A stretch of 64,000 nucleotides of DNA from Pelolinea submarina. Lineage in GTDB: Bacteria > Chloroflexota > Anaerolineae > Anaerolineales > Anaerolineaceae. Shown piece after piece: positions 1 through 64,000 of this stretch (position 1 is its first letter; each line of letters begins with the position of its first letter). Where the stretch lies: positions 2,914,001 to 2,978,000 of the forward strand of contig NZ_AP018437.1 of the NCBI RefSeq assembly GCF_003966975.1, in the 5' to 3' direction. Both the position numbers and the translations under genes were made by a program. The notes under the pieces are model-generated. The model did not search any database and was not told the origin of the DNA. It saw only the letters and a program-made list of their open reading frames with translations.

Positions 1-1
1 A

Positions 2-754
2 GTGCTATTGGAGACATACGGCACCTACGCGAATGCTCTGGAAGGCGAAGCTCCAGGTGGAACAATGAATCAACCCTGGGACGTGGCTGTTGGACCGGAC
101 GGATCCATATACGTAGCGGATACCTTTAACCACCGCATTCAAAAACTCAGCTCGGACGGGAAATTCATCAAGATGCGGGGAACTTTCGCGCAGGGTGACG
201 ATCCCGATGACCTGTGGGGACCGCGCGGTATCGCAGTAACTCCCAACGGGAATGTACTGGTAACCGATACGGGCAACAAACGCGTGCTGGTTTTTGACCG
301 GAATCTTAATTACCTGACCCAATTTGGCGGCGCTGGTTTTGACGCAGGCCAGTTTGATGAACCGGTAGGAATCGCCATCAACGCTGAGGGATTGGTAGCC
401 GTGGCCGACACCTGGAACCGGCGCGTTCAAGTCTTCCAACCGGACGCAGATGGGATGATTTACACGCAAGTAAGCGCATTTGACGTGGACGCCTGGTATG
501 GTTCCGGCATTGATAATAAACCCTACATCACCATCAGCCCCGACGACACGATCCTGGTGTCCGATCCGGAAGGCAACCGTATTTTGGAATTTACCATGGA
601 AGGTCTGTTCCTGCAGGGCTGGGAGGATCTGGCCCCGTCCAGCGAAATCTTTAGCCGGCCTTACGGCCTGGATTTCGATGACCAGGGTAATTTATGGGCA
701 GCGGATGCAGCTTCGAATATGGTGCTGCGGTTTGCGTATTCGGTAAGTGAATAA
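2..754 (+). CDS. NHL-repeat beta-propeller protein, 5' end outside the window
   Basis: C-terminal 250 residues of a protein that continues upstream of the window; the GTG at base 2 is simply the first in-frame start-type codon. Five NHL-type repeats are visible, each with a V/I-A-V-x-P-x-G core followed by V-A/T-D-T-x-N-x-R-V/I (for example VADTFNHRIQ, VTDTGNKRVL, VADTWNRRVQ, VSDPEGNRIL). Such repeats fold into a beta-propeller, usually used for ligand or protein binding. No catalytic motif is visible. In this lineage such propellers are often the outer part of membrane-anchored proteins, but the N-terminus is missing, so location cannot be judged. It ends with TAA, 113 bases before clpC. Confidence 0.85.
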   Translation: MLLETYGTYANALEGEAPGGTMNQPWDVAVGPDGSIYVADTFNHRIQKLSSDGKFIKMRGTFAQGDDPDDLWGPRGIAVTPNGNVLVTDTGNKRVLVFDRNLNYLTQFGGAGFDAGQFDEPVGIAINAEGLVAVADTWNRRVQVFQPDADGMIYTQVSAFDVDAWYGSGIDNKPYITISPDDTILVSDPEGNRILEFTMEGLFLQGWEDLAPSSEIFSRPYGLDFDDQGNLWAADAASNMVLRFAYSVSE

Positions 755-867
755 GACGCGCCGGCAGCTAATTTGTTGATATTTATTTTATAAATTATTA
801 ACGTCCCGTTTGCCTTTGGAAATGGGCTGAATGATAAAATGTTAATCAATCGAATGGAAAATATATT

Positions 868-3303
868 ATGATGCGATTTGATCGTTTTACCGAACAAGCA
901 CAAGAGGCGGCGCAGCGCGCTGCCGAAATCATTCAGCGCTATGGGCACACACAAATTGACACTGAGCATTTGCTGGTGGCATTGATTGAACAACCCAACG
1001 GCGTTGTCCCTCAAATACTTGAGATCATGTCTATTGATTCAGCCAACCTGCAAGCCAAGTTGGACGAAGTACTGCGCAGCAGCCCGAAAGCCAACATCTT
1101 CGGCGGCGGCGCCGGGCAGATCTTTATCACACCGCGGGTTAAACGCGTAATGGAAGTGGCCAACGAAGAAGCCACCAAACTCAACGATGAATTTATATCC
1201 ACGGAACACTTGTTCCTTGCGATTCTGAGCGAAAAAAACACCCCCGCTTCGCGTATCCTGACCGAGAGCGGTGTGGAACGCAAGCGTATTCTGGAAGCCA
1301 TTATGCAAATCCGCGGCGGGCAGCGCGTTACGGACCGCAAAGCGGAATCCCGCTACCGCACGCTGGAAAAATTCTCGCGCGACCTGACCCAATTGGCACA
1401 CGAAACCAAACTGGATCCGGTAATTGGACGGGATCAAGAAATCCTGCGCGTGATCCAGGTTTTATCCCGTAGAACCAAGAGCAACCCGGTATTGATCGGC
1501 GACGCAGGCGTGGGCAAGACCGCTATTGTGGAAGGCCTGGCACAGAAGATCGCCGACAACGATGTGCCGGAAATCCTGATGGGGAAGAAGGTCATTTCGC
1601 TGGATTTAGGCGCCATGATTGCCGGTTCCCGTTTCCGCGGTGAATTTGAGGAGCGCTTGAAAAGCGCTATTGATGAAGTACAGCGCTCGAACGGCGAGAT
1701 TATCCTTTTTATTGACGAACTACACACTGTGATCGGCGCAGGCGCAGCACAAGGCGCAATGGATGCTTCCAGTATGCTTAAACCGGCCCTGGCACGCGGT
1801 GAGCTGCAATGCATCGGCGCGACCACCCTGGATGAATATCACAAATATATAGAAAAAGACGCCGCGCTCGAAAGGCGGTTCGCACCGGTTTACGTGGACG
1901 AACCCTCCATCGACGAAACCATCCAAATGATGCAAGGGCTGCGCGACCGCTATGAAGCGCACCATAAGGTGCATTTCACGGACGGCGCCATCGAAGCCGC
2001 GGTTAAATTATCGTCGCGTTATGTTACCGACCGATTCCTGCCGGACAAAGCCATTGATCTGATGGACGAATCGGCAGCCAAACTACGTGTGGCACTTTAT
2101 TCCATGCCCGCCGACCTCAAGAAAAAGAAGAGCGAAATCGACCGTTTGATGGCGGAAGAAGAACAAGCCGGTATGGAACGCGATTATGAACGTGCCGCCC
2201 GCAAGAAAGCCGAACGGCTGCGTATGGAAACCGAATTTTCAGAAAAGCGCGACAAATGGGAAGCTGAGCACAAACTGGATGAAGTGGTGGACGAATCCGA
2301 CATTGCCGAAGTAGTATCCCAGTGGACCGGTATTCCGATGAATCAAATGATGCAGAGTGAAGCTGAACGCCTGCTGGATATGGAAGCCAAGCTGCACGAA
2401 CGCATTATCGGTCAGGAAGAAGCCATCCACGCGGTGGCCGACGCCATCCGGCGCGCACGTTCCGGACTAAAAGACCCACAGCGCCCCATTGGTTCCTTTA
2501 TCTTTATCGGCCCTTCGGGTGTCGGCAAGACCGAGCTGGCTAAAGCACTGGCCGAGTTCATGTTTGACGACGAAGACGCGTTAGTGCGGTTGGATATGAG
2601 CGAATATCGCGAACAACATACCGCTTCACGCTTGTTCGGCGCACCTCCCGGATACGTGGGGTACGAAGAAGGCGGCCAATTAACCGAAGCCGTCCGCAGA
2701 CGCCCCTACCGTGTGATCCTGTTCGATGAAATTGAGAAAGCCCACCCGGAAGTTTGGAATTCGCTGCTGCAAATCCTGGACGACGGCCGGCTGACCGACG
2801 GTCAGGGACGCGTGGTGGATTTCCGCAATACCGTGCTCATCATGACCAGCAACCTGGGCACAGAATTCATCCGCCGCGGCGGCACATTGGGTTTCCTCCA
2901 AAAGGACAGCACTGATGAAGACCAGGAAGCACAACAGAATATTGAAAAATCTTTGAAATCAACCTTCCGTCCGGAATTCCTCAACCGCATCGATGAAGTG
3001 ATTATCTTCTCACCGCTATCCGAGGAGCAAATGGTGGACATCGTTGACCTGCAAATGAACGAGATCCGCCAGCGGCTTTCCGAACACAACCTGACTGTAG
3101 AACTGACAGATAACGCCCGCAAATGGCTATCCAAAGAAGGGTTTGATCCGAATTTTGGCGCACGTCCATTGAAACGCGCGCTGCAAAAATTCATCGAGAG
3201 CCCATTGTCGGTCAAGCTGCTTTCCGGTAATTTCAAAGAAGGCGACCATGTAATGGTTGACCTGGATAAAGAAAAAGAAGAATTGAAATTTACCAACAAA
3301 TAG
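868..3303 (+). CDS. clpC: ATP-dependent Clp protease ATP-binding subunit ClpC
   Basis: 811-residue Hsp100/Clp unfoldase that feeds substrates to the ClpP peptidase in the cytoplasm. Domains in order: N-terminal Clp_N double repeat (about 1-145); AAA+ domain 1 with Walker A GDAGVGKT (about 211) and Walker [10 protein letters not shown] (about 279); a charged middle region (about 400-480) rich in E/R/K as in ClpC/ClpA; AAA+ domain 2 with Walker A GPSGVGKT (about 548) and [11 protein letters not shown]; then the Clp C-terminal domain. Length fits ClpC/ClpA rather than the longer ClpB. Two adjacent ATG codons start it after a weak GGA. No mcsA/mcsB/ctsR neighbours as in Firmicutes. An intrinsic terminator follows at 3323. 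Confidence 0.95.
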
Positions 3304-3322
3304 AATAATCAAAGTATCCATG

Positions 3323-3360
3323 AAACTGCTCGCCAATTATTGTCAGGTGGGCAGTTTTTT
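3323..3360 (+). terminator. Intrinsic terminator after clpC
   Basis: A 12-bp stem (AAACTGCTCGCC against GGTGGGCAGTTT, two G-U pairs) with a 10-12 base loop, followed by TTTTTT. It lies 20 bases after the clpC stop, so clpC is probably transcribed separately from gmd. Confidence 0.85.
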
Positions 3361-3429
3361 ATTTATTCCGGCTTGCAGGTCAATCCGCTTAATTTCCCAG
3401 GCTTTCTTCCTTTATCCCTTTTTGGCGGT

Positions 3430-3458
3430 TTGACATGATTTTTGTACGTGGTTATACT
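3430..3458 (+). promoter_or_regulatory. Sigma-70-type promoter for gmd
   Basis: TTGACA at 3430-3435, a 17-base spacer and TATACT at 3453-3458. The predicted start is near 3465, about 36 bases before the GTG start of gmd. It shows that an upstream in-frame ATG at 3435, which lies inside the -35 box, cannot be the start codon. Confidence 0.8.
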
Positions 3459-3500
3459 AGCAGCAGCAACTCAATCCGTAATATTTCTGGAGGAAAATCC

Positions 3501-4571
3501 GTGAAAAAAGCGCTAATTACCGGCATAACAGGCCAGGATGGTTCCTATTTAGCCGAATTATTATTACATGAAGGGTACGAAGTGCACGGTATCATCCGCC
3601 GCGCGAGCACGTTCAACACGCAGCGTATCGACCACATTTATCACGACCCACATAATAACGGCAACAAGGTGCACCTCTACCTGCATTATGGCGATGTCGC
3701 AGTCGGAGAAACCCTGCAGCACATGATCTACAACGTCAAGCCTGACGAGATCTACCATTTGGCCGCTCAAAGCCACGTGCGCGTCAGCTTTGACATGCCG
3801 GAGTACACCGGCGACGTGACCGGCCTGGGCACCACCCGCATTTTGGAAGCCATCCGTAAAAGCGAAATAGACGCGCGCTTCTACCAGGCATCCTCCAGCG
3901 AAATGTTCGGCAGCGCCAAGCCGCCACAAAAGGAAGATACGCAATTTGAGCCGCGCAGCCCTTACGCCGCTGCCAAGGTGTACGCATATTGGATTACCCG
4001 CAACTACCGTGAAGCCTACGGCATTTTTGCCAGCAACGGTATTTTGTTCAATCACGAATCTCCGCGCCGCGGCGAAACCTTCGTCACCCGCAAGATCACC
4101 CGCGCGATTGCCTCCATCAAAGCCGGAAAGCAAAACCATCTCTACCTGGGCAACCTGGATTCCAAACGCGACTGGGGTTATGCGCCGGAATATGTGGAAG
4201 CCATGTGGTTGATGCTGCAGCAGGACAAACCGGATGACTTTGTAATTGGCACCGGAGAAACCCACTCGGTGCGCGAGTTCCTGGAAGAAGCTTTCGGCTA
4301 CGTTGGCTTGAATTGGGAAGATTATGTACGCATCGATGAGCGCTATTTCCGCCCCACAGAAGTGGATTTACTGCTCTCAGATCCCTCCAAAGCTATCAAG
4401 CAATTGAAATGGACGCCCAAAGTCAAATTCCATGAGCTGGTGCGCATTATGATGGATGCCGACCTGGAGCTGCAAGGCTTGGAGTACCCCGGCGAAGGCC
4501 GCAAGATCGTGGACGAACGCTTCGGCGACTGGCATCGTTGGGACAGCCAGGTCGTCAGCATGGGTAAATAG
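3501..4571 (+). CDS. gmd: GDP-mannose 4,6-dehydratase
   Basis: 356-residue extended short-chain dehydrogenase converting GDP-D-mannose to GDP-4-keto-6-deoxy-D-mannose, the precursor of GDP-fucose, GDP-rhamnose and related surface sugars. Visible: Rossmann motif TGITGQDG at the N-terminus, HLAAQSHV, and the active-site S-P-YAAAK (YxxxK) about 150 residues in, plus the GMD-typical [18 protein letters not shown] at 3501 is chosen because TGGAGGA sits 6 bases upstream and a promoter lies just before; an in-frame ATG at 3435 would overlap the -35 box. The stop overlaps the start of the next gene by one base (TAGTG), so the two are co-translated. No GDP-fucose synthase is next to it. Confidence 0.95.
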
Positions 4572-5065
4572 TGTCCACGCAAAATAATCCGAATAATCAC
4601 AGTCACTCTGTGTTATTTGTATGCAGCGCCAATCAATGCCGTTCTCCCATGGCAGAAGTATTGTTTGCCGATTTGGTCAAACAGAATGGGAAGAAAGACG
4701 TTGATTGGCGTATTGCATCCGCCGGCGTGTGGGCCTATAACGGTATGCCTGCCACTTCGAACGCAGTAACCGCCATGCAAACGCGCGGATTGGATTTAAG
4801 AGGTCATCGTTCCCAAGGGGTAAGCGAGGCTTTGTTGAAACAATTCAATCTGATCCTGTGCATGACTCTTGAGCACAAACAAAGCCTGGCCCGAAATTAT
4901 CCCGAACAGGCAAGGAAAATATTCCTGTTGCGCGAAATGGTTGATGAAATAGAAGAGATCGACGATCCAGTGGGTTCTTCTGTACCAACCTATCAATCCA
5001 CAGCGAATGAAATACTGGGCATTCTGCAAAAGGGTTTTAATACGATATACCAGCTTTCCGGTTAG
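4571..5065 (+). CDS. Low molecular weight protein phosphatase (arginine/tyrosine phosphatase or arsenate-reductase fold)
   Basis: 164 residues. The P-loop CX5R signature appears as VCSANQCRSP about 18 residues in, and the general-acid loop as IDDPVGSSVPTY near residue 138. In the family the first Cys attacks the phosphate and the Asp of the DP loop donates a proton. The DP-hydrophobic-G-x-x-x-x-Y pattern resembles YwlE-like protein-arginine phosphatases and Wzb-type tyrosine phosphatases. Coupling to gmd through a one-base TAGTG overlap would suit a Wzb-like role in polysaccharide export, while ClpC nearby would suit an arginine phosphatase; the sequence alone does not decide. It starts with GTG. 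Confidence 0.85.
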   Translation: MSTQNNPNNHSHSVLFVCSANQCRSPMAEVLFADLVKQNGKKDVDWRIASAGVWAYNGMPATSNAVTAMQTRGLDLRGHRSQGVSEALLKQFNLILCMTLEHKQSLARNYPEQARKIFLLREMVDEIEEIDDPVGSSVPTYQSTANEILGILQKGFNTIYQLSG

Positions 5066-5108
5066 TTTTTTTATTCCTATTTTAGAACTATTGTGCTATT
5101 ATATAGCT

Positions 5109-5663
5109 ATGCAAACGATGACCCCCACCAAGATGATCGTGCCGGCAATATTGGCGATAGGCCTGACCCTTTATAGCTTTGCTTTATTCACCGGCAGCGC
5201 ATTTTTACAGAACGACACGCGCTCCCCCGCCCCAGCTGCGCAGCCGGGCACCGGGCTTAGCACTCATTTTCCTAACACCATCCAGCACTGGAAAACTACC
5301 ATAGAAGAAAATGCCCGGGAATATGGTCTGGATCCGAACCTGATCGCGGCGGTGATGTTGCAGGAAAGCGGCGGCAACGCCGAGGTCATATCCGGGAGCG
5401 GCGCAATTGGCTTGATGCAAGTCATGCCGCGCGACGGGATTGCAGCCAGTTTTATATGCGGAAGCAAGCCCTGCTTCACCAGCCGGCCGTCAATGGACGA
5501 ATTAATGGACCCGTCTTTCAATGTTGAATACGGTACGCGCATGCTGTCAGAATTGATCGAGAAAAAAGGCTCACTGCGCGAGGCACTGTACGCCTATGGG
5601 CCTTACGACATGGGATACAGATATGCCGATATCGTCTTGGACATATACGAGAATTATCAATAA
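5109..5663 (+). CDS. Lytic transglycosylase, SLT domain, membrane-anchored
   Basis: 184-residue peptidoglycan-cleaving enzyme (Slt/MltC-like goose-lysozyme fold). A single N-terminal hydrophobic segment (about residues 8-28) acts as signal anchor, followed by a short Pro-rich linker. Catalytic Glu is in the LQESGG motif and the family signature GAIGLMQVMP follows. A later AYGPYDMGYRYAD corresponds to the usual A-Y-N-x-G segment. ATG at 5109 is chosen over an in-frame upstream start that overlaps the preceding gene: an extended -10 box (TG-C-TATTAT, 5094-5102) places the transcription start exactly on this ATG and there is no Shine-Dalgarno site, so the mRNA is probably leaderless. Confidence 0.88.
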   Translation: MQTMTPTKMIVPAILAIGLTLYSFALFTGSAFLQNDTRSPAPAAQPGTGLSTHFPNTIQHWKTTIEENAREYGLDPNLIAAVMLQESGGNAEVISGSGAIGLMQVMPRDGIAASFICGSKPCFTSRPSMDELMDPSFNVEYGTRMLSELIEKKGSLREALYAYGPYDMGYRYADIVLDIYENYQ

Positions 5664-5815
5664 CCGGCCGGAGAATTCCATTGTTAAGGCCGTAATATAA
5701 CCACGCTTAAGCTGCTTTTCTTTTCCTTCCCAACAACTCTTTCCCCAAACCCTGGATATTTTTCCAATATTTCTGTTCCAAAATCTTAAATTTTCACTCG
5801 AAGTCATCCAGACAA

Positions 5816-5844
5816 TTGACAAATAAAAACCGCCTCGCTATAAT
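5816..5844 (+). promoter_or_regulatory. Perfect consensus promoter of the sgc-like operon regulator
   Basis: TTGACA at 5816-5821, exactly 17 bases, TATAAT at 5839-5844. The predicted transcription start is near 5851. Two direct copies of GTTCATTTTT (within about 5863-5886) lie in the leader, where a DeoR-type repressor could bind for autoregulation. No other promoter of similar quality is seen before the EIIC gene, so this one may drive the whole operon. Confidence 0.85.
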
Positions 5845-5899
5845 GTCATTATCTTACATTTTCGTTCATTTTTTTGTTCATTTTTGCAGGTTTTATGAC

Positions 5900-6664
5900 A
5901 TGATTGCTGAAGAACGCAGGGCACTCCTGCTAACCAAATTACGGGAAGACGGTTACATTCAGGTCACCGATTTAGCTGAAGAATTCAACATTTCCTCAGC
6001 GACTATTCGGCGCGATCTGATCCTTTTAGAGCAAGAGGGTATCTGTATTCGCAAACGAGGCGGCGCGGTGCGTTCTACCCAGGGTGTTACCATGGAGCTC
6101 CCCTATGACATTAAACAACACCGCAACATCGACGAAAAAAGCCGTATCGCCGCGGCAGCCATTGACTTGGTCGAGGACGGTGACACGATCTTACTGGACG
6201 CCGGCTCGACCATTTTTCAGCTGGCCTGCCTGCTGCACACCAGGGAACGCCTGACAGTGGTCACGCACGACCTCAATATCGCATACAAGCTTGCCACCAA
6301 TCCAAAAATCAACCTGATCTGCACCGGCGGCATCGCGCGCGCGAACGTATACACCCTGCAGGGCCCCCAAGTAGTCGATTTCATCCGCAACCTGCGCGTG
6401 GACAAATCCTTCATTGGCGCGGACGCCATTCACTCGGACGGTACCATCAGCAACGTCAATATCGAAGAAGTTCCCATCAAGCAAGCCATGGTCAAAGCCG
6501 CAAGCCAGACCATTCTGCTCTGCGATTCCACGAAGTTTGGCACCACTGCGTTTGCCAAAGTTTGTGAATTGTCTGATCTCAGTGCCATTATTACAGACAA
6601 GGGGGTTCCAGAAGCATTCTTACAGTATTGCGATGAAAAGAACATAAAAATCTTGGCAACCTGA
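5900..6664 (+). CDS. DeoR-family transcriptional regulator (SgcR-like)
   Basis: 254 residues, the normal family length. N-terminal DeoR helix-turn-helix (about 15-55) with VTDLAEEFNISSATIRRDL, then the DeoR C-terminal sensor domain with DAGSTIFQLA and the GGIARAN and IGADAIHSDG motifs, a NagB-like fold that senses phosphorylated sugars. An in-frame ATG at 5816 is rejected because it overlaps the -35 box of a perfect promoter; ATG 5900 has AGG 9 bases upstream. It is the first gene of a nine-gene PTS operon and likely represses it, with a sugar phosphate as inducer. The E. coli sgc operon also carries a DeoR-type regulator, SgcR. Confidence 0.92.
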   Translation: MIAEERRALLLTKLREDGYIQVTDLAEEFNISSATIRRDLILLEQEGICIRKRGGAVRSTQGVTMELPYDIKQHRNIDEKSRIAAAAIDLVEDGDTILLDAGSTIFQLACLLHTRERLTVVTHDLNIAYKLATNPKINLICTGGIARANVYTLQGPQVVDFIRNLRVDKSFIGADAIHSDGTISNVNIEEVPIKQAMVKAASQTILLCDSTKFGTTAFAKVCELSDLSAIITDKGVPEAFLQYCDEKNIKILAT

Positions 6665-6763
6665 GCAATTTTTTCGTTTCTCAGAGGAGGTGATTTAAGG
6701 GAGCATTGATTCTTTTTTTTAATAATTAATAGGTGCATGGAAAAATAAAGGAGAGTAAATAAA

Positions 6764-8041
6764 ATGAATTTTGTTGACATTGTTGGAGGTATCAAAGACT
6801 TCCTGACCGGATTAGGCGTTTCATTGCTGCTGCCCATCATCATTACCACGATGGGACTTATCTTTGGTCAGAAACTTCGTACCGCTTTACGGGCCGGCTT
6901 AACCTTAGGTGCCGGTTTCATCGCGCTGAACCTGATCATCAACCTGCTGATCGGGCAAATGGTCCCCGTCGTTAACGCAATGGTGGAAAACACCGGTGCC
7001 AACCTCGACATTCTCGACGTTGGCTGGGGTGTTGCCGGAGCAATCGCCTGGGGCACGACCGCCGGTTCACTGGTCATCCTGGTCTGCCTAGCAACAAACA
7101 TTGCCATGCTGGCTTTGAAACTGACAAAAACTCTGAATGTGGACATTTGGAATTTCTGGAACCAAGCTTTCACCGCATCAGTCTGCTACATTGCTTCCGG
7201 TAGCCTGGCCTGGGGTTTGGTTGCGGCAGCCGTCCATACAGTTTACGAACTGTGGATCGCTGACAAAACAGCCAAAGACGTTCAAGAATTCTACAACCTG
7301 CCCGGCATCAGCATCCCCCACGGTTGGGCCGTCACCAGTGTACCGATCATCGCCGGTGTAAACTGGGTGCTTGATCGCATTCCATACATCAAAGACATCC
7401 ACTGGGACGAGAGCAACATTCGTGAAAAATGGGGCATCTTCGGTGAACCCCTGTTCTTGGGCGTCCTGTTGGGCGTCGGTGTAGGCTTGTTCGGCGGCAT
7501 GTGGCGCGAACCCGCCAAACTGCTCACCCTAGGCATCACCATCGGCACAGCTATGATCCTTATCCCCAAAATCATCGGCTTTTTCATGGAAGCCCTGACC
7601 CCGATTGCCGAATCTGCCAGAATCTTCATGCAGAAGAAATTCAGCGGCCGTGATTTCTACATCGGCCTTGACTCTGCCGTTCTGATTGGGCACCCCGTCA
7701 CCGTGGCAGCCGGCATCATCCTCATTCCGATTACCTTAGGCCTGGCCTTAATCCTGCCCGGCAACCGTGTTTTGCCCTTCGGCGACTTAGCTTCAATGTT
7801 CTACTTCGTCGTAATGGTACCTTTCATGTCGAAAGGCAACCTGTTCCGCTCGATCATCTGCGGTGCAGTCATCATGACAGTCGTTATGTACACCTGCACA
7901 TTCTTCGGATCCTCATTGACCCAGATGGCAACCTCCATTGGTTATGTGATCCCGGAAGGCGCAGTCGAAATCACCGGCCTTTCTGCCGGCAACTGGGTAG
8001 CCGCAGTCCTGTTCTGGATTGGCAAATTGTTCGGCGCATAA
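6764..8041 (+). CDS. PTS galactitol-type transporter subunit EIIC (SgcC/GatC family)
   Basis: 425-residue integral membrane permease of the PTS galactitol (EIIC-GAT) family, with about 10-12 hydrophobic segments. Family hallmarks are visible: LTLGAGFIALN in an early helix, NVDIWNFWNQAF, a conserved FGEPLFLGVLLG loop, and GRDFYIGLDSAVLIGHP. It transports and phosphorylates a sugar or sugar alcohol using phosphate relayed HPr-EIIA-EIIB. GGAG sits 9-10 bases before ATG. The matching EIIA and EIIB genes are the last two of this operon. A perfect 11-bp hairpin without a T-run follows it (8059-8085). Confidence 0.92.
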   Translation: MNFVDIVGGIKDFLTGLGVSLLLPIIITTMGLIFGQKLRTALRAGLTLGAGFIALNLIINLLIGQMVPVVNAMVENTGANLDILDVGWGVAGAIAWGTTAGSLVILVCLATNIAMLALKLTKTLNVDIWNFWNQAFTASVCYIASGSLAWGLVAAAVHTVYELWIADKTAKDVQEFYNLPGISIPHGWAVTSVPIIAGVNWVLDRIPYIKDIHWDESNIREKWGIFGEPLFLGVLLGVGVGLFGGMWREPAKLLTLGITIGTAMILIPKIIGFFMEALTPIAESARIFMQKKFSGRDFYIGLDSAVLIGHPVTVAAGIILIPITLGLALILPGNRVLPFGDLASMFYFVVMVPFMSKGNLFRSIICGAVIMTVVMYTCTFFGSSLTQMATSIGYVIPEGAVEITGLSAGNWVAAVLFWIGKLFGA

Positions 8042-8058
8042 ACCATTTTATTGTTATC

Positions 8059-8085
8059 GGTGGATACGGCTTGTCCGTATCCACC
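8059..8085 (+). promoter_or_regulatory. Intercistronic hairpin after the first EIIC gene
   Basis: Perfect 11-bp inverted repeat, GGTGGATACGG against CCGTATCCACC, with a 5-base loop and no T-run afterwards. Such a structure between operon genes usually blocks 3' exonucleases and stabilises the upstream message, or partly attenuates the downstream part. A comparable hairpin follows the second EIIC gene (14396-14425). Confidence 0.7.
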
Positions 8086-8134
8086 AAAATCAGCAATTAT
8101 CGAACCAATTATTTTTATCAAAGTCAGGTGTTCA

Positions 8135-9169
8135 ATGAAAGTAGCCGTTTATTACAACAATCAAGACGTTCGTATAGAAAACAGACCCATTCCCCAACCA
8201 AAATCCGACGAGTTTTTAGTCAAAACGAAAGCGTGCGGCGTGTGTGTTGCCGACACGATGGAATGGTATTTAACCCCGCGCGCACCGCTGACCTTGGGTC
8301 ACGAGGCGGTGGGTGTTGTGGAAGAAGTCGGTAGCGATATCCATAATATCAAAGTGGGCGACCGTGTTGTGGTTCATCACCACATCCCCTGCCTGGTATG
8401 CGAACACTGCCGCAGAGGCAACTTTACCATGTGTGAATCTTTCCGCAAAACGCATATCCACCCCGGTGGTTTTTCGGAATATTTCACCGCATCCGCCGCG
8501 CACGCTGAACGCGACACCCTGATCCTGCCGGAAAATGTCAGCTTCAAAGCCGGCACGCTGGTGGAACCTTTGGCTTGCATCATTCACGCCATCCAGAAAG
8601 CAGGCGTGAAAGCCGGAGATTCCGTCGCCCTGATCGGCACCGGCACCATGGGATTGATGTTCATCCAATGCTTGAAGTATTGGGGCGTACGTAAATTGGT
8701 CGTTTACGAAATGTTGGATTGGCGCATCAACAAAGCCCATGAATTCGGCGCGCAAAACGTCTGGAAGCCGGGCAACGACCCGCAGGCGGAGTTGGAAAAA
8801 GTGCAAGAGCTGTTCCAATCCGACGGCGCCGACAAGGTTTTCATCGCCGCCAAAGACATCAGCGCGATGAAATTGGGCATGAACCTGGTCAACAAAGGCG
8901 GAACCGTTATGTTCTTCGCCACGCCCAAGCCCGAGGAATCGATCGAGATCTTCCCCTCGCACATATTCTTCAACGAGATCACGATCACCTCAACTTACTC
9001 AGCCAACCATCTCGATACACGCATGGCATTGGATCTGATCGCCAGCGGCGATGTTTGGGCTGATAAGATAATCAGTCACACCTATCCCATCGAGGAACTT
9101 TCCGACGCGATCCTGCAAACAGTCAGCCGCCAGGAAAGCCTCAAATGCGTGGTCGAGTTCAATAACTAA
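8135..9169 (+). CDS. Zinc-dependent medium-chain alcohol/polyol dehydrogenase
   Basis: 344-residue MDR-superfamily dehydrogenase, most like sorbitol, galactitol-phosphate or threonine dehydrogenases. Catalytic zinc ligands are KACGVC and GHEAVGVVEEVG; a structural zinc site is present as C-x2-C-x2-C-x7-C (PCLVCEHCRRGNFTMC). The NAD(P) fold carries GTGTMGLM near residue 172. ATG 8135 has AGGTG just upstream; an earlier in-frame start would run through the intercistronic hairpin. Placed in a PTS operon it most likely oxidises the incoming polyol phosphate to a ketose or aldose phosphate. This gene class is absent from the E. coli sgc operon but typical of gat operons (GatD). Confidence 0.9.
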   Translation: MKVAVYYNNQDVRIENRPIPQPKSDEFLVKTKACGVCVADTMEWYLTPRAPLTLGHEAVGVVEEVGSDIHNIKVGDRVVVHHHIPCLVCEHCRRGNFTMCESFRKTHIHPGGFSEYFTASAAHAERDTLILPENVSFKAGTLVEPLACIIHAIQKAGVKAGDSVALIGTGTMGLMFIQCLKYWGVRKLVVYEMLDWRINKAHEFGAQNVWKPGNDPQAELEKVQELFQSDGADKVFIAAKDISAMKLGMNLVNKGGTVMFFATPKPEESIEIFPSHIFFNEITITSTYSANHLDTRMALDLIASGDVWADKIISHTYPIEELSDAILQTVSRQESLKCVVEFNN

Positions 9170-9181
9170 GAAGGTAAATCA

Positions 9182-9922
9182 ATGTCCTACGAAATCAATC
9201 TAAGCGGTCAGGTAGCCATCATCACCGGCGCAGCCAAAGGCATCGGCAAAGCCGCCGCAGAAATTCTCACCCAAGCCGGCGCGCAGGTTGTCATTGACGA
9301 CATCATCGATCCCGAGAATGCCAAGCCCATTCAGGATGAAATCGGCAAATTGGGGTTACGCCCTCATTACATCCAAAAAGACATCTCGAAGGAAGAGAAT
9401 TGCCGCGATTTGGCGGCAGAGGTCCTGGACAAGTTCAGCCGAATTGATATTTTAGTTAATAACGCGGGCGTCGTGGCCAATTGGGAAAAAAGTTTTGATA
9501 TCCACGTGAAAGCCGTGCATTTCTGCGCGGAAGCCGTGAAAGACCATATGGCAAAACGGGGCAATGGACGTATCATTAATGTCACATCCACTTGCGTATT
9601 TTCAGGTGGAACCGGGATCCCGCAATATGTGGCCACCAAAGCGGGCGCTTATTCTTTAACCCGTTACCAAGCCAAGACCTATGCTCCCTTAGGGATCCTG
9701 GTGAATGCGGTCATGCCCTCCGTCATTATGAGCGAGATGATCATGACACGCTATGAAAGTATAGAAGAAATGGAAGCACACTATATTCCACTCATGCCGG
9801 TTGGCAGAATTGGCTACCCGGAGGACGTCGCCAAAGTAATCTTGTTCCTTTGCTCGGAACTATCCAGCTTTGTCTGCGGCGAAATCATCGTAGCCGACGG
9901 CGGCCGATTGGCAGTCGGTTAA
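9182..9922 (+). CDS. SDR-family NAD(P)-dependent oxidoreductase
   Basis: 246-residue classical short-chain dehydrogenase. Coenzyme motif TGAAKGIG (about 14-21), LVNNAG near residue 94, a catalytic Ser in NVTST, and YVATK as the YxxxK pair. The C-terminus (CGEIIVADGG) is typical of FabG-like sugar or polyol SDRs. It lies 12 bases after the zinc dehydrogenase in the same operon with AAGG before the ATG. Inference: with the neighbouring dehydrogenase it could perform paired oxidation and reduction that inverts or moves a hydroxyl of the imported sugar; the substrate is not deducible from sequence. Confidence 0.9.
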   Translation: MSYEINLSGQVAIITGAAKGIGKAAAEILTQAGAQVVIDDIIDPENAKPIQDEIGKLGLRPHYIQKDISKEENCRDLAAEVLDKFSRIDILVNNAGVVANWEKSFDIHVKAVHFCAEAVKDHMAKRGNGRIINVTSTCVFSGGTGIPQYVATKAGAYSLTRYQAKTYAPLGILVNAVMPSVIMSEMIMTRYESIEEMEAHYIPLMPVGRIGYPEDVAKVILFLCSELSSFVCGEIIVADGGRLAVG

Positions 9923-9952
9923 TCTTTATAATTAATTTTGGAAGGAAGAACA

Positions 9953-11053
9953 ATGAAAAGCGTAATTGAAGAACTTCAACACCTCACCAGTATTCCAGCC
10001 TTATCGGGCTTGGAAGATAACATGGTTCGAGAAATGAAGAAGCGTTTTGAGCCTTTGGCGGATAGCGTCGAAGTGGATCGCATCGGCAACGTGACAGCGA
10101 CCTTTAGCGGGAAAGACGAAAGCGAACCCAGTTTACTAGTGTTTGCCCACATGGACGAGTTGGGCTTGATGATCAGTAAAATCGACAAGGACGGCTATCT
10201 ACGCTTCAACCGTATCGGTGGCGTGCCCGAGAAGACCCTGATGGGCCAGTATTTCGACGTGCACAGCATCGACGGCAAAAGCTCCGTGGTCGGACAGATC
10301 GGGACCTTCTCGCACCACTTCACACCCCCCGAGTACAAACTGACCGTGCCTACGCACGACAAGATGTATATCGATATCGGTGTGAAATCTGCCGAAGAAG
10401 CCCAAGCACTGGGAATCCGTATCGGCAGCGCTGTCACCTACCATCCGCATTTCCAGCGAATCGGTGAACACCTGGTGAGTAGTAAAACGCTGGATAACCG
10501 GGTGGGCTGCCTGATGCTGATCGCCCTGGCAGAATATCTGCACGAGCACAAACCAGCCGGTACGGTCTACGTAGTGGCCTCCGTGCAGGAAGAGTTCAAC
10601 ATCCGCGGCGTCATGCCAGCTTTCTACCGTCTGGAGCCGGACGCGGCCATCTGTGTGGATATCACACCCGCCTGCGATACACCCGAACTTTACGGCAAGT
10701 ACGAAATGTTCCTGAATAAGGGCCCGGCCGTGACGCAAATGAACTTCCACGGGCGCGGCACGCTGGCCGGGTTGATTCCCAGCCCGCAGTTACGATTGTT
10801 CCTAGAAAATACATTGGACGGGATGGGCATCCCCTGGCAGCGCGACATCGCCCTGGGTGTCATCACCGATGACGCTTTCACGCTGATGTCCGGCACGCAG
10901 GGTACTGCCATGGCCCATCTTTCCATACCGATGCGCTATTCGCATTCTCCCATTGAAACATGCGACCTCCGCGATGTTGAAGCGGGTATTATGGCATTAG
11001 ACACCATCGTCAGCAAATTCGACCACAATCTGGATTTGCGTCGAGGCGTATAA
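9953..11053 (+). CDS. M42-family metallopeptidase / SgcX-FrvX-like protein
   Basis: 366 residues, M42 (glutamyl aminopeptidase/endoglucanase-annotated) family with two metal ions. Metal and catalytic residues appear in order: FAHMDELGLM (His, Asp), LDNRVG (Asp), VQEEFNIRG (Glu-Glu), AICVDIT (Asp) and a C-terminal RYSHSPIE (His). ATG 9953 with GGAAGGA upstream is chosen over a TTG 15 bases earlier. PTS operons such as sgc and frv contain a member of this family whose real substrate is not established; it may remove an aminoacyl or glycosyl group rather than act in protein turnover. Confidence 0.88.
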   Translation: MKSVIEELQHLTSIPALSGLEDNMVREMKKRFEPLADSVEVDRIGNVTATFSGKDESEPSLLVFAHMDELGLMISKIDKDGYLRFNRIGGVPEKTLMGQYFDVHSIDGKSSVVGQIGTFSHHFTPPEYKLTVPTHDKMYIDIGVKSAEEAQALGIRIGSAVTYHPHFQRIGEHLVSSKTLDNRVGCLMLIALAEYLHEHKPAGTVYVVASVQEEFNIRGVMPAFYRLEPDAAICVDITPACDTPELYGKYEMFLNKGPAVTQMNFHGRGTLAGLIPSPQLRLFLENTLDGMGIPWQRDIALGVITDDAFTLMSGTQGTAMAHLSIPMRYSHSPIETCDLRDVEAGIMALDTIVSKFDHNLDLRRGV

Positions 11054-11085
11054 TCAAATTCACTTTATTATTGGAGCTTAATGAA

Positions 11086-11904
11086 ATGACCTACTGGACA
11101 AAAGAAATTTTTAATACCAAGAAACCGATCATCGCGATGTGCCATCTGCAAGCCATGCCAGGCGATCCGGGTTATGACAAAGCGGGGGGAATGAAGAAAG
11201 TCATCGAAGGCGCCCGCAAAGAACTGCACGCCCTACAGGATGGCGGCGTGGATGGCGTTATGTTCTCGAACGAATTCAGCCTGCCCTACCTGCTGAAGGT
11301 CAAAACCGAGACAACCGCGGCCATGGCCCGCATCATCGGCGAGCTGATGAGCGAGATCAGCGTGCCTTACGGCGTGAACGTGTTGTGGGATCCATATGCC
11401 TCCCTTGATTTGGCAGCCGCAGTAGACGGCAAGTTCGTGCGTGAGATCTTCTCGGGCGTTTATGCCAGTGATTTCGGCCTGTGGAACACCAATTGCGGCG
11501 AAGTCGTCCGCCATCAGCACGCCATCGGCGCGGAAAACGTCAAGCTGCTCTTCAACATCGTCCCCGAAGCTGCCCGTTACCTGGCCGACCGCGATGTGGC
11601 CGAAATTGCCCGCTCCACGGTATTCAATCACCTACCCGACGCGCTGTGCGTCTCTGGCTTGACAGCCGGCACCGTAACCGACGCGGATGTTCTAAAGCGT
11701 GTCAAAGGCGCAGTACCTAATACTGTCGTATTCGCCAACACCGGTGTACGTCTTGAAAACATTGAAGAACAATTGACCATTGCCGACGGCGCGGTGGTTG
11801 CCACCACCTTCAAATATGACGGTATTTTCCAGAATAATGTGGACGTCAACCGCGTGAAAACCTTTATGACCAAAGTCAAAGACTTCCGCAAGAATTTCGA
11901 GTAA
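11086..11904 (+). CDS. sgcQ: BtpA/SgcQ family protein
   Basis: 272-residue TIM-barrel-like protein of the BtpA/SgcQ family. Recognisable parts are IIAMCHLQAMPGDPG at the N-terminus, GGVDGVMFSNEF, NVLWDPYASLDLA and NTGVRLENIEEQL near the C-terminus, which resembles a phosphate-binding loop. BtpA is known for stabilising photosystem I in cyanobacteria, but members in PTS operons (SgcQ of E. coli) have no proven reaction. Start ATG 11086 has GGAG 9 bases upstream; a TTG at 11071 overlaps that ribosome-binding site. It sits 5 bases before the epimerase gene, so the two are translationally close. Presence here is the best diagnostic that this operon is sgc-like. Confidence 0.9.
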   Translation: MTYWTKEIFNTKKPIIAMCHLQAMPGDPGYDKAGGMKKVIEGARKELHALQDGGVDGVMFSNEFSLPYLLKVKTETTAAMARIIGELMSEISVPYGVNVLWDPYASLDLAAAVDGKFVREIFSGVYASDFGLWNTNCGEVVRHQHAIGAENVKLLFNIVPEAARYLADRDVAEIARSTVFNHLPDALCVSGLTAGTVTDADVLKRVKGAVPNTVVFANTGVRLENIEEQLTIADGAVVATTFKYDGIFQNNVDVNRVKTFMTKVKDFRKNFE

Positions 11905-11909
11905 ACCAT

Positions 11910-12563
11910 ATGATCAAGATCGCCCCATCTCTGGTCTCAGCGCCGCTGGCATATTTAACAGAAACCGTGAAAGGTCTGGAACAAGCAGGAGCAGATATCC
12001 TGCACTTTGACCTGGAAGACGGCAATTTCGTACCGGTCATGTCGCTGGGAACACAGATCATCAGCGCCGCGCGGCCGCTCAGCAGCCTGCCTTTTGACGT
12101 GCACTTGATGATCAACAACCCCGAATGGATCCTGCCCACGTTGGCAGAGATCGGGGTTGAGATGGTTTCCGTTCACTTTGAAGCCTGCCCTTACCCCCGC
12201 CGTACGTTGGGATTGATCCACCAATACGGGATACGGGCAGGATTAGCCTTCAATCCAAAGACGCCCTTGCCCGATCTGCGTCCTTATTTGCCGTTCCTCT
12301 CATATGTCCTTATCCTGACCACTGAACCGGAAAGCATGAGCTGCACGTACCTACCCAGCGTACTGGACAAAGTAAAGCAAGGCCAACAGCAGCCCGGCCT
12401 GCAGGATATCCTGTGGGAAGTAGACGGGGGCTTTACTGAGGAGAATATCCTTGATGCGTTACGCGTGAACGCGGATATCGTCGTTTCCGGGCGGGGAGTC
12501 TTTCGCGACAATCAGTACGCCAGCAACATTCGCAAAATGAAATCGATTACAGTTAGTAAATAA
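11910..12563 (+). CDS. Ribulose-phosphate 3-epimerase-like protein (SgcE-like)
   Basis: 217-residue RPE-family TIM barrel. Metal and acid/base positions are present: SLVSA start, HFDLEDGNFVP (family normally H-x-D-x-M-D-G-x-F-VP; here Met is Glu), DVHLMI, HFEA and WEVDGGFTEENI (Asp). The retained His/Asp set argues for an active metal-dependent epimerase; the altered HFDLEDG motif and operon position argue for a substrate other than ribulose 5-phosphate. The E. coli sgc operon encodes the same class (SgcE). It follows the BtpA/SgcQ gene by 5 bases and precedes EIIA by 13. Confidence 0.88.
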   Translation: MIKIAPSLVSAPLAYLTETVKGLEQAGADILHFDLEDGNFVPVMSLGTQIISAARPLSSLPFDVHLMINNPEWILPTLAEIGVEMVSVHFEACPYPRRTLGLIHQYGIRAGLAFNPKTPLPDLRPYLPFLSYVLILTTEPESMSCTYLPSVLDKVKQGQQQPGLQDILWEVDGGFTEENILDALRVNADIVVSGRGVFRDNQYASNIRKMKSITVSK

Positions 12564-12576
12564 TACAGGAATTTCA

Positions 12577-13083
12577 ATGTCAAACACAGAAGATACAACC
12601 CTTGCCAACTTTAAGATCGACGAGAAATTGATCCTCGTCAACGAAAGCGCTGATTCACCTGAAGAAATCATCCGTAAATTAGGCACACTTTTATTCGACA
12701 ATGGATTTGTCAAAGACAGCTATACGCAAGCCGTGCTTGACCGGGAAAAGGTCTACCCCACCGGGTTGCAGGCGCGCATGGCCGGTGTGGCCATCCCGCA
12801 TACCGACACGGACCACGTTCTAAAACCGGCGATTGCCATTGCCACCCTGGCCAAACCGATCACTTTCCAGATGATGGCCACCCCCGAAGAAAAGGTCCAG
12901 GTGGAGATCGTCATCATGCTGGCAGTGCATGACGCCAAGTTGGTCATCCCCGTGCTGCGGAAAGTCATATTCATCCTTGAAAATGACGATGCCCTGGTCG
13001 CAATGAAGAACGCAACAACTAAAACAGAAGTTAAAACGGCCATGTTGAAACACATTGAGTCGATGAATAAAAAAGTAAAGTAA
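12577..13083 (+). CDS. PTS EIIA, fructose/mannitol/galactitol type (SgcA-like)
   Basis: 168-residue PTS EIIA type-2 domain protein. The phospho-accepting His is in the conserved AGVAIPHTDTDHV motif, about 75 residues in. It takes phosphate from HPr and passes it to EIIB. AGGA lies 6 bases before the ATG. It is the only stand-alone type-2 EIIA in the window, so it might also serve the second galactitol-type system at 14443-16130, which has EIIB and EIIC but no EIIA. Confidence 0.92.
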   Translation: MSNTEDTTLANFKIDEKLILVNESADSPEEIIRKLGTLLFDNGFVKDSYTQAVLDREKVYPTGLQARMAGVAIPHTDTDHVLKPAIAIATLAKPITFQMMATPEEKVQVEIVIMLAVHDAKLVIPVLRKVIFILENDDALVAMKNATTKTEVKTAMLKHIESMNKKVK

Positions 13084-13141
13084 TTTCCGTATAATCACAA
13101 TATAGAACTTTATATAACATTTATTTGATGAGGTGAGGAAT

Positions 13142-13447
13142 ATGTACAAAGTGAAGATTGTAGTTGTTTGTGGTTCAGGTGTTGCGATGGCTATGCATGC
13201 AGCATACAAGCTTAAGGAAAAGTTGGAAGCTGAAAAACTGAGCGTCCATATCGATGGCAGCGGGAACAATGAACTGCCCGGGCGGATCGCTAATTATGAT
13301 ATCGTGGTCAGCAACGTCCAGGTCACCGTCGAAACCAATAAACCCGTTTTCAATGCCATTCCGTTGATCACCGGTGTGGGTGAGGACGAACTGGTTGAGA
13401 AAATCATCGTAAAGGTCAAAGAAATCCAGGCCGAAAAAAGCGCCTAA
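13142..13447 (+). CDS. PTS EIIB, galactitol/lactose-type P-loop subunit (SgcB-like)
   Basis: 101-residue cytoplasmic EIIB. The phospho-cysteine loop is VVVCGSGVAMAM near the N-terminus, in the place usual for EIIB-GAT proteins. A strong AGGTGAGG lies upstream; ATG 13142 is preferred to the GTG at 13133, which lies within the Shine-Dalgarno region. It is the last gene of the operon, 58 bases after EIIA. A TATAAT at 13090 in that gap has no good -35 and is not called a promoter. Confidence 0.9.
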   Translation: MYKVKIVVVCGSGVAMAMHAAYKLKEKLEAEKLSVHIDGSGNNELPGRIANYDIVVSNVQVTVETNKPVFNAIPLITGVGEDELVEKIIVKVKEIQAEKSA

Positions 13448-13508
13448 TTTAAACCAAAACCACCTGTCATTAGTTGGTTTGTTCTGAGGTTATCAGTTTC
13501 TAGTACCG

Positions 13509-13540
13509 GCCAGCGTCTAAAGATGCTGGCTTTTACTTTC
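13509..13540 (+). terminator. Terminator-like hairpin after the sgc-like operon
   Basis: GCCAGC (13509-13514) pairs with GCTGGC (13525-13530), followed by TTTTACTTT. It lies about 60 bases after the EIIB stop. Confidence 0.65.
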
Positions 13541-14006
13541 AATTACGTCACTTCGCCTTCATCATTGTATTTTCCCCTGCGCTACTTTCTTTTCTTTTGT
13601 AATCGCGAGAAGCTTACCACTTGCTTTCTTGTGACAGGCGACTTTCGCGAAACATTCACTCCGGGGAAGGCGATCTCAGCTCTCTGCTTATATTTGTGTA
13701 ATTTCTCCCTGCATTTCTCGTTCTTTTATTCTCTTTATCTAGCTACTGAGATTGCTTCGTCACTACGTTCCTCGCAATTACATTGATTTATTGTCTCTAT
13801 ATTTGACTTGTTATTACGCTTTCAGGGAGCTAGTCTTCATTGTAAAAGTATAGTTTAACCATTCGCTTTCCATCCGCTATGTGGGTGGCTTTCTGTTTTT
13901 GTCGCTTTGCTCGTTCAATTAACTAAATTTTTAAATAATTACCGCTCCTTGTAAATAACTTTCAGGGAGCGGTTTCTTATGTTTCGCTTTATCTATTATT
14001 ACTAAC
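13541..14006. other. AT-rich convergent intergenic stretch with several terminator-like hairpins
   Basis: No convincing gene. It separates the + strand sgc-like operon from the - strand second PTS. Two more stems are seen: CCATCC/GGGTGG at 13870-13888 followed by CTTTCTGTTTTT, and the perfect ACCGCTCC/GGAGCGGT stem at 13941-13973. CTTTCAGGGAGC occurs twice (about 13829 and 13960), suggesting a duplicated terminator piece. Short open frames here have no ribosome-binding site and a biased composition. Confidence 0.6.
13941..13978 (+). terminator. Intrinsic terminator in convergent region
   Basis: A perfect 8-bp stem, ACCGCTCC (13941-13948) against GGAGCGGT (13966-13973), followed by TTCTTATG. 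It could stop transcripts from either side of the convergent pair. Confidence 0.6.
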
Positions 14007-14372
14007 TTATTCCGCTAATTTCATTAGCTGTTTTTGCCAGCTTTTATCTCGTTCCAGGTAGAATAACAGGTTTTCCTTATTGGTCTTTTTAGGAATCAGG
14101 CTGGTGCCACCAGCTACAAACGGGAATTTGGAGTTTTCCACGATTGCCTTTTCCCAGTCATACTTATTTTTATCAACGGCCTTCTTTACTTTGCCTTTTT
14201 TTATGCGGTCAGACCAATCCTGGGTGATACGCTTATAATTCACATGCGCAAAAGTTAGAAATATGCCGTAGATAAAAACTAATGAATTAATAATAGCGCT
14301 GTTGCGAATATAAAAATTCAGAATTTTTAATCCAATGGGACCTAACGCAAAAGAAATAAAAAGTTTGAGCAT
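14007..14372 (-). CDS. Small membrane protein of unknown function, last gene of the second PTS operon
   Basis: 121 residues, not recognised. The N-terminal half holds two hydrophobic segments (about 3-20 and 28-44). The C-terminal half is basic and soluble (SDRIKKGKVKKAVDKNKYDWEK). ATG is preceded by GAGGAAAATAG, a good ribosome-binding site, which supports it as a real gene. It lies 70 bases after the EIIC gene, separated by a perfect 12-bp hairpin. Conserved co-occurrence with EIIC would point to a permease accessory factor; nothing in the sequence shows a function. Confidence 0.6.
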   Translation of the reverse strand: MLKLFISFALGPIGLKILNFYIRNSAIINSLVFIYGIFLTFAHVNYKRITQDWSDRIKKGKVKKAVDKNKYDWEKAIVENSKFPFVAGGTSLIPKKTNKENLLFYLERDKSWQKQLMKLAE

Positions 14373-14395
14373 CTATTTTCCTCACGGATTAAATC

Positions 14396-14425
14396 AGGAG
14401 TTGTGGCAAGTATGCCACAACTCCT
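14396..14425 (-). promoter_or_regulatory. Intercistronic hairpin after the second EIIC gene
   Basis: Perfect 12-bp inverted repeat (AGGAGTTGTGGC / GCCACAACTCCT) with a 6-base loop. On the - strand, where the flanking genes are read, there is no T-run, so it looks like a stabiliser or attenuator. On the + strand it is followed by TTTTGTTTT and could also stop transcripts arriving from the sgc-like operon. Confidence 0.65.
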
Positions 14426-14442
14426 TTTGTTTTACCAATAAA

Positions 14443-15828
14443 TTACTTTTTCTCAGGAACAGCTACATCCGCCAACAACTTCTCTCCCAAGGGGAATTTC
14501 TTGGCTAAGAAGTATTGACCTACCAAAAGGACTGCGCTGATCAACAAAGCGATCACTACAGGGTTCTGGAAAACGTAGTAGAAGATGTACGAATGCGGGA
14601 TGGCTGCATCGCTCATAACCGTGTAGAGTGAATATCCGGCAGGAACTTCCAACGTTCCAGCGGTCACGATCATGTCTGTCACAGCCGGAGCCAGCAAAGT
14701 GGTGAAGATCATACCAATACCCATGACAATGGCGCCCAGAATAACAGTCAGCAGAACGTCGCCGGCCACTAAGGGGGCCAACATGGCGGTCACGAATACG
14801 CCATCGGCCAAATCAATGAAAGGCAGCGTGCGGTTGCCCAAGGGGGCTAACAGCAGTGCCATACCGATCTCAACGGGAACCATCAGCAAACCGGAAGCGA
14901 TAACTGCCGGGCTGCCGATCAAAACTGCGGAGTCCAAACCAATATTGAAGCTGCGGCCCTGGGTTCTCTTGGCCATGAATTTGCGAGCGGCTTCGGCTAC
15001 AGGTGTGAGACCTTCCATCAGGATTGCAACCATGCGCGGGATCAGCATCATAACAGCGGCTACGTTGACACCGGTCAGGATAATGTCCGCGATTGCTTCG
15101 CGTGCGAAGGCGGCCAGGATGACACCGATGAAGAAACCCAGGAAAATGGGTTCGCCCAGGATGCCCAAGCGTTTGCGCAGGGTGTCGGGATCCAAATGCA
15201 TGTTGCGCAGGAAAGGAACCTTGTTCAGCAGCCAGGCGAATGGTACAGCCAACAGCATATAACCGGCTGACTGAAGGTGCGGGAAGGAAATACCGGGTAG
15301 TTTGAAGTAGCGCTGGATCAACGGCGCGGACCAGTCGGCCAGGAAAAGCGCCATGACAACATTGATCGCGGCAGCCACCAAGCCCAAACCAAAGCTACCG
15401 GTGACATAGGCAACAATGGCACCGATGAAGGCTTGGTGCCAGAAGTTCCAGATATCCACATCCAACGTTTGGGTCAAGCCCAGCAAAATCAAAATGATAT
15501 TGAGGACAATTCCCAACGGGATAATCGCATTGCCAACCGCTGTGTTAAATGCCAGGGCTGAAGCAGCCGGCCAACCGATGTCAATGACATCCAAACCGGT
15601 ACCGGTGTTTTCCGCGAATGCTGACCCGATGGTGGACATCTTTTCACCCAACAAACCTACAGTCAGGTTAATTCCAATAAATGCAATCGCCAGAGTCAAG
15701 CCACTGCGAACGGCATGGGTAAATTTCATTCCCAGGATCAAGCCAAGCAGGGCAATAACGATGGGTAATACAATCAATGAACCAAGATTGTTTAGTAATT
15801 GTCCAATTGAAGCAAGAATTGATTCCAT
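14443..15828 (-). CDS. PTS galactitol-type transporter subunit EIIC (second copy)
   Basis: 461-residue EIIC-GAT membrane permease, paralogous to the one at 6764. Shared landmarks: GLTLAIAFIGIN, LDVDIWNFWHQAF, LGEPIFLGFFIG, and GRSFNIGLDSAVLIGSP. The C-terminus is about 35 residues longer and ends in a further hydrophobic stretch plus a charged tail (KKFPLGEKLLADV). Its EIIB partner lies 17 bases upstream. Substrate unknown; no dehydrogenase or epimerase is attached to this second cluster, so the sugar may be metabolised by enzymes of the convergent operon or elsewhere. Confidence 0.92.
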   Translation of the reverse strand: MESILASIGQLLNNLGSLIVLPIVIALLGLILGMKFTHAVRSGLTLAIAFIGINLTVGLLGEKMSTIGSAFAENTGTGLDVIDIGWPAASALAFNTAVGNAIIPLGIVLNIILILLGLTQTLDVDIWNFWHQAFIGAIVAYVTGSFGLGLVAAAINVVMALFLADWSAPLIQRYFKLPGISFPHLQSAGYMLLAVPFAWLLNKVPFLRNMHLDPDTLRKRLGILGEPIFLGFFIGVILAAFAREAIADIILTGVNVAAVMMLIPRMVAILMEGLTPVAEAARKFMAKRTQGRSFNIGLDSAVLIGSPAVIASGLLMVPVEIGMALLLAPLGNRTLPFIDLADGVFVTAMLAPLVAGDVLLTVILGAIVMGIGMIFTTLLAPAVTDMIVTAGTLEVPAGYSLYTVMSDAAIPHSYIFYYVFQNPVVIALLISAVLLVGQYFLAKKFPLGEKLLADVAVPEKK

Positions 15829-15845
15829 CTTATCTCCTATCTGTA

Positions 15846-16130
15846 TTATTCTTTCAGGACCTTTTCCAGTTCTTCGAAGACTTGGTCTTCTCCAATACCG
15901 GTTAATAATGGCAGGCCGCTGATAACTTTAAATTGTTCTTCGACTTCCGGAGGTATCTGCGTGGTAGCGACAATCACATCCGCCGTAATACGGTCGGGGA
16001 ACATTTCAGCCACACGGTATTGGTGAAGCTCAGCTTCAATACCTTTTTGTTCCAAGAAGTCTTCAATTTTTACTCGCAACATTGTTGACGTAGCAATACC
16101 TGTTGCACATACCAAATAAATAATTTTCAT
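15846..16130 (-). CDS. PTS EIIB, galactitol type (second copy)
   Basis: 94-residue EIIB with phospho-cysteine loop YLVCATGIATSTM at residues 5-17, the classic C-x-T-G-x-A-T-S signature of EIIB-GAT. GGAGAG lies 9 bases before the ATG. It forms an operon with the downstream EIIC and, 69 bases upstream, the DeoR-type regulator. No EIIA gene is found on this strand in the cluster. Confidence 0.92.
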   Translation of the reverse strand: MKIIYLVCATGIATSTMLRVKIEDFLEQKGIEAELHQYRVAEMFPDRITADVIVATTQIPPEVEEQFKVISGLPLLTGIGEDQVFEELEKVLKE

Positions 16131-16198
16131 ATTTTTTTCTCTCCATGTAACAATAATTTTCTAAAATTTTTTTCTTCTGCCTCCTTTTTTATATGCCG

Positions 16199-16966
16199 CT
16201 AATCAGATACAACATGGATCTCAACATTATTTCTTTTTAGTTCATCCAATAAAGGCTGCGGCGGCTCTTTATCGCAGACAAGATGATTAATTTGATCCAG
16301 TTTGGCAAAGAAAGAAAAAGCTATCTGCTGGAATTTAGAAGCATCCGCCAAAACGATCACTTCCTTTGCGCTCTTAATCATTTCCTTTTTTACCTGTGAA
16401 TCCTGCATCTCGAACTCGGTCAATCCAATCTGGGCATGAATGCCCCCTACTCCTAAGAAGAGCTTATCCACAAATATTTCGCGGAAGGCCAGGTAAGCCA
16501 GATCCCCGATCAATGATTTTTCTCCCTGACGCACAATTCCACCGGAGAGGATTAGGCGGATATTCTTTTCGTCACTTAATAGATTGGCAATATGCAAACT
16601 TGGGGTCAAAATTGTCAGGTTTTGGCGGCCAACCAAATTCATGGCCATCTCTATCGTAGTGGAACCAACATCAATGGCAATGCTATCGCCATCCAGGACC
16701 ATGGAAGCGGCGTATTTTCCGATACGCTGCTTGGCAGTCACATTCTTATTTGCGCGGGAAATGAGGGGCGGTTCAAAACTGCGGCCATAAAAAGCCACCG
16801 CACCTCCATGGATACGACGGACAATACTGATCTTTTCCAACTCAATCAAGTCCCGGCGTACGGTCATCTCTGAGACTTTAAAACTCTCAGCCAGTTCAGA
16901 GATGCTTACAGAACCCCTCTTCTCGATTTGGTCAACTATTTGTGATAAGCGTGAACTTTGGTCCAT
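16199..16966 (-). CDS. DeoR-family transcriptional regulator of the second PTS cluster
   Basis: 255 residues. HTH with ISELAESFKVSEMTVRRDL (about 18-40) followed by IVRRIHGGA; sensor domain with DVGSTTIEMA and LILSGGIVRQGE. It is the first gene of the - strand PTS cluster and probably represses it in the absence of the sugar phosphate. Upstream are a candidate promoter (16986-17014) and two dyads (17041-17078) suited to autoregulation. AGGA lies 10 bases before the ATG. Confidence 0.92.
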   Translation of the reverse strand: MDQSSRLSQIVDQIEKRGSVSISELAESFKVSEMTVRRDLIELEKISIVRRIHGGAVAFYGRSFEPPLISRANKNVTAKQRIGKYAASMVLDGDSIAIDVGSTTIEMAMNLVGRQNLTILTPSLHIANLLSDEKNIRLILSGGIVRQGEKSLIGDLAYLAFREIFVDKLFLGVGGIHAQIGLTEFEMQDSQVKKEMIKSAKEVIVLADASKFQQIAFSFFAKLDQINHLVCDKEPPQPLLDELKRNNVEIHVVSD

Positions 16967-16985
16967 TGTGTTAGTTTCCTAACAT

Positions 16986-17014
16986 ATTTTACATATTTTT
17001 TGTTAACTTTACAA
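16986..17014 (-). promoter_or_regulatory. Candidate promoter of the second PTS cluster
   Basis: Read on the - strand: TTGTAA (17014-17009), 17 bases, TAAAAT (16991-16986). The -10 is exact except at one position. The predicted start is about 13 bases before the DeoR ATG. The surrounding sequence is very A/T-rich. Confidence 0.55.
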
Positions 17015-17040
17015 TATTATTAACACAACTTAACCTTAAA

Positions 17041-17078
17041 ATTTGTATATTCATTTATACAAATCAAATATTCATTTG
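17041..17078. promoter_or_regulatory. Candidate DeoR operator: two tandem dyads
   Basis: ATTTGTATA (17041-17049) and TATACAAAT (17056-17064) form a perfect 9-bp dyad around TTCATT. Next to it CAAAT-ATTC-ATTTG (17065-17078) forms a second one sharing the ATTCATTT core. The position between the regulator and the tRNA genes fits an operator for the DeoR protein encoded at 16199-16966. Confidence 0.55.
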
Positions 17079-17127
17079 TTTTTATGATAATTTTTCAGGA
17101 TGGAAGCACTTAAAAGCATGGAAGAGG

Positions 17128-17155
17128 TTGACAATATGGGAAAATCACATATAAT
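17128..17155 (+). promoter_or_regulatory. Consensus promoter for tRNA-Gly
   Basis: TTGACA (17128-17133), 16-base spacer, TATAAT (17150-17155), 12 bases before the mature tRNA 5' end. Confidence 0.85.
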
Positions 17156-17166
17156 CTTAACTCGCC

Positions 17167-17240
17167 GCGGGCGTAGTTCAATTGGTAGAACGCTTCCTTG
17201 CCAAGGAAGAGGTTTACGGGTTCGAGACCCGTCGCCCGCT
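17167..17240 (+). tRNA. tRNA-Gly (GCC anticodon)
   Basis: Full cloverleaf: acceptor GCGGGCG pairs with CGCCCGC, anticodon stem CTTCC/GGAAG with loop TTGCCAA (anticodon GCC), and T-arm ACGGG-TTCGAGA-CCCGT. The discriminator is T and the CCA tail is not encoded. It has its own consensus promoter and a following terminator. Confidence 0.95.
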
Positions 17241-17260
17241 CTGAAAAAGAATTATGAAGT

Positions 17261-17287
17261 AAAAAATGCCACCCGGCATTTTTTGTT
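17261..17287 (+). terminator. Terminator after tRNA-Gly
   Basis: AAAAAATGCC-ACCC-GGCATTTTTT, a perfect 10-bp stem with a T-run, between the two tRNA genes. Confidence 0.85.
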
Positions 17288-17313
17288 TAAGGCGCCAATC
17301 CCCTGGCAACCAT

Positions 17314-17342
17314 TTGACAAAGGGGTATGCGCCTTTTATAAT
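17314..17342 (+). promoter_or_regulatory. Perfect consensus promoter for tRNA-Cys
   Basis: TTGACA (17314-17319), 17 bases, TATAAT (17337-17342), ending 13 bases before the tRNA. Its first 13 bases (TTGACAAAGGGGT) are identical to the promoter at 31333. Confidence 0.88.
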
Positions 17343-17355
17343 TCTTTCGTTATCC

Positions 17356-17426
17356 GGCGACGTGGCCAAGTGGGAAGGCAAGGGTCTGCAAAACCCTGAT
17401 CACGGGTTCAAATCCCGTCGTCGCCT
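17356..17426 (+). tRNA. tRNA-Cys (GCA anticodon)
   Basis: 71 bases. Acceptor GGCGACG pairs with CGTCGCC, anticodon stem AGGGT/ACCCT with loop CTGCAAA (anticodon GCA), and T-arm with TTCAAAT loop. The discriminator is T as expected for Cys. CCA is not encoded. Confidence 0.95.
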
Positions 17427-17429
17427 CTG

Positions 17430-17461
17430 AAAAAAGACAGGTTGAATGCCTGTCTTTTTTT
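17430..17461 (+). terminator. Terminator after tRNA-Cys
   Basis: AAAAAAGACAGG pairs with CCTGTCTTTTTTT around TTGAATG; strong stem with a T-run. Confidence 0.85.
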
Positions 17462-17534
17462 GTTATCAAGAATGTAAGATAGGTATTATTATTCAAAGAT
17501 CTTCTTGCTAAACCCATCTCTGTGAGGAATCAAT

Positions 17535-18125
17535 ATGCCACATATAAATATTAGATTGGTTCGTGAAGCGGACAGCACGCGTATTTTGGAAATCTACCGG
17601 CCGTACGTTGAGGAAACAGCCATCTCTTTCGAGTATGAAGTTCCCACGCAGGCAGAATTCGCGGAGCGCATCCGCAGCGTTGCGCGCGAATATCCTTACC
17701 TGGTTTACACAATCGACGAAAGTATTATCGCTTACGCTTACGCGCACAGGCACATGGAACGCGCGGCTTATCAATGGAATGCCACCCTCTCCGTTTACGT
17801 GGACAGCGCATACCAGCGCCAGGGCATCGGCAAGCAGCTATACGCCTGCCTGATGGAAATCCTGAAACTGCAAAATATCCACAACGTTTACGGCATCGTC
17901 AAGACGCCCAACCCCAACAGCGAGAAGCTGCACGAATCCTTCGGTTTCCGCCGCATCGGTATTTACCGCCAAACCGGATTCAAGCAAGGCGTTTGGCACG
18001 ACGTCACCTGGTTTGAGAAAAGCATTCGCGACCACGAGGCCAACCCGCACGCTTTCATTCCCATCGGAGATATCGATCCACAAGCTATCGCAGCTATTCT
18101 TGCGCGCTACGGCCACTCTTCATAA
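17535..18125 (+). CDS. GNAT N-acetyltransferase, phosphinothricin acetyltransferase (PAT/Bar) type
   Basis: 196 residues. GNAT fold with IRLVREADSTRILEIY, the PAT-typical ETAISFEYEVPT, and the acetyl-CoA loop YQRQGIGKQLY (about 95-105). VKTPNPNSEKLHESFGFRRIG and KQGVWHDVTWFEK are close to the pattern of PAT enzymes, which acetylate amino-acid analogues such as methionine sulfoximine or phosphinothricin. GAGG sits 8 bases before the ATG. The stop is followed by a convergent RNase HI gene. The natural substrate is not certain. Confidence 0.88.
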   Translation: MPHINIRLVREADSTRILEIYRPYVEETAISFEYEVPTQAEFAERIRSVAREYPYLVYTIDESIIAYAYAHRHMERAAYQWNATLSVYVDSAYQRQGIGKQLYACLMEILKLQNIHNVYGIVKTPNPNSEKLHESFGFRRIGIYRQTGFKQGVWHDVTWFEKSIRDHEANPHAFIPIGDIDPQAIAAILARYGHSS

Positions 18126-18158
18126 GTAAAAAGTTAAAGCAAGCGGCCAGTTAAGATT

Positions 18159-18605
18159 TTATCCGCGCGATTTCATCATCTGGTGAGCCAGGCGATCAAC
18201 ACGCTCGTTATATGGGTTGCCGTTGTGCCCCTTGACCCAACGCCAGGTGATTTTACGCTGTTCTATGACCTCAGAAATTTGCTTCCATAAGTCCACGTTC
18301 AGCAGCGGTCCGCCCCTGCGTTTCCAGTTGCGCGCTTTCCAGTCTTTCAGCCACTTTTCCACACCATTCTTCAGGTATTGGGAATCGGTATAGAGAATAA
18401 CCGGTTTGCTCCGGTCAATATGGCGCAGGGCCTCCAACGCGGCGGTCAACTCCATGCGGTTGTTGGTGGAGTCTTTTTCGTAGCCTTTCAGGATTGTCTG
18501 TTCTTTTCCATCCAGAATGATGGCCGCCCAACCGCCGGGGCCGGGATTGGGTTCACAGCTTCCGTCGGTATAGACGGTAATTTTCTCAATTGTTGCTTTA
18601 CTCAT
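18159..18605 (-). CDS. rnhA: Ribonuclease HI
   Basis: 148-residue RNase HI, which degrades RNA in RNA/DNA hybrids. All catalytic carboxylates are visible: YTDGSCEPNPGPGG (Asp), NNRMEL (Glu), LYTDSQY (Asp), and NERVDRLA (Asp), with the assisting His in KGHNGNPYNE. The basic protrusion (KWLKDWKARNWKRRGG) is present as in E. coli RNase HI. It starts 8 bases after the lipoprotein gene stop, so the two are probably co-transcribed. Confidence 0.95.
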   Translation of the reverse strand: MSKATIEKITVYTDGSCEPNPGPGGWAAIILDGKEQTILKGYEKDSTNNRMELTAALEALRHIDRSKPVILYTDSQYLKNGVEKWLKDWKARNWKRRGGPLLNVDLWKQISEVIEQRKITWRWVKGHNGNPYNERVDRLAHQMMKSRG

Positions 18606-18613
18606 TAATGTTC

Positions 18614-20035
18614 TTAATTACCCTGTATGATGCGTTCCGCTTCGTTGAGGATCGCGGGCAGGTTCTCCTTTGCTGCGGTGTATTTCAGTTGCCAGGCCAT
18701 ATCCGAAAGCACAGCTTCGGCATCCATCCAACCGGGTGTATCGGGAATGGGCTGCGCCAGCGCCAGGTACTGCAGGGCCTGATCCCAAACCGGATGTTCT
18801 TTACGAAAATCGGACATCTGCCCAATCGTGATGGTTGAAAACGGCAGCGATCCGGTAGCCTGGATGACCTTGATTTGGTTCTCGGTACTGTTCAGGTAGC
18901 GCAGGAACAGCCAGGCCGCCAATTCTTTATCGATATCTTTCTGAAAAACCGCGTAAGAATCGCCATCCACATAAACCACCGGGCGTGAATCATCCGAAGG
19001 GTACGGGATTAGCATCCAATCATCGCCGCTTTTCACATTTTGATTGACAATCTCCTGAGTAAAAATATCCTGACTGTCGCCGCTGTAGAAAAGGGCATAA
19101 CGGTCCGCGAAATATTGAAACGGTTCGCTCTGTTTACCTGTCCAGGCACAATTCTGATAGTACATATCGAAAAGGTATTCCAGAGCTACTTGGCTGCCTT
19201 CTTCGGCGAAGCTGATCTCTCCATCCGAGCGAATCAGATCGTCGCCGTTAAAAGCCCGCAGCCAGGACAACAAGGTCAATGCCCGGGTGTCATACAACCA
19301 GCCACCGGTGCCGTTATTCTCCAGCTGCGCATCCGCCAGATTGGCGGCCGCGGCCGCGCAGGCCTGCGCCTGAAAATCAAGGCTGGTTTGCGGATACGCG
19401 TCAAAACCCATCTGCTGCGCCCAGGATTGGTTGTAGAAAAGGAAATGTCCATCGCGGAAAGCCGGCAAGCCCAAGCGCACTTCGTCGATCAGATCGTTTT
19501 TCCAGAATACCGGCAGAAAAGCTGCCAGCTGGTCCGCATCCAGGCCGTATTCGGGAGAATCTGTGAAAGCGGTCAGATCCAGCAGCGGCCAGCCCTGGCG
19601 GTACCAGGTTTTCAGATAGGCGCTGGGTGCAGCCACCACATCCGGATATTCCGCATTGGCAGCCGCCTGATCCATATCCTGCAGCAAAACCAGCTCATCC
19701 GCGTGCACCTGAACCGTGACGGTGATGCCCCATTGGTTTTCCTGGTTGAACTGCTCGACCAGTTCCGCCATCAAATTCGCCAACTCCCCCGACCAGGGAT
19801 GCCAGAATTCCAGTTGGATACCCTCCGGCAGCGACACAGCACTGAGATTCACGGCTTCCGTGGAAACCGGGCTGGGGGTGGGGATGAAGGGCGTTTCTGT
19901 TGCTGGACTATCAACAACAGTAGCCTCCGCCGTGTCTGTAGGAAGCACAGCCGCGGTTTGCGGTGAACAAGCATACAAAAACAGCGAGATGAAGGACGCT
20001 AAAAGAAACAAGAAAGCGGTGGTTTTTTTATTCAT
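18614..20035 (-). CDS. Extracellular solute-binding lipoprotein (ABC sugar transporter family 1)
   Basis: 473 residues from ATG 20035. N-terminal signal with lipobox LYAC (Cys about residue 22), then a Thr/Pro/Glu-rich linker and a family-1 substrate-binding fold (LEFWHPWSGELANLMAELVEQFN, later LPAFRDGHFLFYNQSWAQQMGF). Such proteins bind oligosaccharides for ABC importers, but no permease or ATPase gene is adjacent; RNase HI follows instead. An upstream in-frame GTG (20113) would put 26 extra residues before the signal peptide and overlap the divergent gene, so it is rejected. An extended -10 (TGGTAAGAT on this strand) puts transcription start 2 bases before the ATG. Confidence 0.85.
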   Translation of the reverse strand: MNKKTTAFLFLLASFISLFLYACSPQTAAVLPTDTAEATVVDSPATETPFIPTPSPVSTEAVNLSAVSLPEGIQLEFWHPWSGELANLMAELVEQFNQENQWGITVTVQVHADELVLLQDMDQAAANAEYPDVVAAPSAYLKTWYRQGWPLLDLTAFTDSPEYGLDADQLAAFLPVFWKNDLIDEVRLGLPAFRDGHFLFYNQSWAQQMGFDAYPQTSLDFQAQACAAAAANLADAQLENNGTGGWLYDTRALTLLSWLRAFNGDDLIRSDGEISFAEEGSQVALEYLFDMYYQNCAWTGKQSEPFQYFADRYALFYSGDSQDIFTQEIVNQNVKSGDDWMLIPYPSDDSRPVVYVDGDSYAVFQKDIDKELAAWLFLRYLNSTENQIKVIQATGSLPFSTITIGQMSDFRKEHPVWDQALQYLALAQPIPDTPGWMDAEAVLSDMAWQLKYTAAKENLPAILNEAERIIQGN

Positions 20036-20093
20036 CAGGCTTAATCTTACCAACAAATAAAGACTATGCCTGACGCTATAATTATTCATAATC

Positions 20094-21155
20094 ATGGATA
20101 AATTAGAAGACACAACACCGGGCGCATTGCTATTATTCGGTTCGGGCGAGACGCTGCCCGCCAGCGGGAAAGCTTATGACTACCTGGCAGATAAGTATGA
20201 AGCGCCACCAAAAATCGCCATTCTGGAAACCCCGGCGGGTTTTCAACCCAACACACAGCAGGTAGCGGAAAACGTGGGCGATTACCTGAAAAAACGCCTG
20301 CAAAATTTGCGGCCGCAGGTCCAAATCATTCCGGCTCGCAAGCGCGGTACGGATTTCAGCCCGGACGACGGCGCCATCCTGGAACCCTTGTTGACCTCCG
20401 ACTGGGTGTTCATGGGGCCGGGCAGCCCCACTTACGCAGTGGAGCAACTGCAAGGCAGCCTGGCTTACAATACCCTGCGCGCGCTGCACCTGCGCGGCAG
20501 CGCCGTGTGCCTGGCCAGCGCGGCCGTGCTGGCGATTAGCGCCTGGACACTGCCGGTTTACGAGATATACAAGGTCGGACAGGACCCGTTCTGGATGAAG
20601 GGGTTGGACTTTCTGAGCGATTTCGGTTTGAACGTGACTTTTATCCCGCATTGGAATAATCATGATGGCGGTGAGGAGTTGGACACCAGCCGCTGCTTTA
20701 TGGGCCGGGAACGCTTCGCGGGCCTGCGGACAGAACTAGAAAAACTGGATGAGAATACCTGTCTGGTTGGCATCGATGAACAAACCGCCCTGCTGATGGA
20801 ATTCACAGGGGAACCTACTTGCCGGGTGTTCGGCAAAGGCAGCGTGACCATCATGAGAATTAATGAAGAAGCTATTTTCAGCCATGGACATACATTCCCG
20901 CTGTCTTTTTTAGGAAATTATCGTCAAGCCAGCATGGCAATCAACATCCCGCAAGAGGTATGGGATGCCATTGAAGCCGCGCAAACAGCCCAAAACGAGC
21001 CCCCTGAAAGGGTGAAAGCCCTGGCCGCGCAGCGTGAGGAAGCACGAAAAAACGCTGATTGGCCGCTGTCGGACCGCCTGCGCGCACAAATCGAGGCGCA
21101 GGGCTGGCAGGTATTGGATACACCCAACGGTCAGCAGCTTATGCAACTGCCATAA
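20094..21155 (+). CDS. Peptidase S51/cyanophycinase-like protein with a cysteinyl-tRNA synthetase-like C-terminal tail
   Basis: 353 residues. Residues about 8-270 resemble class-I-glutamine-amidotransferase-like serine peptidases (family S51): LFGSGETLPASG at the N-terminus, GPGSPTYAVEQL, LASAAVLAISAW (nucleophile elbow region; the usual G-x-S-A-G appears altered to L-A-S-A-A), and PHWNNHDGG. The last 45 residues (AAQREEARKNADWPLSDRLR, then VLDTPNGQQL) match the C-terminal end of CysRS, where the helix pair ends in D-T-P-x-G. The combination looks like a domain fusion. TATAAT at 20077-20082 gives a transcription start about 5 bases before ATG. Confidence 0.75.
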   Translation: MDKLEDTTPGALLLFGSGETLPASGKAYDYLADKYEAPPKIAILETPAGFQPNTQQVAENVGDYLKKRLQNLRPQVQIIPARKRGTDFSPDDGAILEPLLTSDWVFMGPGSPTYAVEQLQGSLAYNTLRALHLRGSAVCLASAAVLAISAWTLPVYEIYKVGQDPFWMKGLDFLSDFGLNVTFIPHWNNHDGGEELDTSRCFMGRERFAGLRTELEKLDENTCLVGIDEQTALLMEFTGEPTCRVFGKGSVTIMRINEEAIFSHGHTFPLSFLGNYRQASMAINIPQEVWDAIEAAQTAQNEPPERVKALAAQREEARKNADWPLSDRLRAQIEAQGWQVLDTPNGQQLMQLP

Positions 21156-21164
21156 CCGGTAAGT

Positions 21165-21193
21165 TTGACATTCGCTCTCATCCTCTTTATAAT
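21165..21193 (+). promoter_or_regulatory. Perfect consensus promoter for the valS T-box transcript
   Basis: TTGACA (21165-21170), 17 bases, TATAAT (21188-21193). The predicted start is near 21200, at the 5' end of the T-box leader. Confidence 0.9.
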
Positions 21194-21199
21194 GGGTCT

Positions 21200-21450
21200 A
21201 TTCATCAACACCGGAAGCAGTCGTTCTTGCAGGAACTGTCAGAGAAGGCAGGCCACAGGCTGAGAGCCGCCGCAGAATCACAAAAACGCCGTCGTCCGGG
21301 AAGAATTGCCGAAGAAATCGCGAGAGAATAGACCGGCACGGGTATGCCCGTTAGCGCTAATGAGAGCGCATTGGAAGCAATGCGAAGCGAGGTGGTACCG
21401 CGCAAGGTAAAAAATGACCTTTCGTCCTCAGAACGAAAGGTTTTTTATTT
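21200..21450 (+). promoter_or_regulatory. T-box riboswitch controlling valS
   Basis: Leader RNA that senses uncharged tRNA-Val. The T-box core AAGCGAGGTGGTACCGCG lies at 21386-21403. The competing terminator ACCTTTCGT/ACGAAAGGT with T-run is at 21417-21446. Upstream elements include the CACGGGTATGCCCGTTA hairpin (stem III-like) and a Stem I closed by CCGGA (near 21213) and TCCGG (21295-21299). Two GTC triplets at 21291-21296 just inside this closing helix are the best specifier candidates; GTC is a Val codon, as expected. Binding of uncharged tRNA would form the antiterminator and allow valS transcription. Confidence 0.9.
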
Positions 21451-21464
21451 TAATCGGAGGTTGA

Positions 21465-24173
21465 ATGACGCAAAAAGAACTACCAAAAGCATACGATTTT
21501 CACGGCACAGAGGAAAGGATTTACCAGTGGTGGGACAGCCAGGGCTATTTCCAGCCCACGAACGACCCCAATAAACCGGATTTCGATCCCACCAAAAAGC
21601 CCTTTGTGATCGCGATTCCCCCACCCAACGTGACCGGTGGACTGCACCTGGGGCACGCCATGTTCGTTTCCATCGAAGACCTCATGATCCGCTACCACCG
21701 CATGAAGGGCGAACCTACGCTGTGGATTCCCGGCAGCGACCACGCCGGCATCGCCACGCAATTGCAGGTGGAAAAAGCACTGGCACAGGAAGGCAAAACG
21801 CGCGAGGATATCGGGCGCGAGGCTTTCATCGAACGCACTTGGTCCTGGAAAAAGAAATACGGCGGCATGATCCAGCAGCAAATCCGCCGCCTGGGCGCCT
21901 CCTGCGATTGGACGCGCGAGCGCTTCACGCTGGACGACGGCCTAAGCCGCGCCGTGCGCGAAGCCTTTGTGACCCTGTACGAAAAGGGCTTGATCTACCG
22001 CGGTCCGCGCCTGGTGAACTGGTCGCCCAACCTGCGCACGGCCGTTTCGGACCTGGAAGTGGAGCACTCCCAGGAACCCGGCACGCTGTACTATTTTAAA
22101 TACCCGCTGGCCGACAACCCGGAAGAATTCCTGCCGGTGGCCACCACGCGTCCCGAGACCATCCTGGGCGACACGGCCGTGGCTGTGCACCCGGATGACC
22201 CACGCTACAAGAAATACGTGGGCCGCAAGGCACTGGTGCCCATGCTGGATCGCGAAATCCCCATTATCGCCGACGAATACGTTGACCGCGAATTCGGCAC
22301 CGGCGCGCTGAAGATCACTCCGGCGCACGACCCGAACGACTACGATATTGCCCAGCGCCACAACCTGGATATCATCAACATCCTGAACAAAGACGTCACC
22401 ATTAACGAAAACGGCGGCCCTTATCAGGGGCTGGACCGCGAAGAGTGCCGCAAGAGACTGTGGGCAGACATGAAAGCGCGCGGCATGGTCATCAAGGAAG
22501 AGCCCTACACGCTCAACGTCCCGCGCAGCCAGCGTGGCGGCGAGATCATCGAACCGATGATCAGCGAACAGTGGTTCGTCAAAATCGATTCGATCGCCAA
22601 AAAGGCCATCGACGCAGTACGCGATGGAGACATCCGCATTGTGCCGGACCATTTCACCAAGGTCTATTTCAACTGGATGGAAAACATCCAGGACTGGTGT
22701 ATCAGCCGCCAATTGTGGTGGGGGCACCGTATCCCGGTGTGGTACTGCGATGACTGCAAGGGCATGACCGTGCAGCGCGAAGACCCCGCGCAGTGCCAGC
22801 ATTGCGGCAGCACGCACATCCACCAGGACGACGACGTGCTGGATACCTGGTTCTCTTCCGGCCTGTGGCCTTTCTCGACCCTGGGCTGGCCGGATGAAAC
22901 ACCCGACCTGAAATACTTCTACCCGACCTCTGTATTGGAAACGGGTTACGACATCCTGTTCTTCTGGGTGGCGCGCATGATCATGGACGGCCTGGAATTC
23001 ACCGATGAGGCGCCTTTCCACACGGTGTACCTGCACGGCCTGATTCGCGACGAACACGGCCAGAAGATGAGCAAGACCAAGGGCAACGTGATCGACCCGC
23101 TGGTGGTCATGGACAAACTGGGCACGGACGCGCTGCGTTTCACCCTGCTGGTCGGTTCCGCGCCCGGCAACGACATGAACCTGAGCGAGAAAAAAGTTGA
23201 AGCCAACCGCAACTTTGCCAATAAAATTTGGAACGCGGGTCGCTTTGTAATCAACGCCATCGCGAATGCACCTGAGAAGCCTGAAAGAGAACCCGTATGG
23301 ACGCCAGCAGACGAATGGCTGCACGCACGCATGCGCGAAGTGGTGCGCAATGTAAACCGTTTATTTGAAAGCTACCAGTTTGGCGAAGCCGGCCGGCAGA
23401 TTTACGATTTCTTCTGGAGCGAGTTTGCCGATTGGTACATCGAAATCGCCAAGATGCAGCTGCGGGAAAGCGGCGATCGGGCATTTTACACTGCCTGGAC
23501 ACTGGTGCGCGTGCTGGATAAATGTCTACGCATGTTGAGCCCCTTCACACCCTACGTTACTGAAGAGCTGTGGGGGCACCTCAAGCAGGCTGCGCAAGCC
23601 AAGTCCGAATTATTATGCCCGGATGATCCCTGGGCGGAGGCGCTAATGATCGCGCAATGGCCGGAATCCAAACCCGAAGAAGGTTGGGAGAAGGAAGCTG
23701 TGGAGAAATTCGCCAACGCCACCATGGAACACAGCCGCGCCTTCCGCACACTCAAGACTGAACTCAACATCCCCGCCAACCAGGCAGCCAGCGGCAGCAT
23801 CATCGCCACCCATGAAATGCTGCCTGTGCTGGAAGCGCAAAAAGACCTGATTGCTTATTCCAGTGCTTTGAAAGAATTGGAGATCCTGACCGCTGTCCCG
23901 GACGCAGAAGTTTACAAGCAATTTCACTCTTCCAGCATTGCCGCCACCGGCAGCATGATCTACCTGCATACGCAGGAAGCTGTCGTGGACGATAAATTGC
24001 GTGAAAAGCTGGAAAGAGAGCTATCCGAGGCAAATTCCCAAATTCAACGGTTGGAAAATCTGCTGGCTTCCGATTTTGCCAATAAAGCGCCTGCGAAGGT
24101 GGTAGAAAACGAGCGCACCAAACTGGAGACTTACCGGCAGACGGCGGAAAAGCTAAAGAAACAATTGAAGTAA
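21465..24173 (+). CDS. valS: Valyl-tRNA synthetase
   Basis: 902-residue class I aminoacyl-tRNA synthetase. HIGH motif as HLGH in PPPNVTGGLHLGHAM (about residue 60); KMSKS motif as KMSKTKGN (about 535); editing-domain segment TRPETILGDTAVAVHP; and a C-terminal coiled coil (REKLERELSEANSQIQRLE) that contacts tRNA-Val. A Cys/His zinc-binding-like insertion (CDDC, CQHC) sits near residue 430. Regulated by the T-box leader immediately upstream. Followed by a repeat hairpin and a bidirectional terminator. Confidence 0.97.
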   Translation: MTQKELPKAYDFHGTEERIYQWWDSQGYFQPTNDPNKPDFDPTKKPFVIAIPPPNVTGGLHLGHAMFVSIEDLMIRYHRMKGEPTLWIPGSDHAGIATQLQVEKALAQEGKTREDIGREAFIERTWSWKKKYGGMIQQQIRRLGASCDWTRERFTLDDGLSRAVREAFVTLYEKGLIYRGPRLVNWSPNLRTAVSDLEVEHSQEPGTLYYFKYPLADNPEEFLPVATTRPETILGDTAVAVHPDDPRYKKYVGRKALVPMLDREIPIIADEYVDREFGTGALKITPAHDPNDYDIAQRHNLDIINILNKDVTINENGGPYQGLDREECRKRLWADMKARGMVIKEEPYTLNVPRSQRGGEIIEPMISEQWFVKIDSIAKKAIDAVRDGDIRIVPDHFTKVYFNWMENIQDWCISRQLWWGHRIPVWYCDDCKGMTVQREDPAQCQHCGSTHIHQDDDVLDTWFSSGLWPFSTLGWPDETPDLKYFYPTSVLETGYDILFFWVARMIMDGLEFTDEAPFHTVYLHGLIRDEHGQKMSKTKGNVIDPLVVMDKLGTDALRFTLLVGSAPGNDMNLSEKKVEANRNFANKIWNAGRFVINAIANAPEKPEREPVWTPADEWLHARMREVVRNVNRLFESYQFGEAGRQIYDFFWSEFADWYIEIAKMQLRESGDRAFYTAWTLVRVLDKCLRMLSPFTPYVTEELWGHLKQAAQAKSELLCPDDPWAEALMIAQWPESKPEEGWEKEAVEKFANATMEHSRAFRTLKTELNIPANQAASGSIIATHEMLPVLEAQKDLIAYSSALKELEILTAVPDAEVYKQFHSSSIAATGSMIYLHTQEAVVDDKLREKLERELSEANSQIQRLENLLASDFANKAPAKVVENERTKLETYRQTAEKLKKQLK

Positions 24174-24179
24174 ATAAAC

Positions 24180-24207
24180 CGCAGGCAAGAATGCCTGCGC
24201 TACAATG
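24180..24207. repeat. Short palindromic repeat unit (copy 1)
   Basis: CGCAGGCA-AGAA-TGCCTGCG then CTACAATG. A closely similar unit occurs at 55395-55420, also in an intergenic gap. Looks like a dispersed intergenic palindrome. Confidence 0.6.
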
Positions 24208-24245
24208 CCCTACTTTTTACATATATAGAATATTTTATGGTTAAG

Positions 24246-24278
24246 AAAAAAGAGCCGGTCTGGTATGACCGGCTTTTT
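24246..24278. terminator. Bidirectional terminator between valS and the DUF4332 gene
   Basis: AAAAAAGAGCCGGTC pairs with GACCGGCTTTTTG around TGGTAT; A-run and T-run on both sides suit the convergent genes. Confidence 0.85.
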
Positions 24279-24297
24279 GTATGCAAAAGTGTTCTGC

Positions 24298-24702
24298 CTA
24301 GTAGGTTACAACCCGCGGCAGCGCTTTGGCTTGCGCCACCCATTTTCCTACCTGTTTCTCGTTGGGCAGGCGGCGGACCAAATGTTTGAGATTATTCACC
24401 TCAACCATCTTCTTGTGTAAATTTTGCGGAACGCGCTGGGCCAGCTCAACCACCGTATCCACACCGGCTTCCTCCAATAAATCGGAGTATTCCTCGCTGA
24501 CGCCCCTAATGCGCCATAAATCGGCATGGTTGACCCACTCAAGGATAAGGCTGCCGGGGATGCCCGAACCGGCGGCAATTTTCTCACGGCCGGGTGCGGA
24601 CGCGCCCCGCCTCAATAATGCCTCGACAGTCTTGATGCCAGTAGCCGCCAATTTTTCGCGGTATGCAGGTCCAATACCTTCTATTTTCAAAATGCTTGCC
24701 AT
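24298..24702 (-). CDS. DUF4332 helix-hairpin-helix protein
   Basis: 134 residues. It opens with ILKIEGIGPAYREKLAATGI, a helix-hairpin-helix of the type seen in DUF4332 proteins, and has a second HhH-like unit (LWRIRGVSEEYSDLLEEAGV, about 62-81). Repeated HhH units bind DNA or mediate protein contacts; no catalytic site is seen. GGAGG lies 6 bases before the ATG. It is a single gene between the terminator of valS and the three-gene operon at 24789-26076. Confidence 0.82.
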   Translation of the reverse strand: MASILKIEGIGPAYREKLAATGIKTVEALLRRGASAPGREKIAAGSGIPGSLILEWVNHADLWRIRGVSEEYSDLLEEAGVDTVVELAQRVPQNLHKKMVEVNNLKHLVRRLPNEKQVGKWVAQAKALPRVVTY

Positions 24703-24788
24703 TTTAATCCTCCAATTTTGTCTGATAACTCATTTTAGAGGGGCAATTTTCTCCCAAATATATTAGGTTTATAAACATTTCAAACGAA

Positions 24789-25322
24789 TTATTGGGCAGC
24801 GAATTTATCCATATCTCCGCTGACAGCCAATATCTCCCCCACCAGCATGCGGTGATAATCTCCCTGAGGATAATGGGGCTGGATACGGGCATCCTGAAAA
24901 TGTTCGGGGGCCAAATCCTGCCAATAGACGCGACGGCATTCGATGGCCAATTCAGCCTGCTCAAACACAGGCGCTGCCACCTGGCGCGCAGCACGGGGAA
25001 CCAAATCGGAATGCGCGATCTTATCGCCATCCCGGCCGGAGTGTGTTCCCAGGTAAGTCAGGTCTTTGCGGTATTTTTCGGGGAAAGCACATAGCGTAAA
25101 GCTGTCGTGCCGGTTGATGAATTCAAAGGTATAACGCGAGGGGCGTACTACCACCATGGCCACCGGCAGATTCCACAGACAGCCAAAGCTGCCCCAGGAT
25201 ACCGTCATGCAGTTATAGCGGCCGGCCTGATAATCGCCGCTGGTCAACAAAAACCAACCAGAATTCCATATCTCGTAGAATTTTCCGGTGAACATTTTCG
25301 GATCGATGGTTGATAAATTCAT
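24789..25322 (-). CDS. Flavin reductase-like / flavoredoxin family protein
   Basis: 177-residue split-barrel flavoprotein of the flavin reductase-like family. Typical segments: GWFLLTSGD, NCMTVSWGSFGCLWNLP, VVVRPSRYTFEFI, and FTLCAFPEKYRKDL, with the FMN-binding pattern of flavoredoxin relatives. Likely a cytoplasmic FMN-binding electron-transfer protein. Its ATG overlaps the TGA of the upstream gene by 4 bases (ATGA), making it the last gene of a tightly coupled three-gene operon. Confidence 0.85.
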   Translation of the reverse strand: MNLSTIDPKMFTGKFYEIWNSGWFLLTSGDYQAGRYNCMTVSWGSFGCLWNLPVAMVVVRPSRYTFEFINRHDSFTLCAFPEKYRKDLTYLGTHSGRDGDKIAHSDLVPRAARQVAAPVFEQAELAIECRRVYWQDLAPEHFQDARIQPHYPQGDYHRMLVGEILAVSGDMDKFAAQ

Positions 25323-25624
25323 TGAGAAGTCACCTCGCGGGCAGTCACCACCGCTTCAAGATTCAATGGGCCGTAGATATGCGGGAACAAGTCTTTTCCG
25401 CCCTCCAGGTTTTCATTGACCAGTTCAGCTTGCAGGGCATCGGTATCTATTTCCAGAATCAGTAAATCCGTCGTGTCCTTGAACCAATCCGTAAGAACCT
25501 GATCCACCTGAAATGCCTGGCAGCAGTGGATAAATCCCTCTCGTTCCAGGCTGTCCCCGCGATAAATACCCTCCTGTTGGGCCTTGGCCCAGCTGGCTTT
25601 GTCGGTGATATGCAGGATTATCAT
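25319..25624 (-). CDS. DUF952 family protein
   Basis: 101 residues. HITDKASWAKAQQEG, then GFIHCCQAFQVDQVL and FPHIYGPLNLEAV fit DUF952, a small family with an ADP-ribosyltransferase-like fold but no confirmed function. Overlaps its neighbours by 4 bases at both ends, so translation is coupled. Confidence 0.85.
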   Translation of the reverse strand: MIILHITDKASWAKAQQEGIYRGDSLEREGFIHCCQAFQVDQVLTDWFKDTTDLLILEIDTDALQAELVNENLEGGKDLFPHIYGPLNLEAVVTAREVTSQ

Positions 25625-26076
25625 GGCTGCCTGTTGATTTTGACCCGAATCAGTTTGTATTCGCTCAAAAAGCCCTGCATTTTTTGGAGGTCATACAAAT
25701 CCTCCGTATCTGTCAGCTGTTCATAACGCTGCAGCAATTCCTGCTGCTTGACAGAATTCTGCGCGAGAATGCCGAAAAACTCATCGTAACCGGTCAGCCC
25801 TTCCGCCCACCCGCTGAATTCTTTACCATCCAGCCATAGTTTCACCGGCGATCCGGTTTCCAGACTTTTCCAGCAATTTTCATGTTGGTCAATTATGAGA
25901 TACACAACATTATCTGCGCGGATGAAATCCGACGCGAAAGAAAGTTTATTTCCGGTTTGCCGGCACATGAAAGAGACCACAGCCGATTTATCGCTGAAAA
26001 GTTCATGAGCAGGGCCGGTCAACACCAGCTTTTTCAGGGGGTTGATCATCCGGTTAAGATCGTCCAAAAAAGACAT
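25621..26076 (-). CDS. Putative split-barrel (nitroreductase/PNPOx-like) protein
   Basis: 151 residues, only weakly recognised. The central part (VVYLIIDQHENCWKSLETG, then VKLWLDGKEFSGWAEGL) has the beta-barrel pattern of deazaflavin- or FMN-binding split-barrel proteins. The Trp before a small loop and the barrel strand order resemble DUF385-like nitroreductases. GGAAGGTG is a good ribosome-binding site before ATG. First gene of a three-gene operon with DUF952 and a flavin reductase-like protein, which fits a flavin-linked role. Function inferred from fold resemblance only. Confidence 0.6.
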   Translation of the reverse strand: MSFLDDLNRMINPLKKLVLTGPAHELFSDKSAVVSFMCRQTGNKLSFASDFIRADNVVYLIIDQHENCWKSLETGSPVKLWLDGKEFSGWAEGLTGYDEFFGILAQNSVKQQELLQRYEQLTDTEDLYDLQKMQGFLSEYKLIRVKINRQP

Positions 26077-26132
26077 TGTTTTACACCTTCCTATCTTGGT
26101 TTATTAATATACGTAAAAACACGAATCTGGTT

Positions 26133-27038
26133 TTATTTCAAACTATCCCGGATAAGTTCCAGAATTAAATCCAACGGATTGGGCTGCACTTGCGGGTCAA
26201 TCAGATCCATACCATGCGCGCTGCCAATTTTGTAAGCTGTGTAATTATCCGCCTGTACATCCGCGCAAGCTGCCACTGCCGAGGCATCGGAGGGCGCATA
26301 CACACATACAGCTGGTACAGCCAATTGCTTCACCACGTCCGCGTAGACTTCAGTAAGGTAACTGCCGGGGGAAATCGAGAACGCCCCTTTGCAGCTGCCG
26401 GGGGCTGTCTGGTTCAGATACAGGCAGCCATCCGCGGCGCCGTCCGCGCCGATACTGGCGCCAATCACAATAATCCGATCCGGGTCAATGTAAGGCAAAT
26501 CCCTGGCGAAAGTGACCGCCGATTGGGCGTCATCCAGCCATTCCGCCGAATGAAAAGCCGCGCAGCCCTTTTCGCAATCCCGGAATGAAAAGGTAAATAC
26601 GCCATATGAGGTATCCTGATCGATTACAGGGAACCAGGAAGCGTCCAGCCAGGTTTCCTGGGCATTCTTATCAACTTCGGGTTCTCCGCCGCGGTTTTGC
26701 AGCCAATCGGCAATAGCCGCGTAATCACTTTGGTCGCCGCGCGCCCAGTGCGTCAGGATGATCAAAGGCGCGCCGTCATTCTCAGGAGGATAGAATGTGC
26801 CTTGAAGCTCGGTGCCATCCGAAGCGCTAAATAATTCCGAAAGGGTCAACGGCCGGTAAGGCTCGGCCGGTGCAGTCACGATTGGTTCCTGCCGGTCACC
26901 GGGTGTTTCATCCCGGGATTCAACCTGCGCCTGCGTTTCAGATTGGGTAGCTGCGTTTTCCGCAGGTGGGATGCCGGCGCTCGAACAGGCGGTTAATGCC
27001 AGAATTAATAGAGCAATCAGCCAATACTTTTTCCACAT
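26133..27038 (-). CDS. Alpha/beta-hydrolase lipoprotein (dienelactone hydrolase-like)
   Basis: 301 residues from ATG 27038, which has GGAGG 5 bases upstream (an ATG-type start 12 bases earlier overlaps this site). Signal peptide with lipobox LTAC, Cys18. After a Thr/Pro/Glu linker comes an alpha/beta-hydrolase core: LTHWARGD, nucleophile elbow IGASIGADGA (G-x-S-x-G), Asp region CVYAPSDASA, and catalytic His in GSAHGMDL. Expected to be an esterase or peptidase-like hydrolase anchored outside the cytoplasmic membrane. It is cut off from upstream dedA by a terminator. Confidence 0.82.
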   Translation of the reverse strand: MWKKYWLIALLILALTACSSAGIPPAENAATQSETQAQVESRDETPGDRQEPIVTAPAEPYRPLTLSELFSASDGTELQGTFYPPENDGAPLIILTHWARGDQSDYAAIADWLQNRGGEPEVDKNAQETWLDASWFPVIDQDTSYGVFTFSFRDCEKGCAAFHSAEWLDDAQSAVTFARDLPYIDPDRIIVIGASIGADGAADGCLYLNQTAPGSCKGAFSISPGSYLTEVYADVVKQLAVPAVCVYAPSDASAVAACADVQADNYTAYKIGSAHGMDLIDPQVQPNPLDLILELIRDSLK

Positions 27039-27077
27039 ATCCACCTCCACCTGGATTGGTTAATTTAATTGTAGCAA

Positions 27078-27113
27078 TTTAAATAAAAAAAGTCAGCCGA
27101 AGCCGACTTTTTA
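27078..27113 (-). terminator. Terminator after the dedA-like gene
   Basis: On the - strand AAAAAGTCGGC-TTCG-GCTGACTTTTTTT: stem with one mismatch and a long T-run, just after the dedA-like stop. Confidence 0.8.
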
Positions 27114-27121
27114 ATTTATTT

Positions 27122-27763
27122 CTAACTTGCCTGTTTTTTCTTGCGAACCAGGCGGTGAGTGACGAACGCTGCGATTGCCAAGAGCGTCACTGCCAACACA
27201 ACATTTTGGTAAGTGTTGATAAAGTCGGTAATGATCGGCCACTGTTCACCCAGGAGCCTTCCGGCATAGGAGAGAATAAAGCTCCAAAGGGCGGTTCCTA
27301 AAATGGTATATACGCTGAATTTCGCCAGGTTCATACTGGAAACACCCGCCGGAATTGAAATCAGGCTGCGTACGATAGGAACCATACGGGAGAAGAAAAT
27401 AACCCATTCATCGTACTTATCGAACCAATCCTTGGATTTATCGAAATCTTCGACGGACAGCAGGGCATATTTTCCGAACTTCGCAATAAATTTGCGCACC
27501 CGTTCTTCGCCGAGCCATTTTCCCAATCCATAAAACAGAAAGGCGCCGGTCAGAGAGCCGAACATTCCAACAATTGTGATCAACGGAATAGAAAAACGCC
27601 CGGTGAGGCTGAGGCTGCCTGCCAGCGGCAGAACCACTTCTGAGGGAATCGGCGGAAATACGTTTTCGAGGAACATAACAAAATAAAGTCCCGGGTATCC
27701 GCCTGTACTGATGATGTTTTCTACCCAGACTTTGAGATTATCCAGCAAATTTCCTAACTGCAT
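27122..27763 (-). CDS. DedA family membrane protein
   Basis: 213 residues with about 5 hydrophobic segments. DedA/SNARE-associated (VTT) pattern: NVFPPIPSEVVLPLAG near the N-terminus, a central FYGLGKWLGEERVRKFIAKFG and the RMVPIVRSLISIPAGVSSM motif with conserved Arg residues. DedA proteins act in membrane homeostasis, probably as lipid scramblases or undecaprenyl-phosphate/PE translocases. It lies 13 bases after the upstream DUF4203-like gene, so likely co-transcribed. Confidence 0.9.
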   Translation of the reverse strand: MQLGNLLDNLKVWVENIISTGGYPGLYFVMFLENVFPPIPSEVVLPLAGSLSLTGRFSIPLITIVGMFGSLTGAFLFYGLGKWLGEERVRKFIAKFGKYALLSVEDFDKSKDWFDKYDEWVIFFSRMVPIVRSLISIPAGVSSMNLAKFSVYTILGTALWSFILSYAGRLLGEQWPIITDFINTYQNVVLAVTLLAIAAFVTHRLVRKKKQAS

Positions 27764-27776
27764 GCAATCACCCTAT

Positions 27777-28277
27777 CTATCCTTTAGCTTTTATTTTAGT
27801 TTGGACGATTATACCTAATAGAACCAGCCCAATGATAACAATATAAGAATATGAAGAGTTGATATTCAACCCTTGATCAATTAAAACCGCTCCGCAGGCC
27901 GAGGTCACCAGGATCATAGCCCAATCAAACAATGAACCGGCCAGTACAGCGCCAATCAGTGCCCCGACCGCAATCAGGATCCACTGCGACTGCCCGATTG
28001 GAGCGGCATTCATTTGCAGAAAATAATATGCCACATAACCGCCCGCAATCATCCCCGTAAGGCCCACCGCGAATTTCTGCAGCAAAACGGCCAATAAAGC
28101 GCCTAATAACCCCGCGATCAAAGAGATGGTCAAAATAACTGATTGCGATTGATCCGGAAGCAATTCAGGGGCATATTTCAATCCTATCAGGAAGCCGATA
28201 ATGGAAACAAACATCCAAATCGATTTCCGGCCAAGGAACAGCAGTAAAACCCCTGCTGCCAGATACAACCAATTCAT
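27777..28277 (-). CDS. DUF4203/TMEM198-like membrane protein
   Basis: 166 residues of almost continuous hydrophobic helices (about 6), with Gly-rich turns (GLLGALLAVLLQK, AGGYVAYYF, VGALIGAVLAG). This spacing is typical of DUF4203-type proteins, whose function is unknown. The start is placed at ATG 28277, because GGAGG lies 5 bases before it and is itself covered by the alternative ATG at 28289. Probably co-transcribed with dedA. Confidence 0.7.
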   Translation of the reverse strand: MNWLYLAAGVLLLFLGRKSIWMFVSIIGFLIGLKYAPELLPDQSQSVILTISLIAGLLGALLAVLLQKFAVGLTGMIAGGYVAYYFLQMNAAPIGQSQWILIAVGALIGAVLAGSLFDWAMILVTSACGAVLIDQGLNINSSYSYIVIIGLVLLGIIVQTKIKAKG

Positions 28278-28396
28278 ATACGCCTCCATTTTTTAGAAAT
28301 CAGCCTAATTATATAGGGATTTTTTAAGAAAGAACGGCCATTCCCGGTCAGGAACCAACGTTAGCATTAAAAATCAGGCCGCAAGTTTTAAATACA

Positions 28397-28434
28397 AAAG
28401 AGTCCAGGGTATTTATCCTTGGACTCCAATTTTT
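28397..28434 (-). terminator. Terminator after the 28437-29306 gene
   Basis: On the - strand GGAGTCCAAGG-ATAAATA-CCCTGGACTC then TTTTGT; begins 3 bases after the stop codon. Confidence 0.8.
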
Positions 28435-28436
28435 AA

Positions 28437-29306
28437 TTAATGGCGATTTCGCCGCATAGAGTTGACCAATACCAGCAAACCGGCAAAGATCAGCATCATC
28501 GGAAAGACCGGTAATCCCAGTCGGTTGAGGCCATACCCGCTGACACCCAAAACGAGCTCGAAGAAGACAAATCCGATGGCAAACATGGTCAATCCCAGTT
28601 TGGTCAAACGACGTCCGGATTTGATAATCTCCTCACGGTTTTGCTGCTGTCCATAGAGCACCTGCGCAAAGCCCACCGAGGTGGGAGCAACCAGTGTCCA
28701 GGCATAAGCCCAACTGGCCCACCAGCCGCTGATGCTCTGTGCGAGGAACAAGATGCCCAGGCTGGTCAGGATACCTCCCAATATGGAAAGTCCTTCTCCG
28801 CTGCTGGCGCTGCTGCCAAGAGCAGCCAATAGCACCAGTACACCCGGGATGATGAATATGAATGGCCACAGAAATACCCCAAAGGGGATTGCCAGCAAGC
28901 GGCCCAGTGTGAGGACAATGCCCATAATCAGCAATCCACCGCCAAAAACCAACGCGCTGCGGTCAATTCCCGCATATTTTTCCGCTTCCGGTTTAAATTC
29001 CGTTGAAGCCGGTTTCTCCTTCAATGCAGGCTCTGCCTTTTCTTCCGATTTCTGCTCGGTGGATTCCTGCGGCTCAACAACAATTTTTTCCTTCGGTTTG
29101 GCCTGCGCCGATTTCTGCGCTTTTACGTCTGATTTGACCATGGTATCCTGTACGGGTTCTTTGGCCTTTACGTCCACAATCTTGGGCTTTTTCGCAGCCT
29201 TCTTGCGGGGTGCAGGCTCCTGCTGAGGTGAGGTAATCTCCATATCCAGTGGTTCTTCCTGAGCAGGCATGTTTTCAGCCTGCGGTTTTTCTTTTTTCGT
29301 CGCCAT
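28437..29306 (-). CDS. Membrane protein with Lys/Glu/Ala-rich N-terminal domain, function unknown
   Basis: 289 residues. The first 110 are low-complexity and charged (K, E, P, A; for example KKAAKKPKIVDVKAKEP), likely disordered and cytoplasmic. Residues about 118-285 hold roughly 5 hydrophobic segments, including FGVFLWPFIFIIPGVLVLL and GGILTSLGILFLAQ, with a conserved-looking GWWASWAYAWTLVAP in the middle. The C-terminus ends MRRNRH. I do not recognise a named family; the helix pattern resembles small bacterial integral proteins with paired short helices. Single gene with its own terminator. Confidence 0.65.
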   Translation of the reverse strand: MATKKEKPQAENMPAQEEPLDMEITSPQQEPAPRKKAAKKPKIVDVKAKEPVQDTMVKSDVKAQKSAQAKPKEKIVVEPQESTEQKSEEKAEPALKEKPASTEFKPEAEKYAGIDRSALVFGGGLLIMGIVLTLGRLLAIPFGVFLWPFIFIIPGVLVLLAALGSSASSGEGLSILGGILTSLGILFLAQSISGWWASWAYAWTLVAPTSVGFAQVLYGQQQNREEIIKSGRRLTKLGLTMFAIGFVFFELVLGVSGYGLNRLGLPVFPMMLIFAGLLVLVNSMRRNRH

Positions 29307-29357
29307 TTTTACTCCTATTTACTGCCATTGCGTTCTATCAATTCAATACATATACGC

Positions 29358-29392
29358 AAATATCCCCCCGGGGTTGCGGAGGGATATTTTTT
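29358..29392. terminator. Terminator-like hairpin between DUF1232 and K/E-rich membrane genes
   Basis: AAATATCCCCCCG against CGGAGGGATATTTTTT; the T-run is long on the + strand and only TTT on the - strand where the genes are read, so it may act as a partial terminator. Confidence 0.5.
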
Positions 29393-29397
29393 AAGGA

Positions 29398-29616
29398 TTA
29401 TTTCAATCTACGAGTAGCGCGAAGCTGTTGGACCGCATTCCAGATCAGGATGGCCGCGGCGCCTTCATCCAGGTTGCCGATAACCGGCAAATTATCCGGA
29501 ATCAGCTCGAAAACACCCATTGTTGGATTGAGGATGTAGATAATTCCTATAAAACCGGTCAGGTAGATCCAAAATGGCGGCCAGGTTTTTGCAGGAGTAT
29601 TTTTATCCATGTTCAT
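29398..29616 (-). CDS. DUF1232 (YkvA-like) small membrane protein
   Basis: 72 residues. The core YILNPTMGVFELIPDNLPVIGNLDEGAAAILIWNA pattern (P-x-D-x-x-P, then G-x-x-D-E/D) is that of DUF1232, a short membrane-associated domain of unknown role. GGAGG precedes the ATG by about 9 bases. The start overlaps the end of the upstream cation transporter gene by 14 bases, so the two are co-expressed. Confidence 0.85.
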   Translation of the reverse strand: MNMDKNTPAKTWPPFWIYLTGFIGIIYILNPTMGVFELIPDNLPVIGNLDEGAAAILIWNAVQQLRATRRLK

Positions 29617-30532
29617 GAGCTTTTTCTCCTCCGTTTTCAGGGCAATTGATATGATTATGGTGGTTCATGGAACAATCATCATCGAGGTATTCAAACTCCA
29701 CCGTCGTATGAGCCAAATCAAACTTATCCGTTAAATCGCGGATTTTTTCTTTTACCCTGCGGATATCTTCTTTTTTTGCTTCCAAGCAGAGAACGACATG
29801 GGTAGTCAGCACATTCTGTTCCCCATCCAACGACCAGACATGCGTATGATGGACATCACGCACATTTTCCAAAGAGCGGAGCTCGTTTTCAATGTCTTCA
29901 ATTTTGATAGTCTCGGGAACGCCCTGGAGGAACAAGCGCATGGTTCCCCATAAATTGCGCACGACGTTAAAGAGCACGAAGGCAGTCAGACCGAGCGAAA
30001 GCAGCGGGTCCAGGATATCAATATCTTTTACCAGCAATACCAAACTGACAATCAGAACCGCCACCCAACCGAGTACGTCCTCTATCATGTGCCATGAAAT
30101 CATACGGCTGTTCATGTTCTTACCATGGCTGGTGCGCAGAGCAGCGTAACCGTTGATGGCAATGCCGAACAAAGCAAAGATCAGCATTCCTTGCGCATTG
30201 GATTCCTGCGGCGCCAGCAAACGCTTGACCGCTTCCATGATTACATAAATCGAGCCGGTAATCAGCACCACACCGCTGATCAGGGCGCTCAATAACGAGA
30301 AACGTTTATATCCATAAGAGAATTTTCCGTCTTCCGATTTGGAAGAGAGATGCTCCAACCGCCAGGAAATAGCCAACGTAATACTATCTCCTAAATCATG
30401 CAGTGCGTCGGCCATGATAGCCATACTGTTTGTCAATAAACCGCCAACCAATTCCGCAATCGCGAAACCGGCGTTTAGAAAGAAAGCAAGCTTGATATTT
30501 TCCTGAATTTCATGATGATGATTATGGGACAT
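29603..30532 (-). CDS. Cation diffusion facilitator (CDF) transporter
   Basis: 309 residues. Six transmembrane helices with the CDF metal site as HDLGD in helix II (MADALHDLGDSI) and HMIEDVLGW in helix V, followed by a cytoplasmic ferredoxin-like domain (VRDVHHTHVWSLDGE). His-rich ends (SHNHHHE, and HHNHINCPENGG at the C-terminus) suggest zinc or cobalt export. ATG 30532 with AAGG upstream is chosen; an ATG 30 bases earlier is also possible. The H-D/H-D set predicts Zn2+/Cd2+/Co2+ antiport with protons. Confidence 0.92.
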   Translation of the reverse strand: MSHNHHHEIQENIKLAFFLNAGFAIAELVGGLLTNSMAIMADALHDLGDSITLAISWRLEHLSSKSEDGKFSYGYKRFSLLSALISGVVLITGSIYVIMEAVKRLLAPQESNAQGMLIFALFGIAINGYAALRTSHGKNMNSRMISWHMIEDVLGWVAVLIVSLVLLVKDIDILDPLLSLGLTAFVLFNVVRNLWGTMRLFLQGVPETIKIEDIENELRSLENVRDVHHTHVWSLDGEQNVLTTHVVLCLEAKKEDIRRVKEKIRDLTDKFDLAHTTVEFEYLDDDCSMNHHNHINCPENGGEKAHEHG

Positions 30533-30606
30533 GTTTGTACCTTCGATTTTTATTCTATCCATTTATTCAACAATAAGTATTGGAAGAATATAATAATAGC
30601 GGATCC

Positions 30607-31260
30607 TCAAATTGCCAATAACGAATCAACCGGCAAGCCGAAAAGATTGTATGTTTCTCGCTCCGTCACCTGAAAGCCGTTATCCTCGAGGATGCGGGCG
30701 GCATCTACAGGCCGGCAATCAATCCATTGAGGATATTTACGATGCGCCCAAAGATAAAGGCGATAGACCAGGCCGGCTTTTTGGGCCGCAGCCATGCTGA
30801 CCAGCACCAGGCTGCCCCCCGGCTTTAACAAGCGGCGGCATTCCTGTAGCAACGGGCTGAACAGGTCTTCCGGGAACAGTTCGAAAGTGAAGCTCAACAA
30901 AATGCCATCAAATAGACGGTCAGGGAAAGGCGCGTTCAACACATTGGCGCAATAAAGCCCCACGCTGTTCGCAACCTTTTTTCGCCGCAGTTTCTGTTGC
31001 GCGACCCGGCACATGCCTTTGGAGATGTCCAATCCTGTGACTTTTAGCGTAACCGGGTAGCGGTCCAACATCGCCAGCAGCGCATTGCCGGTGCCGCAGC
31101 CGATATCCAACATCCTGCTGTTCGCGTCCGGGTTGAACATGTCCAACGCCTTCAGCGTCAGGCGCTGCTCGGCCTTTCCGGAAAGCAAGTCGTAATACCT
31201 GCTGAGGGCATCATAGGAGCTGGCGACCCGCGCTTCGAACGATCGGTTGGCGTATGACAT
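30607..31260 (-). CDS. Class I SAM-dependent methyltransferase (UbiE/Methyltransf_11-like)
   Basis: 217 residues. Motif I is MLDIGCGTGNALLAM, motif II region LKVTGLDISKGMC, and a later LLKPGGSLVLVSMAA. The order YDALSRYYDLLSG at the start followed by RMLDIGCG resembles UbiE/PMT-like enzymes that methylate quinones or phospholipids; the substrate is not determined. On the - strand TATAAT (31272-31267) puts transcription start exactly on the ATG, so it looks leaderless. Faces the DUF2200 gene at 31370 across a 109-base divergent gap. Confidence 0.88.
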   Translation of the reverse strand: MSYANRSFEARVASSYDALSRYYDLLSGKAEQRLTLKALDMFNPDANSRMLDIGCGTGNALLAMLDRYPVTLKVTGLDISKGMCRVAQQKLRRKKVANSVGLYCANVLNAPFPDRLFDGILLSFTFELFPEDLFSPLLQECRRLLKPGGSLVLVSMAAAQKAGLVYRLYLWAHRKYPQWIDCRPVDAARILEDNGFQVTERETYNLFGLPVDSLLAI

Positions 31261-31332
31261 GCCTCAATTATAGGACGGATAGATGCTCCCACCGATCTCC
31301 ATTCGAGTATCGCTATTGCGCTGATCTCTTCA

Positions 31333-31362
31333 TTGACAAAGGGGTGCAAAATTCGTTAATAT
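31333..31362 (+). promoter_or_regulatory. Promoter of the DUF2200 gene
   Basis: TTGACA (31333-31338), 18 bases, TAATAT (31357-31362). The predicted start is at 31369, one base before ATG 31370. The ATG at 31361 lies inside the -10 box and cannot be used. Confidence 0.75.
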
Positions 31363-31369
31363 GTGCAGT

Positions 31370-31720
31370 ATGACAGCACAACGTATCTATAAAATGAGCT
31401 TCGCAAATATCTATCCACTTTATATTGCGAAAGCAGAGAAAAAAGGCCGCACAAAAAGCGAAGTCGATGAGATCATCCGCTGGTTGACCGGTTACAGCCA
31501 GAAAGCCCTGGAAGACCAATTGGAAAAAGGAACCGACTTTGAGACTTTCATCGCCCAAGCCCCCGGATTGAACCCCGCGCGCGCTTTGATCAAGGGTGTG
31601 GTCTGCGGTGTCCGGGTGGAAGAAATCGAAGAGCCAACCATGCAGGAAATTCGCTATTTGGATAAATTGATCGACGAATTGGCCAAGGGGAAGAGCATGG
31701 AGAAGATTTTGCGCAAGTAA
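31370..31720 (+). CDS. DUF2200 family protein
   Basis: 116 residues. The pattern [38 protein letters not shown] and [39 protein letters not shown] matches DUF2200, a small soluble family annotated after E. coli-type homologues of unknown role. No Shine-Dalgarno site; the promoter position predicts a leaderless mRNA beginning at this ATG. Confidence 0.9.
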
Positions 31721-31851
31721 TCGATCTTCGGATCACATGCCGGGTCCATTTCTCACAAAACTCACAACCATTTCATAAAAGTCCCCTTTTCTCCGGAGAA
31801 AAATATAATAAAATCATGCTTCATTATTGATATTGAAAAGCAGGAACCTTT

Positions 31852-32400
31852 ATGTTTAAAAAGATCAACGAGCAGGACCAAAAACTATCACGCAAGTTCT
31901 ATCTGCCGCCGGAACAAAAATTCCTGCGCAGCGTAGCGGCATTCCTGGCGCATTCAGGAGATTCCTGGTTCTGGCTGGCCGGCTTATTTGTTATCTGGCT
32001 GTTTACTCATGGGAACCTCCACACCCTGGCAGCCCTTTTCGCCGGCGCCATCGTTCTGCAAGCTTCTCTGGTGCTTCTCATAAAGTTCGCAATTAAACGC
32101 AGCCGGCCGGAAAGCGATTGGGGTGACATTTATCGAAAAACCGATCCAAATTCATTCCCCTCCGGGCATGCCGTGAGAGCCATCATGCTGGCCGGATTGG
32201 CCTGGGGATTGGGATTATCACCCCTGAACTGGTTATTGACCATTTGGGCGCCTCTGGTGGGCATGGCGCGCATCAGTCTGGGCGTGCACTATGTATCGGA
32301 TGTCGTGGTTGGTTGGTTATTGGGAATCATATTCGCGATTGTATATCTGGCGATGCTGCCTATCTTATACGCGTGGTTTCCCTTTGTTCTCTTTAACTAA
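31852..32400 (+). CDS. PAP2-family phosphatase (undecaprenyl-diphosphatase/lipid phosphatase type)
   Basis: 182 residues. Three PAP2 signature blocks are present: KFAIKRSRP (KX6RP), PSGH in NSFPSGHAVRA, and ARISLGVHYVSDV (SRX5HX3D, with Ala for Ser). About five transmembrane helices place the active site at the outer face. The family dephosphorylates phosphatidic acid, undecaprenyl diphosphate or phosphatidylglycerophosphate; which applies is not clear. AGGA lies 6-7 bases before ATG. Confidence 0.9.
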   Translation: MFKKINEQDQKLSRKFYLPPEQKFLRSVAAFLAHSGDSWFWLAGLFVIWLFTHGNLHTLAALFAGAIVLQASLVLLIKFAIKRSRPESDWGDIYRKTDPNSFPSGHAVRAIMLAGLAWGLGLSPLNWLLTIWAPLVGMARISLGVHYVSDVVVGWLLGIIFAIVYLAMLPILYAWFPFVLFN

Positions 32401-32556
32401 CCCAGAGTGTCAAGGTCTAAATCCGCTAAAAACAACGCAATTTACATTATCATGCGACAAATGTGATTCTTTTACAATTCTGAGAAAGAATTCCTGTTTT
32501 CCATATAGAATTGGTCAGAAGTAAGTAAACCAATATAGAAGGGAAAATACCATATT

Positions 32557-32994
32557 ATGGCAACCATAAAAACTGTTAAAGTTACCGCAACAGGGCCGGA
32601 CGGCTGGCTCATCACTACCCACGCCGGAAAACACACCGCCCTGGTCGACCAACCGGAAGCATTGGGAGGCAAGGACGAAGGACCTTCTCCGCTGGATTAT
32701 GTTTTCATCGCACTGGCAAGCTGCCTGATCACCATCGGCAAGATCGTCGCCGGCCAGCGCAAAATCGAACTGCGCGGAATGGAAGTGGAAGTCACAGGCG
32801 ATCTGAACCTGGAAGTGCTGCGCGGACAGGAAAAGAACGAGCGCGCAGGATTCAAAAATTTCGTCGCCACCGTAAAAGTGGACGCGGACATGACCGACGA
32901 AGAAAAGACAGCCTTCCTGGAAGAAGTTGACAGACGCTGCCCGGTTTCGGATAATCTGGCACACACCACCCCCATAGAAGTAAAACTGGCCTAA
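32557..32994 (+). CDS. OsmC-family protein
   Basis: 145-residue OsmC/Ohr-like peroxidase-fold protein. The two redox Cys positions are in LASCLITIG and RRCPVSDNLAH; the second has the C-P-x-S pattern. Reduces organic hydroperoxides with dithiols in characterised members; in this YhfA-like branch the role is less certain. The nearest AGGG is 13 bases before the ATG, so initiation is weakly defined. Confidence 0.9.
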   Translation: MATIKTVKVTATGPDGWLITTHAGKHTALVDQPEALGGKDEGPSPLDYVFIALASCLITIGKIVAGQRKIELRGMEVEVTGDLNLEVLRGQEKNERAGFKNFVATVKVDADMTDEEKTAFLEEVDRRCPVSDNLAHTTPIEVKLA

Positions 32995-33037
32995 GAATTC
33001 GGAGAACAAACAACCGCAGGCAGATTATAATTTCTCC

Positions 33038-33757
33038 ATGCAGTTGATAAACGATCTTCTCAATTCTGTAAAAATAGACGCGCCGGTGAGGAATGTTCTC
33101 ATCGGCGCGCATTGGACTACGGTGAGCAGCCGCGGATGCGGGATGGCTTCCACCGTTATGAATCCCAAACCGCACGGTGAAGGTCAGGTCCGTGACGCGG
33201 GCAGCCTGCATCTGAAGAGCGCCGGAGAATTGGCGCAGTATTTGCTTTCAGAAAACTGGCTGGAAGCCAGCGTCGGATTGGCCGCGCTGAATTCCCTGTT
33301 GGAAATTCCACAGGGAAATATCACCTCGGTAAATGCCTTCAAAGTAGTGGCGGAAAAAGGATCCGGAAAGCACGTAGCCGTGTTCGGGCACTTTCCTTAT
33401 CTCAAGGATATTCGCGCCAGCGCTAGGCAGTTGTCGGTATTCGAGCTGAACCCCAGTGAGGATGAGTTTAGCCTGGAACGCGTGCCGGAAGTACTGCCGG
33501 AGGCCGAGGTAGTGGCCATCACCAGCAACGCCATCATCAACCATACCCTGGACGACATACTGCCTTATCTAAACCCCAAAGCTTTCAGCGTTCTGGTTGG
33601 ACCCAGCACACCGCTCAGCCCGGTACTGTTTGAAGCCGGTTTTGATCTGCTGGCAGGCGTGCGCATTTTGGATGAGACTACTCTGATCCAATCCGTCGCT
33701 CAGGCGGCAATTTTCCGTCAGGTCATTGGAGCGGAATTAATCACCATCGCGAAATAG
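33038..33757 (+). CDS. DUF364/DUF4213 family protein (putative heavy-metal chelatase)
   Basis: 239 residues. DUF364-type fold: an N-terminal enolase-like part (VRNVLIGAHWTTVSSRGCGMAS) and a C-terminal Rossmann-like part (VAVFGHFPYLKDIR, VVAITSNAIINHTLDDIL, VLVGPSTPLSPVLFEAG). Members are annotated as putative heavy-metal chelatases because of their structure; the reaction is not established. TATAAT (33026-33031) puts the transcription start exactly on the ATG and there is no Shine-Dalgarno site. Confidence 0.88.
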   Translation: MQLINDLLNSVKIDAPVRNVLIGAHWTTVSSRGCGMASTVMNPKPHGEGQVRDAGSLHLKSAGELAQYLLSENWLEASVGLAALNSLLEIPQGNITSVNAFKVVAEKGSGKHVAVFGHFPYLKDIRASARQLSVFELNPSEDEFSLERVPEVLPEAEVVAITSNAIINHTLDDILPYLNPKAFSVLVGPSTPLSPVLFEAGFDLLAGVRILDETTLIQSVAQAAIFRQVIGAELITIAK

Positions 33758-33807
33758 GCAAGAGAACACCCCGTCAGCATAAACGGAAATCAATCAAACT
33801 AAAAGAT

Positions 33808-33848
33808 GAGCGCCCCGTTGACAAACTCAGGGAGCGCTCTTCTTTTTA
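33808..33848 (+). terminator. Terminator after the DUF364 gene
   Basis: GAGCGCCCC pairs with GGAGCGCTC (one mismatch) and is followed by TTCTTTTT. The upper part (CCGTTGACAAACTCAGGGA) is nearly the same as in the terminator at 47492-47526. Confidence 0.75.
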
Positions 33849-33859
33849 TTTAATCCAAT

Positions 33860-33929
33860 AAAGCGATTGCCACTTCGACACCCCACACTTTGCTCTGGGC
33901 GTGCGTTCAGTGCGCAATCGCTTTTTTTT
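33860..33929. terminator. Long hairpin with T-run (terminator or small RNA)
   Basis: AAAGCGATTG (33860-33869) pairs with CAATCGCTTT; CACT/AGTG and CAC-CCC/GGG-GTG extend the stem inward, giving a 60-base hairpin ending in TTTTTTTT on the + strand. On the - strand it lies beyond the end of the NifX-like gene and could serve as its terminator. Confidence 0.55.
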
Positions 33930-33937
33930 GGCAATGA

Positions 33938-34342
33938 TTAGTGGGAAAGGTTCAGCTGGTTAGGCAGATTATCAGCCAGCAAGAGCGCCAGGGCTTCGTT
34001 GATGGCGCTTACATCGGTCAGGCGCAGGTCTTTGCCCATGGACTGGATGCTGTAAACGGCGCCCTGCCCCATTCCGCCGCAAACAACGACGTCGCAATCC
34101 TCAATGGCCGCCAACATGGAGCCGTGGCGGGACTGGGACGCGGGGTCAAAGCCATGCGGCTGGCCGGGGGCATGTTCTTCATGGCCGTGGTCTTCGTTAT
34201 GGAAATGGTTATGGCTCAATTTTTCGCGCATTTCCCGGCCGGTTTCTTTTCCATCGGCAACCTCGACAACTAAATAGTGGGAGGCCCTGCCAAAATGAGC
34301 ACTGATGGATTCACCATCGTCAGTTACAAAAGCAATTTTCAT
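33938..34342 (-). CDS. NifX/NifB-type dinitrogenase iron-molybdenum cofactor family protein
   Basis: 134 residues. MKIAFVTDDGESISAHFGRA is the start of the Nitro_FeMo-Co domain and VVVCGGMGQGAVYSIQSMG its core. Between them is a His-rich insertion (HNHFHNEDHGHEEHAP, about residues 44-60) likely to bind metal. Proteins of this type bind Fe-Mo or Fe-S clusters or other metals. No nif genes lie nearby, so nitrogen fixation is not implied; a metal-cluster carrier or sensor role is more likely. Confidence 0.88.
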   Translation of the reverse strand: MKIAFVTDDGESISAHFGRASHYLVVEVADGKETGREMREKLSHNHFHNEDHGHEEHAPGQPHGFDPASQSRHGSMLAAIEDCDVVVCGGMGQGAVYSIQSMGKDLRLTDVSAINEALALLLADNLPNQLNLSH

Positions 34343-34768
34343 GTTATATCCAATTTTTGCAGATTTTTATTAGTATATGCTAACAGGTTGATTATAACCA
34401 AGTTTGGAAAGAGATTGGAAGAAATTTGAATATCAGATAGTATTCAAATTTCTTGGTAAAACCGATATCAAGATAACACGATGCTGGAAAGTGTCATTCT
34501 GAACCCCTGTAAGGGGTGAGGAATCTCGGCCTAAAGAATATTCAGATCGCAGATCGTCTATATCCTCTTCCCCGAGAAAATATTGCGCCAAAACCCGGCT
34601 TCGCTGGGTTTAGGATGACACGAGAGAGCAAAGCTCTTCTTCTACAGGTTTCCGTTACACGAATTTCCAGTTTTACGGGGTGCTGTAAGACATTAGTAAG
34701 AAGATAACTACTGCTCTCTAATACTCTTTTAACTTTACAAAGCATCCCCCCTCGATTATGCTTAGCCT
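34343..34768. other. Non-coding stretch containing a MITE-like element
   Basis: No gene is supported. The first 150 bases are A/T-rich. A 131-base element with inverted termini lies at 34491-34621 (separate entry). The stretch ends at the selenocysteine tRNA gene. Short frames here have no ribosome-binding site. Confidence 0.6.
34491..34621. repeat. MITE-like element with 16-bp inverted termini
   Basis: The left end GTGTCATTCTGAACCC and the inverted right end match at 14 of 16 positions. Each end is joined to its own small hairpin: CCCCT-GTA-AGGGG on the left, AACCC-GGCTTCGC-TGGGTT on the right. No open frame inside. Size and form fit a non-autonomous mobile or REP-like repeat; no second copy is seen in the window. 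Confidence 0.6.
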
Positions 34769-34862
34769 GGGGATGGTTGGGTCCCGGTGGGTCCCTCGAT
34801 CTTCAAAATCGGTGGCGGGCTGCTCTGCAGGCCGCGGTGGGTTCGACTCCCATCCATTCCCG
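34769..34862 (+). tRNA. selC: tRNA-Sec, selenocysteine tRNA (UCA anticodon)
   Basis: 94 bases. 8-bp acceptor (GGGGATGG/CCATTCCC), a 6-position D-stem around CGGTG, anticodon stem TCGAT/ATCGG with loop CTTCAAA (anticodon TCA), and a long variable arm of 9 positions (GCGGGCTGC/GCAGGCCGC). The T-arm is GTGGG-TTCGACT-CCCAT, the discriminator is G and CCA is not encoded. The loop and arm lengths match bacterial tRNA-Sec, not tRNA-Ser. It implies that this organism reads UGA as selenocysteine in some genes. selA, selB and selD are not in the window. Confidence 0.93.
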
Positions 34863-34888
34863 CTGGTGCAACGTTTGGGAGAACACTT

Positions 34889-36085
34889 ATGATCACAGAT
34901 CACAACCTGACTGAAATCGACGCCCTTATCGGGCAATTATTTATTATCTCTGAAATCACGTATGGGAATCCGGATAAGGACTACGTTGTGTTCTACCACG
35001 GCAGCCTGAAAAGCAAAGACAGCCAGAGCGATTATGACAAAATCGCCAAAGCGTTGGAACCGTATGCGCTGATGCCCCTGCTGCGTAAAGACGGGGATGC
35101 TGTAAACCTCTACCTTATGCCAACTCCCGACAAGAAAAAACAGCCCAAATCCGTGTTGAACCTGGTATTGTTCATCCTGACCCTGGTTAGCGTACTGGTG
35201 ACCGGTGGGTTGTATGGTTACCAGGGCACTTTGCCACAGGACACCGGCGCGGCATTGCTGGAATTAATCAAGAACGGCTGGCCCTTTGCCGTCACCCTGC
35301 TGGCCATCCTGGGCGCGCACGAATTTGGACATTATTTCGCCGGGCGCAAACACGGCGTGCAGGTCACCCTGCCCTATTTCATTCCGATGCCGCTCAGCCT
35401 GTTCGGCACCATGGGCGCATTTATCAACATGCGCTCAATTCCAAAAGATAAGCGCGCGCTGTTTGACCTGGCTGTCGCCGGACCTCTCAGCGGGTTTGTG
35501 CTCTCCGTTATTGCGCTCATCATCGGCCTGAATTTATCCGATATGAGCCAATTACCCGCCTCTGCCGCAGCCGGTACCGGCCTGCAAATGGAAGGCAATT
35601 CCCTGTTATACCTGCTTCTGAAATACCTGACCTTTGGCAAGCTGCTGCCCGAACCACCCAATATGAACAATCTGGCAATGGCTATTTACTGGGCACGCTA
35701 CTTCTTCACGGGGCAGCCATTTCCCTGGGGTGCCACAGACGTCATGCTGCATCCGGTGGCCTGGGCGGGCTGGGCAGGACTGTTCGTCACCGGCATCAAC
35801 CTGCTGCCGGCGGGACAGTTGGACGGCGGTCACATTTTTTCCACCCTGTTCGGCGAGAAAGTCACACGCGCCCTGTTCCCCTTCCTGATAGCCGGAATGG
35901 TCATCCTGGGATTTTTCTCCAACGTATGGTGGATGTGGGCTGTGCTGCTGTTGTTTTTCGGCCGCTATTATGCCGAACCGCTCGACCAGGTAACCCAACT
36001 GGACAAAAAGCGCAGAATCATAGGATATATCGCCCTGGCGGTCTTCATCCTGACCTTTATTCCGGCCCCCATCACCGTAGCTTAA
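34889..36085 (+). CDS. Site-2-type membrane metalloprotease (M50 family)
   Basis: 398 residues. Zinc-binding HExxH is in ILGAHEFGHYFAGRKHG (about residue 150) and the third ligand motif in NLLPAGQLDGGHIF (about 310). About 6-7 transmembrane helices with a preceding soluble N-terminal domain of about 95 residues. This layout resembles the plant EGY-type and bacterial S2P-like proteases that cut membrane-embedded substrates. ATG 34889 has GGGAGA 7 bases upstream; an earlier in-frame start would run through the tRNA-Sec gene. It overlaps the convergent gene by 4 bases (TTAA). Confidence 0.92.
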   Translation: MITDHNLTEIDALIGQLFIISEITYGNPDKDYVVFYHGSLKSKDSQSDYDKIAKALEPYALMPLLRKDGDAVNLYLMPTPDKKKQPKSVLNLVLFILTLVSVLVTGGLYGYQGTLPQDTGAALLELIKNGWPFAVTLLAILGAHEFGHYFAGRKHGVQVTLPYFIPMPLSLFGTMGAFINMRSIPKDKRALFDLAVAGPLSGFVLSVIALIIGLNLSDMSQLPASAAAGTGLQMEGNSLLYLLLKYLTFGKLLPEPPNMNNLAMAIYWARYFFTGQPFPWGATDVMLHPVAWAGWAGLFVTGINLLPAGQLDGGHIFSTLFGEKVTRALFPFLIAGMVILGFFSNVWWMWAVLLLFFGRYYAEPLDQVTQLDKKRRIIGYIALAVFILTFIPAPITVA

Positions 36086-37209
36086 TCATTTGCCGCGCAT
36101 GAATTTAGCGTAGCGATTTCTCTGCCGTTCAGACAGCGGTAGCTTTTGAGAGCGTCCACAACCAGACAGGAATGCACCGGAAGGACATAGAGCAAATCCC
36201 CTACCTTTAGCCGCTCAAAATCAGCCGGGGCCAGATGCACTACACCATGTTCCTGTGAGAGCGAAATCACCCGGCTGGACGGGTCGCCCGGCTGCCAGCC
36301 ATCATCGGTTGGAAAAGCCGCATACCCATAGAATCCGTGTCCGTCCGCTTCCAGGAACTCTTTCGAGAGATGGATAGAGCCGCCGTAAATCAGCCCTTCG
36401 CCGCGATGCGGGTGCAGCGCCACCAACGGGCAGGCTACTGCCACCGCCACATCCTCCCAGGCACATACGCCCAGGTCGCGCATCATGGCATCGAAGAAAA
36501 GGAAATTGCCCGGGCGGATCTCATCCACCGGGCCGAGGTCGTCGCACAAAGTACATCCGGGCGTATCCCCCGCCGAGACTTCCAGCTTCACACCCAAACG
36601 GCCCTCCAATTCCCCACGCAGCACGTTCATAGCCTGCACACTGCCGGCATACATCCGGCGGATTTCTTCAGGCGAGTGAGCGTGGTAAGTCTGGCCGGCA
36701 TGCGTGAGCAAGCCGCGCAAGCGCAACTGTGGGTACTGCAGGACTGCCTGCGCGAGTGCTAATACTGCGGCGCTGTCTTCCACATCCACCCCGGCGCGGT
36801 GCATACCGCTGTCGATCTTGATCCAGATATCCACCGGGGTCTGCAGCCCAGCGGCCAAACGCTCAACGCTCCATATGGATTCAACCAGTAATCCCAGCCG
36901 CACCCTTGAGGCCAGAGCGCGAATGACATCCATCTCACGCAGGTTGACCGGAAAAGCCACCAGAATATCGGTCCAGCCATGCCCGGTGAAATAGGCAGCC
37001 ATGCTCATGGATGAGACGGTAATGGCCGATATACCTTCCTCACGGAACCATTCACCGATCTCAGCGGATTGGTGCGTTTTAAAATGCGGACGGAAACGGA
37101 TCTGCTGCGCGGCAGCTTTGGCAGCCATGCGCTTCAAATTGCGGCGTGCCCGGGTTTCGTTCAATACCAGTGTGGGTTTTTGTATAGAATCAAGGAAATC
37201 TGCTATCAT
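36082..37209 (-). CDS. D-threonine aldolase/D-serine dehydratase-like PLP enzyme (alanine racemase N-terminal fold)
   Basis: 375 residues. Fold-type III PLP enzyme: PLP lysine in RFRPHFKTHQ (about 43-52), then TVSSMSMAAYF, IKIDSGMHRAGVD and a C-terminal beta-barrel with VLPVHSCLVVD (His-x-Cys metal site of DSD1-type D-serine dehydratases). It probably eliminates or cleaves a D-hydroxy amino acid. ATG 37209 has AAGGA upstream; ATG 37224 lacks one. It shares a divergent promoter region with the PolX N-terminal gene. Confidence 0.88.
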   Translation of the reverse strand: MIADFLDSIQKPTLVLNETRARRNLKRMAAKAAAQQIRFRPHFKTHQSAEIGEWFREEGISAITVSSMSMAAYFTGHGWTDILVAFPVNLREMDVIRALASRVRLGLLVESIWSVERLAAGLQTPVDIWIKIDSGMHRAGVDVEDSAAVLALAQAVLQYPQLRLRGLLTHAGQTYHAHSPEEIRRMYAGSVQAMNVLRGELEGRLGVKLEVSAGDTPGCTLCDDLGPVDEIRPGNFLFFDAMMRDLGVCAWEDVAVAVACPLVALHPHRGEGLIYGGSIHLSKEFLEADGHGFYGYAAFPTDDGWQPGDPSSRVISLSQEHGVVHLAPADFERLKVGDLLYVLPVHSCLVVDALKSYRCLNGREIATLNSCAAND

Positions 37210-37239
37210 GGTGTTCCTTTTCATGGGGAATCAGAAAAA

Positions 37240-37248
37240 AGTATAATA
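37240..37248. promoter_or_regulatory. Overlapping divergent -10 boxes
   Basis: GTATAATAC is a palindrome. On the + strand TATAAT (37242-37247) places the start exactly on ATG 37254. On the - strand TATTAT or TATACT, in the same bases, serves the gene at 37209. One symmetric core thus appears to fire both ways. Confidence 0.6.
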
Positions 37249-37253
37249 CGGAC

Positions 37254-37721
37254 ATGGACAATCTGGAAATTGCCGCTATCTTTAAACGCATCGCAATTTT
37301 AGCCGAGATCAAAGGGGAAGACCGCTTCAAGGTGTCCGCTTACGAGCGGGCTGCCGACAGCATCGCGGTCCTGACGGAAGACCTGGGCCAGTTGGATGAA
37401 AAAGAACTGGTCGCCCTGCCGGGCATTGGCAAGGCCATCGCCGCCAAGATCCACGAACTGACCAGCACCGGTAAACTCGAATTTCTGGAAAAATTGGAAG
37501 CCGAAATCCCGGCCGGGTTGATAGATTTGATTGCCATTCCCGACGTGGGGCCGCGCAAAGCGGCGCTATTCTGGAAAGAGCTGGGCATCACCAGCGTGGC
37601 CGAATTGGAGCAAGCCGCGCGCGAAGGCAAGCTGCGGGCTCTGCCCGGATTGGGCGAGAAATCCGAAGCGCGCATCCTGATGGGCATTGAAACCTTGAAG
37701 GGTTCTGGGAAGGCGCACTAA
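37254..37721 (+). CDS. N-terminal part of a DNA polymerase X (8-kDa and fingers HhH domains), separate gene
   Basis: 155 residues, equal to the first third of a bacterial PolX. DNA polymerase beta-like 8-kDa domain: NLEIAAIFKRIAILAEIKGE, YERAADSI, then HhH LPGIGKAIAAKIHEL. A second HhH unit IPDVGPRKAALFWKELGI and the LPGLGEKSEARIL stretch correspond to the fingers. It stops before the palm. The rest of PolX (palm remnant, thumb, PHP) is found as a separate gene at 41324-42625, same strand; 155 + 433 residues add up to a normal PolX. Alone it would bind gapped DNA without catalysis. No ribosome-binding site; transcription start falls on the ATG. Confidence 0.85.
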   Translation: MDNLEIAAIFKRIAILAEIKGEDRFKVSAYERAADSIAVLTEDLGQLDEKELVALPGIGKAIAAKIHELTSTGKLEFLEKLEAEIPAGLIDLIAIPDVGPRKAALFWKELGITSVAELEQAAREGKLRALPGLGEKSEARILMGIETLKGSGKAH

Positions 37722-37869
37722 TCCTTCGCTGCTTACCATTTATGTGAAATAGACACAGATTCCAAATTACCGACTGTGTCAGAACATGCTACAATAGGGC
37801 GAATTTTTCCCGGAAAATTTATACGACGAACGCGCCTTAGTATGGCTTTACTGTACACTCAAAATCCCT

Positions 37870-38901
37870 ATGATAAAAAATGCTGATATTCTCTTCAATA
37901 AAAAAAGGAATTTGCGAATCAGCCTGGCCCTGCTGGCTTTATTGGCTGTGTTTGGCTTGTGGTACCAACGTGATGCGCTGGCGGGCAATTTATCCAATTT
38001 TGCAACCGTGTTTTTGGGTATCTTCATAGAAGCCCTGCCCTTCTTATTACTGGGTACGCTGGCTTCCGGTATTGTGGAAGTCTTTCTCAATCCAGGCGTT
38101 TTTGACCGCTTGAAGGGCAGCTCACCACTATTGAGCGCCGCAGCCGGCAGCCTGATGGGGTTGGTTTTTCCAGTGTGCGAATGCGGCGTTGTACCTTTGG
38201 TGCGCCGGCTCTATAAAAAGGGACTGCCCATATCCAGCGGCATTGCCTTCCTGCTGGCGGCGCCGGTCATCAACCCGGTCGTAATCGCCAGCACAGCCTC
38301 GGCTTTCGGGCTTGGGCAAATGGTAGCCATGCGCATCGGTTTCACTTTTCTGATTGCTTCCCTGACCGGATTGGTCTTCACCACCATTCAGGACCCGTCC
38401 GAAGTCCTGCAAAACGGCGGCGAGGTTTTCTGCTCCGTTGAAGCACACGATCATGAGCATGGAGAAGCAGGCTATAAAAACCTGCCTTTCTTTTCGAAAA
38501 TCCAGCGTATCCTATTGATCGCCATGGATGAATTGTTCGAAATGGGACGCTATCTGATTATGGGTTCGCTGCTGGCGGCCGCCATGCAGACCTTTATCCC
38601 CCAATCTTTCCTGCTGCAAGTCGGCGGCGGCCCGGTGCTTTCAGTGCTGGTGATGATCAGCCTGGCCATTTTATTGTCAGTCTGTTCCACAGTGGATGCC
38701 TTCATCGCGTTGAGCTTCCTGGGCACATTCACCAATGCGTCCGTACTGGCTTTCTTGCTTTACGGCCCAATGGTGGATATCAAGAGCATCATGATGTTCA
38801 CGCATGTGTTCAAGCGCAAACCAGTCATATATCTGGTGATTCTGCCTTTGGTATTGGTTATCCTGATTACTGTTTCACTGAATTATTTTTGGGTGCTATA
38901 A
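37870..38901 (+). CDS. Permease of the DUF318/UPF0718 family
   Basis: 343 residues, about 8-9 transmembrane helices in two repeats. Family motif FPVCECGVVPLVRRL (Cys-Glu-Cys) in the first half, and SVCSTVDAFIAL in the second, are typical of the DUF318 permeases that include ArsP-like organo-arsenical exporters and YcgR. A His/Asp/Glu-rich central loop (EAHDHEHGEAG) could bind metal. The next gene encodes the usual partner TIGR03943 (YcgQ). Substrate unknown, a metal or metalloid being likely. The start lacks a clear Shine-Dalgarno site. Confidence 0.88.
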   Translation: MIKNADILFNKKRNLRISLALLALLAVFGLWYQRDALAGNLSNFATVFLGIFIEALPFLLLGTLASGIVEVFLNPGVFDRLKGSSPLLSAAAGSLMGLVFPVCECGVVPLVRRLYKKGLPISSGIAFLLAAPVINPVVIASTASAFGLGQMVAMRIGFTFLIASLTGLVFTTIQDPSEVLQNGGEVFCSVEAHDHEHGEAGYKNLPFFSKIQRILLIAMDELFEMGRYLIMGSLLAAAMQTFIPQSFLLQVGGGPVLSVLVMISLAILLSVCSTVDAFIALSFLGTFTNASVLAFLLYGPMVDIKSIMMFTHVFKRKPVIYLVILPLVLVILITVSLNYFWVL

Positions 38902-38904
38902 CTC

Positions 38905-39813
38905 ATGGACAAGACTGCCAAAAGACAATACCTGCAATTTCTGATTACCCTTGGATTGGCTGTTTACCTGGCGGATAAATGGGCCAGTGGTAAATTGAGT
39001 TATTACATCAACGCGCGTTTCTTCCCGCTGACCTTGTTCGCGGTCGGCGCCCTATGCCTGATGGCCGCCGCCGGATGGCTGCACCTGGCAGCAAAAGCTG
39101 CCGAAAAACAGGTGGAACATGCGCCTGACAAAAATATCCTAATCTTCCAGGCATTCGGCCTCACAGTTACACCGGTATTGTTAACCCTGTTCCTCCCCAA
39201 AACAATACTGATCCTGGGCGTGTATGTCCTAACAGCCCTGCTGGGTTGGCTGCTGCTCCTGCGATACTTTCATAATTTACCGGGGCGGCCGGCAGCGGAA
39301 GCGCCGCCGCGCAGCGCGCTGTTAATTCTCAGCCTGCCGCTGATCATCGGACTGGCCGCGCCCGAACAACCATTATCCAGCGCATCACTGGACACGCGCG
39401 GAATCAGCCTAAACGCCCCTGTGAGCATCTCCCAGCAATCGACAGATTCCCTGGCGGTCCGGCAAGACGACCGTACCATTCTGGATTGGGTAAAATTATT
39501 CAACTATGAAAGCGATCCATCGGCCTATATCGGAGAGGACGTCAACGTGATTGGATTTGTCTATCACGATCCGCGCCTGCCGCAGGGCGAGTTCATGGTG
39601 AGTCGATTTATCATCACCTGCTGCGTTGCGGACGCATTCGCGGTGGGCATGACGGTAGATTGGCCGCAAGATGTAAATTTTGAAGATAATACCTGGATCA
39701 ACGTGCAGGGCACGCTGGATGTTATGCAAATCGGTTCGCAGACCGTTCCTATGGTCCACGCAGCCTCCATCCAGCCTGTTTCCGCACCGGAGCAACCATA
39801 CTTATACCCATGA
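38905..39813 (+). CDS. TIGR03943 family permease partner protein (YcgQ-like)
   Basis: 302 residues. Three to four hydrophobic helices in the first half (LITLGLAVYLA, FPLTLFAVGALCLMAAAG, LLGWLLLLRYF), then a soluble outer domain with FMVSRFIITCCVADAFAVGMTV and INVQGTLDVMQ, the C-terminal block of TIGR03943. These proteins are encoded beside DUF318 permeases and are believed to work with them. It starts 3 bases after the permease and its stop overlaps the next ATG (ATGA). Confidence 0.9.
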   Translation: MDKTAKRQYLQFLITLGLAVYLADKWASGKLSYYINARFFPLTLFAVGALCLMAAAGWLHLAAKAAEKQVEHAPDKNILIFQAFGLTVTPVLLTLFLPKTILILGVYVLTALLGWLLLLRYFHNLPGRPAAEAPPRSALLILSLPLIIGLAAPEQPLSSASLDTRGISLNAPVSISQQSTDSLAVRQDDRTILDWVKLFNYESDPSAYIGEDVNVIGFVYHDPRLPQGEFMVSRFIITCCVADAFAVGMTVDWPQDVNFEDNTWINVQGTLDVMQIGSQTVPMVHAASIQPVSAPEQPYLYP

Positions 39814-41177
39814 AAAAATTCGACCGTACCGTATTATTCGTCATCCTGGCCAGCGCTGTCTTATTGGCAGTCGTGATTATATTCGGCAGCCTGCTGCCGG
39901 TTCGAGTAAGCCTGGACCAGCCCCAAGAGCAGCCCATTAGCCCGCTGGGCGGGATAGCCTTTACATTCTCGCGGCCGGTTAACTCGACCGAAGCAAGCGC
40001 TTTATGGCAGACCGATCCCCAAATTCCCGGCTGGTGGCAGTGGCAGGACGAACGCCACGCCATTTGGCATGCCAATACGCCCCTGTCCGTTGGGGAAAAC
40101 ATAACCCTGACTTTCCTGAGTGGAACGGCAGGGAAAAACGGCGAACGCATTAAGGAAGCGCAGAGCTGGACTTTGACTGTACGGCAACCGCGCATTCTGA
40201 CGCTTAAATATATTCAGGAAGACGGGCAGGAACTATTTTCACTGGGATTGGAAGAAAACAGCCCGCTGCAGCAGATTACCAACAGCGACGGCCGTATCCT
40301 GAACTATGCTGCTTCTCCGAATGGGGAACAAATCATATTTTCCGCCCGCAATGACAACTTCGGGGCGGACTTATGGATCGTCAACCGGGACGGTTCCGAA
40401 CAGCACATGCTGCTGGAATGCGGCAGCGACCGCTGCGGCGCGGCAGCCTGGTCGCCGGTCTCCCGTGAGGTGGCTTACACACGCGAGGCCGCTGGTTTAA
40501 CCCCGGAAGGCGCCAAGGGAGCGCCGCGTATATGGATGTTGAACCTGGACAGCCTGGAAACCGCACCGCTATTCGAGGATGACCAAAAAATCGGTTACGG
40601 GCCAAAATGGAGCCCGAACGGCCAATGGCTTTCCATTTGGGACGGGGCGAGTGGCGGCGTGACCTTGGTCAACCGTAAAAGCGGCGAAACCTTCCTGTTG
40701 GAATCCTCCAGCGGCGACACCGGCTGCTGGTCGCCCGACAGCAAATCGCTGTACTATGCCAACCTGATCATCGGAGAATCCTCATTCCACAATGTCGTTC
40801 TGCGGGCAGATATCGAAAAGAGCACAATCGAAACCGTATTGGGCGGCAACCTTGAAGGAGAGGGGATGAGTTACGACAACCCGGAATGCCACCCGCTCCA
40901 AAATGTTGTGGCGGCATCCATTCAACCCAACACAAAAATTCCCGGAAAACTTCTGACCATCTACAATATGGATACACAGGAAGAGACACCAGTCATGAAC
41001 GACATGACCAAGTTCGGCAGCCATTATTCCTGGAATCCTGGCGGCGAATACTTCCTGTTCCAGATGAGCATTGTCAGCCACAAAGAAGAAGATTACGAAA
41101 TCTGGGTGCGGGATATTGCCGGCGGTCAAAATCGTTTGTTACTGAGCGGCGGCCGCACACCCAGTTGGCTGCCCTGA
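39810..41177 (+). CDS. Membrane-anchored beta-propeller (TolB/PD40-like) with N-terminal Ig-like domain
   Basis: 455 residues. One hydrophobic segment at 8-28 anchors it; residues about 35-125 form an Ig-like (Big_5-type) domain (ISPLGGIAFTFSRPV, LTFLSGTAGKNGERI). From about 130 to the end come PD40/WD40-like repeats with S-P-N-G-x-x-I, W-S-P-x-S-R-E, W-S-P-N-G-Q-W and W-S-P-D-S-K-S motifs. The propeller would face outside. It is translationally coupled to the permease pair through a 4-base overlap and may sense or bind their substrate, though this is only inferred. Confidence 0.85.
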   Translation: MKKFDRTVLFVILASAVLLAVVIIFGSLLPVRVSLDQPQEQPISPLGGIAFTFSRPVNSTEASALWQTDPQIPGWWQWQDERHAIWHANTPLSVGENITLTFLSGTAGKNGERIKEAQSWTLTVRQPRILTLKYIQEDGQELFSLGLEENSPLQQITNSDGRILNYAASPNGEQIIFSARNDNFGADLWIVNRDGSEQHMLLECGSDRCGAAAWSPVSREVAYTREAAGLTPEGAKGAPRIWMLNLDSLETAPLFEDDQKIGYGPKWSPNGQWLSIWDGASGGVTLVNRKSGETFLLESSSGDTGCWSPDSKSLYYANLIIGESSFHNVVLRADIEKSTIETVLGGNLEGEGMSYDNPECHPLQNVVAASIQPNTKIPGKLLTIYNMDTQEETPVMNDMTKFGSHYSWNPGGEYFLFQMSIVSHKEEDYEIWVRDIAGGQNRLLLSGGRTPSWLP

Positions 41178-41323
41178 TATGTGATCTTGAGCGAATCCGT
41201 CCACCGGATTGCCTTCAAAAAAACCTGTTTTTACAATTACCTTTACAAATTCTTAAGAAGCGATTAACCTATTCGACTTATTGGCAATTAAAATACCTAC
41301 ACACTCAGACAGGAGTGTTTTTT

Positions 41324-42625
41324 ATGACGGTTCCAGACTTAAGTAATTACGAATTTGAAATTTTCAAAAAATTCAGCAGCCACGAAGCAATGCCGTTGGC
41401 TGAGCAGTGGTTGAACCGATTGATCGGACTGCCCGAAATTCGCTATGGAGCAGTAACCGGGGAATTACGCCGCGGTAAATATTCCATTGAACACATCGAT
41501 ATTGTGCTGGCCGCAGACAATTTGGAAGAAGCGCAAACGAGTATCAAAGACGCCATCTACCCTACTTTTGTGCAGGAAGAGAACGCCACTCACCTCAGTC
41601 TGCTGCTGCACTCCGGCATCAAACTGGTTGTATGGCTGGCAGAGCCAAAAGACTATATCGGGCAGCTGCTGCGAACCACCGGTTCAGATAACCATCTTGC
41701 CAGGCTTTCACAGGCAGCCCTGAAAAAGGGTTACCAATTGTTTGAAAGCAACGAAAATACCAGCATTTTCCTGCAAAAAGTTGAGAAGGAAGAGGAAATT
41801 TACCGGAAATTGAACCTGCCCTGGATCCCTCCGGAGCTGCGTGAAAGCGGCGACGAAGTGGACTTTCCGGAAAGATATCACCTCAATGAATTGGTAAGTC
41901 CTGCGGATATCCAGTCCGATTTGCACGTGCACTCGACCTGGAGTGACGGCAAGAACAGCATCGCGGAAATGGCCGAAGCCGGCATCCAGCGCGGTCTCTC
42001 ATTTATTTCCATTTGCGATCATTCGCCTTTCCTGCTCTCCAAGTATCAAGACGCATCCTATTTCTACGAGCAGGCCGAAGAAATTACCCGGGTAAACCAA
42101 GATCTGGCCGGTCAATTTACCGTGCTGAGAGGCGTGGAAGTGGACATCATGCCCGACGGCACGCTGGACCTGCCGGTTGAACTGCTTGAAAAAATGGACC
42201 TGGTTGTGGCTTCCATGCACGTACAACTTGACCAGCCCAGGGAAATCGCCACGGCGCGCCTGATTCGCGCGATTGAAAACCCTTACGTGAATATTATCGG
42301 CCACCCCGGCGGGCGTATTTACCCCATGCTGGATGTGATCGATTTGGATTGGGAACGCGTTTACCGCGCAGCCTCTTTCAACCAGGTAGCGCTGGAAATC
42401 AATTCGCATAAATCGCACCCCATTTTTGACGATAAAAAGGCGCGTGCGGCCGCAGATATGGGCGTGTATATCGCGCTCAACAGTGACTCGCATAATTCGG
42501 GGATGATGGCTAATTCGCGCTTCGGTATTGCCCTGGCACGCCGTGCGGATTTAAAATCCGACCAGGTGATCAACACCTGGTCCATCGGTCATTTGAAATT
42601 GTGGCTGCACCAAAAAAGGGCCTAA
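41324..42625 (+). CDS. C-terminal part of DNA polymerase X: degenerate palm/thumb plus PHP domain, separate gene
   Basis: 433 residues from ATG 41324 (AGGAG 8 bases before). Residues about 1-150 match PolX palm and thumb: AVTGELRRGKYSIEHIDIVL equals the family GSLRRG..GDIDI, but the first catalytic Asp is His57 and the third (family VDLR) is Val in KLVVWL; only Asp59 remains. TTGSDNHLARL corresponds to TGS..HN. From about 195 a complete PHP domain: SDLHVHSTWSDG, ICDHSP, RGVEVDI, ASMHV, IGHPGGR, and LNSDSHN. Polymerase activity is therefore unlikely; PHP exonuclease or AP-endonuclease activity is plausible. Partner N-terminal gene at 37254. Stop overlaps the convergent gene (CTAA). Confidence 0.85.
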   Translation: MTVPDLSNYEFEIFKKFSSHEAMPLAEQWLNRLIGLPEIRYGAVTGELRRGKYSIEHIDIVLAADNLEEAQTSIKDAIYPTFVQEENATHLSLLLHSGIKLVVWLAEPKDYIGQLLRTTGSDNHLARLSQAALKKGYQLFESNENTSIFLQKVEKEEEIYRKLNLPWIPPELRESGDEVDFPERYHLNELVSPADIQSDLHVHSTWSDGKNSIAEMAEAGIQRGLSFISICDHSPFLLSKYQDASYFYEQAEEITRVNQDLAGQFTVLRGVEVDIMPDGTLDLPVELLEKMDLVVASMHVQLDQPREIATARLIRAIENPYVNIIGHPGGRIYPMLDVIDLDWERVYRAASFNQVALEINSHKSHPIFDDKKARAAADMGVYIALNSDSHNSGMMANSRFGIALARRADLKSDQVINTWSIGHLKLWLHQKRA

Positions 42626-45018
42626 TTCAGCGGCGCAATATATAACTGGTTATCGTAAGCCAGGAATACTTCCATATCCGAAGAAATACCGAACCCGGTG
42701 GGAGCCTTATCCGGCAAAGGATAATTCCGGTTGGCTTGCGGTCTCCAAACTTTTTCCAAATTCAATTGGAAGCTGAACTGGTCAATTGATTTATTCGCGC
42801 TATCCAAAATATAGATGGCGGCATTCGGCATAACTGTTTGTTGGAGCATTTCAAAGCGTGAATCCAAGAAAATCCATGGTTTCTTTTCACGCCCCGCGCG
42901 ATTATCACTATAGGCAGCCGGATCCTGGCACTCTGTCAGTTTGACATCCTTCAGCGCGCTGTACTGGCACAAGGTCATATGCCCGTCCGCGTGCAGTACG
43001 TATAAATCCTCTTCATTGACTGTCAGGTCGATAGCCCCGCCGAAATCAGGTACATCCTCATCGAGGAATTTGATGGGACTTTCGGAGAAGATAATACCGC
43101 TGGCTTCAGGATCTTGAGGATTCTGCCCTTCGAACATCCAGATGGCATCCTGTTCCGCATCCAATACATAGAGGATATTATCGTCCAACGCGGCGCCGAT
43201 GATGCGCGACCAGCCGGTCGCCGGCGCCGAAAGAGTGCGCGAGACAGGCACCTCACCAGTCCGGCAGTAGAGCAGGTTACCGGATTCATCTATCGCCATA
43301 ACGCGGAAATTATCCGAGTTAGCCGGCAAGACCGTGAAATCCACCAGGCGGCTGACCATGGTCAACCCATACAGGCGGGGAGCGCAGTCGAATTCGGTAT
43401 CCAATTCATAGAATCCCTTGGGGTTGAGGGAAATGCGCAGCACGCTGCCGGAAGTTTTGTCTAACAGATACACACCGGAGGAATTGGCTTCGATGTGCGA
43501 GACGACCACACCATCCGGGAAGAATTGCGTCAATGCCGGACGAAAATCCAGGCGGCCGGCTAAATCGAGATTATCCAGATTGGACTGGGACTGTTCAAAA
43601 AGAGCCTGTGATTCCTGAGTTACGTCGTACTCCTGCGCCTGAGTGACCAAATCCAAAGCCTGGGCCCAATAAGTCCGTTGTTCGCCGACATCCTCGCTGA
43701 CGCGGGCGATATTGACAGCCTGCTGGGCTTCCGTCATCAATCTCTGGTGTTCCTGAGAGCGGCCGCTTTGGTTATAAACCGTGAGCGAAGCCAGGGTAAG
43801 CACTAATGGAATGGCAACCGCTAGAATTACCATCAGCAGCGGCGGGGAGCCGGGGCTGAGCGGGAGTTGGGAAGGTTGGGCAGTCCGGAAACGTCCGGTC
43901 AGGCGCTGCGAGCGGTTCCGGATATTGGCATTCCAGGCTTTCATTTTCATCCATGTTTTGGCCAGGGCAACGGTAAAAGCCCCATACCCATTTGCAAGCG
44001 GCGGTGCGGTGCGAGCTGCGGAACTTCCGGCTGCCGGTCTTTCCGTTTCCCCGGCAATAACCGTCACGGATTCATCCTGATCACCGGTCATGAAATCCAT
44101 TTCGGGTTCAGCGAGCTCTTCTGCTTGCGGATAGCGGGGTTGAAAATCGTCCGTTTCCGAAGAAAAATCATCCGCATCGGGGGTTTCGTCAAGCTGCTCA
44201 CCGGCAGGCATATAAAACGGTTGAGAAGCTGGTTCTTCCGACTGCGGTTCAGTAAGGGTCGGCAAAGTCTCTTCCGGCCAGGCACTTCCTGCATTTTCGG
44301 CTTCCGCGGGAGATTGTGCCGGGCTTTCCTCCCAATCACCCGCCTCGACCTGGCCGCGTCCCTCCGCAAACCGGATCAACAAGGTTTCCAATGACGCGCT
44401 GACCTGGTTCAATAAGCGGCGCTTGACCTGAGGCATGCTCAGGCCGCAGCTGCCGGCCAGGTTGGACACCGTCCAGGAAGCCGGAGGCTGTTCGCAGAAG
44501 AGCAGCATATCCCCCGGTTGGGCTTCGGTTTGCGCCAGGCGCACCTGAAGGCGCTTGCTGAGGCCGAGATAGTCGCCGGAATCAGCCGGTTCGGCCAATA
44601 TATCCACCATCGCAGGATTGATAAAAACCGCCTGGGTGCGCCCGACTTGGGCCAGGAACAACCAGTTATTGTGCAGCACCGCCAGGTTGAGCGTGCCCAG
44701 GGCACGCACTCCCTCATAGCCGCGGTCCAAATTGCGGTCGAAAATTTGTTTATTAAGGGTATCCGCCACGGCCTGCATGGCACGGGTGACCGATCCCTGT
44801 ATTTGGAAGAAGGATTCGGCTGCTGCCTGCGTAATTGTTTGAATCTCTTCCGGGTCATAGCGGTGGTCACCGGAAACAGTCAACAGCATTGCCAACAAAT
44901 CACGCTGGCGATGGCGGTGGGCTATCGCCGGTGCCTGCATTACCTGCATACCGGGAATGGCTTCCCCTTCCCTTCCGGCGCGAAAAACCAGTGGATAATA
45001 AATAAAATCTATGCTCAT
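42622..45018 (-). CDS. PP2C-like domain protein with transmembrane helix and extracytoplasmic propeller
   Basis: 798 residues. Residues about 1-230 resemble a degenerate PP2C-type phosphatase: VRALGTLNLAVLHNNWLFLAQVGRTQAVFI keeps the barrel pattern, but the Asp-rich metal sites are mostly missing. Then comes a Glu/Pro/Ser-rich linker (about 240-390), a single transmembrane helix (LLMVILAVAIPLVLTLASL, about 400), a short helical stretch, and a C-terminal region of about 330 residues with propeller-like blades (GVYLLDKTSG, ILYVLDAEQDAIWMFEGQ, DLYVLHADGH, AIYILDSANKSIDQF). It looks like a signalling or assembly protein linking outside and inside; not assigned to a named family. Confidence 0.65.
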   Translation of the reverse strand: MSIDFIYYPLVFRAGREGEAIPGMQVMQAPAIAHRHRQRDLLAMLLTVSGDHRYDPEEIQTITQAAAESFFQIQGSVTRAMQAVADTLNKQIFDRNLDRGYEGVRALGTLNLAVLHNNWLFLAQVGRTQAVFINPAMVDILAEPADSGDYLGLSKRLQVRLAQTEAQPGDMLLFCEQPPASWTVSNLAGSCGLSMPQVKRRLLNQVSASLETLLIRFAEGRGQVEAGDWEESPAQSPAEAENAGSAWPEETLPTLTEPQSEEPASQPFYMPAGEQLDETPDADDFSSETDDFQPRYPQAEELAEPEMDFMTGDQDESVTVIAGETERPAAGSSAARTAPPLANGYGAFTVALAKTWMKMKAWNANIRNRSQRLTGRFRTAQPSQLPLSPGSPPLLMVILAVAIPLVLTLASLTVYNQSGRSQEHQRLMTEAQQAVNIARVSEDVGEQRTYWAQALDLVTQAQEYDVTQESQALFEQSQSNLDNLDLAGRLDFRPALTQFFPDGVVVSHIEANSSGVYLLDKTSGSVLRISLNPKGFYELDTEFDCAPRLYGLTMVSRLVDFTVLPANSDNFRVMAIDESGNLLYCRTGEVPVSRTLSAPATGWSRIIGAALDDNILYVLDAEQDAIWMFEGQNPQDPEASGIIFSESPIKFLDEDVPDFGGAIDLTVNEEDLYVLHADGHMTLCQYSALKDVKLTECQDPAAYSDNRAGREKKPWIFLDSRFEMLQQTVMPNAAIYILDSANKSIDQFSFQLNLEKVWRPQANRNYPLPDKAPTGFGISSDMEVFLAYDNQLYIAPLN

Positions 45019-45131
45019 AATAATATGTCGTTGTATTCAATCTGATTATACATAATGGGCCGAAATCCTGCACCGAATTGGTGCTGGTTATAATACAATC
45101 AAATTAATCATATTTATATAAGGCGGAAGGT

Positions 45132-47471
45132 ATGAGCAGTAATAAAGAATTCTATCTGGGCAAAATTTTCGATCTCAAGAAGGGCGTGTTGACCGATGAC
45201 GTTCTCAGCTACGACCCGCCTGATTTGACCACGCACGCCATCGTGACCGGCATGACCGGTTCCGGAAAAACCGGTTTGTGCATAGGCCTGCTTGAGGAAG
45301 CGGCGCTGCAAGGTATTCCCGCCATCATGGTCGATCCCAAAGGGGATTTGACCAACCTGCTACTGACCTTTCCGGATTTAAAAGCGGAAGATTTCGAACC
45401 CTGGATGGACCCCGCCAGCGCGGCTCGTGAAGACAAGACCACCGCCCAAACCGCGGCCGAGACCGCCGCTATGTGGAAGAAAGGGCTGGCCGATTGGAAC
45501 CTGGGCAGCAAAAACATTCAGGAATTAAAAGATGCGGTAGAACGGAAAATTTACACACCCGGTTCCAGCAGCGGCATTCCGGTCAGCATTCTGGCCTCAT
45601 TCGAAGCGCCGCAGCTCTCCTGGGACGAAAATGAAGAAACCCTGCGCGACAAGATATCCGATACCGTAACCGCTGTTCTGACGCTGATTGGCTTGAAAGA
45701 GATCGATCCGCTGCGTTCGCGGGAACACATCCTGCTCTCCAACATCATTGAATATAACTGGAAGCAAGGCATCTCCCTGGATTTACAGAACCTGATTCTG
45801 CAAACGCAGAATCCTCCGCTGGAAAAACTGGGCGCTTTTGCGATCGATGATTTCTTCCCCAAGAAAGAGCGCGGCGAGCTGGCTATGCTGTTGAACAGCT
45901 TCCTGGCCTCGCCTTCCTTCCAACCCTGGATTGAAGGGCAGCCGCTGGACATTGAAAAGATGCTTTACACGGACGACGGGAAACCGCGCCACAGCGTCTT
46001 TTTCCTGGCACACCTGAACGACAGCGAGCGTATGTTCTTCATCACCTTGTTGTACTCGGCTGTAGATACCTGGATGCGCAAGCAGAGCGGCACGGGCAGC
46101 CTGCGCGCGCTGGTCTATTTTGACGAAATTCACGGCTACCTGCCGCCTGTTGCCAACCCGCCATCCAAGCCGTTGATCATCCGCCTGTTAAAAATGGCGC
46201 GCGCCTTTGGTGTTGGCCTGGTGCTGAGCACGCAAAACCCGGTGGACGTGGATTACAAAGCCCTATCCAACACCGGCACCTGGATGATCGGGCGTTTGCA
46301 AACCGACCAGGACAAACAGCGCCTGCTGGACGGGTTGGAAAGCGCGGCCGGCGGTATTCAGCGCAGCGAATACGACAAACTGATTTCCTCGCTGGGCAAA
46401 CGTGTTTTCCTGTACCACAACGTACACGAGAAAAAACCGGCTATCTTCGGCACACGCTGGGCCATGAGTTATCTGGCCGGGCCGTTGACGCTTACTCAAG
46501 TGCCTGCCTTGAACGCGCTGGCCGGGGCGCAACCCTACGAAGCGGCCGCCAAACCAGCCCAAAAGAGCACGCCAACCGCAACCCCCAGAAGCGCAGAAAG
46601 CGCTGCCGCCGAAAGCGCAGTGGGCAGCGGTGTCCCTCAGTATTTTTTGACCGCGGACGCAGCCGAATTGAAACCCTGCCTGCTGGCCATTGCCGAGGTG
46701 CGTTATCTGTCACGCAGTCCCAGCGTGAATGCCAGCCGTGTGATCAGCGCGCTGGTAGATGACCCGCGCGAAACCGGCCAAAAATGGGAGGATTTCGTCA
46801 GTGAGTTGGGCCAAAAGGATATTTCCAACAGTGCCCCTGCCAAAGCCAAATTGGCCAACTTGCCGGGATTCATGCAGAAATCCAGCTGGTGGTCCACGCA
46901 GGAAAAGGAATTCGAACACTGGATTTTCGAGACCGACACGGTCAGCGTGCGCAGCAGCAAAACGCTGGGCATCAGCGCCGGACCGGAAGTGAGCGATGTG
47001 GAATTCCTGAAGCAGGCGCAGGCCGCCGCAGCCGATAAAGCCCAGGCAGAGATCAAGAAATTAGAAACCAGCAACCGCAGCAAAGAAACTGTGCTGAATG
47101 GGAAAGTTGAGCGAGCGCAGGCCAAAGTGGATAAACTGGAAAAAGAGGCCACCTCGCGCAATATCGACACCGCACTAAAAGTGGGTGAAACCTTATTGAA
47201 ATTCGCCAGCAAGAAGAAATTGACCGGCGTATCCTCCTCCGCCACCAAGTTCCGCATGTCTTCGGACGCCAAAGGGCGGCTGGAGGAAGCCAAGGCCGCG
47301 TTGGAAGATCTACAGGAACAATTGAAAGAGCTCCAGCAGACGCTGGAGGACGAGAAGCAGGCGATTCAGGATAAGTGGCAGGCAGAAGTCGATAACATTG
47401 ATGAGGTCAAACTCACCCCCACCAAGCAGAACATCCGCATCACGCACTTTGGGATTGGCTGGAAAAGTTAG
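45132..47471 (+). CDS. HerA-like/DUF853 ATP-binding protein
   Basis: 779 residues. Walker A in VTGMTGSGKTGLC (about 40) and DPKGDLTNLL are typical of HerA/DUF87 helicase-like ATPases; Walker B is ALVYFDEIHGYLPP (about 330), with later STQNPVDVDYKALSN and the arginine-containing WMIGRLQTDQDK. The last 180 residues form a long charged coiled coil (KAQAEIKKLETSNRSKETV, LEDLQEQLKELQQTLEDEK). The fold drives DNA or protein translocation as a hexamer. No NurA gene is adjacent. GGCGGAAGG precedes ATG. Confidence 0.88.
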   Translation: MSSNKEFYLGKIFDLKKGVLTDDVLSYDPPDLTTHAIVTGMTGSGKTGLCIGLLEEAALQGIPAIMVDPKGDLTNLLLTFPDLKAEDFEPWMDPASAAREDKTTAQTAAETAAMWKKGLADWNLGSKNIQELKDAVERKIYTPGSSSGIPVSILASFEAPQLSWDENEETLRDKISDTVTAVLTLIGLKEIDPLRSREHILLSNIIEYNWKQGISLDLQNLILQTQNPPLEKLGAFAIDDFFPKKERGELAMLLNSFLASPSFQPWIEGQPLDIEKMLYTDDGKPRHSVFFLAHLNDSERMFFITLLYSAVDTWMRKQSGTGSLRALVYFDEIHGYLPPVANPPSKPLIIRLLKMARAFGVGLVLSTQNPVDVDYKALSNTGTWMIGRLQTDQDKQRLLDGLESAAGGIQRSEYDKLISSLGKRVFLYHNVHEKKPAIFGTRWAMSYLAGPLTLTQVPALNALAGAQPYEAAAKPAQKSTPTATPRSAESAAAESAVGSGVPQYFLTADAAELKPCLLAIAEVRYLSRSPSVNASRVISALVDDPRETGQKWEDFVSELGQKDISNSAPAKAKLANLPGFMQKSSWWSTQEKEFEHWIFETDTVSVRSSKTLGISAGPEVSDVEFLKQAQAAAADKAQAEIKKLETSNRSKETVLNGKVERAQAKVDKLEKEATSRNIDTALKVGETLLKFASKKKLTGVSSSATKFRMSSDAKGRLEEAKAALEDLQEQLKELQQTLEDEKQAIQDKWQAEVDNIDEVKLTPTKQNIRITHFGIGWKS

Positions 47472-47491
47472 TCCTTTTATCATTCCGAAAA

Positions 47492-47526
47492 AAAAAGATC
47501 CCTTCGACAAGCTCAGGGATCTTTTT
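47492..47526 (+). terminator. Terminator after the HerA-like gene
   Basis: AAAAAGATCCC (47492-47502) pairs with GGGATCTTTTT (47516-47526). The loop TTCGACAAGCTCA is close to the loop of the terminator at 33808. Confidence 0.85.
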
Positions 47527-47629
47527 CTATTTGTGGAGTTGTTATCTACAACCGGCGAATCGCTGGAATTATATAAAAACATATTTGCTCAACACTACTG
47601 AGTACGAGTAGCAATATGCCCTAAGTTTT

Positions 47630-48493
47630 CTATTTCGTCGAGGAACAATTTTCCGGTGTAAAACCCACCCACTCAATATCCGTATGGCCCTTGAAGCGCT
47701 CGGCCATGACCTCCAGCGCCTGAGGATTATTGTCCACCATGATGAAATGCCGGCCCAGTTCCAAACAGACGGCGGCGGTGGTGCCGGAACCGGCAAAGAA
47801 GTCCAGCACGGTATCGCCGGGATTGGAGGATGCCTGGATGATGCGGCGCAGGATGCCCAAGGGCTTCTGGGTGGGATAACCTGTTTTCTCATGGCTGTTG
47901 GTGGCTACGATGGTATGCCACCAGGTATCGGTGGGCAGCTTGCCGCGCGCGGCTTTCTCCTTGCCGACCAAACCGGGCGCCATGTAAGGAATGCGCTCGA
48001 TATCCTCGTAATTGAAAACATAATCCTTGGGGTCTTTGGCATACCAGAGAATGTTATCGTGTTTGGGCGGCCAGCGCTTGCGCGTGCGCGCGCCGTAATC
48101 ATAAGCCCAGATGATTTCATTGATAAAGCTGTCGCGTCCAAAAATTTCATCCAAAAGGATTTTGCAGTAATGCACTTCGCGGAAATCAATGTGAAAATAC
48201 AGACTGCCGTTGGCCGTCAGAATGCGGTAGGCTTCCCGCAGGCGCGGCTCCAGGAAGGCCAGGTAATCATCAAAGTTATCCCGGTACCCTTTTTCGCCTA
48301 ACACCTGGGTTTCATAACGCTTGCCCTGAAAACCCACCCGGTCGCCATTTTCGGATGAAACGGTACTGATGCGTTTGCGCGACTGGGTGCGGCCGGTATT
48401 AAACGGCGGGTCGATATAGATCAGGGGAATGGAAGCAGAGGGTATCTGCTGTAAAACGGGTAAATTCTCGGCAAAAATGATTTGTTCGGTCAC
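47630..48493 (-). CDS. Orphan site-specific DNA methyltransferase, N4/N6 beta class
   Basis: 287 residues. Catalytic motif IV DPPFNTG comes near the N-terminus (about 33-39) and the SAM motif LDFFAGSGTTA near residue 237, the motif order of beta-class amino-methyltransferases. TGYPTQKPLGILRRII is the usual segment before motif I. Adenine-N6 or cytosine-N4 methylation cannot be separated by sight. No restriction enzyme gene is adjacent, so it is an orphan. Its target domain sits between the motifs (about 95-200). It starts with GTG; TATAAT on this strand (48505-48500) places transcription start exactly on that G, with no Shine-Dalgarno site. Confidence 0.9.
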   Translation of the reverse strand: MTEQIIFAENLPVLQQIPSASIPLIYIDPPFNTGRTQSRKRISTVSSENGDRVGFQGKRYETQVLGEKGYRDNFDDYLAFLEPRLREAYRILTANGSLYFHIDFREVHYCKILLDEIFGRDSFINEIIWAYDYGARTRKRWPPKHDNILWYAKDPKDYVFNYEDIERIPYMAPGLVGKEKAARGKLPTDTWWHTIVATNSHEKTGYPTQKPLGILRRIIQASSNPGDTVLDFFAGSGTTAAVCLELGRHFIMVDNNPQALEVMAERFKGHTDIEWVGFTPENCSSTK

Positions 48494-48562
48494 TGTGTAA
48501 TTATAACTAGATTCAAGCCCGCCTTCGGATGATCTGCCACCAGAACCAAACCAATCAGGATG

Positions 48563-48823
48563 CTAAAGGTTCTCGCGCAGGAAAGCCTGCAAAGCCGCGC
48601 AGGCAGCGGATTCGTCGACGCCGTCGGCCACAACGGTCACCTGGTCCCCACAGCGGACGCCCAGGCTTAGTACTTTGAAGACCTGCCGCAAGTCACACTG
48701 CTCCCCTTGCGCGTTGACCAGGCGCAGTTCACAGGCGAATTTACCCGCCAACTGAACCAGTTGGCCGGCAGGGCGAGCATGGATACCCAACTCATCCGTT
48801 ATAACGTATTTACACTGTTCCAC
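48563..48823 (-). CDS. ptsH: Phosphocarrier protein HPr
   Basis: 86 residues. The active-site His15 is in GIHARPAG. The regulatory region reads CDLRQVFKVLSLG where Firmicute HPr has NLKSIMGVMSLG, so the Ser phosphorylated by HPr kinase is Gln. It carries phosphate from enzyme I to EIIA proteins. As the last gene of the cellobiose-type PTS operon it follows the glycosidase by 51 bases. Whether it also serves the two galactitol-type systems is likely but not shown; no ptsI lies in the window. Confidence 0.92.
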   Translation of the reverse strand: MEQCKYVITDELGIHARPAGQLVQLAGKFACELRLVNAQGEQCDLRQVFKVLSLGVRCGDQVTVVADGVDESAACAALQAFLRENL

Positions 48824-48874
48824 ATTTGTACTCGATTCATAATTTACAAAGACAGATAATTCACACCAGCCTAA

Positions 48875-50672
<1,798 letters not shown>

Positions 50673-50783
50673 ATTTCAAAACCTCGAAAACATTATTAAA
50701 GGGCTGCTACTGGCAGCCCTTTTGACTAAAACCTACAAAATCTTCTGGTTGTTTAGCACCAATTACAAGGTCTGCCCGAAGAA

Positions 50784-52049
50784 TTACTCGGCTAAAGCAC
50801 CTTCAGCTTCTTCCTTAATTTTACGAGCTTCGTAAACTTTAAAGAAGGGGTACCAGATCCCCAGGGAAACCAGCAGGTTGACCACCGTCAGGATGACACC
50901 GCTGATGTTCTTGGTAACCAGCCAGCTGGAAATGCCGATGGGGCAATACCACATTGAGAATACCTCAGAAGGGATCGGCACCAGGCCGGCCTTCAGGGTC
51001 ACGTAGGTGATGGTGGGCAGGATGAAACCGATCAGCCACATAGGAATCATCAGAATGGGCTGCCAGGCAATCGCGCCAAAGACCACCGGTTCGTTGATGT
51101 TGAGCAGGTTGGGAACCAGGGAAGCATTGCCCAAAGCCTTCAAGCTCTTGGACTTCGACATCATCATCAAGAAGACCAGGATGAAGGTAGCGCCGCGACC
51201 ACCCAGGCTCAACCAGGCAGTGGTGGCCTCATCGGTCAAGGGGAACTGAGCCATCATACCGGCAGCAACCGCTTCCGCGTTGGCGGAAATTGCATACAGG
51301 GTGACCGGTCCGAGAATGGGTTGGAAGACCCAACCGCTGATACCCATGGAATAGAGGATGGTGGGGATCAGGTACAGCAGCACCATACCGGGCCAGGATT
51401 GCGCAATGTTCATGATGGGGGTGAAGAGGTTCACGATGAAATCATACAGGTTGAAGCCGAGCTGAATAACGACCAACCAGCCAGCGAAGACCACCAGGAA
51501 GATCGGGATCATGGAGTCGAACCACTCCCGCACGAAATCGGGCATGGCGGAATCTTCCTTGAAGAAGGTGATCTTGTTGAAAAGGTTCATTACAAAAGCG
51601 GTGAACAAGCCCGCCGCGATGGCGACGATCATACCGCCGGCGCCGAAGTTGGAGAAGTTATACAGGTAACCCGCATCGCTGATCTCCGGGTCGACCATGA
51701 TGAAGAACAGGGAAATGGCGGTAAAGCCGGCCACGTATTTCATCTTGTTGTTCTTCTTGTTTTCCATTACGTAATACGGGATCAAAAAGGTGAAGAAGAT
51801 AGACAACAGGCCGAAGGTATAGGTCCGGATAGGCGTGAGGTCCGGCAGGGAAGGAACATAATTTCGAACGACACGGAAGACGGTGATGAGGGAACCTACC
51901 AACACCATTGGAACGGTTTTAAGAATTGATTTTTGCAGTGCAGAGATCCAGGCGTTGTTGGCCACGGATTCAAGTTTGGGTGAGACGACATCGCTCATCC
52001 AATCCATGAATTTCTGCATAAAGCCTTTCTTAGCAACATCATTTGCCAT
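50784..52049 (-). CDS. PTS EIIC, lactose/cellobiose family
   Basis: 421 residues with about 10 transmembrane helices. Sugar-binding INEPVVFG motif is present in LLNINEPVVFGAIAWQPIL; the N-terminus FMQKFMDWMSDVVSPKLE and GSLITVFRV fit the Lac/Chb EIIC family. It imports and phosphorylates beta-glucosides such as cellobiose or chitobiose. 33 bases downstream of EIIB in the same operon. Confidence 0.93.
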   Translation of the reverse strand: MANDVAKKGFMQKFMDWMSDVVSPKLESVANNAWISALQKSILKTVPMVLVGSLITVFRVVRNYVPSLPDLTPIRTYTFGLLSIFFTFLIPYYVMENKKNNKMKYVAGFTAISLFFIMVDPEISDAGYLYNFSNFGAGGMIVAIAAGLFTAFVMNLFNKITFFKEDSAMPDFVREWFDSMIPIFLVVFAGWLVVIQLGFNLYDFIVNLFTPIMNIAQSWPGMVLLYLIPTILYSMGISGWVFQPILGPVTLYAISANAEAVAAGMMAQFPLTDEATTAWLSLGGRGATFILVFLMMMSKSKSLKALGNASLVPNLLNINEPVVFGAIAWQPILMIPMWLIGFILPTITYVTLKAGLVPIPSEVFSMWYCPIGISSWLVTKNISGVILTVVNLLVSLGIWYPFFKVYEARKIKEEAEGALAE

Positions 52050-52082
52050 TATTTACTCCTCTTTTCTCAGTCAATAATATTT

Positions 52083-52385
52083 TTATAAGTCTTTCAGCGC
52101 TTCCTCTAAAATGGCTGCTCCGTTCAAGGTCGCATAATTCTGTTGATCGATCATTCTGGCTTCCACTTTATAAGGTTCTACGATCTTTTTAATTTCAACC
52201 ATGCGATGTTTCAAATGCGGACCGACCAATACCAGATCGTAATCCGGCAGGTAGTCTTCCAGTTCGGTATCACTCACCGCTTTCACGCTAATCTCCAGAC
52301 CTTTTGCTTTCGCAGCCTTGCGTATGTTCTGGGCAATGAAACCGCTGGAAGCGCCAGAACCGCAAATTATCAGTATTTTTTTCAA
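52083..52385 (-). CDS. PTS EIIB, lactose/cellobiose family
   Basis: 100 residues. Phospho-Cys loop is IICGSGASSGF at residues 6-16; the family pattern C-x-x-G-x-S-S is kept. Downstream KAVSDTELEDYLPDYDLVLVGPHLKHR fits EIIB-Chb. It starts with TTG, with GGAGG 4 bases before. First gene of the - strand operon EIIB-EIIC-EIIA-GH1-HPr. Confidence 0.92.
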   Translation of the reverse strand: MKKILIICGSGASSGFIAQNIRKAAKAKGLEISVKAVSDTELEDYLPDYDLVLVGPHLKHRMVEIKKIVEPYKVEARMIDQQNYATLNGAAILEEALKDL

Positions 52386-52471
52386 ACGTTCCTCCTTTCC
52401 ACAAAGATTTTAAACGCCATCCTGCTGATGGCAGCAACCTGTTTAGATTTTCTTCATATTACTTTTATTGC

Positions 52472-52586
52472 CCAAAGAACCAAAATCGAACCGCTTCCTG
52501 ACATTGGGAAAGTTCTTTGGAATGGGAAAATCTCAGGAGGAATGTTCCCTTCCTGAGCGGCGAGCCATAATGCTATACTTTGAAAG
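52472..52586. promoter_or_regulatory. Divergent control region between EIIB and the PRD regulator
   Basis: Two dyads are visible. CCAAAGAAC (52473-52481) and GTTCTTTGG (52512-52520) form a perfect 9-bp inverted pair 30 bases apart. CTCAGGA...TCCTGAG (52532-52557) forms a second dyad just upstream of the regulator. A -10 box TG-C-TATACT (52571-52579) serves the regulator, and on the - strand TTGGTT-16 bases-TAATAT may serve EIIB. The pairs are candidate binding sites for the PRD activator. Confidence 0.55.
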
Positions 52587-54536
52587 ATGACAGCGACTGA
52601 AATTAAACCCGGTAAACTCAATAAGAAAGCAATCCTCGAAATCCTGCAGAGCCAGGATGATTGGGTTACCGCCACCTTTCTATCGGAGATCTTCCATACC
52701 ACTCCACGTACCATCCGCAATCACGTGGCCCGCATCAACCACGAATATGCTGCTGAATTGATCACTTCCAGTTACAAGGGTTACCGGCTCAACCACGAAG
52801 CTATGGAAAAAGTGGATGAGGAGGCGCACAAATCTCCCTCCAGCCGCCCGCTTTTCATCATTCGCAAGTTGATCAATTCACAAAATGAAAGTGATTTTTA
52901 CGACCTTGCGGATGAGTTGTTCATCAGCGAATCCACGCTGTACAACGACCTGAAGCAGTCTCGTGAAATTCTGGCGGGTTTTTCCTTGGAAATCGAGCGA
53001 ACCGAGAACAACATTTTCATCAAAGGCAACGAGCGGGATAAGCGAAAATTGATCTACTACCTCTTGTCGATCGAAAATGACAACAACTTCGTCGCGTTCG
53101 CCGAAAATGGGTTGTCGCTGGAAATCAACCAACAACAGGACCTGCGTAACAGCGTCATGCAGGTCTTCAAGGACCACAATTTTCATCTCAACGATTTCGG
53201 GTTAAACAACCTGCTGCTGCACGTGCTGGTCATCGTTGACCGCATAAAAAAGGGTAAACAAATCGCGGAAAACATTCCTCAGAATAAGATCGAAGATTCC
53301 ACTTTCTACCAAATCGCCAACGAGGTAAAAGACCTGATCGAGGCACAGTACAGCATCCACATTTCCAGCGCGGAACTGTATTACCTGACGTTGATCATCG
53401 CCAGCAACAGCAACCCGCAGAATTATTCACTGGTAACAACCGAAAACATAGGCGATTTCATCGACGATCATTTCATCACGCTCACCCGGAAGGCTGTCAG
53501 GAAATTAGAAGAAATTTACTACCTGGAACCCTTCGAAGATACTTTCATCGTGAACTTCACTATTCACATTGACAACATGATCCAGCGGGCACACAACAAA
53601 TTGACGATGAAAAACCCCCTGACCATCAACATCAAGACTTCCTACCCGCTGATCTATGACATGGCGGTCTTCCTGGCAGGCGACATCGGTAATACCGAGA
53701 ACATCACCATCAGCGAAGATGAGATCACTTTTATCGCCTTCTATATCGGTGCTTATCTGGAGAAGAAGAAAGGCAAAGCCGACTTGGTCACCTGTACGTT
53801 TGTGTATGCGCAGTACCATAACCTGCACCAGATCGCCCTGACCCACCTGAAGGAAGCGTTTAAACACGAAATTGCATTCACCCGTATCGTATCGGTCAAC
53901 GAAGTCAATAAAGCCGAGATCGACAGCGATATCGTCATTTCCACCGTCGATTTTCCGCTCAAAACAGCAGCCAAAGCTATCCAGATCAACATCTTTCCCA
54001 CCAACCAAGATATCGAATCCATCCGCAAAGAGGTCAACGCCATTAAACAACAGCGCAAACAGGTAGCAGTGGTGCAAAACATCAAACGCTTTATCGGCAA
54101 GGAGCTGTTCCGCAGGGAGTTCTACGCGGAAAATGAATTCGCGATGATCAAAGCCCTTTCGGCCGAATGTGAACGGCTGGGCCTCTGTAAGAACACTTTC
54201 GTGAATGAAGTGATCGAACGCGAAAACCTGTCCTCCACTTCGTTCAGTAATTTCGTTGCGGTCCCGCATTCACTCAACCACAACGCGGTACGCTCTTTCA
54301 TGTCGGTGGTCATCAACGCGCAGGGGATGCAGTGGGGCGAGAATAGCGTCAACATCATCATCCTGATCGGGATAGCCAAGGAAGACCGTTCCATCTTCCG
54401 AGAGATTTTCAATGATCTGATCATCATACTGTGCGAACCGATCTACGTGAACCAGATCATCAAATGCAAGGATTACGACAGCTTCATCGAGACCATCACT
54501 CCCATGCTGGCCAAACAGGCTACCGAGCGCGAGTAG
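52587..54536 (+). CDS. PRD-containing PTS regulator (BglG/LicR/MtlR type)
   Basis: 649 residues. Domain order: N-terminal HTH (about 10-50; ILEILQSQDDWVTATFLSEI) and a second HTH (about 85-130), PRD1 (about 180-285; LNNLLLHVLVIVDR), PRD2 (about 295-400; NFTIHIDNMIQRAHN), an EIIB-GAT-like domain (about 405-500) and an EIIA-type-2 domain (about 510-645) with FVAVPHSLN holding the phospho-His. With two N-terminal HTH units it should be a DNA-binding activator like LicR or MtlR rather than an RNA antiterminator. Phosphorylation by HPr and the EIIB of the operon would set its activity. Extended -10 (TG-C-TATACT) 7 bases before ATG; no Shine-Dalgarno site. Confidence 0.9.
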   Translation: MTATEIKPGKLNKKAILEILQSQDDWVTATFLSEIFHTTPRTIRNHVARINHEYAAELITSSYKGYRLNHEAMEKVDEEAHKSPSSRPLFIIRKLINSQNESDFYDLADELFISESTLYNDLKQSREILAGFSLEIERTENNIFIKGNERDKRKLIYYLLSIENDNNFVAFAENGLSLEINQQQDLRNSVMQVFKDHNFHLNDFGLNNLLLHVLVIVDRIKKGKQIAENIPQNKIEDSTFYQIANEVKDLIEAQYSIHISSAELYYLTLIIASNSNPQNYSLVTTENIGDFIDDHFITLTRKAVRKLEEIYYLEPFEDTFIVNFTIHIDNMIQRAHNKLTMKNPLTINIKTSYPLIYDMAVFLAGDIGNTENITISEDEITFIAFYIGAYLEKKKGKADLVTCTFVYAQYHNLHQIALTHLKEAFKHEIAFTRIVSVNEVNKAEIDSDIVISTVDFPLKTAAKAIQINIFPTNQDIESIRKEVNAIKQQRKQVAVVQNIKRFIGKELFRREFYAENEFAMIKALSAECERLGLCKNTFVNEVIERENLSSTSFSNFVAVPHSLNHNAVRSFMSVVINAQGMQWGENSVNIIILIGIAKEDRSIFREIFNDLIIILCEPIYVNQIIKCKDYDSFIETITPMLAKQATERE

Positions 54537-54657
54537 GTTGAGCCTGATACCAACCCTTTAATCCATCTTTGACTTCCCCAAACCATTTTTAATATAACCT
54601 TTACCCTTCTAAAAGCGGGGTTTGGGTTATGATAGACGCTGATTGCGAGGTATCCAA

Positions 54658-55353
54658 ATGAACAAGACAGACAAAGAATTTTTAGATTATTTAGATCAAT
54701 GGCTGGCTAATTTGCCGGCTATTTCACAGGATGAAGTGTTCAGCAGCCCCAGCCAGAGCGCCATTTTATCGGTGGACATTACCAATGGCTTTTGTAAAGC
54801 CGGCAGCCTGTCCAGCCCGCGCGTGGCGGCCATCATCCCGCCCATTGTCGACCTGCTGCAGCATGGCTGGAAAGCCGGATTGCGCAATATCGCCTTGATC
54901 CAGGACTGCCACACGCCGGACGCGCTGGAATTTCAGGCTTTCGCTCAGCATGCCATCTGCGGCTCGGAAGAAGCGGACACAGTGGAAGAAATTAAAGCAC
55001 TGCCGTTCTATTCCGAATTGAAGTTAATTCATAAAAACTCCATCGATTCGCAGGAAAACACCGTATTGGACAGCTGGATCGCGGAACGGCCGGAGGTGCA
55101 TACTTTCGTGGTTGTGGGCGACTGCACGGACATTTGCACCTACCTGCTGGCTATCCATCTGCGCGCCAAGGCCAACGCTTACCATCTGCCCTGGCGTGTG
55201 ATTGTGCCGGAAAATTGCGTAGCCACCTACGATCTGCCACTGGCGTTAGCACGCCAAATCGGCGCCACACCCCACCCGGGAGATTTCTTGCATAAAGTTT
55301 TCCTGTATCAAATGGCGCTGAATGGTATCGAGGTGGTAAAGATCATCGAGTAG
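54658..55353 (+). CDS. Isochorismatase/nicotinamidase-like cysteine hydrolase
   Basis: 231 residues from ATG 54658 (GAGG 8 bases before; a TTG 15 bases earlier is rejected). Cysteine hydrolase superfamily: Asp in ILSVDITNGFCKAG (about 35-48), Lys in LIHKNSIDS, and the nucleophile Cys in VVVGDCTDICTYLLAIHL (about 160-177). These form the D-K-C triad of nicotinamidases and isochorismatases. Substrate unknown; nicotinamide is possible. Single gene. Confidence 0.85.
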   Translation: MNKTDKEFLDYLDQWLANLPAISQDEVFSSPSQSAILSVDITNGFCKAGSLSSPRVAAIIPPIVDLLQHGWKAGLRNIALIQDCHTPDALEFQAFAQHAICGSEEADTVEEIKALPFYSELKLIHKNSIDSQENTVLDSWIAERPEVHTFVVVGDCTDICTYLLAIHLRAKANAYHLPWRVIVPENCVATYDLPLALARQIGATPHPGDFLHKVFLYQMALNGIEVVKIIE

Positions 55354-55394
55354 TATTTTGTCACGGATGGACACGGATATGTCTCAAAGACAAT

Positions 55395-55420
55395 CGCAGG
55401 CAAAATTACTTGCGCTACAT
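55395..55420. repeat. Short palindromic repeat unit (copy 2)
   Basis: CGCAGGCAAAATTACTTGCG then CTACAT, closely matching the unit at 24180-24207 including the shared CTACA tail. In an intergenic gap between the hydrolase and the thioesterase. Confidence 0.55.
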
Positions 55421-55546
55421 GGAATTTGCCAATTTGTGTACATTAGTGGAAAATATTGCACCTTATTTAATTTTTCGGGGTTAACCCGTTGACGAATTTG
55501 ATTCCAAATTCAGGTTAACACTCATTTTTCATTACGGAGGCAATTC

Positions 55547-56035
55547 ATGACAGAAAAAACGCCCCAGCCTAATTCCAAAATGTGTTTTATTTGCGGTTTG
55601 GAAAATCCGGTAGGGTTGAAATTGCGCATTTTTGAAACGGAACCCGGTGTAGTCGAGACCACCTACACGGCGCCGGATCATTTTCAGAGCTATCCGGGAA
55701 TGCTGCACGGCGGCATCATTGCCACCATCATCGACGAAGTCAGCGGGCGCGCATTGATGGGCCCGGCAGATAACCCGCGTTTTATGTTCACGGCCAAAAT
55801 CGAGGTGATTTACCGCAAGAATGTCCCCACCGGTAAACCGCTAAAAATCATCGGAAAGATATTGGAAGACCGCGGTCACGGCGCAAAGGCCTGGGCCGGC
55901 ATTTATGACGCTGAGACGGACGAATTGCTGGCCGAAGGAAAGACCACCCTGGTGAATATTCCCAAAGGCCGCTTCGAGTTATCCAACCTGGATGATATGG
56001 GTTGGAAAGTCTATCCGGATGAAGCCTTTGAATAA
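55547..56035 (+). CDS. PaaI-type hotdog-fold thioesterase
   Basis: 162 residues. Hotdog fold with YPGMLHGGIIATIIDEVSG (the HGG-x-x-x-x-x-x-D/E active-site helix of PaaI-like acyl-CoA thioesterases). The N-terminus carries MCFICGLENPVGL, a short C-x2-C start common in this subgroup. Hydrolyses an acyl- or aryl-CoA. GGAGG 8 bases before ATG. Confidence 0.9.
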   Translation: MTEKTPQPNSKMCFICGLENPVGLKLRIFETEPGVVETTYTAPDHFQSYPGMLHGGIIATIIDEVSGRALMGPADNPRFMFTAKIEVIYRKNVPTGKPLKIIGKILEDRGHGAKAWAGIYDAETDELLAEGKTTLVNIPKGRFELSNLDDMGWKVYPDEAFE

Positions 56036-56123
56036 AAAAAACCGCACTTGAAGGTGCAGTCTTTTTCCCTTCGCCCCTGAATCTGTCCCCCAGGGAGAGG
56101 GAGTTTCTTTCTGAAGAATGATA

Positions 56124-56153
56124 AAAAATGTCCCGCCTGGTTTCAGGCGGGAC
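56124..56153 (-). terminator. Terminator for the 56172-57104 gene
   Basis: GTCCCGCCTG and CAGGCGGGAC (perfect 10 bp, loop GTTT / AAAC) followed on the - strand by ATTTTTT. Lies 18 bases after the stop. Confidence 0.88.
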
Positions 56154-56171
56154 TTCGCATTGTCGAGTTAA

Positions 56172-57104
56172 TTATTTAATCGTGGGATTTTTCCAGTAAC
56201 CGACATCATCCACATAAATGGTCAGGTCAGCGGTCTTATCCCGTTTGAGGTAGATGCCAAAGAAACCGGTAGAGTACATATTGTCCTTTACCTCGCCCAA
56301 TTTTTCGCCATTGGCATACATGACCAGGCGATCACCGACCGCCATAATGCCCAGGCGATTGGTCTGGTTACTGCCGGTTTTAATCAGGCTGCTTTCCGTC
56401 GGTTCCTGCAGGTAAGTCATTACGCCGCTGGCGCCGGTCATACCGTCCCAACTGCGCAGTGAATATTTACCTTTGCAATCAATGCCATAGAGATAACCGC
56501 GGTTATAGCCGGTGTTTTCAGGTACGCGGAAGATGATGCCATAGCTGTCCGCTCCGGAACACTCGCCGACTTTGATGGTAGCCTCGATATACGCATCGCC
56601 CAAAGCGCCTGTGGAAGCAATACGCCATGAGAATTTGTCCGAGAGGGCTGTGATCATCAGGGTTTCATTTTCGTAGGTGGCTGAGCTCAGGTCGGTACCC
56701 AAAGGCCAACTGCCTACAGTAGTCATTTTATCTTCCCAATCGGAATCGCCCAGGTAAACCTTGGGATCATACGATTCAGTCATACCCTTGGATTCGGCCG
56801 AGACTTCTTCCGTAGCCTCTTCGGTAGCCGTTACCTCCGCGGTAGCTTCCTCAGTCGTTTCCGTGGTGGGCTCTGCGGTTACTTCCTCGGTGGGTTCCGC
56901 AACAGGTTCCTCCGTGGCAGCGACCTCGGTTTCGGCGATCACTTTTTCTGTCGGTTGAGCTTCAGCGGTAGGCATTTCACTCAGGATTTCCACTACCCGT
57001 GTTTCCAGGTAGTCCTCACGTGCCTGTTTGAATTGCGGTACAACACTACAACCAACCAACAAACTCGCAATCAAAATTGAAAATAAAGCCAGTTTTTTAC
57101 TCAT
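56172..57104 (-). CDS. Lipoprotein with Thr/Glu-rich linker and laminin-G/DUF1080-like domain
   Basis: 310 residues. Signal peptide with lipobox LVGC; a helical stretch (QFKQAREDYLETRVVEIL), then about 60 residues of T/E/A/V repeats (TEEVTAEPTTETTEEAT). The C-terminal 180 residues form a jelly-roll of the 3-keto-disaccharide-hydrolase/LamG type (ENETLMITALSDKFSWRIAS, YGIIFRVPENTGYNRGYLYG). It probably binds carbohydrate outside the membrane. Start ATG 57104 has GGAG about 10 bases upstream; an earlier in-frame start adds 8 residues before the signal and is rejected. Confidence 0.82.
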   Translation of the reverse strand: MSKKLALFSILIASLLVGCSVVPQFKQAREDYLETRVVEILSEMPTAEAQPTEKVIAETEVAATEEPVAEPTEEVTAEPTTETTEEATAEVTATEEATEEVSAESKGMTESYDPKVYLGDSDWEDKMTTVGSWPLGTDLSSATYENETLMITALSDKFSWRIASTGALGDAYIEATIKVGECSGADSYGIIFRVPENTGYNRGYLYGIDCKGKYSLRSWDGMTGASGVMTYLQEPTESSLIKTGSNQTNRLGIMAVGDRLVMYANGEKLGEVKDNMYSTGFFGIYLKRDKTADLTIYVDDVGYWKNPTIK

Positions 57105-57134
57105 ATGCGTGTTCTCCTCTCTCCTCAATCAATA

Positions 57135-57620
57135 TTATGCTTTATATCCTATTTGACGCAAAAAGCTCTTGCGCCAATTTATATCCTCTTCGCCTTCAAT
57201 TCCCTTGGGGCATTCCCCATCCGCAACCCCCAATACCGCGCGACTCCCTTCCAAATCCGCAACCAGCACCTTGGCCGGATTTGCGGTTGCGCAGTAAATA
57301 TGACAAACTTCCGGTACCATCTTGATGCTGTTTAAAACGTTGACCGGGAAAAAACCTTCTCCTAAAAAGATAAAGAAACTATGTCCGGCTCCGACTTGCG
57401 TGGCGTTTTTCCTGGCCAGTTCTATCATTTCCTCATCCGTACCGGACCAGCGCACCAGGCATTTTCCCGACGCTTCACAAAAAGCCAGCCCGAATTTAAT
57501 GCCCGGGACAGTATTGACCAGTGCTTCATGGATATCTTCCACAGTTTTAATGAAGTGCGATTGCCCAAAGATAAAATTGACCTCTTCAGGCTTTTCTACG
57601 TTGATTGTTTTGATTTCCAT
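57135..57620 (-). CDS. Adenosine-specific kinase (DUF355 family)
   Basis: 161 residues. Matches the DUF355/adenosine-specific kinase family: NFIFGQSHFIKTVEDIHEAL, GIKFGLAFCEASGKCLVRW, GHSFFIFLGEGFFPVNVLN, and VADGECPKGIEGEED at the end. The family is known mostly from archaea and thermophilic bacteria; a structure from Pyrobaculum suggested adenosine binding. The biological reaction is not well proven. AGAGAG precedes ATG. It ends 30 bases before the lipoprotein gene starts, so the two may be co-transcribed. Confidence 0.9.
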   Translation of the reverse strand: MEIKTINVEKPEEVNFIFGQSHFIKTVEDIHEALVNTVPGIKFGLAFCEASGKCLVRWSGTDEEMIELARKNATQVGAGHSFFIFLGEGFFPVNVLNSIKMVPEVCHIYCATANPAKVLVADLEGSRAVLGVADGECPKGIEGEEDINWRKSFLRQIGYKA

Positions 57621-57683
57621 ATTCTCTCTCTAAAATTATACATTTTTATTTTAAATCTGTTAGTCCTAAATCGATAATGCAAA

Positions 57684-58673
57684 TCAACGAATCGAAGGTA
57701 GGGAATTCTGCAGCGAACCCAGGCCGCGATTGATATCGGGCAGTTGGCCGCCGGCAAAATTGCGCGTCAGGCCATTGACCGCATCCGAAAGGCCGGCCAG
57801 GTCGCCGCCGCCGAAATGGGAAAGGCTGGCAGCCGCATTGGCACCTAACTGGCTGATTGTGTTCAGCTCATCCAGGCTGAAACGTCCATCGCTGACCGCG
57901 TTCTGCATGGATTGAATGTACTCCTTCACCTGCGAAACAGCCCCGGCCCTTGTTTCGGCAATATCATTTGGCAGAACCGCTAAGGCTTGATTAATCAGGG
58001 AATCCGTTTCCTGCGTACGGATATCCCGCCAACCCGGCAAGCGCTCCTGAATCTCACCCGCGTGCTGGGCAGCCTGCTGGCCCAATTCCTGTAAGTTTTC
58101 GATAGTCTGTTGGGCAATTTCACCCCCCTGCGCCAGGGTTTGGGAAATATCGTCCAGAACGGTCAGGACTTCCGCAGCAGATTCCTCAATATACTGGAGC
58201 TGTGCCTCAATATCTTCCAATTCAGAAATGGTCAGATCAAACAACTCGGCGTAAAGATCGTAATAATCCTCAGCCAAAGCTAAAGCCTGCTCGGCTTCGT
58301 CGATGGCTAAATAATAAAGATAATAAAGGTCTTCCAGTTCATCCTGGGTAATTTCACCATCAGAAGAAGCACTATCGGATGCATCGCTGGCCTGATCGGC
58401 CGCGCTTACAGCTTCGTCCACCGAATCTTCCACGGACTGGGCCAATTCCTCCTCTGAGAGTTCTTCCAGCGGTACAAGCGTCGGCGTGGGCATGGCCGTC
58501 AGGGTAGCCGCAACGGCTTCATTCACCTGCGACTGCACACCAGCTTGGGCGGCTTGCGTGCCTTGAATACCGGCTTGCACGGTAGCGTCCACATCCACCT
58601 GATTTGACCCGCTGCAGCCCGCCAGACTGACAAGAACCAATACCGCTGCCAATATCGCCGAAATCTGTTTCAT
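57684..58673 (-). CDS. Helical lipoprotein with EF-hand-like loops, function unknown
   Basis: 329 residues. Lipobox LAGC (Cys about residue 20). Residues about 60-330 are mainly helical and coiled-coil-prone (LAIDEAEQALALAEDYYDLY, ISELEDIEAQLQYIEES). Two stretches resemble EF-hand or dockerin loops: SSDGEITQDELEDL (about 104) and SDGRFSLDELNTI (about 265), each with D-G-x-I/F-x-x-D-E. The C-terminus is Gly-rich. I do not know the family; a Ca2+-binding cell-surface role is possible. GGAG is 9-10 bases before ATG. Confidence 0.7.
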   Translation of the reverse strand: MKQISAILAAVLVLVSLAGCSGSNQVDVDATVQAGIQGTQAAQAGVQSQVNEAVAATLTAMPTPTLVPLEELSEEELAQSVEDSVDEAVSAADQASDASDSASSDGEITQDELEDLYYLYYLAIDEAEQALALAEDYYDLYAELFDLTISELEDIEAQLQYIEESAAEVLTVLDDISQTLAQGGEIAQQTIENLQELGQQAAQHAGEIQERLPGWRDIRTQETDSLINQALAVLPNDIAETRAGAVSQVKEYIQSMQNAVSDGRFSLDELNTISQLGANAAASLSHFGGGDLAGLSDAVNGLTRNFAGGQLPDINRGLGSLQNSLPSIR

Positions 58674-58793
58674 TATTTTTCTCCATCCTAAAAATTAATA
58701 AGGATAACAATATTATTTTATAGTATTTTTGTCCGATTCGTCCGACCACCATAAGGTAAAATAAATCACCTGAATTGAAAGGATTACTCCCGA

Positions 58794-59711
58794 TTGTTTG
58801 AATTGTATTTTTTGGGTACTTCGGCGTCTGCACCTTCGGTGCAACGCGGATTACCCGCTCAAATTGTTATCCATAATGAATACCGCTTTCTGGTCGATTG
58901 CGGCGAAGGCACGCAGCGCCAAATTCTGCGCTCCAGATTAGGTTTCCGCAAAATCAACCGTCTACTGGTAACACACAGCCACCTGGACCATATTCTGGGT
59001 ATCGGCGGGCTGGTTTCTACTTTTTTACGTTGGGAAGCGATGGAGGATTTGGAAATTTACGCCGGCAAGACCGCGCTGGAACGTATTGAAGATTTGTTGT
59101 TCCGGGTGGTAATTCGCGGCGCTAAAGCTCCCTTTCCAATTAAACTAATTCCTATAAGTGAAGGGGTCATTATCGAAGAAAAAGGCCTCAAAATCAAAGC
59201 TTTCCCGGTCAACCACCGCGGTCCGGATTGCTTTGGTTTTTCTTTTGAGGAAGAAGGCAAACGGCCCTTCCTGGCTGAAAAAGCGGAAGCTCTGCAAATT
59301 CCGCAAGGGCCTTGGCGGCGCGACCTGGTCAACGGGCAAAGCACCACTTTGCCGGACGGGCGTGTGATCGACCCTGAACAGGTATTGGGCGAATATGAAA
59401 CCGGCACAAAATTCGTCATCGTGGGCGACACCAGCGAAACAGCTTCGCTGCTGGAGCACTGCCGGAAAGCGGACGGGCTGGTGATCGAAGGTACTTACCT
59501 GCAAACCGAAGTGGAAATGGCCAGGCAATTCTCGCACCTGACCGCCCAGGACGCGGCTTTATTAGCCAAAGAAGCCGAAGTCAAGCAGCTTTACATCACA
59601 CACATATCGCGGCGCTATCGCGATAAGGATGTCGAGAAAGAAGCACAAAGCACCTTTCCCAACAGTACCGTGGTGCACGACTTTGACTCTTTCATGATCA
59701 AACACGACTGA
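58794..59711 (+). CDS. rnz: Ribonuclease Z (tRNA 3' endonuclease)
   Basis: 305-residue metallo-beta-lactamase fold nuclease that trims the 3' ends of tRNA precursors. The start LYFLGTSASAPSVQRG, metal motif THSHLDHILGIGGL (HxHxDH), VVIRGAKAPF and VGDTSETASL fit RNase Z; the last metal His is in QFSHLTAQDAA and THISRRY. It starts with TTG, with AAGGA upstream. The five tRNA-processing activities it would serve include the window's tRNA genes, none of which encode CCA. Confidence 0.92.
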   Translation: MFELYFLGTSASAPSVQRGLPAQIVIHNEYRFLVDCGEGTQRQILRSRLGFRKINRLLVTHSHLDHILGIGGLVSTFLRWEAMEDLEIYAGKTALERIEDLLFRVVIRGAKAPFPIKLIPISEGVIIEEKGLKIKAFPVNHRGPDCFGFSFEEEGKRPFLAEKAEALQIPQGPWRRDLVNGQSTTLPDGRVIDPEQVLGEYETGTKFVIVGDTSETASLLEHCRKADGLVIEGTYLQTEVEMARQFSHLTAQDAALLAKEAEVKQLYITHISRRYRDKDVEKEAQSTFPNSTVVHDFDSFMIKHD

Positions 59712-59780
59712 TGTCAGCGGTTCTTACATAATTATTATCAAATACTTTTATAGATAGTGTAGAATGTCACCAATGGCAAT

Positions 59781-59809
59781 TTGACATGCTTTTCAACCTA
59801 TGTTATAAG
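59781..59809 (+). promoter_or_regulatory. Promoter of the metK riboswitch transcript
   Basis: TTGACA (59781-59786), 17 bases, TATAAG (59804-59809) with TG-T before it (extended -10). The start near 59816 is 28 bases before the SAM aptamer. Confidence 0.85.
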
Positions 59810-59843
59810 TTTGTCCATTAACAACTTAGAGCCCCAGATGGTT

Positions 59844-60020
59844 CTCTTATCCAGAGAGGTGGAGGGATCGGCCCTGTGAAACCTCGGCAACCTGGCAGCA
59901 TGTGCTCAATGAGCACAGGCCAAAGGTGCCAATTCCGGCAGAAGGTAATTCTGGAAGATGAGAGGGACCGCAATCTTTATGTATGCGACTGCCCCTCCAA
60001 CCCAGAAGGGGCAGTTTTTC
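59844..60020 (+). promoter_or_regulatory. SAM-I (S-box) riboswitch controlling metK
   Basis: Aptamer 59844-59966: P1 CTCTTATC pairs with GATGAGAG; conserved core blocks AGAGGTGGAGGGA, GGCCCTGTGAAACC, CGGCAACC and AAGGTGCCAATTCC appear in order. The expression platform is a terminator ACTGCCCCT/AGGGGCAGT with TTTTT at 59988-60019, ending 29 bases before metK. At high SAM the terminator forms and metK is shut off. Confidence 0.95.
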
Positions 60021-60047
60021 TTTAACCTTGGAGGTAAACAAAAAACA

Positions 60048-61256
60048 ATGAGAACAATGATGGAATCAGAAAAATATCTATTCACATCCGAATCAGTGAC
60101 CGAAGGCCACCCTGATAAATTATGCGACCAGGTCAGCGATGCTGTTCTGGACGCTTGTCTGGCACAAGATCCGCGCTCACGCGTGGCTTGTGAATCCGCA
60201 ACCAAGACCGGTTTCGTTATGCTGCTGGGCGAGATCACTACGCAAGCTATCCTGAATTACGACCAGATCGTGCGCGACGCGGTCAAAGAAATCGGCTACG
60301 ACAACACCGATAAGGGCTTTGACTACCAGACCTGTGCCGTGATGGTGGCGCTGGCTAAACAATCCGGCGACATCGCCATGGGCGTGGATAAAGCGTTGGA
60401 AGCCAAAACCGGCAAGATGACCGACGCGGAAGTGGAAGCGATTGGCGCCGGCGACCAGGGTATGATGTTCGGTTATGCCTGCAACGAAACCCCTGTCCTG
60501 ATGCCGATGCCGATTTATCTGGCCCAAAAACTGACCCGCCGCCTGGCGGAAGTGCGCAAAAACGGCACCTTGCCCTGGCTGCGCCCGGACGGCAAGAGCC
60601 AGGTTACGGTTGAATATAACCACGGCAAACCCGTGCGTGTGGACACAGTCGTTATCAGCACTCAGCACGCACCGGATATTTCTCAAGAAGAAATCCGCAA
60701 GGCCATTATCGAGCACGTCATCAAGCCTATCATTCCGGCGGACATGCTGGACGCGGATACCATTTATCACATCAATCCCACCGGTCGTTTCGTTACCGGT
60801 GGCCCCATGGGCGATTCCGGAGTGACCGGCCGCAAGATCATCGTTGACACTTACGGCGGTATGGGCCGTCACGGCGGCGGCGCTTTCAGCGGCAAAGACC
60901 CGACAAAGGTAGACCGCTCGGCCGCTTATGCCGCTCGCTGGGCAGCCAAGAATGTGGTGGCAGCCGGCCTGGCCGACCGCTGTGAAATCCAGGTAGCTTA
61001 TGCCATCGGCGTTGCCGAACCTGTGAGCGTTTACGTTGAAACCTTCAACACCGGCAAGCTCCCGGATGCTGAAATCAGTAAACTGGTTCAGGAGCACTTT
61101 GACCTGCGCCCGGGCGCCATCATCCGCGACCTCGACCTGCGCCGCCCAATCTACCAAAAGGTAGCCGCATACGGCCACTTCGGACGCGATGACCTGGATC
61201 TGACCTGGGAACGCACCGACAAAGCTGAAGCGCTGAAAAAGGCAGCCGGCATCTAG
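60048..61256 (+). CDS. metK: S-adenosylmethionine synthetase
   Basis: 402 residues. [17 protein letters not shown] at the N-terminus, [12 protein letters not shown] near residue 125 and [19 protein letters not shown] near residue 280 are MetK signatures. Makes S-adenosylmethionine from methionine and ATP. Start ATG 60048 has GGAGG 13 bases upstream; two ATG codons 9 and 12 bases later are alternatives. Negative feedback through the upstream SAM-I riboswitch. An intrinsic terminator follows. Confidence 0.96.
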
Positions 61257-61276
61257 AGAAAATTAATACAAAACTA

Positions 61277-61308
61277 AGAAGACCCCTGGCTTGTAGAAGG
61301 GGTCTTTT
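61277..61308 (+). terminator. Terminator after metK
   Basis: AAGAAGACCCC pairs with GGGGTCTTTTT around TGGCTTGTAGAA. Confidence 0.85.
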
Positions 61309-61381
61309 TGGTTAACCCCTCTCTGCCTCCCCTTCTTTTCTCCCATTCAAACATTGCTTGAATGAGGAGAATACGTTAATA

Positions 61382-61412
61382 AAAAACCGCCTAAACAATT
61401 CAGGCGGTTTAA
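61382..61412 (-). terminator. Terminator after ftsK
   Basis: AAACCGCCT/AGGCGGTTT around a 9-base loop; on the - strand it is followed by TTTTATT, 40 bases after the ftsK stop. Confidence 0.85.
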
Positions 61413-61452
61413 TCTATCTTTACATATAAAACTTGAATCAAAGCGTTTTTTT

Positions 61453-63804
61453 CTATTCCTCTTCCTCGGTGTACTCATCCCCAAAATCGAGCACGGGGCG
61501 CACGCCGCTGCCGGAATCCGATTCACCGATGATGCCCTTCTCCTCCATACGGTCCACAATACGGGCCGCGCGGGTATAACCGATACCCAGCTTGCGCTGC
61601 AGCATAGAGATGGAAGCGCGTTCTTCCTGGCGTACCAGCTCGATAGCTTTTTCCAATATGGGGTCCTCATCCGGTTCAGGGGCTTTATCGAATAAAGGCG
61701 TTTGGGTAAGCGTGGCGCTGGGATAGACTTTCTCCGGCATCTTTTCCGCGGCCTGTGGATCAGTTTCCATCAAAGCTTTTTTCTGGTCGATCCAATACTG
61801 CACCAGACGCTGAATTTCTTCATTGGAGACAAACACACCCTGCAAACGTTTGGGCGCGGGCGCGTCGGGCGCCTGGAAGAGCATATCGCCGCGGCCCATC
61901 AATTGCTCCGCGCCGGGCTGGTCGAGTACCACACGGCTGTCCACGCCGGATACCACGGTGAAGGAGATACGCGAGGGGAAATTGGCTTTAATCATGCCGG
62001 TGAGCACATCCACTGAAGGACGTTGGGTGGCAATAATCACATGAATACCGGTGGCGCGCGCCAACTGCGCCAGGCGGTTCAGGTTGCGTTCTGTTTCCTC
62101 GGGTGCCATCATCATCAGGTCGGCCAATTCATCAATCACCACTACGATGTAAGGTAATTTCTGCGGTTGATTGCTGTTATAGTCACTGATATTGCGCGCG
62201 CCCACCTCGGCGAATTTCTTATAGCGGCTGTCCATTTCACGCGACATCCACTGCAAGGTGCCGACCACTTTTTCCATATCGACGATCACAGGCGTGAGCA
62301 GGTGCGGAATACCGTTGTAACCGGTCAATTCCACACGCTTGGGATCCACCATCACCAGGCGTAATTCGTTGGGCGTGCGGTCCAACAGCAAACAGCTTAG
62401 AATGGCATTGATGCAGACCGATTTACCGGAGCCGGTGGTACCGGCAATCAACAAGTGCGGCATGGTAGCCAGGTCGACTGCCACGGGTTTGCCGGCCACG
62501 TCCTTACCCAGTACAAAACGCAGGAAAGCGTTGAGTTTTTGGAAAGACTTACTTTCCACACCCTCGCGCAGGGAAACCAGCTCAGTCTCTTCATTGGGTA
62601 CTTCAATGCCGATGTAATGACGGCCGGGAACCGGCGCCTGGATGCGGATGCGCGAAGCAGCCAAAGCCAGAGCCAGGTCGTCCGACAGGGAAGTTATTTT
62701 ATTGACACGCACGCGCATCTGTCCGTTGCGTGTTTGGATTAAATCAGGTTCCACGCCGAACTGCGTGAAAGTCGGGCCGCGATGGATTTCGATCACGTGC
62801 GCCGGAGCGCCAAAGGATTCCAACGTTTCTTCAATGACACGCGCGCGGTCCTGATCGACATTCTGGCGCACAACCGCTTTAATAGCCGGATTGAGAATCT
62901 CATCCACATTGGGCAGCTTCCATTCCAGACCGCTCTCCGAAGATTGGAAAATACGCGCCATCTGGGTACCGCTGACCGCCGGCTTGGCTTCCTGTTCTGA
63001 AACAGCTGGAACCGCATCGCCTTTTTTCCCCGCCATTTTTTTGAGCGGCTTGCCGTCCAATGGGGTAAAACCCTGTGGAGAGGTACTGCCATTACGGAAG
63101 ATTGGCTTGGGTTTCTGAGCCGGAGATATCTCGCCGTCCCCTCTTATTGTCTCCATACCTTTATTGGATTTTTCCGCGATGAATTCGCCGGTTTTTACCG
63201 CCGGTTGGGTCATTTTACGGAAGAGATCCGGAATGGAAAGGTCAAATGTGAAAGCCAGCGCCAGCAGCAGCCAGGCAACCAGCACCACCGCAGCGCCTAC
63301 CTCGCCCAACGCGACAACCAGCAGGCGCTCAAAGATCGCGCCCAGGTATCCGCCGCCCTGCCCGGCTTTGGCTAAAGCCCAGCCGCCGCCGTCAAACCAG
63401 TGCAGCCAACTGAGAATATTCAGATAGAGCAGTACCACACCCAGCATGCGCTCGGCAGAGAGCATGGGGAAACGCTGCTCATTGCGCACCAGGAACCACA
63501 ATCCGAGGAAGATCAACAAAAGGGGAAAAAGGATGGCGCCAAAACCGGCCACCCGCCCCAGGAATTGGTTGATTGCCCCGGTGATAGACGATTCGCTGCC
63601 GCCAAAGAAACCCAACAGGGATAAGACACCGAAAATTAATAACAGCACACCCAGAATATCCAGCTTGCGTTCTCCGGAAATTCTGCGAAGTTGACGGGAG
63701 ACGCCGGATTTACTGGAAGATGCGCGTTTCCGGCTGGTTGCACGTGAAGAACGCGATGAGGTGCTTTTTCTGGAAGTTGTTTTTTTTGTCGTTTTTCGAG
63801 CCAT
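61453..63804 (-). CDS. ftsK: DNA translocase FtsK/SpoIIIE
   Basis: 783 residues. Lys/Arg/Ser-rich N-terminus, about four transmembrane helices (48-200), a short linker, then the motor: alpha/beta domains and Walker A IAGTTGSGKSVCIN (about 455), Walker B VVVIDELADLMMM, and the Arg-containing IATQRPSVDVLTG. The C-terminal gamma winged helix (RASISMLQRKLGIGYTRAARIVDRM) reads KOPS-type sequences. It pumps the chromosome terminus through the septum. TG-C-TATAAT on the - strand (63842-63834) is an extended -10 giving a leader of about 22 bases. Confidence 0.96.
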   Translation of the reverse strand: MARKTTKKTTSRKSTSSRSSRATSRKRASSSKSGVSRQLRRISGERKLDILGVLLLIFGVLSLLGFFGGSESSITGAINQFLGRVAGFGAILFPLLLIFLGLWFLVRNEQRFPMLSAERMLGVVLLYLNILSWLHWFDGGGWALAKAGQGGGYLGAIFERLLVVALGEVGAAVVLVAWLLLALAFTFDLSIPDLFRKMTQPAVKTGEFIAEKSNKGMETIRGDGEISPAQKPKPIFRNGSTSPQGFTPLDGKPLKKMAGKKGDAVPAVSEQEAKPAVSGTQMARIFQSSESGLEWKLPNVDEILNPAIKAVVRQNVDQDRARVIEETLESFGAPAHVIEIHRGPTFTQFGVEPDLIQTRNGQMRVRVNKITSLSDDLALALAASRIRIQAPVPGRHYIGIEVPNEETELVSLREGVESKSFQKLNAFLRFVLGKDVAGKPVAVDLATMPHLLIAGTTGSGKSVCINAILSCLLLDRTPNELRLVMVDPKRVELTGYNGIPHLLTPVIVDMEKVVGTLQWMSREMDSRYKKFAEVGARNISDYNSNQPQKLPYIVVVIDELADLMMMAPEETERNLNRLAQLARATGIHVIIATQRPSVDVLTGMIKANFPSRISFTVVSGVDSRVVLDQPGAEQLMGRGDMLFQAPDAPAPKRLQGVFVSNEEIQRLVQYWIDQKKALMETDPQAAEKMPEKVYPSATLTQTPLFDKAPEPDEDPILEKAIELVRQEERASISMLQRKLGIGYTRAARIVDRMEEKGIIGESDSGSGVRPVLDFGDEYTEEEE

Positions 63805-63887
63805 GATTCTCTTTAAACCGAAAGATTGTTCTAATTATAGCACGCGGGATTATTCCAGCGGATTTTTTTGAGCACTTTTTAAGGGGA

Positions 63888-64000
63888 TCAACCGGATAAT
63901 TTTCGTGAGAAGAAAGCCGCCAATCCCAGCAAAATCGCCAGCAAAGCCAGAATAATTTCAGCTTTGCGGAGCGGTAATTGAGATTGCACTTCCGGTATGG
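63888..64000 (-). CDS. C-terminal end of a membrane-anchored protein (partial)
   Basis: An open frame of 36 codons enters from the right edge and stops at TGA 63888-63890. It reads LPLRKAEIILALLAILLG followed by LAAFFSRKLSG: a short spacer, a single hydrophobic helix and a basic tail. This is the pattern of a C-terminal transmembrane anchor whose large outer domain lies beyond the window. No sorting LPxTG is present. The direction is the same as ftsK, 84 bases downstream. Confidence 0.6.
   Translation of the reverse strand, partial: IPEVQSQLPLRKAEIILALLAILLGLAAFFSRKLSG

Follow-up and report, generated by a model that had tools for sequence, protein, structure and literature searches.

A DNA polymerase X with an altered palm site, probably divided by an operon, and its separately maintained genes in an Anaerolineaceae lineage

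In noncanonical prokaryotic PolX proteins, catalytic triad and dNTP site are altered while the PHP metal motif is complete, its ligand consensus being HHHEHHEDH; these proteins are single chains of ~573 amino acids and are predicted to be exonucleases and not polymerases (Prostova et al. 2022, PMC9226535). The noncanonical PolX tested in Deinococcus, in which the polymerase site is altered and the PHP domain intact, are Mn-dependent exonucleases that lack polymerase activity (PMC9226535). According to a second study, the PHP site is generally better conserved than the polymerase site in PolX1, and PolX-like proteins, which are without the whole polymerase region, have kept the PHP nuclease beyond the loss of the polymerase (Timinskas et al. 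2026, PMC12926913; cf. PRK07945).

Here we describe a PolX of Pelolinea submarina that occupies two genes within the window, by which we mean the whole stretch of DNA analysed (64,000 nucleotides):

37254..37721, + strand: N, a stand-alone PolX N-terminal part with an 8-kDa domain and HhH hairpins (155 aa; ORF and profile matches)
41324..42625, + strand: C2, with palm (triad H57/D59/V102, predicted to be inactive), thumb and PHP nuclease domain (433 aa; ORF, profiles and alignment)

When joined, front and back have the same domains in the same order as canonical PolX (T. thermophilus 3au2, B. subtilis), but the window encodes them as two genes with an altered palm site. With the noncanonical proteins they share the replaced palm aspartates, the altered dNTP site and the complete nine-ligand PHP metal motif, and the same prediction of an exonuclease in place of a polymerase would apply; whereas those proteins carry the 8-kDa, HhH, palm, thumb and PHP domains on one polypeptide, two separate ORFs are found here. 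C2 likewise resembles PolX-like proteins in that the nuclease has outlived the polymerase, yet it differs from them in keeping palm and thumb, and it scores below the PRK07945/PolX-like cut-off (181.6 against 250 bits). Both parts fall below the curated cut-off of 426 bits for the PolX equivalog PRK08609 (NF006375), N with 116 and C2 with 282 bits. Chloroflexota appear neither in the main text of PMC9226535 nor in that of PMC12926913, and stand-alone N proteins, the inverse of PolX-like proteins, do not occur in the latter's passages on PolX. Dead palms are known from other PolX; a front end that stands alone and a division driven by an operon may be new as far as our literature search goes, which found neither described and outside of which most subscription papers lay.

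Anatomy of the front and back genes

A first-pass annotation of the same sequence had assigned 37254-37721 to the 8-kDa/HhH part of PolX and 41324-42625 to the region from palm through PHP, and both assignments hold. N matches PRK08609 (PolX) at positions 6-148 and Pfam HHH_8 (PF14716; 79.1 bits, gathering cut-off 30), and C2 matches PRK08609 at 153-570 together with DNA_pol_B_thumb and the PHP domain (PF02811; 43.8 bits, gathering cut-off 26.4). Because N aligns to residues 1-156 of T. thermophilus PolX (3au2) and C2 to residues 164-573, the whole PolX is covered by the two together; the division falls in the linker that joins the HhH region to the palm, and the lengths do add up to the 588 aa that had been counted (155 + 433). 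The two ORFs are 3.6 kb apart, and profile matches confirm the permease, TIGR03943 and propeller genes that had been placed between them. Neither an intact polX nor a further PolX part turned up when the 3.52 Mb single-contig genome was queried with C2, N and an intact relative's PolX. The split does recur in a relative: an independent congener (G003) shares the order of N, three-gene cassette and C part, which rules out an assembly break as its cause. Among named genomes, a scan turned up a single distant relative. Neither N nor C2 matches defence-system models, and because no Ku gene is present in the window genome or in nine relatives, the NHEJ link proposed for PolX is unsupported here.

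A promoter-like box lies immediately in front of N:

37242..37247, + strand: TATAAT, a -10-like box 6 nt 5' of the N start (sequence; transcript possibly leaderless)

The 20 nt surrounding this box are nearly identical between the window and G003. Lys26 and Lys65 of N are the aligned counterparts of Lys35 and Lys72 in human Pol beta, the only matches among the Pol beta lysines compared; Lys68 has no counterpart. N is thus like the 8-kDa and HhH portion of Pol beta and PolX in its HhH hairpins and its Lys72 equivalent (Lys65), but differs in being an independent protein of ~150 aa. Between the window and G003 it is the most conserved product among the region's genes, with 79% identity and a pN/pS of 0.24, ratios in this comparison being rough because synonymous sites are near saturation. 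N most likely binds gaps or 5'-ends via its 8-kDa and HhH parts, and a lyase activity is possible, though with no Lys68 equivalent.

In C2, the nuclease and polymerase sites have fared differently:

41924..42493, + strand: PHP metal-ligand span of C2, H201 to H390, with nine of nine ligands (alignment, sequence)

In C2, His57, Asp59 and Val102 stand at the positions of the catalytic Asp198, Asp200 and Asp243 of 3au2 (numbered by counting along the alignment); two of the three catalytic aspartates are therefore replaced, just as the first-pass annotation had read them. Its description of the PHP metal motifs as complete was also correct: all nine ligands are kept (H201, H203, H233, E272, H299, H327, E358, D388 and H390), and the scored ligand positions are kept as well in the other C2s and in C1, a second back part present in G003. 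The C2 proteins of the window and G003 are 65% identical overall, with 75% in the PHP domain and 52% in the palm, whereas palm and PHP are conserved about equally between pairs of intact PolX. The triad predicts that C2 is without polymerisation capacity, while ligands, selection and the literature make a retained PHP nuclease most likely. This nuclease may be weak or altered, because R474 and R503 of B. subtilis align with Leu and His in C2; both belong to the DNA-path residues needed for PHP activity in B. subtilis (PMC6616362).

The palm had changed before the gene was divided. An Asp-Asp-Gln (DDQ) triad is found in all 12 intact family PolX and in 14 of 15 PolX of the order, with a Trp two positions further along; the steric-gate motif is altered as well. 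A second search, which overlaps in part with these genes, gave 22 order and family loci, every one of them DDQ. The 23 outgroups, eight genomes from the class but not the order and 15 from the phylum, have Asp-Asp-Asp (DDD). Within the genus, C2 reads HDV in the window and in G003 and SEI in the congener G001, and C1 of G003 reads RDQ. Since all sampled intact family PolX are DDQ, the change of the third Asp to Gln long predates the split, as judged from these sequences. The altered palm beside a kept PHP site fits both the noncanonical PolX of PMC9226535 and the tendency of PolX1 in PMC12926913. The earlier proposal of lost polymerisation with a retained PHP site agrees with the triad and the nine ligands, with the correction that the palm was already DDQ before the split. 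The sole order member with a DDD PolX (G046, L030) falls among the class-level outgroups in the tree, which may reflect transfer or a basal position.

The inserted operon and two copies of the back half

The genes flanking and separating N and C2 can be compared directly with those of relatives:

34889..36085, + strand: M50 peptidase, conserved left neighbour marking the ancestral polX locus (profile match; relatives)
36082..37224, - strand: alanine-racemase-like/D-Ser dehydratase gene (AlaR), conserved divergent neighbour of polX/N (profile match; relatives)
37870..38901, + strand: ArsP_1 permease, first gene of the relocated operon (profile matches)
38905..39813, + strand: TIGR03943/DUF1980 protein, second gene of the relocated operon (profile matches)
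39810..41177, + strand: TolB-like beta-propeller gene, third gene of the relocated operon (profile matches; relatives' gene order)

In G006, a member of the same family, the M50 peptidase and divergent AlaR genes are followed by an intact polX of 597 codons; in the window and G003 they are followed by N, the ArsP-TIGR03943-propeller genes and then the back part. The same three genes form an apparent operon between LysM and queG-type genes in G006, G022 and G004. In both the window genome and G003, ~75 bp separate LysM from the queG-type gene, so that the old operon site is empty, and the operon is located exactly at the HhH/palm boundary. The simplest account of this gene order is that the operon moved within this lineage from the LysM-queG site, now closed, into polX (window 37870-41177; L163:2102-4132).

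Two further observations concern the neighbourhood. A tRNA-Sec gene (window 34769-34863) overlaps the listed 5' end of the M50 ORF, whose true start is probably near 34889. Window 42622-47471 holds a pair of genes found beside the polX locus across genera: the product of one has 798 aa and weakly matches a beta-propeller, and the other encodes a HerA-like ATPase with faint similarity to the mad8/HerA defence models.

C2 has a promoter-like element of its own:

41242..41270, + strand: promoter-like element of C2, TTTACA-N17-TAACCT (82-88 nt before C2 in three congeners)

The form TTTACA-N17-TAA(C/G)CT is present in all three C2 species (window, G003 and G001). The window element matches that of G001 at 29/33 positions and that of G003 at 23/33, and none of 200 dinucleotide shuffles is as good; the G001-G003 pair by itself (20/33) is not significant in the shuffle test.

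In G003, C1 begins 36 bp behind the propeller gene, at the PolX linker, and because N ends and C1 begins at this same linker without loss or overlap, nothing is missing from N and C1 together. C2 follows C1 and is the one of the two back parts with orthologues in the window and G001. A seeming homology in front of C1, from query position 132 onward, proved spurious, as it falls on the end of the propeller gene. C1 keeps the ancestral Gln and the GSIRRW motif, while the C2s form one clade with full support in the tree, carry a lineage-specific N-terminus and share their promoter-like element with G001, which is itself without the operon. Since C1 adjoins the operon and C2 has its own N-terminus and promoter-like element, C2 is probably a diverged paralogue and C1 the true back half; in the window, C2 would then not be the directly severed half, which has probably been lost there. 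The idea of one gene split in two is therefore right about the separation, but C2 is not simply the other half of N. A single split, with C2 as the original back half and C1 of G003 as a later or foreign copy, is unlikely. It draws on the tree, in which C1 joins either the C2s or the neighbouring line of G034, both by long branches that make the join insecure, and in which a clade of C1 and G034 that leaves out C2 is statistically acceptable (p-AU 0.15); the history of C1 and C2 as we read it rests on this long-branch tree and on gene order. The single split is opposed by the position, linker start and ancestral motifs of C1, and by the N-terminus and element that mark C2 in operon-free G001 too. 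C1, the C2s and the intact PolX of G034 all lack the R474 equivalent and have His for R503, which supports a native origin of both copies.

Front and back parts kept alone in relatives

A family-wide PolX search of 147 genomes (counts tallied from the result table) returned 28 full-length PolX, and about 100 genomes were without a PolX-type match. Six genomes from two other genera have N alone (~150 aa) at the polX locus: G035 and G531-G534, which are five species of genus g33, and G031. These genes (loci L148-L153, in G533, G035, G532, G534, G531 and G031, respectively) adjoin the AlaR gene and, on contigs that extend far enough, also the KIB-like and HerA genes. The family-wide search found no C part in the six genomes, all drafts; completeness is 92% or more for G533, G532 and G534. 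The N-only genes of the five g33 species have a pN/pS of 0.20-0.36, close to that of neighbour genes and in line with purifying selection, and their proteins retain the HhH hairpins as well as the counterpart of Pol beta Lys72. The N-only genes and window N may go back to a single origin (p-AU 0.31 for one clade). G001, also a draft, has C2 and no N that we could find, and G027 encodes a PHP-only protein of 261 aa (L040:5042-5827) in the neighbourhood where G034 has an intact PolX. With draft assemblies for G001 and the N-only genomes, the other part may have been missed in any single one of them. Apparently truncated genes in G538, G004 and G500, which run off contig ends, and in G456 (139 aa) were left out of the PHP-only and N-only counts. 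Relatives with only N, C2 or PHP mean that each piece can persist without the other and suggest that each works by itself.

A different division of PolX is seen in G103, G184 and G285 (L113, L111 and L112; family f29 of the same phylum), where a polymerase core with an intact-looking Asp triad has no PHP domain and the PHP gene lies separately, elsewhere.

These relatives bear on the first-pass suggestion that N and C2 are subunits of one gap-binding PHP nuclease, in which N would provide gap and HhH binding in trans. The suggestion finds no support in the six genomes with N and no C part, in C2 without N in G001 or in the lone PHP domain of G027, nor in C2 being probably a paralogue with its own promoter-like element and not N's direct other half. 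Both N and C2 are under purifying selection in the window and G003, as two subunits would be, and the isolated PHP domain of B. subtilis loses AP-endonuclease activity more than ten-fold, HhH binding having been proposed to help (PMC6616362); this drop counts toward a need for the front end and against an independent C2. On balance we consider a two-subunit enzyme doubtful, although N and C2 may be partners in the window species itself.

Decay in progress, with the family losing polX and N and C2 as leftovers of little or no function, appears improbable to us. It would account for the roughly 100 of 147 family genomes without a PolX-type match, for the faster drift of the C2 palm and thumb relative to PHP, and for G002, which has only a C2 remnant with an internal stop (L037:5951-6211, between the AlaR and KIB-like genes). 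It does not sit well with N and C2 ORFs that are intact in two species at near-saturated synonymous distance, with the identity and pN/pS of N and the full set of PHP ligands, or with N-only genes conserved across five species of another genus.

We favour the reading, at a probability of about 0.6, that a dead-palm PolX was divided by an operon and that N and C2 are independently kept repair proteins whose activities are predicted from sequence. The genus ancestor would have had a polX with a defective polymerase site (DDQ), of which the PHP nuclease and the 8-kDa/HhH DNA-binding front end were the useful parts. The resident three-gene operon would have moved from LysM-queG into the HhH/palm boundary, producing N and C1, with the second, diverged back-half copy C2 located downstream under its own promoter-like element; the window species would then have lost C1 and kept N and C2. 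C2 would most likely act as a Mn-dependent PHP nuclease, as a 3'-5' exonuclease, an AP endonuclease or both, with the dead palm as its carrier. N would most likely be an HhH protein in its own right, binding gaps or 5'-phosphate/dRP ends and perhaps acting as a lyase. The two would be kept independently, with no complex required; that N is kept as a functional protein on its own in the window species is a part of this reading that we infer.

The division of a dead-palm PolX into separately maintained modules is well supported. We lean slightly towards the further view that the 8-kDa/HhH front end is an autonomous repair protein (a gap, 5'-phosphate or dRP-end binder or lyase) and represents an undescribed stand-alone family born of a dismantled dead polymerase, with several genera keeping the front end without polymerase and nuclease and others only the nuclease. 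Routine annotation would probably label so small a protein as hypothetical or as an HhH-domain protein. One family thus displays steps in the disassembly of a polymerase, from the loss of a catalytic residue through an operon between domains to DNA-binding and nuclease modules that survive independently, and which part of a bacterial PolX cells actually need becomes testable.
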